Assembly: GCA_024689085.1 (NCBI GenBank)
Contig: JAILDT010000085.1
Span: 1 to 36,065, forward strand
Direction of reading: 5' to 3'
From: Clostridia bacterium
Lineage (GTDB): Bacteria > Bacillota > Clostridia > Peptostreptococcales > Anaerovoracaceae
DNA: 36,065 nucleotides
How positions within the stretch are numbered: position 1 is the first letter of the stretch; each line of letters starts with the position of its first letter. A model generated the notes under the pieces. The model worked only from the letters and a program-made list of their open reading frames with translations, ran no database searches and was not told the origin of the DNA. A program made the position numbers and the translations under genes. Positions 1 through 36,065 of the stretch are shown one piece after another.

Positions 1-570
1 GCTCTCAAAATCCGCGCCTCTGGCCTGCTGAGCTTTGATGATTTTATCCGTCTCCTCCAGCAGGGTCGGAATGAACCGCAGGGCGATGGTCATCATCATG
101 GCCAGCTCATGGGCCGGCAGACCAATCTTCTTGAACGGCGATAGCAGTGCTTCGATCCCATCCGTCAACCCGATCGGACGCGTTGTCAGCGTCAGCATGG
201 TCGAGCCGATGATGAGCAGTACCAGTCGGATACCGACGAAGGCCGCCATGCGCAGCCCTTCGCGGGTAATGTGCAAAACGCCGAACTGCCAGAGCACCTC
301 TCCCCGGATCATGAAGATGTTCACAATCAAGGTGAAGGCGATGATGATCAGTACTGGTTTCAGACCGCGCCATATGTATCTGCGCGGCACCCTCGACAGG
401 ATGATTACCGCTTCCAGCAGCACCACCGGCGCAATGAATCCGACAAAATCCTTCACGACAAAAAGCGCCACGATATAGAGCAGTGTCGCCATGATTTTAA
501 CCCGCGGATCCAGCCTGTGAATCACCGAGTTCCCCGGATAATATTGTCCCAGTGTGATATCTCTTATCAT
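1..570 (-). CDS. ecfT: ECF transporter transmembrane component T (EcfT), 3' end truncated by window edge
   Basis: Reverse-strand reading frame from ATG at 570 (MIRDITLGQYYPGNSVIHRLDPRVKIMATLLY...LPAHELAMMMTIALRFIPTLLEETDKIIKAQQARGADFES); hydrophobic, with EcfT-type AxxxRG ending, downstream of two ECF ATPases. Missing from the ORF table because it is open at the edge. Confidence 0.9.
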   Translation of the reverse strand, partial: MIRDITLGQYYPGNSVIHRLDPRVKIMATLLYIVALFVVKDFVGFIAPVVLLEAVIILSRVPRRYIWRGLKPVLIIIAFTLIVNIFMIRGEVLWQFGVLHITREGLRMAAFVGIRLVLLIIGSTMLTLTTRPIGLTDGIEALLSPFKKIGLPAHELAMMMTIALRFIPTLLEETDKIIKAQQARGADFES

Positions 571-592
571 TTATCTATTGCGTATGACGCCC

Positions 593-1441
593 TTATTTTC
601 CCAATGCTGCCGCGATGGCTTCCGCCGCCTGCTCCGCCGTCAGGCAGTCCGGCGGTAGTTCCATTCCCTGCTTCCTGAGCTGCGACACGATCTCTGTCGC
701 ATCAGGCAGAGCCAGTCCCATGGATTTTAATTCTTTTTCTCTCGCAAAAACATCAGCCGGCGTTCCGTCCATGGCCAGTCTGCCCCGATCGATGACCAGC
801 ACCTGATCGGACATGCGGGCGATGTCATTCATGTTGTGAGACACGAAGATGGTGATGTTCCCTTCCTCCCTGTGGATTCGTTCCACCATGTCCAGAATAT
901 CGTAATGCGCCTTCGGATTGAGTCCGGCCGTTGGCTCGTCGAGAACCAGCACTTCCGGTTTCATCGCCAATACGCCTGCGATAGCGACGCGCCGCCGCTG
1001 TCCGCCGGAGAGTTCGAATGGCGACTGATCTTTGATATGTTCATAATCCAGCCCGACGAGTTCAATGGAGTCGCGCACCCTCTGATCGATTTCCTCCTGG
1101 GTCAGTCCCAGGTTTCCCGGACCGAAGGCGACGTCTTTGGCCACCGTCTCTTCAAAGAGCTGGTATTCCGGGTACTGAAAAACCAGCCCGACCTTTCTCC
1201 TGATGTCGAGCATCTTCGTGTGGCTGTCCGTAATGTCAACACCGTCAATGACGATGGTTCCGGATTCCGGTTTCAGAAGACCATTGAGATGCTGCAGCAA
1301 CGTGGACTTGCCGGATCCCGTATGTCCGATAATGCCCACGAAACTGCCGTCTTCGATCCGAAAACTGACGTCGTCGAGCGCTACCGATTCATGCGGCAGT
1401 CCTTCATTATAGATATGTGTCAGATTCTTTACTTCTATCAT
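593..1441 (-). CDS. ecfA2: ECF transporter ATPase A2
   Basis: Walker A GHTGSGKST, signature LSGGQRRRVAIAG, Walker B VLVLDEPTAGLNP; EcfA2-type N-terminus (MIEVKNLTHIYNEGLPHESVALDDVSF). Confidence 0.93.
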   Translation of the reverse strand: MIEVKNLTHIYNEGLPHESVALDDVSFRIEDGSFVGIIGHTGSGKSTLLQHLNGLLKPESGTIVIDGVDITDSHTKMLDIRRKVGLVFQYPEYQLFEETVAKDVAFGPGNLGLTQEEIDQRVRDSIELVGLDYEHIKDQSPFELSGGQRRRVAIAGVLAMKPEVLVLDEPTAGLNPKAHYDILDMVERIHREEGNITIFVSHNMNDIARMSDQVLVIDRGRLAMDGTPADVFAREKELKSMGLALPDATEIVSQLRKQGMELPPDCLTAEQAAEAIAAALGK

Positions 1442-2289
1442 CAGGCCTTCGCCTCCATCAGTGCGCTGACGAGTTCCTCATCGGTAAGTATGCTGTCCGG
1501 CAGTTCGACGCCCCGTTTTCTCAGCAGGGACGCCATCCGCACCGCAGTCGGAACGCCCAGACTCAGGGCTTCCAGTTCCTCTTCCTGCGAGAAGATTTCC
1601 CGCGGGGTGCCTTCCATCCGGATAACGCCGCCGTCCAGGACGATGACGTGATCCGCGCAGGCGGCTTCTTCCATAAAATGCGTGATAAAAACGACCGTCA
1701 TGCCTTTTCGGTTCAGCTGTCTGGCGATGCCCAGCACCTCCCGGCGGCCCTTCGGGTCGAGCATGGCAGTCGGTTCATCAAAGACGATGCACTCTGGCTC
1801 CATGGCCACAGCGCCTGCGATGGCGATTCTTTGTTTCTGCCCACCCGAGAGCAGATGCGGCGCCTTGCCTTTGTAGTCGCCCATCTCAACGCTTTCGAGC
1901 GCACTGTCGACGCGCCGGCGAATCTCCGCCGGATCGATTCCCAGATTTTCCGGTCCGAAGGCCACGTCGTCCTCGACAATGGCAGAAACAATCTGATTGT
2001 CCGGATTCTGGAAGACCATGGCCACCTTCTGGCGCACGTTCCAGGTGTTCTCCGGCGCAGCGGTATCAAGACCGTCGATGAAGACTTTGCCTGAGGTAGG
2101 CAAAAGCAGACCGTTCAGGCTCTTGGCTAATGTCGATTTGCCCGAACCATTCTGGCCAATGATGGCGGTGAAACTTCCCCGCGCAACAGTAAAGGAGACG
2201 CCGTCTATTGCTCTGGTCGCGACAGGGGCTCCTCCTTCATCCAACTTCGTATAATCAAATATAAGATCTTCTACTCTGATGTAATCCAT
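1441..2289 (-). CDS. ecfA1: ECF transporter ATPase A1
   Basis: Walker A GQNGSGKST, LLSGGQKQRIAIAGAVAM, IVFDEPTAMLDP; overlaps the ecfA2 start. Confidence 0.93.
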   Translation of the reverse strand: MDYIRVEDLIFDYTKLDEGGAPVATRAIDGVSFTVARGSFTAIIGQNGSGKSTLAKSLNGLLLPTSGKVFIDGLDTAAPENTWNVRQKVAMVFQNPDNQIVSAIVEDDVAFGPENLGIDPAEIRRRVDSALESVEMGDYKGKAPHLLSGGQKQRIAIAGAVAMEPECIVFDEPTAMLDPKGRREVLGIARQLNRKGMTVVFITHFMEEAACADHVIVLDGGVIRMEGTPREIFSQEEELEALSLGVPTAVRMASLLRKRGVELPDSILTDEELVSALMEAKA

Positions 2290-2317
2290 TTCTATGTGAT
2301 GCTGTCTTTCCGGGATA

Positions 2318-2878
2318 CTATCTTCTGCCGATGCCCACTTTGTTCAGCGCCGAAGTGATGGCGAGGGCAATCGCAATGCCGACGGCAAACTGTCCAATGT
2401 TCCACGGCACGCCGATGGCTGCCACCACCCAGGATCCATACATGACGCCCTCTGCGATGAAATATCCGAAGACCATGAACAGACCGCCGCAGACCATGGC
2501 GATGATGCGCACCGCAAGTCTGCCGTTTGCTGTGGTGCATTTAACGGTAAAGGTGTCGATGATGAGTACTGTGATGAGGGCCATGATTCCCTTGATGAAG
2601 AATGTCCACGGCGCCCACATGGCGAATCCGCCCAGCACGTCTCCCATCATGCTGCCGAGAGATGCTGCCGCGACGCTATGTTTTCTGTCCAGAAGGGCGA
2701 TGGCGATAAAGATGATGCCGTCGCTCAGGTTGACGTAGCCCTGGGTAAAAGGCACTGGAATCCGGAGTACAAAAATGGCCACCATAATGATGCACATCAT
2801 CATGGCAGTGAGAACCGTCACCGACGTCTTTTTCAGTCTTGTCTCCATTCTTGTCTCCATAAGAATCACCCTTTTCAA
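2318..2878 (-). CDS. ECF transporter substrate-binding (S) component, substrate unknown
   Basis: Small polytopic protein with VNLSDGIIFIAIALL and MGDVLGGFAMWAPWTFFIKGIMA, typical of ECF S components; in line with ecfA1/A2/T. True start may be an internal Met (METRMETRLKK). Confidence 0.8.
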   Translation of the reverse strand: MKRVILMETRMETRLKKTSVTVLTAMMMCIIMVAIFVLRIPVPFTQGYVNLSDGIIFIAIALLDRKHSVAAASLGSMMGDVLGGFAMWAPWTFFIKGIMALITVLIIDTFTVKCTTANGRLAVRIIAMVCGGLFMVFGYFIAEGVMYGSWVVAAIGVPWNIGQFAVGIAIALAITSALNKVGIGRR

Positions 2879-2973
2879 CGGCTTCTGTCTGGTTTATACT
2901 ATATTAAGCCAATATTGTATGTAATTAAATAGACAAAAATAATTATTTTTATAATAACAGTTGGAGGATTGTC

Positions 2974-4353
2974 ATGAAAGCGCTGCTTCCTGTGTTCGAC
3001 GAAACACGCGAAAAGCCATACTACCTGCAGCTCTACAGCTACATCAAGGACGCCATTCTGGCGGGCGAAATCAGAGAAGGCGAAAAGCTCCCATCCCTTA
3101 GGAGCCTTGCGCGGTCTACCGCTCTGAGCATTACCACCGTGGAGCAAAGCTACAACCAGCTTTTAGTCGAAGGATACATCTATGCAAAACCCCAGTCGGG
3201 CTATTATGTCAGCAGAGTCCTGACGGGCCGCAGTCAAACTGTACCTGCCGAAGCAGGCGATCGTGAAGCAGAAGTGTTCACCATCGAAGAAACACCCGGA
3301 CCGGATCTCCCGCCCATGCAGTACGACCCAGAGTGCTTTGACTTCAATAAATGGAAGAAGTGCATGAACAAAATCCTCAACGACTACTCCCCTTCCCTGA
3401 TGTATGAAGGAAGTCCGCAGGGCGAGAGCGCCCTGCGAACGGAGATCTCACGTTACCTCTATACGTCCCGCGGCGTGAAATGCACACCAGATCAGATTAT
3501 CATCGGCGCCGGCACACAGCAGATCACAAATCAGCTGGCCACACTCCTGCGTAAGCTGGGCGTTGAACATGTAGCCCTGGAAGATCCGGGGTACATGCCT
3601 GTCAGGAACGCTTTTCGCGACAGAGGTTTCGCCATCACATCGGTTGCAGTCCGGAACAACGGTCTGGCCATCGAGAAACTGCCGGCCAATATCCAGGCGG
3701 CCGCTTATGTCAGTCCATCCAATCATGCATATACGGGGAGCGTCATGCCGATCGGACGCCGGTATGAACTCCTTTCCTGGGCAGAGGAGAACAACAGTTA
3801 TATCATCGAAGACGACTATGACAGCGAGCTGCGGTACTTCGGCAAACCGATCCCGGCACTGAAGAGCCTGCCCGGCAGCGACCGTGTCATCTATCTGAGC
3901 TCTTTTTCGAGCACCCTCTTCGCAGCCCTCAAGATCAGTTACATGGTTCTCCCTGCAGAGATGGCACGTGTTTTCTCCTCGATTGCCGGCGATTACTCGC
4001 CGACCTGCTCCAAACTTGAGCAACTGACTCTGGCCATGTTCATGGAGAGCGGTCTCTACCAGACCCACATCAAGAAACTCCGTAAACTGTACTCCCAGAA
4101 ACTCACGCGGATTACGGAAGCGTTTCTCGCAAAAGCTCCGGACTTCGTGCGTGTCATCAATTCTTCCTCCGGCATCAGTATCATTCTGGAGATCGACTCC
4201 CCGAAAACTCCCGGGCAAATCAAAAAGGATGCCGAGGGCATCGGCATCCCTGCAGTCTGCGTTGGACGCAGAATTATTCTTTACTATAATCAGATTCCTC
4301 TTTCAGAAATCGATGGCGCCGTATCACAGTTGGCAGAGTTGTGGCGGCAATGA
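2974..4353 (+). CDS. MocR/PdxR/GabR-type regulator: GntR HTH plus aminotransferase-like domain
   Basis: N-terminal GntR HTH (YLQLYSYIKDAILAGEIREGEKLPSLRSLARSTALSITTVEQSYNQL), then fold-type I aminotransferase-like region (IIEDDYDSELRY...YLSSFSSTLFAALKISYMVLP). RBS GGAGG upstream. Confidence 0.9.
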   Translation: MKALLPVFDETREKPYYLQLYSYIKDAILAGEIREGEKLPSLRSLARSTALSITTVEQSYNQLLVEGYIYAKPQSGYYVSRVLTGRSQTVPAEAGDREAEVFTIEETPGPDLPPMQYDPECFDFNKWKKCMNKILNDYSPSLMYEGSPQGESALRTEISRYLYTSRGVKCTPDQIIIGAGTQQITNQLATLLRKLGVEHVALEDPGYMPVRNAFRDRGFAITSVAVRNNGLAIEKLPANIQAAAYVSPSNHAYTGSVMPIGRRYELLSWAEENNSYIIEDDYDSELRYFGKPIPALKSLPGSDRVIYLSSFSSTLFAALKISYMVLPAEMARVFSSIAGDYSPTCSKLEQLTLAMFMESGLYQTHIKKLRKLYSQKLTRITEAFLAKAPDFVRVINSSSGISIILEIDSPKTPGQIKKDAEGIGIPAVCVGRRIILYYNQIPLSEIDGAVSQLAELWRQ

Positions 4354-6949
4354 GAACCAGAATCGACGCGATGGTGATCAGGAGACCGTTCATGAATCCT
4401 TTTGGCCGGAAAGATAGTTCTATTTCGTGGGTTCCTGCGCTGAGTCCTGCGCTGATCCAGCAGTCGCCTGTCAACTCCGTGATTTCCGTCTTCCTGCCGT
4501 CGATTTTCATGCTCCACCCATCTTCGTAAGGGATGGATGTCACGAAGACGCCGCCCAGCCCTGCGTCGACAGTACCCTTAAGGCAAGTGTCGGTCGCATT
4601 GGTCACCGTCATGAGATTTGAAGATATCATGCTGTAGGCTTTGCTCCAGGCTTCTTCATCCAGAGTGCAGACGTAACAGGTAACACGTCCGGCTCTGCCT
4701 GATTCGAAGTCGACCTTGATCTTAAAGGTCTTGCCCTTCTCCATGACGCCGATGTTGAGGATGGATCCGCAGTCCGCCTGAACCGCGATATCCTCCGGAC
4801 TGTCTTCGCATTCTATATAGATATCTTCTGCGTAGTCCGCAGCGACATAAACGTAATACTTGGCCGCCGTTTCCGCTGTGTATGTGACGTGAACGGATCC
4901 GCTGGCGGACGGGTCGCGCAGAGTGCTTTCAATTTCAGAGTCGCTGACGTACGCTGCGCTCGTATTCGCTCCGGTCACTTCACCCTGTCCCATATTGACG
5001 AACACCTTCTCCACTTTGCCGGACGTCGCCGCCCTGACGTAATCATCCAGATTGACGAACGGATTCGCGTCATACGGCTTCCATGTCCGGATGGAATCCG
5101 GCAGCACGTATCCGATGGACAGCGGATAGTTGCTCGCATACAATCTCGAATCTCCATCCATCTTGATGAATTGGTAGTCCGGATCATTGAGCTTTCTGTT
5201 CTTGGCAATCAGATAGTCCACGTTGGTAATGCAGCTGGTCACCGGACTTGTTTCATTGAAGTTAAACCGGTTGCTGCCCGGGTGTCCCTCCAGTCCGATG
5301 CGCTCCATCAGGGTGGTCGTATTGCTGTTCAGCGTCGAGGAAAACTGACCCATGCCTCTGTAATGATAGAAGGCCGGACAGTTATGAATGAGCGGATCGT
5401 CGATCTCCATCCGCGCGAATCTGCCGTTTCCGCCGTCTGCGGTAGCGCCTCCTTCCTCTCCCGCGTACTTCGCCAATCGAGTGACGCTGGCTTTATTTTC
5501 ATTATAGGTTTCCCGCGAGGAATTGCCCATCGTGTCGAAATACATGCCAGTAGACACGCACAGTTCCGCCGCGACCACAACGGCCAGCAGTACCATGAAC
5601 GGCCGGCGCGTCAGCTTTTGCCGTTTGTAGAGTCCGAAGAGGATGCCGTACGCTGTAGTCAGCGCCAGCCCGTAATACATGAACATATTCATGTTGTCGA
5701 CTGCATTCGTCAGAATCTTCTGCGCCAGAATGTAGTACCCGCCAATCAGGACAAACAGCCCAAAGATCCTGCTCTGCCTGATGTCGTGCAGCCTGTTGAA
5801 CGCCCGATAGCCCATGGCCACGAGGACGAAGCAAATGACGAACGAAAATCTATGCGGCAGCTGGTTCGGGAAGTGCATCCCGTGCCAGACGAAATCCAGT
5901 TTATTGACGTTAAGACTCAGGTACATAAGGACGAGGAAGGCGCCGTTCAGCGCTTTCTCTCTGTACGAAATCTCTCTGGACATGAAGTAGCAGGCCAGCA
6001 TCACTGTTACGAGGAATCCGCAGCAGAGATTCGGCAGTCCATCGAGGTACGTCAGATGCGCGACCGGGAACAGTTGGTTGATCACATCCAGCGCGTCATA
6101 ATACAGCTTCCACTCTTCCGGCATGGACGAGGAGAAGTAGTAGGCGTTCTGCATGCTGATGTACGTAGGCAAAAGCATTACTGCGGACATGGCGATTCCC
6201 AGCAGAGAAGCACCGACCGCTTTCAGAGTCGTGAACAGGCATGCTTTCGCACCTCTGTTCCTGACGGTGATGAAGTAGCACACTGGATAGTAAGCGAGCA
6301 CGAAAATGCACACCATGATGGCGATATAGTAATTACTGAACACAATAATCGCCAGCGTGACGGTGTACAGCGCCATGCGTCCGTCTTTGATGAGCCGGTT
6401 GAGACCGAGCATAAGCAAAGGCAGCAGCATGACAGCGTCCAGCCACATGATGCACCAGTAGTACCCAATAGTGAAGGAACTGAGGGCGTACATGGAGGAG
6501 AAGAGGACTGTCTTCAGTCCCGCCTTTCTGTCAGCCAGAAGTTCCACAGGATTGTAAACATTCTTGAGGTAGATGTACATGAAGCTTCCCGACAGGCCGA
6601 TCTTGATGAGCAGGATGACGCTCACCGCTTCCACAATCAGTGATTTCGGGAAGAACACGAGAAGCAGATTCAGCGGGCTGGCCCCATAATAGGACAGGAG
6701 GCACCAGAAATTGCATCCGCCGCCGCTGTTCCAGGAGTAGAAGAGACTTCCTCCGCCCTGGAGTCTGCACTGAAGTTCGCTGAGGAACGGAATGTACTGG
6801 TGATACATGTCGATGATCGCCAGCTGCTGCGAACCAAACGGATAAATGCCCGTCAGCGCGAAAACAAACACCAGTATGCATACCGGCAGGAAGAACGCCA
6901 TGAAGACGTATCTGTTCACTTTGAAGAAGTTCTGGATCTTATTCTTCAA
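4274..6949 (-). CDS. YfhO-family multipass membrane protein
   Basis: Long hydrophobic protein with YfhO-like N-terminus (YPFGSQQLAIIDMYHQYIPFLSELQCRLQGGGSLFYSWNSGGGCNF) and C-terminal beta-rich YfhO region (VFVTSIPYEDGWSMKIDGRKTEI). TTG at 6949 overlapping the upstream GT stop is a likelier start than ATG 7021. Confidence 0.85.
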   Translation of the reverse strand: MKNKIQNFFKVNRYVFMAFFLPVCILVFVFALTGIYPFGSQQLAIIDMYHQYIPFLSELQCRLQGGGSLFYSWNSGGGCNFWCLLSYYGASPLNLLLVFFPKSLIVEAVSVILLIKIGLSGSFMYIYLKNVYNPVELLADRKAGLKTVLFSSMYALSSFTIGYYWCIMWLDAVMLLPLLMLGLNRLIKDGRMALYTVTLAIIVFSNYYIAIMVCIFVLAYYPVCYFITVRNRGAKACLFTTLKAVGASLLGIAMSAVMLLPTYISMQNAYYFSSSMPEEWKLYYDALDVINQLFPVAHLTYLDGLPNLCCGFLVTVMLACYFMSREISYREKALNGAFLVLMYLSLNVNKLDFVWHGMHFPNQLPHRFSFVICFVLVAMGYRAFNRLHDIRQSRIFGLFVLIGGYYILAQKILTNAVDNMNMFMYYGLALTTAYGILFGLYKRQKLTRRPFMVLLAVVVAAELCVSTGMYFDTMGNSSRETYNENKASVTRLAKYAGEEGGATADGGNGRFARMEIDDPLIHNCPAFYHYRGMGQFSSTLNSNTTTLMERIGLEGHPGSNRFNFNETSPVTSCITNVDYLIAKNRKLNDPDYQFIKMDGDSRLYASNYPLSIGYVLPDSIRTWKPYDANPFVNLDDYVRAATSGKVEKVFVNMGQGEVTGANTSAAYVSDSEIESTLRDPSASGSVHVTYTAETAAKYYVYVAADYAEDIYIECEDSPEDIAVQADCGSILNIGVMEKGKTFKIKVDFESGRAGRVTCYVCTLDEEAWSKAYSMISSNLMTVTNATDTCLKGTVDAGLGGVFVTSIPYEDGWSMKIDGRKTEITELTGDCWISAGLSAGTHEIELSFRPKGFMNGLLITIASILVLIAATTLPTVIRRHRFLKEESDYSKE

Positions 6950-7937
6950 TATTTGATTCCTTTTCCACGTAGACTGGTCTGCCCTTGGTCTCGAGATACA
7001 TTCTGCCGATGTATTCTCCAATCAGGCCAAGAATGGCAATGATGACCCCGCCAAAGAACAGAATGAGGCAGATGGTAGACGCGTATCCCGGCGTGTCCTT
7101 GCCCATGACGAGGGTCTTGATAATTTCTATAATCAGATAAAGGGCCGATCCCACGGCGACGACTCCGCCGAAGGCTCCCGCAAATTTCAGCGGTGAATCC
7201 GCAAAATCTATGAAACCGTCGATGGCGTACCTGGTGAGTCCCCAGACGGTCCACTTGGTCTCACCTGAAAACCGCTTCACGTTCTCGAATTCGATCCACT
7301 CTGTATCGAACCCGACCCAGGCGAAGATGCCCTTGCTGAAGCGCTGGGTCTCCGGCATGTCGGCGATGGCCTTCACCATCCGCCGGGACATGAGCCGGAA
7401 GTCGACGGCGCCGTCGACGATTTCGATTTCACAGTATTTGTTCATCAGTTTGTAGAAGAGTCTGGCAAAGGCGCTCCGGATCTTCGGTTCTCCTTTCCTG
7501 CTGACTCTTCTGGCGGCAACGGTGTCGCAGTCTGTCTTCTCCATCTTCTTCAGCATCTCGCCGATAAGCTGCGGCGGGTGCTGCAGGTCCGCATCAATCA
7601 GGACCGCCAGATCAGCCGGCCGACCGCCTCTGGTGCCTTTGGCGGAAGCCTTCAATCCTGCGTAGATAGCAGCCTCCTTGCCGAAGTTTCTGCTGAAGGA
7701 AATGTACTTGACTGCGGTCAGTTCCTCCGCACCCCGGTCGGCGATCTGCTTGATCTGCTGCAGGGTTCCGTCGGTGCTGCCGTCGTCGATAAAAATGTAA
7801 CTGAAATCATAGCTGTTTTCAAGGCCGCCGCTTTCCGCGATCTGCGCCTCCACAGCCTGCACCGTCTCATAAAAGGCTACGATATTTTGTTCCTCGTTAT
7901 AGCAAGGAACGATGATGTCGATGCGTTTCGTGTCCAT
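6939..7937 (-). CDS. Family 2 glycosyltransferase, GtrB/CsbB-like polyprenyl-phosphate glycosyltransferase
   Basis: GT-A motifs IIVPCYNEEQN, FIDDGSTDGT, LIDADLQHPP, and two C-terminal TM segments. Start placed at MDTKRIDIIVPC (7937) because a promoter lies inside the longer ORF. Confidence 0.9.
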   Translation of the reverse strand: MDTKRIDIIVPCYNEEQNIVAFYETVQAVEAQIAESGGLENSYDFSYIFIDDGSTDGTLQQIKQIADRGAEELTAVKYISFSRNFGKEAAIYAGLKASAKGTRGGRPADLAVLIDADLQHPPQLIGEMLKKMEKTDCDTVAARRVSRKGEPKIRSAFARLFYKLMNKYCEIEIVDGAVDFRLMSRRMVKAIADMPETQRFSKGIFAWVGFDTEWIEFENVKRFSGETKWTVWGLTRYAIDGFIDFADSPLKFAGAFGGVVAVGSALYLIIEIIKTLVMGKDTPGYASTICLILFFGGVIIAILGLIGEYIGRMYLETKGRPVYVEKESNIEE

Positions 7938-7943
7938 GGGCCT

Positions 7944-7973
7944 ATTGTACGGCTTTTGAATTATCCTTGTCAA
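7944..7973 (-). promoter_or_regulatory. Sigma-A-type promoter for the GtrB-like gene
   Basis: Minus strand TTGACA (7973-7968), 18-bp spacer, TACAAT (7949-7944), 6 nt before ATG 7937. Confidence 0.65.
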
Positions 7974-7988
7974 CGAAGTGCAGCAAAA

Positions 7989-8012
7989 AGAGACCCGCCG
8001 AAGCGGGTCTCT
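7989..8012 (-). terminator. Intrinsic terminator downstream of the saccharopine-dehydrogenase-like gene
   Basis: Inverted repeat AGAGACCCGC-cgaa-GCGGGTCTCT, followed on the minus strand by TTTTTG. Confidence 0.85.
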
Positions 8013-8048
8013 CTGGTATCAGCAATTGCTGATGCTTTTGCATGAAAT

Positions 8049-9335
8049 TTATTTGCTGACTGCTGCGAGGAAGGCCTTCTCGGAAAGTTCGTCAGCATAC
8101 TCTGAATCCATTTCCTTGATTCCTGCAGGGAATTCGTACTTCGCCAGTCTCTCTACGAATGGATCTGGATCGAAGTGCTCAGGACCCCAGGCGCCCGGTT
8201 CATTCCAGATGCCTTTCGCAATCAGTTCCATCATGATGACAGGACCTACTGCAGTCTGCGCTACGACTGAGTTGGTCGTGTACTTCTTGATGCATTCCTG
8301 GTTGTCAGCTACCTGATAGAGATATACTGATCTGTACTTACCGTCTTTCCAGCCGGTTACCCAAGTGCCTGCGCAGCCCTTGCCAGTCATTTCATCGGTT
8401 GCTCCAACTGGTGAAGGGATGACTTTGCAGACAAAGTCTCTCGGTGTGATTTCGCTGTCACCAACCTTGACCTTATCTCTCTTGTTGTCGAGGCCCCATC
8501 CGTGGAGGGTCAGCAGCTTCGCTCTGAACTCTCTCGGAACACCGTACTTGAAGGTAACTCTGTTGCAGTCGATTTCTCTAGGAACGAGCAGTACTTCTTC
8601 GTGCTCTACGTTTACAACCTCTACGTCGCCGATTCCGCCAGGGAAGTTGAAGATCTCAGGTTCTGAGAATGGCTCTGTGCAGAACCAGTGTCCGTCTGGA
8701 TTCTCTTCATTCTTTTCCCAGATGACAGGTGGCTGCAGACATTCTTCGATGGTTGTCCATACGGAGAATCCGAAGTCGGAATCCGTGTTTCCGTAGTTGT
8801 CGCCGTCACGTACGTCTACTCTGTCGATCTTGTCGAAGAGATGTACCGCAGCATACTTCGCGAATACGTCAGCCATACCTGGCTCTACACCGGATCCGCA
8901 TACTGCGATCTTGCCGGAAGCTTCCCATTCCTTCTGCTTAGCAAACTGATAATCGCCCAGTTTGATGTATGGCAGTTCATACGGTTTTTCTGGATGCTCT
9001 GTTCCAAGTGTCATGGCGCAGTCAAGATATCCAATCTTCAGCTCCAGGCATGTATCGAAAATAGTCTGGTTCATTCTTGGGTCGCAAGCGTTCATAGCGA
9101 AGTCGCATCCGTGCTCTGCAACAACAGCCTTGATGCTTTCAGGATCCATTGCGTTGATCTGTGCAGGAACGAACTTGCCGCCGCCGCAGATTTCGTTGGC
9201 TACTTTTTCTGCTCTGGCCAGGTCATAGTCGGCTACTACTACTTTTTCAGCCCAGTCGCCTTCCGCACCGGCTCTCTCAATGATCTTAGCCGCTGAAGTA
9301 CCTACTCCGCCGGCTCCGATGATAAGTAATTTCAT
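8049..9335 (-). CDS. Saccharopine dehydrogenase-like NAD(P)-binding protein
   Basis: Rossmann start MKLLIIGAGGVGTSAAKIIERAG, saccharopine-dehydrogenase-family layout (CGSGVEPGMADVFAKYA, GGIGDVEVVNVEHEE). Substrate not assignable from sequence alone. Confidence 0.8.
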   Translation of the reverse strand: MKLLIIGAGGVGTSAAKIIERAGAEGDWAEKVVVADYDLARAEKVANEICGGGKFVPAQINAMDPESIKAVVAEHGCDFAMNACDPRMNQTIFDTCLELKIGYLDCAMTLGTEHPEKPYELPYIKLGDYQFAKQKEWEASGKIAVCGSGVEPGMADVFAKYAAVHLFDKIDRVDVRDGDNYGNTDSDFGFSVWTTIEECLQPPVIWEKNEENPDGHWFCTEPFSEPEIFNFPGGIGDVEVVNVEHEEVLLVPREIDCNRVTFKYGVPREFRAKLLTLHGWGLDNKRDKVKVGDSEITPRDFVCKVIPSPVGATDEMTGKGCAGTWVTGWKDGKYRSVYLYQVADNQECIKKYTTNSVVAQTAVGPVIMMELIAKGIWNEPGAWGPEHFDPDPFVERLAKYEFPAGIKEMDSEYADELSEKAFLAAVSK

Positions 9336-9475
9336 AGTTCTTACCTCCATAATATAATTATTATTTTGTTGCCGTTTATCTGTTGACCGCCCCTGCAGGG
9401 GAACGGTCTTCCCTGACTATAATATTAAGCCTTTTCCCATTTTTGTTCAATAAGGCATTTGCTGTATTACTGTAC

Positions 9476-11020
9476 TTATTTGCTGTCCTTGAGGTCGATC
9501 AGAATGAGTTCCGAACCCATCCCCTTGAACACGCTCCGCAGGCTCAGTGCGTCGGAACTGTAATAGGTAGCGCTGGATACCGACGGTTCTTCTTCCAGTG
9601 CGCTGAGCAGTTCTTCACGTCTGGATCGTTCGTCTGTCTTTCTGTTCTGCGCCTCGATCTTGCCGATGAGGGTATCCCTGTCCATTCTGAACCGGAGCAC
9701 GCGGAACTGCCCTGAAAGGCCCGTGCATCGCACCAGAAATTCCGCTTCGCCATCGTAGTTTCTGACGACCCGCAGCAGATCCGCATTGGAACCAATCCGC
9801 TTCAGGGACTTGGATACGTTGTCGTCGAAGTTGTAAACCAGAATGCTCAGGCTGCTAAGGGCTCCCGGAAACTTGTCCCTGGTTGTCACAATGTAGTTAC
9901 TTCCCGATGCGACCATGTTCTCTCCCAGCTCGCGCAGAAGCTGATACGGTTCCGCCAGGATCTTATTGATATCCCTGCTCATGATCTCCTCAAGCTCCGG
10001 TTCTTTCGTCAGAACCTCGGCGTAATCGTCGTAGATGTCCACGTCGATGATGGTCGGCTTAACCTTGAGCTTGTCCAGATAATCCGCGTAGACGCCCTTC
10101 ACCTGACGGCGGATGGCGCTTTCGATCTGATTCGGGGAGCATTTGGTGTATTTGGCTTCGATCTCCCGGCTGATGGTTTTTCCGATGTACTTCTTTCTGT
10201 ATTCCTGCGGGTGCATGCCGAACCAGTGCTCAAAGTGCTTGATGTAGTAGCGGACGGCTGAGAAACCGGTCTCCTCGGCAATGGTTCCGATCTTCTTGTT
10301 GGTTCCAAGCAGCAGCTTCTCGGACTCCTCAACCCTGATGTAACTGAGCAGGTCCTGAAAACTGAGACCGGCTGCCTCTTTGATGATGTGAGACAGATAG
10401 TAGATGCTCAAGTGTTCCCGTTCCGCGATTTCGTTAAGCGTAAGCTTCCTGTTGTAGTTGTCGTACATGTAATCCGTGATTCTGTTCAGGCGGCCTGCCA
10501 GAATCTTATTGCCTTTGTTCTTTGCTTCGTTCTTGAACTTACCGTCTTCCATGACGAAGTACCGGAAGTCGGAGATGAGACATGCGATCAGATTGTGGGT
10601 GCTCTCGATGACTTTATGTTCATAGCCGTAACCCTTCTGCAAAACCTCCATCATGATTCTGGCCAGAATACCCCGGAGGATATCCAGGCTCTCGTCGCTG
10701 TCATCCTCCATCTCCGTGACGAAGAAACTGTTCTTCAGATTGTCATAGTATCTGGAGAAATAGGAGAGATCCAACTGGAGCATCATGACCATGTTGTCCT
10801 CCCCGGTGCTCTCGAAGCTGTGCATTTCTCTGTCATTCAGGATGTATACGTCGCCCTGTTTCAGATTATAGGTGTAATATCCGTTGCGCAGGGTGATGGT
10901 TCCGTCGAGAACGTAAACAACTTCCATGTCGTCATGGAAGTGAATCGGGTACTCTTCGATGTTGGCTACGATCACATTGATCGGCAGCTCATCTCTGTAC
11001 ATAATTTTTTCTTTGAGCAT
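9476..11020 (-). CDS. AraC-family regulator with N-terminal cupin, central HTH and long C-terminal extension
   Basis: Cupin-like N-terminus (FHDDMEVVYVLDGTITLRNGYYTYNLKQGDVYILNDREMHSF); AraC HTH pair (LTLNEIAEREHLSIYYLSHIIKEAAGLSFQDLLSYIRVEESEKLLL...IGTIAEETGFSAVRYYIKHFEHWFGMHPQEYRKKY). Confidence 0.88.
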   Translation of the reverse strand: MLKEKIMYRDELPINVIVANIEEYPIHFHDDMEVVYVLDGTITLRNGYYTYNLKQGDVYILNDREMHSFESTGEDNMVMMLQLDLSYFSRYYDNLKNSFFVTEMEDDSDESLDILRGILARIMMEVLQKGYGYEHKVIESTHNLIACLISDFRYFVMEDGKFKNEAKNKGNKILAGRLNRITDYMYDNYNRKLTLNEIAEREHLSIYYLSHIIKEAAGLSFQDLLSYIRVEESEKLLLGTNKKIGTIAEETGFSAVRYYIKHFEHWFGMHPQEYRKKYIGKTISREIEAKYTKCSPNQIESAIRRQVKGVYADYLDKLKVKPTIIDVDIYDDYAEVLTKEPELEEIMSRDINKILAEPYQLLRELGENMVASGSNYIVTTRDKFPGALSSLSILVYNFDDNVSKSLKRIGSNADLLRVVRNYDGEAEFLVRCTGLSGQFRVLRFRMDRDTLIGKIEAQNRKTDERSRREELLSALEEEPSVSSATYYSSDALSLRSVFKGMGSELILIDLKDSK

Positions 11021-11120
11021 TTGAGAATCCTCTATTCCTTAGAATTATGTAAACCGGATGGCCCAATTGTAAATAATTGGTTCAACAATCCGGAATCCTT
11101 GTAATTATGGGCATTTCAGG

Positions 11121-11181
11121 GGTTATCCACAATATTTCGGAAATTGTATACAATTTAATCCAATGTTGCTTGTGGATAACC
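11121..11181. repeat. 12-bp perfect inverted repeat containing two opposed DnaA-box consensus sequences
   Basis: GGTTATCCACAA (11121-11132) and TTGTGGATAACC (11170-11181); TTATCCACA occurs in both arms. Confidence 0.8.
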
Positions 11182-11530
11182 AATTTTTTACTATTGTTGA
11201 AATTTCAACGGTTTGCGCTGTCAAGTTCTAATTCCAATACAAAGATTTCCACAGGTTTTCTTCGTTTTATTTCATCTTTACCCCAAAACTCCCAAAAATG
11301 CGGATTTTCTGCGGTTTGCAGGCTTTTTGTTATTTTTTTACTGTAAATATCATGCAAACCGTATTTTGACAGCAAACTAATAAACTGCCTTCAAATTATA
11401 CTCCCCTGCAAAAGACATTTTCAATACAAAAACCGCTTTTTTTGTTGCGAATATGCATAAGGTTTGACTTTTTTGTTGGAAGGATTTACACTCTCCATGA
11501 TGTTGTTGCTGAAATAAACAGGAGTACTAC

Positions 11531-12793
11531 ATGATGGGTGCAACAAAATTGTATCAAAATGACGTATATACGAAAGAATGGACTGCAGATGTGGTAAAGG
11601 TCACTGACGAGGGTATCTACCTGGATCAGACAGCCTTCTTCCCGGAAGGCGGCGGGCAAAGCTGCGATCTGGGAACCATGCAGATTCTCTCCGGCGATCA
11701 GCCGGGCGAACCGCTTCAGGTTATCGATGTGCAGGAAGACGGTGACGACGTGGTGCACAGGCTGGCCGCCTATGATGGGCTGCAGGAAGGCTGCCGCGTC
11801 AGCTGCGCCATTGACTGGCCGCGCCGGTTCGACAACATGCAGCGTCACTGCGGCGAACACATCCTCTCCGGAATCTTCTATCAGGAGTGCGGCGGCGTGA
11901 ACCGCGGCTTCCACATGGGAGATGACTACATGACCATCGATATCAGCCTGGAGGATGATCCGACGAATCCGGACGCCGTCAGACCTGAGGCCATCGACTG
12001 GGATACGGCGCTCCACTGCGAACGCCTGGCCAACGAAGTGGTCTGGTCCAACGCGCCTGTACATGTGTTCCGTTTCGACAACCGGGAAGCCGCGGAGAAA
12101 ATGCCGCTGCGCAAGAAACTGGCCTTCGACGAAGACATCTCCATCGTATGCGTCGGTTCTCCTGAGCACGCCGCAGACTGTGTGGCATGCTGCGGCACCC
12201 ACCCTTCCACGGCAGGACAGGTAGGACTTATTAAATTATATAAGGTAGAAAAGTATAAAGACATGTTCCGCATCTACTTTGAAGCCGGAGCCCGCGCGCT
12301 GGCGGACTATGACATGAAGCACGACATGCTGACAGAGCTCTCGAACAGTTACTCCTCATCCATCGAGGACTTCCCTGATAAGGTCCGCGGGCTGGAGCAG
12401 CGGGTCGCCGACACCAAGGGCGAACTCATCAAACTGAAGCACGCTTTTACAGAGATCGAGTGCGCGGCGCTGGATGAGAAACTGGACGCAGCCGGCAGCG
12501 CGGTCGTCGTACACGAACTGGAGCACTTCTCCATGGACGACGCCTTCAATATGGCCAAGTCTTACATGGGCAAAGACAGGTGCAAAGGCAAACTGATTCT
12601 GCTGTACGCCAAGCCATCGACCTCATACATTCTCGTCAGCGACGGCAAGATCCACTGCGGCAGTCTGGTCAAAGAATACGCGAACTTCTATCAGGGCAAA
12701 GGCGGCGGAAACGACGTATCCGCGCGGGCCATTTTCACCGGCGACGAAAACGCATCGCTATTTGCCGATCTGTTGAGCAAACACCTTTCATAA
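11531..12793 (+). CDS. Alanyl-tRNA editing protein (AlaX-like, with DHHA1-type C-terminus)
   Basis: Editing-domain zinc motifs RHCGEHILSG (HxxxH) and CCGTHPSTAGQVGLIK (CxxxH); C-terminal GKGGGNDVSARAIFTG typical of DHHA1. SD AGGAG upstream. Confidence 0.9.
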   Translation: MMGATKLYQNDVYTKEWTADVVKVTDEGIYLDQTAFFPEGGGQSCDLGTMQILSGDQPGEPLQVIDVQEDGDDVVHRLAAYDGLQEGCRVSCAIDWPRRFDNMQRHCGEHILSGIFYQECGGVNRGFHMGDDYMTIDISLEDDPTNPDAVRPEAIDWDTALHCERLANEVVWSNAPVHVFRFDNREAAEKMPLRKKLAFDEDISIVCVGSPEHAADCVACCGTHPSTAGQVGLIKLYKVEKYKDMFRIYFEAGARALADYDMKHDMLTELSNSYSSSIEDFPDKVRGLEQRVADTKGELIKLKHAFTEIECAALDEKLDAAGSAVVVHELEHFSMDDAFNMAKSYMGKDRCKGKLILLYAKPSTSYILVSDGKIHCGSLVKEYANFYQGKGGGNDVSARAIFTGDENASLFADLLSKHLS

Positions 12794-12806
12794 ACAAAAC
12801 AAATCA

Positions 12807-12836
12807 AAAAGCCGCGAGCAGATGCCTGCGGCTTTT
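12807..12836. terminator. Intrinsic terminator, probably bidirectional, between alaX-like and yabE-like genes
   Basis: AAAAGCCGC ... GCGGCTTTT inverted repeat between convergent genes. Confidence 0.8.
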
Positions 12837-12849
12837 ATCGTTTCATCCT

Positions 12850-13680
12850 TTATTTGATATAGAGGTCAACGGTTCTGCGCCCCCAGGATATCGCCTGTCC
12901 TCTCGTGTTGAAGAACAGGTCGATGCGGTTGCCTTTGATGGCGCCGCCCGTATCCTCCGCATGCACTTCGCCATAGCCCGGCACATAGCCGTAAGAGCCC
13001 ATTGCCACCACGCGCCGGTCAACTGCCATTGTGCCGCGGTGCGGCTTCGTTCCCGTTGCGGTCCTGTGGCCTGTATGGGTGTAACCTGTGGCGACGACTC
13101 TGATCACCCTGCTGTATTTGACGCCGTTGTAGGACACGGCAGTGCCTTCCGCGACGATCTGGGTAACCGGTTCTTTAACCGTTGTTCTGGCAATCTCTTT
13201 CCGGCTCTGCTCGACGCCGCCAAGGGTGGTGACCTCATAGGTTACGCTGTCCTCCCCCTTGACCCCTTCGGTCGTGATCTCTGTCTCTCCCTCAAGCAGG
13301 TCTGATGTGTACTCGGTCTTTGTCTCGAAGTCCGTAGCTTCGGAAACCGTCTCCTTATAGACCTCGAACAGATCGATCTCGACGTTGGTTCCGTCTTTCA
13401 GCTGATTATTCATACCCGGCTTAACTACGTCTTTCTCATCCAGCGTTACGCCCCAGCCTGTAAGCATGTCGCTGACAGAGTTCTTGACAGTTTTGTACTG
13501 TGCGGTTTTGCCGTTGACTGTGACAGTAATATCTTTGACGCTGTATGAAATCATGGCAAACAGCCCGATGATGATCAGGTTGCATCCAATCGCCAGAGCC
13601 AGGACTCTGACAAACGATCTGTTTTCGTTAATCTTCTGCCTTAGCCAGTTCATAAACAGCCTCCGCATAGATCTGCGCAA
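12850..13680 (-). CDS. YabE-like cell-wall protein: DUF348 + G5 + 3D domains
   Basis: N-terminal TM, DUF348-like (VTVNGKTAQYKTVKNSVSDMLTGWGVTLDEKDVV), G5-like region, 3D domain (VVATGYTHTGHRTATGTKPHRGTMAVDRRVVAMGSYGYVPGYGEVHAEDTGGAIKGNRIDLFF). Start uncertain (MNWLRQ near 13653 also possible). Confidence 0.88.
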   Translation of the reverse strand: MRRSMRRLFMNWLRQKINENRSFVRVLALAIGCNLIIIGLFAMISYSVKDITVTVNGKTAQYKTVKNSVSDMLTGWGVTLDEKDVVKPGMNNQLKDGTNVEIDLFEVYKETVSEATDFETKTEYTSDLLEGETEITTEGVKGEDSVTYEVTTLGGVEQSRKEIARTTVKEPVTQIVAEGTAVSYNGVKYSRVIRVVATGYTHTGHRTATGTKPHRGTMAVDRRVVAMGSYGYVPGYGEVHAEDTGGAIKGNRIDLFFNTRGQAISWGRRTVDLYIK

Positions 13681-15058
13681 GGCGCACCATATTGTCTGCG
13701 GAAATCTTCTCGTTCTTCATGTGTCCCAGTTCCGGCTCGCCCGGAAATCTGGCGCCAAAAGCGACTACATTGTCAAAGGTTCTGGCATAGGTTCCGCCGC
13801 CGATGACGAGCGGCTCGCTCTCAAAATCGCCCGTATGGGAGCGGTACGTTTTCATGAGCACCGACACGAGATGCGATTCCGCGTCGATATTGATCGGCAG
13901 CTGCTGCTTGCCCTTCACAATGCCGTAACCGTATCCATCCAGCACTTCCATGATGCCGGCATAAACCTGTTCGCCGGAGCAGCTGACCGGATACCGGATA
14001 TTGACCGTCAGCTTCGCCGCATTTCTGTCCACGTCGATCATAGCCGCATTGAAGGTAAGCTTTCCGGAATCTTCATCCTCAAAGGCGCAGCCGATCCTCT
14101 CGCCGTGCAGATCGAAACCGATTCTGTCATTGTAAAAGCTCACGAAGTCCGACGTGCCGTCGTTGAGGAACGTAAGTCTGCCCAGAAAATCCATCAGGAT
14201 CGAAATGGCATTTACACCCTGGTGCGGTTTTGCCGCATGTGCGGATTTGCCTCGTACACTGATCTCAAGACTTCTGCCGACGCCCCGGCTGCTGATATCC
14301 CAGTCATACTTTTCCCTGCAGCCCGCGACCGTCTCTCTGATCAGGTCGTATCCGCCGCCCGCCGTATCACTGATGACTGCTTTCGCAAAATCAGGTACCG
14401 CGTTATGCGCGGTCCCGCCCGTCAGGGACGTAAGTTCCAGGCCTTTGCCTCTGGACTTCGGGAACTTAGCGATGATATCAAAGGTCAGGATGCCCTTCTC
14501 CGCACGGATGACCGGAAAATCCCCGTCCGGGGTGAAACCCGCGTCCGGAAGATCCGGCGTGCGCTCCAGATAGTACTGCATACCCTTCCAACCGGTCTCC
14601 TCGTCCAGTCCCAGAATGAGACGAACGGTCTTCGCAGGCTCGAATCCACACTGCTTCAGCGCCTTCATGGCATAAAAAGACGCGATGACCGGTCCTTTGT
14701 CATCCATAGTTCCGCGGCCATGTACGTAGCCGTCTGCGATTTCACCGCCGTAAGGCTCGAAATCCCAGCCGTCTCCTTCCGGCACCACATCCAGATGTCC
14801 TACGATGCCAATCACGCCGTCCTCTGTTCCGTCGTAGTCAATGTGTCCGCCGTAGCCATCTGCGTCAAAGGTGCTGAAGCCCGCGTCTTCACCCATCTGC
14901 AGCATGAGACGGTAAGCTCTGTCAACCTCTTCGCCAAAAGGCTTCTCCTCCGACCCCTCACCTGCTACGCTGGGCACAGAGATAAGTTTGGACAGAGATG
15001 AGAGCATCTCTGTCCTGTTCTCGACGATTTTTCTGTTTACTGTTTCCAGAAATTCCAT
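13628..15058 (-). CDS. PepV-like Sapep family metal-dependent dipeptidase (M20)
   Basis: M20 motifs IGIVGHLDVVPEGDGW, VHGRGTMDDKGPVIASFYAMKALK, GLDEETGWKGMQYYL, and VIGGGTYARTFDNVVAFGARFPG. Confidence 0.92.
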   Translation of the reverse strand: MEFLETVNRKIVENRTEMLSSLSKLISVPSVAGEGSEEKPFGEEVDRAYRLMLQMGEDAGFSTFDADGYGGHIDYDGTEDGVIGIVGHLDVVPEGDGWDFEPYGGEIADGYVHGRGTMDDKGPVIASFYAMKALKQCGFEPAKTVRLILGLDEETGWKGMQYYLERTPDLPDAGFTPDGDFPVIRAEKGILTFDIIAKFPKSRGKGLELTSLTGGTAHNAVPDFAKAVISDTAGGGYDLIRETVAGCREKYDWDISSRGVGRSLEISVRGKSAHAAKPHQGVNAISILMDFLGRLTFLNDGTSDFVSFYNDRIGFDLHGERIGCAFEDEDSGKLTFNAAMIDVDRNAAKLTVNIRYPVSCSGEQVYAGIMEVLDGYGYGIVKGKQQLPINIDAESHLVSVLMKTYRSHTGDFESEPLVIGGGTYARTFDNVVAFGARFPGEPELGHMKNEKISADNMVRLAQIYAEAVYELAKAED

Positions 15059-15083
15059 GTCTGTCGTCCGTTTCTGCTGCACG

Positions 15084-15308
15084 TTACTGTACAGCCTCCA
15101 CGCCCTTGATCTCAGGATAGCTCTCCTGAAGAATTCTCTCGACGACGCCCTTGATGGTCATCTGGGCGCCCGGGCAACCTGCACAGTGTCCCTTGAGTCT
15201 TACTTTGACGATATTGTCTTCTGTATATTCTACGAACTCAATATCTCCGCCGTCTCTCTGCAGGAACGGTCTGATCTGATCCAGTGCGCTGTTAATTTTC
15301 TCTTCCAT
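15084..15308 (-). CDS. NifU-like (Nfu-type) iron-sulfur scaffold protein
   Basis: IRPFLQRDGGDIEFVEY...VKVRLKGHCAGCPGAQMTIKGVVERIL; CxxC motif; SD AAGGGAG. Confidence 0.93.
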   Translation of the reverse strand: MEEKINSALDQIRPFLQRDGGDIEFVEYTEDNIVKVRLKGHCAGCPGAQMTIKGVVERILQESYPEIKGVEAVQ

Positions 15309-15325
15309 TTATTTTTCTCCCTTCT

Positions 15326-16564
15326 TTATTTAAGAGCCTCGACCGTGTAGATCGTTGCCATCTTATCCTTTTCCCATGTATTGATGTACGCCGTCTTGAT
15401 CGGGTCGCCGTTGGAGTTGAAGTTGATCAGCCCCGTCGCCCCTTCAAAACTGTACTGCGCATCCGCCAGTATGGCGTTCACCTCTTCGCTCGTCGCATCG
15501 TCCGCCGCTTTGTCGATGGCGTCAACCGCTACAAAGTACGCGTCGTATCCCAGAGCCATCGATTCGGAAGGCTCACTGTCAGCACCGTACTCTTCTGCGT
15601 ACGCCTTTAGGAAACTCCGCCTTTCCTTGGTGACCGCCTCGCCTTCGATGCCGCTGTTGTCAGCGGAGAAGAACTGCACAAAAGCCAGATTGCCGGAATG
15701 CACCTTGTCGTTGAGGAGTTTATGGAACTCTTCCGTGCCCCAATCGGAATCGCCCAGAAACGTGACATTCAGCCCCATCTCAGCCGCCTGGTTGATAATA
15801 TTGGCCGCATCCGTATAGTTCCCCGACAGAATCACCTTGTCGACTTTTGTTTCCGCCAGCCTGGCAAGCACGTCGCTGAAATCCTTCTGTCCGGTCACAT
15901 ACTGTTCATAATAGGCGACAGAGTCGTCGTCTCCCGTCTCGGCTTTCATCCTGTCCGTGAAAGCGGTTGCTTCCGCCAGAGCCACGTCATTGTCCACAGG
16001 CAAAAGCACGCCGGCCACGTTTTCATTCTCTGATTCAAGTATATACCGCGCCAGCAGATCTCCCTGATTCGATGTGACGTAACAGACCCTATAATAGTAC
16101 GGATTGTTCACCGTCACAAGCGGATTTGTGTTGGTGATCGCAATGGCAGGAATCTTCGCTTCCTTGATGTATGGCGACGCCGCCAGCGAGTACACGTTGC
16201 CGTAGCTTCCCAGGATGACCATCGGCTTCTTGTCCACCAGAGTCTTGGCCGCCGTCTCCGCTGCATCGATGTCCGACTTGTCGTCGGAGAACATGAGGGA
16301 GATGAGCTTACCATTGACGTTCGGGTGCACTTTATTCGCCAGCTGGATGCCTCTGATCTCATCCTCCGCAGCCTTTGAATCAGCACCAGTGACAGGCTCA
16401 AGCACGCCGATCAGAATCGTCGTGTCTTTGTCCTGCTTGTCGATGAACGCCGACTTGAAATTATCCCATGTGGTGCATCCGCACAGGGCCGTCATACATG
16501 CTACAAGCAACGCTATGAGAATTGTAGTCCTTAATTTCTTCACTGTTTTCACCTCATCGCACAT
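15326..16564 (-). CDS. ABC transporter substrate-binding lipoprotein, LivK / Peripla_BP_6-like
   Basis: Signal peptide with lipobox LCGC; IGVLEPVTGADSKAAEDEIRGIQLA and VILGSYGNVYSLAASPYIKEAKIPAIAITNTNP. Likely true start GTG near 16543 (VKKLRTTILIALLV) with a GAGGTG SD. Confidence 0.88.
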   Translation of the reverse strand: MCDEVKTVKKLRTTILIALLVACMTALCGCTTWDNFKSAFIDKQDKDTTILIGVLEPVTGADSKAAEDEIRGIQLANKVHPNVNGKLISLMFSDDKSDIDAAETAAKTLVDKKPMVILGSYGNVYSLAASPYIKEAKIPAIAITNTNPLVTVNNPYYYRVCYVTSNQGDLLARYILESENENVAGVLLPVDNDVALAEATAFTDRMKAETGDDDSVAYYEQYVTGQKDFSDVLARLAETKVDKVILSGNYTDAANIINQAAEMGLNVTFLGDSDWGTEEFHKLLNDKVHSGNLAFVQFFSADNSGIEGEAVTKERRSFLKAYAEEYGADSEPSESMALGYDAYFVAVDAIDKAADDATSEEVNAILADAQYSFEGATGLINFNSNGDPIKTAYINTWEKDKMATIYTVEALK

Positions 16565-16617
16565 ACATAGTTATTATACATAGCAGACCCAAAAAGGTAA
16601 AGGACTGAAGTTTATGA

Positions 16618-16623
16618 TATAAT
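16618..16623 (+). promoter_or_regulatory. Extended -10 promoter element of the M3-like peptidase gene
   Basis: TGaTATAAT with TATAAT at 16618-16623; only 6 nt before ATG 16630; no recognisable SD. Confidence 0.6.
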
Positions 16624-16629
16624 GACCCC

Positions 16630-18366
16630 ATGATGAAGACATGTAAGAGGACAACAGCGATTCTGCTGAGCATAGTTGTTGCTTTTGCATTCGTGCTGAC
16701 AGGCTGCGGCGATGGAAAAGACATGAGCGCCGATGTATCGCAGAGCGTGGCAGGCATTGAGTACTACCACTACGATACAGCGGAATTCAATCGTCTGTGT
16801 GACGAACTGGAAGAACTGGCAGCCGGTGACAACGCAGAAAAAGTAATCAGAAAATACGACAAGCTCTACGACGAATATGTGGAACTTGAGACTCTGTACG
16901 CCGTCATTTACGTTATGTACTCTACGGACGTGAAGAACGACTACTACTCGGACGAGCAGATCTACACCTTTGATAAACTCCAGCGGTGCAGCGACAGGCT
17001 CTGCGAAGTCTGCCGTAAGATTACCGAAGGACCGTGCGCGGAGCCATTCCGGGAGCACGTGGGCAAGGACGCATTTGATTCCTTCGCCGAATACCGGGTT
17101 CTGTCAAAGCGGGAGAAGAAGCTCCTGAAAGAAGAGAAGGAACTTGTAGACGAATACTATGATGTGATCGAGGCGGCGGAGGACGCGACTTACTCCTATA
17201 ATGACGTAGACTGGAATCTCGAAATGATTTCCGGTGACAAAGGCAGCGAACTGGCCTATACGGACTATGAGGGCTATGTCGAGATCTACGATGGATTGCT
17301 CAAGATGGCCAACGACAAAGCGGGGCCGATCTACCTGAAGCTGGTGGATATCAGGACGGAGATTGCGAACCTGGCGGGCTACGACAGTTACGCGGATTAC
17401 GCCGATGAAAAGGAGTACTGCAGAGACTATTCCAGAGATGACATCGGGCAGCTCTATAAGGACGTGCGCAAAGTTTCAAAGACGTACTTCGAAAACTATT
17501 ACTCCAATTATTCGGACGAGGTGCCGCTCCCTAAAATGTCCGTTAAAAAGCTTCTGAACGACCTGCTAAAATACAGCAATCAGGTCGATGAGCTGGCAGG
17601 CCAGTCCGCCCAGCAGCTGGTCGACGAGAAGCTAATTACGATCGGCGACGAAAAAAACCGTCAGGACGGCGCCTTTACGACTTATGTCTACAATGCCAAC
17701 TGCCCGTTCATCTCACAGTCGCTGGATGGGAAACGCGACTTCATTGTGCTGTCCCACGAGTTCGGCCATTTTGTCGAATACAATAATGAAAAGCAGAACA
17801 ATATTCTAACAGACAGCGACAACATCGACCTGGCAGAGATCGCATCCAACGGTCTGGAAGGGCTCATGACCCACTTCTATGATGAGATTTACAAAGACCG
17901 CGCTGACCAGGCCAGAAAAGCCGCCGTCAGTGAACTCCTCGAGAACGTAATCGACGGCTGCGTTGAAGACGAATTCCAGCGCGGTGTCTATGATAATCCG
18001 GACATGACCCTGGACGAGATCAACAAACTCTACGCAGAGACCTACGCCAAGTACAACACCTGGGCAGAAGGTGATTCCGGGTATTCCTGGGTCTTCATTC
18101 CACACAACTTCGAGTCACCGATGTACTACATCAGTTACTCCGTCAGCGCCCTTGCGGCACTGCAGATCTGGAACCAGAGCAACACGAACTTCGACAAGGC
18201 CGTGGGAATGTGGGAAAAGTTCATCGAAGAAGGCACCTATAATCAGACCTACCTTGACGTCGTCGGCAAATGCGGACTGCTGAAGTTCACTGAAGAAGGC
18301 GCCGTCAACAAGATATGCAAACCAGCGCTTGACGCGACCAGCGTCGAAATGGATTTTGAATTATGA
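16630..18366 (+). CDS. M3-like (oligoendopeptidase) zinc metallopeptidase lipoprotein
   Basis: Lipobox LTGC; HExxH motif in VLSHEFGHFVEYNN with downstream EIASNGLE; M3-like C-terminal (SYSVSALAALQIWNQ). Confidence 0.85.
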   Translation: MMKTCKRTTAILLSIVVAFAFVLTGCGDGKDMSADVSQSVAGIEYYHYDTAEFNRLCDELEELAAGDNAEKVIRKYDKLYDEYVELETLYAVIYVMYSTDVKNDYYSDEQIYTFDKLQRCSDRLCEVCRKITEGPCAEPFREHVGKDAFDSFAEYRVLSKREKKLLKEEKELVDEYYDVIEAAEDATYSYNDVDWNLEMISGDKGSELAYTDYEGYVEIYDGLLKMANDKAGPIYLKLVDIRTEIANLAGYDSYADYADEKEYCRDYSRDDIGQLYKDVRKVSKTYFENYYSNYSDEVPLPKMSVKKLLNDLLKYSNQVDELAGQSAQQLVDEKLITIGDEKNRQDGAFTTYVYNANCPFISQSLDGKRDFIVLSHEFGHFVEYNNEKQNNILTDSDNIDLAEIASNGLEGLMTHFYDEIYKDRADQARKAAVSELLENVIDGCVEDEFQRGVYDNPDMTLDEINKLYAETYAKYNTWAEGDSGYSWVFIPHNFESPMYYISYSVSALAALQIWNQSNTNFDKAVGMWEKFIEEGTYNQTYLDVVGKCGLLKFTEEGAVNKICKPALDATSVEMDFEL

Positions 18367-19625
18367 GTTTAAGAATCAACATCATACGGGGCCAGAACCA
18401 GATTGGAGGCTCCATCATAGAAGTGTACACCGACAGCACGCGCATCATCCTCGACGCGGGAGCGAATCTGGGCGAAAGCAAGCTGCGTACATTCGTGCCC
18501 GATGTGGACGGCCTGTTCGACGGAGCGCCTGCTTATGATGCGGTCTTCGTTTCCCATTATCACGATGACCACATGGGACTGCTCAAATACGTGGTCCCGG
18601 GGATTCCTATCTACATGGGCCGCGACGCATACAGCGTCGCCTGCGCTTTGAGAGAATACAAAGGCAAGACCCTCGGCTTCTCGCCGGTGTTCATGGAGGC
18701 GGGCGTGCCTGTTACTGTGGGGGACATTTCTCTCACGCCGGTACTCTGCGACCACTCAGCTTATGGAACCTTCATGTTCCTGATACGGGCCTGCGGTAAG
18801 ACCGTTCTGTACTCGGCGGATTTCCGTTCGACGGGGCGCATGGATTTCAGCGCCCTGCTGGAGGAGTTGCCGGAAGTGGACGGGCTGCTTGTGGAGGGCA
18901 CCACTCTGTCCCGCGGGCTGGATTTTCACGAGCCAAGCGAACAGGAACTCGAGGATTTTGCTGCTGAAACGCTAGAGGGGCATAAAGGTCCCGCCATCGT
19001 CTATCTCTCCGCCCAGAACGTCGATCGAATCGTCACGGCCTACAATGCAGCGCAGCGTTCGGGCAGACGTTTCATCATGGATGAACTGACCGCGCTGGTT
19101 GCGGAAGCAGCCGGACTTCAGCTCGACGGGTTCGTGCTGCGCGCTTCCCACTCCTTAGCGGACCTCGGCGAGGTCGTCGCGGCCAGCGCAGGAGGAACCG
19201 GCACATCCGACCACATCAGCCTGACAGGACACCGCCGCACTGCAAAAGCATACCCGGCCATTACGGCCCGCAAGGCCTTCGCGTCTCCTGATTTCATGCT
19301 TTGCCTGACGCCGCAGAGTCTGATCAATTTCCAGAAAGTCATTCAGCGGACGTCCTTCCGGGACGGCGTGCTCTTCATTGCACGCCGGGAAAATGCCATA
19401 CTAAAACCGGCTACATCAGCCTTCATTTCATTCATGAAATCCATCGATGCTGAAGTGCCGGTTCTTCACACGAGCGGTCACGCCGACAGCGGTACCATTG
19501 ACCGCCTGATTCGCGACGTACGTCCGTCCGTCCTCATTCCGGTTCACACGGAACTGGCCGAGTGGTTCTCCCGTTACGAGGACGAATGCCTGGTTGTCTA
19601 TGACTGCCGGGATTATGAGATTTAA
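18363..19625 (+). CDS. MBL-fold metallo-hydrolase with RNA-metabolising-type C-terminus
   Basis: HxHxDH in VSHYHDDHMGLL; C-terminal HTSGHADSGTIDRLIRDVRPSVLIPVHTE; ATGA overlap with the upstream peptidase gene. Confidence 0.85.
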   Translation: MSLRINIIRGQNQIGGSIIEVYTDSTRIILDAGANLGESKLRTFVPDVDGLFDGAPAYDAVFVSHYHDDHMGLLKYVVPGIPIYMGRDAYSVACALREYKGKTLGFSPVFMEAGVPVTVGDISLTPVLCDHSAYGTFMFLIRACGKTVLYSADFRSTGRMDFSALLEELPEVDGLLVEGTTLSRGLDFHEPSEQELEDFAAETLEGHKGPAIVYLSAQNVDRIVTAYNAAQRSGRRFIMDELTALVAEAAGLQLDGFVLRASHSLADLGEVVAASAGGTGTSDHISLTGHRRTAKAYPAITARKAFASPDFMLCLTPQSLINFQKVIQRTSFRDGVLFIARRENAILKPATSAFISFMKSIDAEVPVLHTSGHADSGTIDRLIRDVRPSVLIPVHTELAEWFSRYEDECLVVYDCRDYEI

Positions 19626-20782
19626 AGTTCCTGCCTGAGCCTCCTGACCAGCCGGTCTTTTGCGAGGTCTCCCAATTCAATGACTTCGATATTCAATTCC
19701 GCCGCTCTCATTCTCATGAGGGCGCGATTTCTGTTGGCAGGAGCCGAAGTGACGATAATGGCTCTGGAGCGTCTGCCCCCGAATCGGTCTCTCAGGACAG
19801 CAAGCTCATTCAGCGCTTCCGTCCGGATATCGCTGGTCTTGCAGCTGATGAACAGCGGCTCGATGCCCTGGACAGCCACAACATCAATTTCATTTGTAAC
19901 GGCGTTCCGCTGGGTCGATCCGCCTTCCCAGTTTACGACAGCGCTGAGCACCACGTCATCGAAACACCCAGCTTCCAGGCAGGCGCTGAACACCTGCAGT
20001 TCCAGCACGGAACCGATATCGCGAAGCCAGAATCTGACCATTTCATCAGGGAATTCGAAACGGATTCTGTCCATATCGATCTGGAGATTTCTAATCAGCC
20101 CAACGCCAGCCAGCTCCCGCAGCATATCTTCGTCTGCCGTCACCCTGCCGTGGTCGACCTTGGCCGTCTTTGGTCCGTCCGCGTTCAGTATTCCAGGTTC
20201 CGATGAGGAAATGGCCTGATAATAACCGATCTGTCTGCGCCAGATCCTGCGATACTTGCGGAAGACCGCAAACAGGGCGTCGATCTGCGGCAGTCGGTTT
20301 TTCAGATCTTCATTGTCCTCTCTTCCCGGCAGCAGCGTCCCGCCGGCCATGAGAAAACAGGACCTTGCGTCAAGAATCACGTTGCACGGCAGACTTCTGG
20401 CGAATGGCGCGTTCTGAATCTCGAAAAAAGAGTTCTTCTTGTGGCTGTAGGTGAACACCGGCGTATCGCCGCAGGCCACCCCAGCTGCGAAGAGGGACGC
20501 GTCCGTTCCACCCGAAATATCGATGGCACAGTCCTCGTACTCCTCAAGAATCTTCCGCAGTTGTTTCTCAACTTTGGCCGCGTCAAGCAGACTCACCGGA
20601 ACAGTGGTCACTTTTACTGGGCAGCCTCTGTAAGCGAAGTACTTATTCAGAGACTCCCTGAGCACCTTGTCCGAAACGACTTCCGGCGGGCACAGCATGA
20701 TCGTCTCTTCTGGCCGGAACATCTCCGTGCCGAGCACATTTTCCAATGGTCTTTCGTCGTATAATTCAATCAGTGTTTTCAT
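19622..20782 (-). CDS. DUF1887 / Card1 (Can2)-like protein: CARF-like N-terminus plus PD-(D/E)XK nuclease-like C-terminus
   Basis: N-terminal Rossmann-like region with DISGGTDASLFAAG (cf. conserved TGGT-type motif of DUF1887 CARF domains); C-terminal NEIDVVAVQGIEPLFISCKTSDIRTEALNELAVLRDRFGGRRSRAIIVTSAP matches the NEIDV...FISCK nuclease core of DUF1887. Confidence 0.82.
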   Translation of the reverse strand: MKTLIELYDERPLENVLGTEMFRPEETIMLCPPEVVSDKVLRESLNKYFAYRGCPVKVTTVPVSLLDAAKVEKQLRKILEEYEDCAIDISGGTDASLFAAGVACGDTPVFTYSHKKNSFFEIQNAPFARSLPCNVILDARSCFLMAGGTLLPGREDNEDLKNRLPQIDALFAVFRKYRRIWRRQIGYYQAISSSEPGILNADGPKTAKVDHGRVTADEDMLRELAGVGLIRNLQIDMDRIRFEFPDEMVRFWLRDIGSVLELQVFSACLEAGCFDDVVLSAVVNWEGGSTQRNAVTNEIDVVAVQGIEPLFISCKTSDIRTEALNELAVLRDRFGGRRSRAIIVTSAPANRNRALMRMRAAELNIEVIELGDLAKDRLVRRLRQEL

Positions 20783-20806
20783 GGTATGATTTTATCACAA
20801 AACAAA

Positions 20807-20834
20807 AGAGACCGCCAATTCCCTGACGGTCTCT
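20807..20834 (-). terminator. Intrinsic terminator downstream of reverse rubrerythrin
   Basis: AGAGACCG ... CGGTCTCT, followed on the minus strand by TTTTGTTTTG. Confidence 0.8.
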
Positions 20835-20858
20835 CATCGTCGTTTTGAATGCTTTTGC

Positions 20859-21398
20859 TTAGAAGTATCTCTTCAGCAGTCCTTCAAATGCCTTGCCGTG
20901 TCTTGCTTCGTCACGAGCCATTTCGTGAACTGTGTCATGGATTGCATCCAGTCCCAGTTCCTTCGCTCTCTTAGCCAGAGCCGTCTTGCCAGCTGTTGCA
21001 CCGTTTTCTGCATCAACTCTCATCTCGAGGTTCTTCTTAGTTGAGTCTGTGACGACTTCGCCCAACAGCTCGGCGAACTTCGCTGCGTGCTCTGCTTCTT
21101 CGTAAGCAGCCTTCTCCCAGTAGAGGCCGATCTCAGGATAGCCTTCTCTGTGAGCGACTCTAGCCATTGCCAGATACATGCCTACCTCTGAGCATTCGCC
21201 GTTGAAGTTGTCTCTGAGGCCCTGTACGATCTCTTCGTCAACGCCCTGCGCTACGCCTACTACGTGCTCAGCAGCCCATTCTCTTTCGCCTTCTTCTACC
21301 TTGTTAAATTTCTCTGCCGGAACACCGCACTGAGGGCACTTTGCCGGTGGCGTATCGCCTTCATGAGTATATCCGCATACTGAACATGTCCACTTCAT
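20859..21398 (-). CDS. Reverse rubrerythrin (N-terminal rubredoxin domain plus diiron ferritin-like domain)
   Basis: Rubredoxin-type [27 protein letters not shown] at the N-terminus; diiron motifs [44 protein letters not shown]. Confidence 0.95.
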
Positions 21399-21557
21399 TT
21401 TATTATCCTCCTAATAAAAATGTTTTTAACTGCCTCTGATTATACCACAACAAATATCTTCGTATGGATTATTTTTAACCCCTTTTGTTGTTGTCTAAAT
21501 TATACTATTTTAGTCCAGTTTAGTCAATCCTTTTTTATCCTTCTACGCAGTCAGTTT

Positions 21558-22445
21558 TTACAAATACTGATCCGCATACGACAGCACTTCTTCTATGATC
21601 CGCATGGCTGCCCAGCTAGTAATGTCGTTCACGTCGAGGGGCGGCGCCACTTCAACGATGTCCATGTCGCGCACCGGCAGTTTCTTCAGGATGAACCTGA
21701 CGAGATTGATCAGTTCTCTGGATGTAATCCCGCCGGAGACGGGTGTCCCTGTTCCCGGTGCAAAGGAAGGATCGAGCACGTCGATATCAAGGGTAAAATA
21801 AATGTGATCATAATCTTTGAACTTTTCCTCAATGATTCCCGCACACTTCTTCCAGCCGAATTCATCCACATCCGTTGCCGAAATGACAGTGATGTCTTTT
21901 TCTCTTTGGATAATCTCTACTTCTTCCGGCTCTGCTGCGCGGATGCCGAGAAACAGTAGATCCTCCGGTTCAATGATGTCATCGAGGGCGCGCTTCTCTG
22001 TATTTGCATGAGACCATATATGCCCGTCGTAGCAATCACAGAGATCGAAGTGCGCATCGAAATGAATGACGCCAATTTTTTCCCCTTGTCTTGCCTTTGC
22101 AAATGCTTTGTGGAGTGGAATCGTCACGGAGTGATCTCCACCGATGAACAGGTTGAATTTTCCATAGCGCATCACATCAAGAGCCTCCGCTTCAACGCGG
22201 GTGAAGCTCTCCTCCCATGTCCCGCTCATGTCCACGTCGCCGAAGTCATAGACTACTGGCTGTGTGTCCAGAACATGCCAGTCATCTGTTGCACAAGGCA
22301 TATACACTTCTCCAAATTCGCGAATCTTCGCAGGGCCCTCTGCCGCTCCTGCTTCCTGACTCGTTCCACCATCAAAAGGGATGCCCAATATGAGCACCCT
22401 TGATTCTTCTGGAGTATTCGCGTTGATATCAAGCCACTTTTTCAT
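21558..22445 (-). CDS. Ureohydrolase (arginase/agmatinase family)
   Basis: FIGGDHSVTIPL, IHFDAHFDLCD, LDIDVLDPSFAPGTGTPVSGG. Confidence 0.92.
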   Translation of the reverse strand: MKKWLDINANTPEESRVLILGIPFDGGTSQEAGAAEGPAKIREFGEVYMPCATDDWHVLDTQPVVYDFGDVDMSGTWEESFTRVEAEALDVMRYGKFNLFIGGDHSVTIPLHKAFAKARQGEKIGVIHFDAHFDLCDCYDGHIWSHANTEKRALDDIIEPEDLLFLGIRAAEPEEVEIIQREKDITVISATDVDEFGWKKCAGIIEEKFKDYDHIYFTLDIDVLDPSFAPGTGTPVSGGITSRELINLVRFILKKLPVRDMDIVEVAPPLDVNDITSWAAMRIIEEVLSYADQYL

Positions 22446-22481
22446 CCAGCATCCTTTCTACCAATGATATCTCCTTCATTC

Positions 22482-24455
22482 TTACTTTGTTTTAGCCTTC
22501 TTGGTCCCGCTCCACTTAGAATAGTAAGTTCCCGACCCTGTGGTTTTGTAGGATCTGTACTGCACATAGTACGTGGTCTTTTTCTTCAGCCCCTTGACGG
22601 TTTTGCTGGTTTTCGCGATGCCTTTCACGCTGGCATATTTGGCGTTCGCGAAATTCGAACTGGTCGATACTCTCACCTGATACCCGGTAATGACATTCTT
22701 GTAGGTCTTTTTCTTCTGGTTTTTGCTCATGGCTTTCCAGCGTACTGTCAGTTTGCCTTTCCCCCGTTTCGGCGCCTTGATGCCCTTCACCAAAGGCGGA
22801 TTGATATTGAATGAAAGTGTCTTTGTTCCCGTATAACCGTTTATGCCTGTGACAGTTACCTTGTACGTCCCAACATTCGCCCGCCCTGCGGCGTATGTGG
22901 TCCTGTAATAGTTTGCTGCTATCGCTTTGTTGGCCTTTTTCACTGTGACCGAAGGCGTCTTCACCCCACCATTATAGGTGAATGATGTTCCGGACAAGGA
23001 TATGTCATACATTGAAATATCCCCCGCCATGTAATCGTAAGCCCTTTTGAGATTCATAAGTCCATACCCGAAATATGGATCGAACCCTTTCGCCCCCTTA
23101 TCGGTGGACGTTGCTGCGATGATCTTCATGAATCCGGCATAGTTTATGGTAGGATCCAGTTGTTTGATCATGACCGCCATGGCAGAGACCTGCGGGGCAG
23201 AGAAGGACGTTCCCATGACCAGATAATAAGCGCTGTTGTTCCAAGGAACGCAGATGTCATTGCCAGGAGCAGAGACAGCAACAAACTGATTGTAGTTTGA
23301 GAAGTCAGAGTGCGTTCCATCACTTTCGATGGAAGCTACACTCACGACCGTATCGTATGAGGCCGGATATTCGGCTCTGCTGTTATAATCATTCCCTGCC
23401 GCTGCCACAATGATTGTCCCTCGGGCGGCAGCTCTCTGACAGGCCGCTTTTAGCGAACTGCTATCTGAGGTGATCCCCGCACTTATATTTATTACATCAG
23501 CACCGTAATCCGATGCGTGATCAATTCCCCGTACTACATCTGCTACGCTGCCTGTTTTTCCATCCAAAACTTTAATAGGCATAACCGTAGCCTCCGGCAT
23601 TATGCCTGTCATGCCTTTTTGATTGTTTGCAGTTGCTGCAATGATTCCCGTTACTGCAGTTCCATGCCCGTAATCGTCGGTTATATCAATCGGATTATAC
23701 GTTTCCTCTGACTCCTTAATTGCATTGAATGGCTCCGTGAAATCTGTGGCTTCAAAGTCAGGATGATCCATCTCTACGCCCGAATCAAGCACGGCCACGG
23801 TTACGCCATTGCCGAGCATCTCTTTCTCCCAAATATAAGGAGCGTTTATCATCTCTAAATACCAACCATAGCGAGCATAATAAGGATCGTCTGTCCCCAT
23901 TGCCCTTGCGATGTAATTCGGCTCGATGTATTCGATCTGTTCCGCCGAAACGACTTCTGCAATGGTCTCGATGGAGTCGGCCGTGTAGAGTTCTTTTTTA
24001 ATAGCTTCCTCTACTTCCTGCCCTTCGCTTTCATCCAAATCCTCGATGGCGTTTTCCATCTCCTTGACTTCTTTTTTCGTGACATCATCTGCAAGTTTAT
24101 ATATGAATCCATCGTATTCTTTCTTGTCAATGCTGTCTAAGTCAACCGTGAGAGCTTCGCTCATCTCTTCGATAACTTCTTCTGTTGAAGCCTCAACTGG
24201 TTCTTCATTTTCTGTTCCCGTTGTCGCTTCAACGGATGTGTCTGCATCTGTTTTCGGCGCAACGCCCTCTTCCTCTGCACCAGCTGGTTCCACATCCGGC
24301 GTAGCTGCTTCATCCGATGTTCCGGCCGTGTCTGTGACAACTGCATCGTCCGCCGAATCCGTTTCCACCGCAAAGATTTCCGCCGGCATATACATCATAC
24401 CAAACACAAAAACGACTGCCACCAAAATGGCTGTCAGTCGTTTCGCTATGTGCAT
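22482..24455 (-). CDS. Secreted subtilisin-like S8 serine protease with acidic linker and Lys-rich FN3-like C-terminus
   Basis: Catalytic Asp (AVLDSGVEMDHPDF), His (DYGHGTAVTGIIAA), Ser (VMGTSFSAPQVSAMAVMI); signal peptide MHIAKRLTAILVAVVFVFG at 24455 preceded by GGGGG. Confidence 0.93.
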   Translation of the reverse strand: MHIAKRLTAILVAVVFVFGMMYMPAEIFAVETDSADDAVVTDTAGTSDEAATPDVEPAGAEEEGVAPKTDADTSVEATTGTENEEPVEASTEEVIEEMSEALTVDLDSIDKKEYDGFIYKLADDVTKKEVKEMENAIEDLDESEGQEVEEAIKKELYTADSIETIAEVVSAEQIEYIEPNYIARAMGTDDPYYARYGWYLEMINAPYIWEKEMLGNGVTVAVLDSGVEMDHPDFEATDFTEPFNAIKESEETYNPIDITDDYGHGTAVTGIIAATANNQKGMTGIMPEATVMPIKVLDGKTGSVADVVRGIDHASDYGADVINISAGITSDSSSLKAACQRAAARGTIIVAAAGNDYNSRAEYPASYDTVVSVASIESDGTHSDFSNYNQFVAVSAPGNDICVPWNNSAYYLVMGTSFSAPQVSAMAVMIKQLDPTINYAGFMKIIAATSTDKGAKGFDPYFGYGLMNLKRAYDYMAGDISMYDISLSGTSFTYNGGVKTPSVTVKKANKAIAANYYRTTYAAGRANVGTYKVTVTGINGYTGTKTLSFNINPPLVKGIKAPKRGKGKLTVRWKAMSKNQKKKTYKNVITGYQVRVSTSSNFANAKYASVKGIAKTSKTVKGLKKKTTYYVQYRSYKTTGSGTYYSKWSGTKKAKTK

Positions 24456-24606
24456 GTTTTCCCCCTGAACAATTTTCCTTATCATAACCCTTTTGATCTA
24501 TGTTCCGCTTACACTGATTTCTAAAAACTCCAACTCATATTGTACTGATATTGTACACCAGAACTCGTCCCGCATTATGAAAATTTTTTGAATTATTAAT
24601 AATTAT

Positions 24607-25476
24607 TTAGATGCCGGCTTCTTTCATTTTGCGCTGCGCCGCCTGGATCACGTGCTTCATGAGCACGGCTGTGGTCACGCTGCCGACGCCGCCCGGGACA
24701 GGCGTGATGGCTGCAGCGTCACGTTCGGCTTCTTCGAAGTTGACATCGCCGCAGAGATTGCCCGCTTCATCTACATTGATACCGACATCAATGATTGTCT
24801 GTCCGCTGCCCAGAATCTCCGATCCGATCATCTTCGCACGGCCCAGTGCCGAAACGACAACGTCCGCACCTGCGCCGGCTGCTCTGAAGTCATCGATGGC
24901 CGTTCTGCTGTGGCATACCGTGATGGTCGCATGGCGTCCCATGAGCATCATGGCAACCGGTTTGCCGATGACCAGGCTCCGGCCGAAGATTGTAACTTTA
25001 CTGCCTTTGAGCTGGATGTCATAGTGATCCAGAATCTCCATGACCGCCTCTGCCGTGCATGGCGGATAACCGATTTCCGTATCCATGAACACGCCCGCCA
25101 TGGAGCCGGATGTGATGCCGTCCATATCTTTTGCCGGCGCCAGTGTTTCGCAGACCGCTTTCTCATCAATGTGCTCAGGCAAAGGCCGGAACATGAGCAC
25201 GCCGTGAATACTGTCGTCCTCGTTGATCTTTCTGATCTCTTTAATCAGCGCCTTCTCCGTCATGGCCTCAGGAAAGACGAACTGTTTCACCTCCACGCCC
25301 GTCTTTTCGGCTCTCTTGAGTGCACCCTTCTCATAGGAAAGGTCTCCCGGTTTCTCGCCGAGGCGGATAATGGCAAGGGTTGGCGTGACGCCATTGCTTT
25401 TCAGTTCCTCTACTGCCTGCGCATTTCTTCTTGTAATCGCTCCCGCAACGGGTGCGCCTTTGAGTAATTCTGCCAT
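24607..25476 (-). CDS. folD: Bifunctional methylenetetrahydrofolate dehydrogenase/cyclohydrolase
   Basis: FolD motifs VTIFGRSLVIGKPVAMMLMGRHATITVCHSRT and ITPVPGGVGSVTTAVLMKHVI. Confidence 0.95.
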   Translation of the reverse strand: MAELLKGAPVAGAITRRNAQAVEELKSNGVTPTLAIIRLGEKPGDLSYEKGALKRAEKTGVEVKQFVFPEAMTEKALIKEIRKINEDDSIHGVLMFRPLPEHIDEKAVCETLAPAKDMDGITSGSMAGVFMDTEIGYPPCTAEAVMEILDHYDIQLKGSKVTIFGRSLVIGKPVAMMLMGRHATITVCHSRTAIDDFRAAGAGADVVVSALGRAKMIGSEILGSGQTIIDVGINVDEAGNLCGDVNFEEAERDAAAITPVPGGVGSVTTAVLMKHVIQAAQRKMKEAGI

Positions 25477-25511
25477 TACTGATTCTCCTCAATGATGTAC
25501 ATCTATCTTCA

Positions 25512-26246
25512 TTATGTATTCTTCAGAAATGTCATTCTGTGGATCGGACATGTTCCGTGCTCGCGGATTCCTTCGTAGTGGGCGGCCGTTCCGTAGCCTT
25601 TGTTCTTTTCAAACGCGTACCACGGATATTGCTTCGCGTAGTCCACCATCATCCGGTCTCTTGTAACCTTGGCGATGATGGATGCGGCCGCAATGGCCAG
25701 CACATTGGCGTCGCCTTTGATGACAGCATGCTGCGGAACATCGAGTCCCTCAATGGTCACCGCATCGACAAGAACGAAATCAATGGCTGCTTTTTTACCG
25801 CCTTGTTCTGCCAGTTGCCCCGCCAGGTACCAGTTGCACTCCGCGACCGACTGCTTCATGGCTTTTTTTGTCGCCTGCAGAATGTTGATCTCATCGATGA
25901 CATGGTGGTCGCACATGCCGATGCCGTAGGCCAGACAATGCTCGAGGATTTGATCGTACAGTTCTTCTCTCCGCTTCTCGCTGAGTTTCTTCGAATCGTC
26001 TACGCCAAGCACATCAAAATCTTCCGGCAATACAACAGCCGCAGTAACGACCGGTCCTGCCAGAGGACCGCGTCCCACTTCGTCCACGCCGGCGATATAC
26101 CGATGGCCCGCCTTGCGGAGCTCCTGCTCCGTTTGCTTCATCTCGGCGAGCCGCTGCTTTTGCTTTTCGATTCGTTCCTGTTTTGTCATCTCACGCCTCC
26201 GGCCACTCGAGAGTGATCCGGCCGATCTTCGCCGCCCGGAATTCAT
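25512..26246 (-). CDS. rnhB: Ribonuclease HII
   Basis: YIAGVDEVGRGPLAGPVVTAAVVLP, GVDDSKKLSEKRRE, AAASIIAKVTRDRMM. Likely start MTKQERIEKQ near 26189. Confidence 0.95.
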   Translation of the reverse strand: MNSGRRRSAGSLSSGRRREMTKQERIEKQKQRLAEMKQTEQELRKAGHRYIAGVDEVGRGPLAGPVVTAAVVLPEDFDVLGVDDSKKLSEKRREELYDQILEHCLAYGIGMCDHHVIDEINILQATKKAMKQSVAECNWYLAGQLAEQGGKKAAIDFVLVDAVTIEGLDVPQHAVIKGDANVLAIAAASIIAKVTRDRMMVDYAKQYPWYAFEKNKGYGTAAHYEGIREHGTCPIHRMTFLKNT

Positions 26247-27114
26247 CGAGCAAAAGTCTTCCCATCCGTTCGTAATCGATGCGTTTGCCCGGCAGGATGC
26301 ATCCCCGCTTCAGCGCCATCTCGTGCATGTTCGCCAGGGCCGCGTCTGTCTCTGTCTCGATTGGATACCCCGTCTCCGGAGACTCATCGCCTTCTCCGAG
26401 CAATGCATCGAGTTTATACCGCTCGCGCAAAAGCTCCGGATACCGCTGCGTCAGCACTTTGATCAGTTCCATTGCCAGGGTCGGCACGTCCAGGATCTCA
26501 TCCTTGATGGATCCGCAAAAAGCCAGATTCATCCCCACGTTCGGGTCCTCGAACTTCGGCCAGAGAATGCCCGGTGTGTCGAGGAGCTGCATGCCGTTTT
26601 CCAGGGTCAGCCACTGTTTCCCCTTGGTTACGCCCGGACGGTCGCCCGTCTTGGCGCTTTTGTGTCCCGTCATCCTGTTGATCAGCGACGATTTGCCGCA
26701 GTTCGGTACGCCGACGATCATGAGGCGGCAGGGCTTGATGGCACTGCTGCCCGTTCTGGCGTCCGCGATTTTTTCGAGCATGCTAAAAATCTGCGGTTTG
26801 CCTTCGCCTGTCATGGAATTCATGATGACCGCCTGACTGCGTGCTGCCTTTGCATCTCCGTCTGAAGTCAGTTTCTGCTTCCAGAGACGGTTGGCTTCTT
26901 CATCTGCCAGATCGCTCTTGTTGATGGCGACGATCCGCGGTTTTGCGCTTACCAGCTCGTCGATGATGGGATTTCTGCTGGACACAGGAATACGGGCATC
27001 GATGACTTCGATGACCGCATCGACCATTTTTAAGTTGTTCTGGATCAGTTCCCGGGTTTTCTTCATGTGACCGGGATACCAGTTGATATTCTGTGTCATT
27101 GGCCGCTCCTTCAC
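26191..27114 (-). CDS. rbgA: Ribosome biogenesis GTPase RbgA/YlqF
   Basis: WYPGHMKKTRELIQNNLKMVDAVIEVIDARIPVSSRNP, circularly permuted GTPase motifs NKSD, GVPNCGKSSLINRM, DTPGILWPKF. Confidence 0.95.
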   Translation of the reverse strand: MKERPMTQNINWYPGHMKKTRELIQNNLKMVDAVIEVIDARIPVSSRNPIIDELVSAKPRIVAINKSDLADEEANRLWKQKLTSDGDAKAARSQAVIMNSMTGEGKPQIFSMLEKIADARTGSSAIKPCRLMIVGVPNCGKSSLINRMTGHKSAKTGDRPGVTKGKQWLTLENGMQLLDTPGILWPKFEDPNVGMNLAFCGSIKDEILDVPTLAMELIKVLTQRYPELLRERYKLDALLGEGDESPETGYPIETETDAALANMHEMALKRGCILPGKRIDYERMGRLLLDEFRAAKIGRITLEWPEA

Positions 27115-27127
27115 CGCAATTATACCA

Positions 27128-27156
27128 TAAAAACAGAGCCGAGATATCGGCCCTGC
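27128..27156 (-). terminator. Intrinsic terminator after rplS
   Basis: GCCGA-gata-TCGGC hairpin followed on the minus strand by CTCTGTTTTT. Confidence 0.7.
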
Positions 27157-27177
27157 TTCTTCTCATATTCGTCCGGT

Positions 27178-27525
27178 TTACTTCTCCTTGCGAGTCTTGA
27201 TCTTCGCTGACTTACCGGTTCTCTGACGCATATAGTGCAGTCTTGCTCTTCTGACTCTGCCGCGTCTGACTACTTCGATCTTTTCAACAAGCGGTGAGTG
27301 GATCGGGAATGTCTTCTCGACGCCAACGCCGGAAGCAATTCTTCTGACTGTGAATGTCTCGCCGATTCCGCCGCCCTGTTTCTTCAGAACAAAGCCTTCG
27401 AATATCTGAATTCTTTCTCTGTTACCTTCTTTGATTTTAACGTGTACCTTAACGGTATCTCCAACGTTAAATGCAGGGATGTCAGATTTCATATATTCAT
27501 TCGTTACTGAGCTCAATACGTCCAT
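27178..27525 (-). CDS. rplS: 50S ribosomal protein L19
   Basis: [65 protein letters not shown] at [11 protein letters not shown]. Confidence 0.97.
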
Positions 27526-27649
27526 TGCTCTTCCTCCTTCCCTTCGGCATGTTCTTGGTGCCTTGTGCAGATCGGCTGTCTGCGGCGCAAACCAGAGGAC
27601 CACCCGTAAAATACAAAAATAATGATCGCGTTTTCACACGCGCTCGTAC

Positions 27650-27678
27650 ATTATACATGAGGGTTTTCGCAGGTGCAA
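27650..27678 (-). promoter_or_regulatory. Sigma-A promoter upstream of rplS
   Basis: Minus strand TTGCAC (27678-27673), 17-bp spacer, TATAAT (27655-27650), leaving a ~118-nt 5' leader. Confidence 0.75.
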
Positions 27679-27703
27679 GTACTTTTTTCAGGCGCCGCCG
27701 GCC

Positions 27704-29068
27704 TTACAGGAATGCGTACTTGAGGATGAACAGCACCGCCAGCACATACATGATCACTGTAATCCGGTCACGCTTACCGCAGACCAGATTGATCACTACG
27801 TAGGAGATGACGCCGAAGGAGATGCCTTCGGAAATGCTGTAGAACAGCGGCATGGTGATGATGCACAGATACGCCGGGATCGTGTCTGTCATCGCCTCGG
27901 TCGAGAATTTGATCTCCCGGATCCCTTCGAACATAAGGAAGCCTACCATGATAAGCGCCGGCGCCGTCGCGAAGGACGGAATCGCAGTGAACAGCGGCGA
28001 GAACAGGCAGGACAGCAGGAACAGGCAACCCGTCGTGACTGCGGTCAGTCCTGTGCGTCCTCCGACTGCGATACCCGCAGTGGATTCCACGTAGGTTCCC
28101 GTCGTGGAGGTTCCCAGAATTGCGCCGCATGTGGTGGCGATGGCGTCGGACAGGAGCGCCGGACGAATGGCCGGGAGACGGCCGTTCTCGTCGAGCATTT
28201 TTGCTTTTGCACTGACGCCGATCAGGGTGCCGATGGTGTCGAACATGTCTACGAAGAGGAATGAGAACATGACGACAATGAAATTGAAGATGCCTACACC
28301 GCGGAAGTCCGTATGGAAGCACTCTCCGAACGTGTCGCCGATGGCCGAAAAATCAAGGCTGATGATGGCCGAAGGAAACAGACTGTATACGCCTGCGTCT
28401 GGATTCGGCACATAAAGTCCAACCAGCTGGCAGATCATGCCGGCAACCCAGGTAACAATGATGCCGAACAGAATGGAGGCCTTGACTTTATTGATATAGA
28501 GAACCGCTGTGACGCACAGGCCGAAGAGCGCCAGCAATGCGCAGATTCCGTGGGTACCAAAATCGTCCCGAAAACTCGTAATGGTAACGAGCGTGGTCGA
28601 CGCGTCGACAGAAAGACCTGCATTCTGCAGCCCGATGAATGCGATGAACAGGCCGATGCCGACGGAAACGCCGTTTTTCAGCGACATCGGAATGGCGTTG
28701 AAGATGGCTTCCCGCACATTTGTCAGAGACAACAGAACGAAAATCAGTCCCTCGCAGAATACCGCCATCAGTGCCACGTGCCAGGAAATGCCCATGCTCT
28801 GCACCACTGTGTACGCAAGGAACGCATTCAGACCCATGCCCGCTGACAGGGCAAAGGGCAGGTTCGCCATGAACCCCATGCAAAAGCAACCAATCGTCGA
28901 TGCCAGACATGTGGCGATCAGCACTGCGTGCGGGTTCATGCCGGCGTCGCCCAGAATATTCGGGTTGACCGCGATGATGTACGCCATGGTCATGAATGTT
29001 GTGATGCCGGCGACGACCTCCCGCTTCACCGTCGTGTTGTTTTCTTTGAGCCTGAAAAGTTTATCCAT
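27704..29068 (-). CDS. NCS2-family purine permease (AzgA/PbuG-like)
   Basis: MDKLFRLKENNTTVKREVVAGITTFMTMAYIIAVNPNIL; GTSTTGTYVESTAGIAVGGRTGLTAV. Confidence 0.93.
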   Translation of the reverse strand: MDKLFRLKENNTTVKREVVAGITTFMTMAYIIAVNPNILGDAGMNPHAVLIATCLASTIGCFCMGFMANLPFALSAGMGLNAFLAYTVVQSMGISWHVALMAVFCEGLIFVLLSLTNVREAIFNAIPMSLKNGVSVGIGLFIAFIGLQNAGLSVDASTTLVTITSFRDDFGTHGICALLALFGLCVTAVLYINKVKASILFGIIVTWVAGMICQLVGLYVPNPDAGVYSLFPSAIISLDFSAIGDTFGECFHTDFRGVGIFNFIVVMFSFLFVDMFDTIGTLIGVSAKAKMLDENGRLPAIRPALLSDAIATTCGAILGTSTTGTYVESTAGIAVGGRTGLTAVTTGCLFLLSCLFSPLFTAIPSFATAPALIMVGFLMFEGIREIKFSTEAMTDTIPAYLCIITMPLFYSISEGISFGVISYVVINLVCGKRDRITVIMYVLAVLFILKYAFL

Positions 29069-29195
29069 TGCTGCCTCCGATTCATACAAAAATATTATAG
29101 CACAAATGAATGCGTCTTGACGGTGGACTGGCCGGCAGATATGTATTATAATGAAGCAACCAAAACAAAAGCAATATCATCAGGAGGGTAAAAGA

Positions 29196-29504
29196 ATGGC
29201 AGAGATTACTTTAACAAACGATAACTTCCAGGCGGAAGTCCTCGCATCGGACATTCCTGTGCTGGTGGATTTCTGGGCGACCTGGTGTGGTCCATGCAAA
29301 ATGGTAGGACCTATCGTAGCAGAGATCGCCGACGAATATGAAGGCAAGATCAAGGTAGGTAAGGTCAATGTCGATGAGCAGCCGGCGCTCGCCATGCAGT
29401 ATCAGGTGACCGCCATCCCGACACTGTTCGTCTTCAAGAACGGAGAGGTCGCTGACAAAATCGTCGGTTTTGCGCAGAAGGAAGAAATCGTCAAACTGTT
29501 TTAA
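29196..29504 (+). CDS. trxA: Thioredoxin
   Basis: [45 protein letters not shown] with WCGPC; SD AGGAGGG before ATG 29196. Confidence 0.95.
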
Positions 29505-29526
29505 GAGCAATCGATGAAAGAACATG

Positions 29527-29558
29527 AAAAAAGCTGCAGCACATGCTGCAGCTTTTTG
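29527..29558. terminator. Bidirectional intrinsic terminator between trxA and GH25 gene
   Basis: AAAAAGCTGCAGCA/TGCTGCAGCTTTTT inverted repeat. Confidence 0.85.
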
Positions 29559-29574
29559 TTTGCCATAATAATGT

Positions 29575-30999
29575 CTACCGAATAAGGATGTATCCTTCAT
29601 CGATATAACTGATGAGTTCATCAATGTCTGTCAGCTTGAATCGCTGGTCCGTTTCAAACCACTTGCGGTCCTGCGCGTCCGCTACGATCGCCCTGCCGTC
29701 CTCATCCATTCCGATCAGGAGCAGCCGCTGGCTCTCCCCTCTCCACGGTCCGCTGTTCGCATCGATGGAAAGTATGACCGGCATGCCGTTAGCCAGATTG
29801 CCTTTGATGTCCACATAAACAGATTCTTCGTCGTTGGCTCGGTCACAGATAACGTCCAGCCTGTTCAGGGCTTTGGTCCAGGCTTTCAGGCTGCCGAGCT
29901 TCGCTTTTTTGTTTTTGCTTCCGGTCAACATTTTCCGTACAGCCGCAGGATCTACTGTGTCCCCCTTGCCGCTTTCAATGCCGAGTCCCGAGAGCAGGCT
30001 CGCCATAAGGCATTCGTCAGTGGTATATCTGCTACCATCGGACCTGTTGATTATGTATTCGTGAACGACGCCAAAACCATCGGTCACCTTGGCGGTGGCC
30101 GTCTTCTTATTGCTCTTCACCGGCAGAATCGACTCGACGCCGTCGGACAGTTTGTAGGAGACAGTGTCGCCTTCCGAAGAAGCAATCTCCTTCGGCGCAT
30201 TGGTTACCGTGTAATCCTTCTCGTAGAGATAGTTGCCGTCAAACCGGCACCGGATTCCCGGAATCCGTATGTTGGAACTGTATTGCCATATATAATATTC
30301 GCCATCGTATCCTGTTGCCGAGAGATCCCTCGTATACTGGGCAAGCCAGATGGTGTATTTATCCTCAAGTTTATCCGCATCCAGATAAGTGTTGAACAGG
30401 CCTCTGCTGGCGTAGAGCATCGGCTCGTATCCTGCGTCCGCGATGATGTCACAGAAGGTCTCGCACAGAGCGGTGCAGTTGTCCTCTCCCAGTTCTCTGA
30501 CCTTTCTCCAATTCAGTCTTCCGCTGCTGTTCGTCTCGAAGTCCAAGGCGACTGGCAGTGTAATCTGATCCCGGTACGGCTCGATGATCTTCATGAAGAA
30601 TTCCGCTTCTCTGATCATCTCCTTCTTGGTGAGCCCCGTCGTGAAATAGTACACGCCAACATCGAGGCCGTGTTTTCTCGCCCTCTTGAGGTTCTGCTTG
30701 AACCGCTCATCTTTCTTGAGCCTGTTCGTATTAAGTTTGCTGTAGCCCGCTCTGATAATAACGCTGTCCACGCCTGCGTCTACGATGGCATCCCAGTCAT
30801 CGTTATCCAGATCACCGTTCCATGATGAAATATCCAGACAGTTGTGCTGGATGTATCCATCCTCATACCTTTCCGGCGTCTCCGCATCGCCCACAGAGGT
30901 TCTGTAGACGGCAAAGGCATCATGAGGAATCAGTGAAACAATCAGCGCCAGAACCGCGATCGAAGCGATGGCAATTGCTTTTGCTCTGCGCATACTCAT
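29575..30999 (-). CDS. GH25 lysozyme-like protein with C-terminal C39-like domain
   Basis: HNCLDISSWNGDLDNDDWDAIVDAGVDSVIIRAGY, LPVALDFETNSSG, IWLAQYTRDL, YYIWQYSSNIRIPGI; C-terminal LANGMPVILSIDANSG...LLLIGMDEDGRAIVADAQDRKWFE resembles a C39-type peptidase fold. Confidence 0.85.
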   Translation of the reverse strand: MSMRRAKAIAIASIAVLALIVSLIPHDAFAVYRTSVGDAETPERYEDGYIQHNCLDISSWNGDLDNDDWDAIVDAGVDSVIIRAGYSKLNTNRLKKDERFKQNLKRARKHGLDVGVYYFTTGLTKKEMIREAEFFMKIIEPYRDQITLPVALDFETNSSGRLNWRKVRELGEDNCTALCETFCDIIADAGYEPMLYASRGLFNTYLDADKLEDKYTIWLAQYTRDLSATGYDGEYYIWQYSSNIRIPGIRCRFDGNYLYEKDYTVTNAPKEIASSEGDTVSYKLSDGVESILPVKSNKKTATAKVTDGFGVVHEYIINRSDGSRYTTDECLMASLLSGLGIESGKGDTVDPAAVRKMLTGSKNKKAKLGSLKAWTKALNRLDVICDRANDEESVYVDIKGNLANGMPVILSIDANSGPWRGESQRLLLIGMDEDGRAIVADAQDRKWFETDQRFKLTDIDELISYIDEGYILIR

Positions 31000-31085
31000 A
31001 TCTCGATGCTGACAATCCTCCTTATTCTACAGTAGTATATCTCATACCCCTACGTCGCGCCCCTTAAAATTCTTTAATAAAAACC

Positions 31086-31114
31086 TTGATTTTCTAACGA
31101 TTCTGGGTTACTAT
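31086..31114 (+). promoter_or_regulatory. Sigma-A-type promoter of candidate sRNA or leader
   Basis: TTGATT (31086-31091), 17-bp spacer, TACTAT (31109-31114). Confidence 0.5.
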
Positions 31115-31120
31115 TTACGT

Positions 31121-31206
31121 GTGGTTATCCCCTGATAACCTCATTAATCTCTAATCCCAATACCCCTTTTAACAAAAGAAACCCTCGGGTTTCTTTTGTT
31201 TTTTTG
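31121..31206 (+). ncRNA. Candidate ~85-nt small RNA (or transcription attenuator leader)
   Basis: Promoter immediately upstream; 5' hairpin GGTTATC-CCCT-GATAACC (31123-31140); C-rich single-stranded region; 3' perfect 14-bp hairpin plus T-tract; no ORF on the + strand. Confidence 0.45.
31171..31205 (+). terminator. Strong intrinsic terminator
   Basis: AACAAAAGAAACCC-tc-GGGTTTCTTTTGTT followed by TTTTT. Confidence 0.88.
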
Positions 31207-31261
31207 TGTGCTCCGCATTGGTTTACCATAAAATGTGGTATACTCTAAACGGAGGGACGAG

Positions 31262-31813
31262 ATGAAAAGAAATATGAAAATCAAACAGTACGTTATGGCC
31301 TACCGGGCCGATGAGAAAGAAATCGCGAGACTTCTTCCTCCGGGCTTCGAATCACTGCGCCCGGTTCTGCGGATCAACGTGGAATGTTTCGACGGTGACG
31401 ACGACTGGGGCTATATAGAATTCAACACGCCTGTCGCTGCCGAAGGGAAACGCGGCTGGCTCAACATATCGTCCTGGCTCGAAAAGCCGGACTACATGCA
31501 TCTGGAATTCACACCGACGGGAAAGAGGGGCGGTTGTCCTTATGAGGAGGACAACGACGGCTGCTTCTACTGGGATTACAACACTGGGCAATACGGTTTT
31601 CTGGAGGCGGAAGTAATCAACGCTGATAAAGAATACGCGGACTGCTCTCTGGAATGGGAACTCCCGCCGGCAAACGCGTTCTTTGATGATGACGAGCGCA
31701 TCCGCAGTTTTATCAAGCTCCCGGTGCTCGAGATTCTCGGTGCTTATGTCGTAGAATTCGAGCGTGAGTTTGAGGAGCCGGACGATGTGATTGGAGACGG
31801 TGCGGAACTGTAA
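31262..31813 (+). CDS. Uncharacterised protein, weakly acetoacetate-decarboxylase-like
   Basis: SD GGAGGG before ATG 31262; MKRNMKIKQYVMAYRADEKEIARLLPPGFESLRPVLRINVECFDG, a layout reminiscent of ADC-like proteins; first gene of a tight operon. Confidence 0.6.
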   Translation: MKRNMKIKQYVMAYRADEKEIARLLPPGFESLRPVLRINVECFDGDDDWGYIEFNTPVAAEGKRGWLNISSWLEKPDYMHLEFTPTGKRGGCPYEEDNDGCFYWDYNTGQYGFLEAEVINADKEYADCSLEWELPPANAFFDDDERIRSFIKLPVLEILGAYVVEFEREFEEPDDVIGDGAEL

Positions 31814-32838
31814 TGAAGCACATTATCGAAGAGTGGCATCAGAATATCTGCGATTCCGCTCTGTGGGAGTTCTACTTCGGCGGAATGCGCGCAGGTTCCC
31901 TGGATATCGAGACGACGGGACTGGATCCATCAAAGAACAAATTCATCCTCGGCGGTGTATATGACGCGCAGACGAACCAGCTCCATCAGGTTCTTGCAGA
32001 GAGTCGTGCCGAAGAAGCGGACGCACTGGCGGAATACATGGACACACTGGCGGATCTGGACGTTGTTGTCACCTACAACGGACGACATTTCGATATTCCC
32101 TTTATTGATACGCGGCTGAAAAAACATCCGGAAGTATCCACCCTTTCCTGCAGTTTTCTGTACGACCTGGACCTCTATCGGGTGCTGAGCGGACACTCGC
32201 CGATCCGGAAGTTCGTGCCGAACATGAAACAGAAAACCCTTGAGAATTACATGGGACTATGGGAGACGAGAGCAGACGAAATCTCCGGTGCCGAAAGTGT
32301 CGACCTGTACAATCAGTACGAAGCGACTGCCGACCGGTCAGCCGAGGCGAAGATCCTGTTGCACAATAACGACGACGTGCGGCAGCTCACGCGTCTGACA
32401 AAAGCCATCACCAAGAGCGACTTCCACAGGGCCATGTTCCGGATTGGATTCCCGGTGAAGTACGGGCCTGCTATGCTGACCGTGAACAACATCCGTCTGC
32501 AGAAGGACAGGCTGGAATTCAACGGCACCCAGAACAGACTGCCTTTCCGGTACTTGGGATTTGAATGGAGCGGCTGGCCTGTATCGAGTCGTTTTACAGG
32601 AGAAAACTTCGAGGTCTCTGTTCCGGTCATCCGGCGGAAAGGCATCACTGTCATCGATCTGGAAGCGGCCGGGCTGGCGGACATGAATGCACCGGGACCT
32701 TCCGGCATCCGCTTCGAAGATTATCCAGGATGCGCCAGCGGCTTCCTCGTAATCGAAGACGCAGACGGCATCAGATATCGTGAAGCCAACCATTTTATAA
32801 AAGAATTCGCAAAGAAATTCATGGAGGAAAACATATGA
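31813..32838 (+). CDS. YprB-like RNase H-fold exonuclease domain protein
   Basis: DEDD-type motifs GSLDIETTGLDP, VVTYNGRHFDIPFIDTRL, LLHNNDDVRQLTRL. Confidence 0.85.
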   Translation: MKHIIEEWHQNICDSALWEFYFGGMRAGSLDIETTGLDPSKNKFILGGVYDAQTNQLHQVLAESRAEEADALAEYMDTLADLDVVVTYNGRHFDIPFIDTRLKKHPEVSTLSCSFLYDLDLYRVLSGHSPIRKFVPNMKQKTLENYMGLWETRADEISGAESVDLYNQYEATADRSAEAKILLHNNDDVRQLTRLTKAITKSDFHRAMFRIGFPVKYGPAMLTVNNIRLQKDRLEFNGTQNRLPFRYLGFEWSGWPVSSRFTGENFEVSVPVIRRKGITVIDLEAAGLADMNAPGPSGIRFEDYPGCASGFLVIEDADGIRYREANHFIKEFAKKFMEENI

Positions 32839-33677
32839 AAATCGGTTTTATCGGAATCGGCAACATGGGCGGTTCCATCCTCAAGGGCTACGCCAACTCT
32901 CCTGCCAGCGCAGGCAACGAGATTCTGGTGCACGACAGGATGACAGAAAACAATCATGCAATGGCGGAAGCCATTGCCCAGAGCGGATACACGAACAAAA
33001 GCCTCGTTATCTGCAATGACAACAAGGAACTGGCCGAAGCGTCCGACATCATTATCATCGGCGTCAAGCCGAACATCGTAGGCAGCGTCCTCAAGGAAAT
33101 CGCGCCGGCCACGGGCAAAATCATCGTCTCTATGGCCGCCGGCGTATCCATCAGCAAGCTGGAGGCAGCATTGAACGAAGCTGTGCCCGGCAGCGGCAAG
33201 GACGCGAAACTGATTCGCATCATGCCGAATACACCGGCCCGCGTTGGCGCAGCCATGACCGCTATGTGCAGGAACTTCAATGTCAGTGATGAGGATTTCG
33301 CATTGGCAAAGACGATCTTCGATTCCGTCGGTATGGCTGAGGGTGTTCCGGAAGACCTGATCGACTGTGTCATCGGCGTCAGCGGCTCAAGCCCTGCGTA
33401 TACGTACATGTACCTCGAAGCCCTCGTAAAAGCGGCGGTCGCCAACGGCATGGAGAAGGAACAGGCGAGAATCTTCGCCTGCCAGGCTGTCATCGGCGCT
33501 GCCAAGATGGCGCTCGAGAGCAACGAATCTCTTGAACAGCTGCGCATCAACGTCTGCTCGCCGGGCGGAACGACCATAGAAGCAGTGAAAAAACTGCAGG
33601 AAAACGGATTTATGGATGACGTTATCGAAGCCTTCCAGGCTGCGGTAGACAGATCAAAGGAGATGACAGCGGAGTGA
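32835..33677 (+). CDS. proC: Pyrroline-5-carboxylate reductase
   Basis: MKIGFIGIGNMGGSILKGYANS; RIMPNTPARVGAAMTAM; GVSGSSPAYTYMYLEAL; INVCSPGGTTIEAVKKL. Confidence 0.95.
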   Translation: MKIGFIGIGNMGGSILKGYANSPASAGNEILVHDRMTENNHAMAEAIAQSGYTNKSLVICNDNKELAEASDIIIIGVKPNIVGSVLKEIAPATGKIIVSMAAGVSISKLEAALNEAVPGSGKDAKLIRIMPNTPARVGAAMTAMCRNFNVSDEDFALAKTIFDSVGMAEGVPEDLIDCVIGVSGSSPAYTYMYLEALVKAAVANGMEKEQARIFACQAVIGAAKMALESNESLEQLRINVCSPGGTTIEAVKKLQENGFMDDVIEAFQAAVDRSKEMTAE

Positions 33678-34204
33678 TTTTCGAAGAAGAACTGATTGAA
33701 AGCGAAAGATTATATGAAGGCAGGATCCTGAATCTGCGGCGCGACAAGGTAACAGTTCCGTCAGGAACAGCATACAGGGAAATCGTTGAGCATAACGGCG
33801 CTGTCGCGATCGTCGCGCTCACGGAAGACAACAACATCATCATGGAGCGTCAGTACCGGTACGCCTGCGGACGCGCTGTGCTGGAAGTTCCGGCTGGCAA
33901 AATCGACAAAGGCGAGACGGATCCAGTGGCTGCAGCCGTCCGGGAGCTCAAGGAAGAGACCGGTCTCACGGCGTCGGAAATCATCCACCTGGGCGATGTC
34001 AATCCAAGCTGCGCATACTCAGAGGAAGTCATTCACATCTATCTGATGCGCGGACTCACCAGGGGTGAACAGGCGCTTGATGATGATGAAGTGATTGAAT
34101 TGATGGAGATGCCATTTGAAGAAGTTTACGAAATGGGAGTGCGCGGAGAAATTGTGGATTCCAAGACTCTGGCAGCGCTCCTGATGACGAAGGGCAGGTT
34201 GTAA
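33674..34204 (+). CDS. NUDIX hydrolase (ADP-ribose pyrophosphatase-like)
   Basis: Nudix box GKIDKGETDPVAAAVRELKEETGL; GTG start overlapping the proC stop. Confidence 0.92.
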   Translation: MIFEEELIESERLYEGRILNLRRDKVTVPSGTAYREIVEHNGAVAIVALTEDNNIIMERQYRYACGRAVLEVPAGKIDKGETDPVAAAVRELKEETGLTASEIIHLGDVNPSCAYSEEVIHIYLMRGLTRGEQALDDDEVIELMEMPFEEVYEMGVRGEIVDSKTLAALLMTKGRL

Positions 34205-35089
34205 ATGTATATCGAACAGTTTATTGAGTATCTGAAAAACGAGAAGAAGATGGCGCCGAATTCACTCGACGCTTACGGAAGAGATATCCGGGATTTCGAG
34301 AGCTTCGTTCTGTCCCGGGGAACCGGCAGTGTACTTGAGGCTACGAGCACAGACGTTGTCGCATATCTGAACAAACTGAAGGCAGCGGGCAGATCCCCTT
34401 CCACGGTAAACCGGAAACTGGCCTCCGTAAGAGCCTTCTACAACTACCTGCTGGATGAAAAACTCGTCACAGAAAGCCCGGCCAGAGGAATCAAAACGCC
34501 TCGCATTGAAAAGAAAGAGCTGGAATTCCTGTCAATCAAAGAAATCGACCAGCTTCTCGACAGTCCGGACGACAGTCTCAAAGGCCGCCGCGACCGTGCG
34601 ATTCTGGAGGTTCTCTACGCCACTGGCATCAAGGTCAGCGAACTGATCGACGCCAACGTCGAGGATGTGAACTTCCGCATGGGTTTCATCACCTGTTACG
34701 GTGAAAGCAGCAAGACACGCATCATCCCGATGGGACGCCCTGCACGTGCTGCGCTTGAGGACTACGTTTACGAGGTGAGAGACCAGCTGCTGGCGGACAA
34801 CAAGGACGAGAAAGCACTCTTCGTGAACTACTACGGCAAGCGTCTGACACGTCAGGGACTGTGGAAAGTTCTGAAGGAATGCGGAGAGAAGTCCGGTATC
34901 AAGCACAAGCTGACGCCGAACATTATCCGAAACTCCTTCGCGGTTCATATGCTGCAGAATGGCGCAGATCTCAAATCCCTGCAGGAGCTCATGGGACATG
35001 AGGATATCATGGCCACACAGGTCTATCTGGCTGCGACAAAAAACCACATCAAGGACGTCTATGACAAGGCTCATCCAAGGGCGAAATAA
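34205..35089 (+). CDS. XerD-like tyrosine recombinase with altered catalytic residues
   Basis: SAM-like N-terminal domain plus catalytic-domain layout (ILEVLYATGIKVSELIDANVED, ESSKTRIIPMGRPA, LTPNIIRNSFAVHMLQNGADLKSLQELMGHEDIMATQVYLAAT). Confidence 0.9.
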   Translation: MYIEQFIEYLKNEKKMAPNSLDAYGRDIRDFESFVLSRGTGSVLEATSTDVVAYLNKLKAAGRSPSTVNRKLASVRAFYNYLLDEKLVTESPARGIKTPRIEKKELEFLSIKEIDQLLDSPDDSLKGRRDRAILEVLYATGIKVSELIDANVEDVNFRMGFITCYGESSKTRIIPMGRPARAALEDYVYEVRDQLLADNKDEKALFVNYYGKRLTRQGLWKVLKECGEKSGIKHKLTPNIIRNSFAVHMLQNGADLKSLQELMGHEDIMATQVYLAATKNHIKDVYDKAHPRAK

Positions 35090-35132
35090 GGGCAAGCCGG
35101 CTTCGTAAACCAGAGGTCGGCTTTCACACTTT

Positions 35133-35181
35133 AAAGCGGCTGCAAAATGGCTCAATAGAGCGGTAAAGTGCCGCTTTTTTT
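35133..35181 (+). terminator. Intrinsic terminator after the xerD-like gene
   Basis: AAAGCGGC (35133-35140) and GCCGCTTT (35170-35177) inverted repeat followed by a T-run; the inner AGCGG/CCGCT hairpin is an alternative. Confidence 0.65.
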
Positions 35182-35205
35182 AATGTATTTAAAGGCCCGT
35201 ATGCG

Positions 35206-35235
35206 TTGACATATTATTAACATTTAATGTATAAT
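35206..35235 (+). promoter_or_regulatory. Strong sigma-A promoter of the NhaC-like gene
   Basis: TTGACA (35206-35211), 18-bp spacer, TATAAT (35230-35235). Confidence 0.85.
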
Positions 35236-35322
35236 CTTTGAGGATTAGGGTGTTTGGTGGTGTATAGGACACCCTTTTCGGAATTATCAACGTTACTATT
35301 ATTTGGTAAGGAGGATTTTGTT

Positions 35323-36065
35323 ATGGGTAGAAAAGTACCTATGTGGCAGTGCATCCTTGCTATCGTCGCAATGGTAGTGTTCCTGTTCTGGAACGTTATG
35401 TTCGACGATGGAGGGGAAGCACATGTCGGCCTGATTCTGGCTGCTTGCGTATCCGGTATCATCGGCGCGGCGAACGGCTGGAAATGGTCTTACATGGAGC
35501 AGGGCATCCTGGCTGCGATCAACAGATCCATGCAGGCTATGCTGATCCTGGCAGTTGTAGGTGCCATGATCGCTTCATGGAAGTGCGGCGGCGTTATTCC
35601 GTCCATGATGTATTATGGAATCAAAGTTATCGCTCCGAGCATCTTCCTGTTCACAGCTTGCCTGCTGTGCAGCATCGTATCCCTGGCGACAGGTTCATCC
35701 TGGTCAACAGCTGGATCCATGGGCGTTGCTTTGATCGGTATCGGCGCGGCTCTGGGATTCCCATCCTACATGACAGCCGGCGCAATCGTATCCGGCGCAT
35801 ACTTCGGCGACAAGATGTCACCGCTGTCCGATACGACAAACCTGGCTCCGGCAGTTGCTGGTTCCACACTGTTTGACCACATCAAGCACATGGTTTACAC
35901 GGTAGGTCCGTCACTGATCATTGCATTCATCGTTTATCTGATTCTCGGCTTCACCCACAAGGGCGGCGCTGCAGACGAATCAACGATCCAGATGTACCTT
36001 GACTTCATCACCATGAACTACAAGGTTGGCGTTCTGTATCTGATTCCGCCTGTATTCGTAATCGT
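35323..36065 (+). CDS. NhaC-family Na+/H+ antiporter, truncated by window edge
   Basis: MGRKVPMWQCILAIVAMVVFLFWN...SIVSLATGSSWSTAGSMGVALIGIGAALGFPSYMTAGAIVSGAYFGDKMSPLSDTTNLAPAVAGSTLFDHIKHM; AAGGAGG SD. Confidence 0.9.
   Translation, partial: MGRKVPMWQCILAIVAMVVFLFWNVMFDDGGEAHVGLILAACVSGIIGAANGWKWSYMEQGILAAINRSMQAMLILAVVGAMIASWKCGGVIPSMMYYGIKVIAPSIFLFTACLLCSIVSLATGSSWSTAGSMGVALIGIGAALGFPSYMTAGAIVSGAYFGDKMSPLSDTTNLAPAVAGSTLFDHIKHMVYTVGPSLIIAFIVYLILGFTHKGGAADESTIQMYLDFITMNYKVGVLYLIPPVFVI

What the first reader, a model, noticed from the sequence alone, without database searches (positions are those of the whole stretch)
19622..20782. Orphan Card1/Can2-like (DUF1887) CARF-nuclease with no CRISPR locus in view
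The protein has the two-part layout of DUF1887: a Rossmann/CARF-like N-terminus with DISGGTDASLFAAG and a PD-(D/E)XK core NEIDVVAVQGIEPLFISCKT. Characterised Card1/Can2 proteins are cyclic-oligoadenylate-activated nucleases of type III CRISPR. Here there is no Cas10, Csm/Cmr or CRISPR array in 36 kb; neighbours are a peptidase, an MBL-fold hydrolase and rubrerythrin. The ligand motif (GGTDAS) and the FISCK variant of the nuclease motif suggest a non-CRISPR branch with a different ligand or trigger (inference). This is my strongest candidate for an undescribed signalling or defence component.
Basis: partly seen in the sequence, partly recalled or inferred. Interest (0 to 1): 0.72.

Follow-up and report, generated by a model that had tools for sequence, protein, structure and literature searches.

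The report
Solitary non-CRISPR Card1-like sensor nuclease
A gut Clostridia genome carries a lone relative of the CRISPR nucleases Card1/Can2 whose sensor pocket has lost the residues that bind the usual CRISPR alarm molecule and whose nuclease centre appears rebuilt around a moved glutamate, so it is probably a switchable nuclease answering to a different, unknown signal.

Summary
The ORF and its two-domain layout are real. It is a full-length DUF1887/CARF4-PD-(D/E)XK protein (PADLOC 5e-43; AlphaFold model pLDDT 93, best PDB match the orphan VC1899). It is a true orphan: the genome has no Cas10 or Cas1, and none of 24 genomes of its family that carry the gene has a convincing Cas10, a CD-NTase or mCpol. 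Orphan DUF1887 proteins were known already (VC1899).

Two features look new. (1) In the clostridial branch the catalytic Glu of E-C-K is Ser, and a Glu appears on the next helix (E326), where characterised members have Lys: 117 of 127 sequences are Ser/Glu, 9 are Glu/Lys or Glu/His. This is the PD-xxK-E layout of NgoMIV/Cfr10I restriction enzymes. (2) The cA4-contacting Lys (SthCan2 K99) is lost in all 27 orphans compared, but kept in 8 of 10 Cas10-linked relatives. A sublineage of the same acidic-pocket branch sits in three type III-B loci, two with CorA (the SAM-AMP receptor family), suggesting a non-cA4 ligand.

Best reading: ligand-gated solitary nuclease, ligand unknown. New variant of a known kind.

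The parts
19622..20782 (-). solitary DUF1887 / CARF4-PD-(D/E)XK protein, 386 aa
20333..20782 (-). N-terminal CARF (Rossmann) domain, about residues 1-150
   Evidence: AlphaFold secondary structure; Foldseek to VC1899, Can2, Card1 and to CARF domains of Cam1 and Csa3
20501..20521 (-). ligand loop D88-I-S-G-G-T-D94; D94 replaces the cA4-contacting Lys (SthCan2 K99)
   Evidence: alignment with SthCan2 and Card1; contact residues from PMC7969007 and PMC12825302
19622..20047 (-). C-terminal PD-(D/E)XK nuclease domain, about residues 246-386 (PF09002 match 19664-20014)
19883..19894 (-). N297-E298-I299-D300: metal-binding acidic pair, equivalent to SthCan2 E276/D278
   Evidence: E298 in 126 of 127 and D300 in 127 of 127 sequences
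19838..19846 (-). S313-C314-K315: the catalytic Glu of the E-x-K half-motif is Ser, the Lys is kept
   Evidence: S in 118 and E in 9 of 127; K in 126 of 127
19805..19807 (-). E326 on helix 321-333: candidate relocated catalytic Glu (K-X10-E)
   Evidence: E326 pairs with S313 in 117 of 118 S-type sequences; K or H in all 9 E-type sequences; helix assignment
18363..19625 (+). convergent MBL-fold (beta-CASP/RNase J-like) gene overlapping the nuclease gene by 4 bases; neighbour in 10 close species, not elsewhere; not claimed as a partner
20859..21398 (-). rubrerythrin, upstream neighbour; replaced by another gene in sister species

Best explanation
It is a solitary (orphan) member of the DUF1887/Can2-Card1 class: a CARF sensor domain fused to a PD-(D/E)XK nuclease, probably a homodimer. 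It most likely works like Can2: a small ligand binds between the two CARF domains, brings the two nuclease domains together and switches on metal-dependent cutting of nucleic acid. The ligand is probably not cA4, because the conserved cA4-contacting Lys is replaced by Asp and the genome has no Cas10 to make it. Cutting would use E298, D300, K315 and a Glu moved onto the following helix (E326) instead of the usual Glu of E-x-K. Shown here: fold, family, orphan state, residue changes and their co-variation, purifying selection. Inferred: homodimer, ligand gating, catalytic activity, role of E326, and any role in defence or stress.
For: Family and fold: (VC1899 TM 0.75/0.77, Can2 0.70/0.78, full length). 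Orphan state: no Cas10, Cas1, CD-NTase or mCpol in G000; none of the 24 CARF-positive family genomes has a convincing Cas10, a CD-NTase or mCpol; 104 flanking loci (1.39 Mb) hold no match to 12 Cmr/Cas10/Cas6/CorA queries and no convincing array, while two CRISPR-linked controls show candidate arrays beside the gene. Active-site swap: 117 S/E, 8 E/K, 1 E/H, 1 S/K. Precedent: CCGG-family restriction enzymes use PDX21-53KX12-13E (PMC4652773) and PD-xxK-E active sites are documented (PMC551604); the ExK Glu (E323) is essential in Cdn1 (PMC12825302); Can1's nuclease domain resembles AgeI and NgoMIV (PMC6981274). Pocket: Lys at the K99 position in 8 of 10 Cas10-linked and 0 of 27 orphan proteins. 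Selection: dN/dS about 0.08.
Against: No biochemical data. L069 has Ser and Lys together, so the swap is not absolute. The Lys/Cas10 association rests on few independent events (3 independent pairs, sign test p 0.5 or more). VC1899 itself showed only weak RNase activity not regulated by cA4 (PMC7969007), so an orphan may not be gated at all.
Confidence: 0.6

Rival explanations
1. Remote effector of a type III CRISPR system: it still answers cA4 (or another cyclic oligoadenylate) made by a Cas10 that the draft assembly missed or that related strains carry.
For: The family is a type III effector family; at least 12 of 19 other PF09002-positive genomes of the phylum sample have Cas10; the assembly is incomplete.
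Against: 0 of 24 family genomes with the gene have a convincing Cas10 (about 1.3 expected by chance, so no positive link); no Cas1 in the genome; the residues conserved for cA4 binding in all described Can2 clades (Lys and Tyr; PMC12825302) are D94 and T here.
Confidence: 0.1
2. Catalytically dead or non-nuclease protein: the Glu-to-Ser change inactivated the nuclease and the protein is kept as a nucleotide-binding regulator.
For: E323A abolishes activity in Cdn1 (PMC12825302); the orphan VC1899 is almost inactive in vitro (PMC7969007).
Against: E298, D300 and K315 stay essentially invariant (126, 127 and 126 of 127) and Ser is coupled to a new Glu on the helix in 117 of 118 S-type proteins, as in working restriction enzymes; S-C-K members also sit inside type III-B operons.
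Confidence: 0.17
3. Housekeeping nuclease for DNA repair or RNA metabolism, not defence.
For: In one genus of the family the gene lies in a dnaX-ybaB-recR-dtd gene run and in another beside a ThiF-family (TcdA-like) gene; neighbours are ordinary host genes; no copy on phages, plasmids or viral contigs.
Against: Patchy distribution (24 of 249 genomes, 10 of 92 genera) and neighbours that differ between almost all relatives even at 60-70% identity suit a mobile accessory gene better than a conserved pathway.
Confidence: 0.13

Closest known systems
VC1899 (Vibrio cholerae, PDB 1XMX), orphan DUF1887
   Same: Best structural match over the full length; CARF plus PD-(D/E)XK; no type III system; cA4-binding residues not conserved (PMC7969007).
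   Different: VC1899 keeps the canonical E-C-K and a helix Lys, and has Arg at the K99 position; the window protein has S-C-K plus E326 and Asp at that position.
Can2 / Card1 (SthCan2 7BDV, TsuCard1 6WXW), type III CRISPR ancillary nucleases
   Same: Same fold and domain order; the NE(I/L)D pair and the Lys of xCK are conserved.
   Different: Those are cA4-activated and CRISPR-linked, with an E-C-K active site and the Lys/Tyr cA4 contacts; all of these differ here.
CCGG-family restriction enzymes (NgoMIV, Cfr10I, BsaWI)
   Same: Same idea of active site: PD ... xxK ... E with the acidic residue moved to a helix (PMC551604, PMC4652773).
   Different: Sequence-specific, not CARF-gated, no CARF domain; no direct homology is claimed beyond the superfamily.
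Acidic-pocket CARF nucleases in type III-B loci, two of them CorA-linked (L114, L217, L218)
   Same: Same CARF-nuclease branch in the tree (99/96 support), the same S-C-K plus helix Glu and an acidic TGGEE/TGGGE loop.
   Different: Encoded with cas10, cmr genes and (two of three) CorA; the window protein has no such partner.

Membership tests
DUF1887 / CARF4-PD-(D/E)XK (Can2/Card1 protein family) | N-terminal CARF Rossmann domain | tested here: met
   PADLOC full-length CARF4 models; AlphaFold/Foldseek match to CARF proteins
DUF1887 / CARF4-PD-(D/E)XK (Can2/Card1 protein family) | C-terminal Card1-type PD-(D/E)XK endonuclease domain | tested here: met
   PF09002 38.0 bits against cut-off 26.4
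DUF1887 / CARF4-PD-(D/E)XK (Can2/Card1 protein family) | canonical E-x-K catalytic Glu (seen in the characterised members; not required by the Pfam/PADLOC family definition) | tested here: not met
   Ser at 313 with a candidate replacement E326; shared with CRISPR-linked S-C-K members, so treated as a variant inside the family
Can2/Card1 as type III CRISPR ancillary effector | encoded in or with a Cas10-containing type III locus | tested here: not met
Can2/Card1 as type III CRISPR ancillary effector | conserved cA4-contact residues (SthCan2 S19, T42, K99, Y118) | tested here: not met
   window has D, P, D, T at the aligned positions
Can2/Card1 as type III CRISPR ancillary effector | cA4-activated DNase/RNase activity | not testable with these tools
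   needs purified protein
CBASS or Panoptes effector | linked CD-NTase or mCpol synthase | tested here: not met
   no SMODS or mCpol match in this genome or in the other 23 CARF-positive family genomes
PD-xxK-E active-site class (NgoMIV/Cfr10I-like) | acidic residue moved from xxK strand to following helix | tested here: met
   by sequence and predicted secondary structure: S313-C-K315, E326 on helix 321-333
PD-xxK-E active-site class (NgoMIV/Cfr10I-like) | moved carboxylate lies in the metal site | not testable with these tools

The most novel reading that the evidence does not exclude
The acidic-pocket branch of DUF1887 is gated by a non-cOA nucleotide. In the type III-B loci with CorA this would be the messenger CorA answers (SAM-AMP is the candidate), making it a CARF nuclease for a linear, SAM-derived signal. 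The solitary members, including this one, would be receptors for a related nucleotide made by the host or by infecting phages, and would cut with a rebuilt PD-xxK-E centre.
Probability: 0.17. Interest if true: 0.78.

Novelty: new variant of a known kind. Interest (0 to 1): 0.47.

Why it matters
CARF domains are treated as cyclic-oligoadenylate sensors. A widespread, selected branch without the cOA-binding residues and without a found synthase in the genome means another ligand, or none, a question that VC1899 left open. The three type III-B relatives give a concrete place to look (two share an operon with CorA). The Ser/Glu swap predicts which residue to mutate and suggests that many clostridial DUF1887 proteins would be wrongly called dead by an E-x-K search.

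Tried and rejected
S-C-K as a non-CRISPR marker: rejected, it is in type III-B operons too. MBL neighbour as functional partner: rejected for now, adjacent only in 10 close species, and close copies are absent from the same-genus genomes that lack the nuclease. Mobile-element carriage: no relative of the window protein in phages, plasmids or viral contigs. CD-NTase and mCpol: none in carriers. Alignments A1 and A2 were too diverse for the genome scan, A3 worked. A wider PF09002 sample by class held only 4 genomes. The Lys-Cas10 association is significant by Fisher (1.2e-6) but not with phylogenetic pairs, so it is reported as a pattern only. In the first tree L211 was read on the wrong strand; corrected.

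Full report
Observation. The ORF at 19622-20782 (-) encodes an intact 386-aa protein. Pfam finds only the Card1 endonuclease domain (PF09002, 38.0 bits, cut-off 26.4). PADLOC models of CARF4-PD-(D/E)XK proteins match it end to end (5e-43). A profile of 16 relatives finds VC1899 (7e-21), SthCan2 (6e-20), Card1 (2e-11) and a Dysgonamonadaceae Can2 (9e-10) in the PDB. An AlphaFold model from 49 aligned relatives has mean pLDDT 93 and pTM 0.89, and its best solved match is VC1899 (TM 0.75/0.77), then Can2, Cdn1 and Card1. So the fold part of the finding is secure.

Orphan state. In the same assembly there is no Cas10, Cas1, SMODS-type CD-NTase or mCpol. In 249 genomes of the family, 24 carry a relative of the protein, in 10 of 92 genera. 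None of these 24 has a Cas10 match; about 13 of the 249 have a convincing Cas10, so about 1.3 would be expected by chance. This shows no link, not avoidance. The same holds for CD-NTases (9 of 249, none in carriers). Flanks of 104 orphan loci (1.39 Mb) gave no hit to 12 Cas10, Cmr, Cas6 and CorA queries and only two weak repeat runs that I did not resolve (L156, L176), while the CRISPR-linked controls L217 and L218 showed candidate arrays beside the gene. By contrast, at least 12 of 19 other PF09002-positive genomes of the phylum sample have Cas10, several within a few kilobases.

Distribution and neighbours. The 80 kept are nearly all metagenome-assembled genomes labelled as Clostridia, Clostridiales or Lachnospiraceae, many from ruminant gut. 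Their neighbours are ordinary host genes and differ between almost all relatives, even at 60-70% identity. Only the window's own species group shares the MBL-fold and peptidase genes (10 loci). In one genus of the family the gene closes a dnaX-ybaB-recR-dtd gene run, in another it lies by a ThiF-family gene. I read this as a gene that travels alone; no copy was found on phages, plasmids or viral contigs. It is under strong purifying selection (median dN/dS 0.08).

Active site. Characterised members use E276/D278 (SthCan2) and the E-x-K pair (E302/K304 in TsuCan2) (PMC7969007); in Cdn1, E308A, D310A and E323A each abolish activity (PMC12825302). In the window protein the first pair is E298/D300, the Lys is K315, and the Glu of E-x-K is S313. 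Over 127 sequences, S313 and position 326 combine as S/E 117 times, E/K 8, E/H 1 and S/K 1. Position 326 lies on the helix after the S-C-K strand (helix 321-333). The Glu has thus apparently moved from strand to helix, where characterised members have Lys. The same layout, PDX21-53KX12-13E, is established for CCGG-family restriction enzymes (PMC4652773; PMC551604), and Can1's nuclease domain was reported to resemble AgeI and NgoMIV (PMC6981274). The spacing here is K-X10-E, and about X14 in another genus. This is inference until the geometry and a mutant are measured. I found no report of it in the papers held, but two key papers could not be opened. The 127 rows are related and not independent; the E-type rows number only 9.

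The variant is not CRISPR-free. S-C-K proteins directly follow cmr6 in two III-B operons (L105, L111) and lie by cas6 and cmr4 in a third (L102).

Sensor pocket. cA4 contacts conserved across all described Can2 clades include a Lys and a Tyr (K104/Y124 in Cdn1, PMC12825302; K99/Y118 in SthCan2, PMC7969007). The aligned residues in the window protein are D94 and T. The K99 position is Lys in 8 of 10 Cas10-linked relatives and in none of 27 orphans (Fisher 1.2e-6). Relatedness limits this: only 3 independent pairs exist on supported branches. VC1899 likewise lost its cA4 contacts and was not regulated by cA4 (PMC7969007).

A bridge to type III-B. In a tree of 55 proteins the acidic-pocket branch (38 rows, support 99/96) contains three members in type III-B loci: L114 and L217 in CARF-CorA-Cmr1-Cas10-Cmr3 operons and L218 beside Cas6, Cas10 and Cmr genes. 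CorA is the SAM-AMP receptor in the system studied (PMC10600005, PMC11229360), and effectors sharing a locus typically share an activator (PMC11229360), although that paper also warns that other CorA families may answer other molecules. The Cas10 palm motifs are GGED in L114 and GGDD in L217 and L218. This makes a non-cOA ligand plausible, SAM-AMP among them, but it is an inference from gene order.

Mechanism. Shown: fold, orphan state, residue swaps, selection. Inferred: dimerisation through CARF, ligand-triggered closure of the nuclease pair as in Can2 and Cdn1, metal-dependent cleavage with E326. I put this reading at 0.6 against a dead-nuclease reading (0.17), a housekeeping nuclease (0.13) and a remote type III effector (0.1). 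Verdict: a new variant of a known kind, with an orphan status already precedented by VC1899.

Noticed in passing
L114 1638-7387; L217 4241-10006; L218 2792-9800: Acidic-pocket DUF1887 nucleases encoded with type III-B Cas10 and, in L114 and L217, with a CorA-like protein as adjacent gene; possible effector pair sharing one messenger.
   Followed up: partly
L115 2654-7177: A 1507-aa protein that begins with a kinase-like region (my reading of the sequence) and ends in a Card1-type nuclease domain (E-C-K type).
   Followed up: no
L207 3642-5435: DUF1887 CARF protein (about 597 aa) on a Caballeronia plasmid inside a FtsK, VWA, PP2C phosphatase, Ser/Thr kinase and AAA gene cassette, without CRISPR genes in the stretch read.
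   Followed up: no
L104 6843-9062: 739-aa protein with two CARF-nuclease-like halves (Can1-like duplication), with S-C-K plus helix Glu in its C-terminal half.
   Followed up: partly
L076 5284-9939: Orphan CARF nuclease as a member of a dnaX-ybaB-recR-dtd gene run, repeated in five genomes of one genus.
   Followed up: partly
L069 7587-8789: Single exception to the Ser/Glu pairing: S-C-K with Lys at the helix position; may be inactive or use a neighbouring acidic residue.
   Followed up: no
window 18363-19625: MBL-fold gene overlaps the nuclease gene tail to tail by 4 bases; only remote homologues in same-genus genomes that lack the nuclease.
   Followed up: partly
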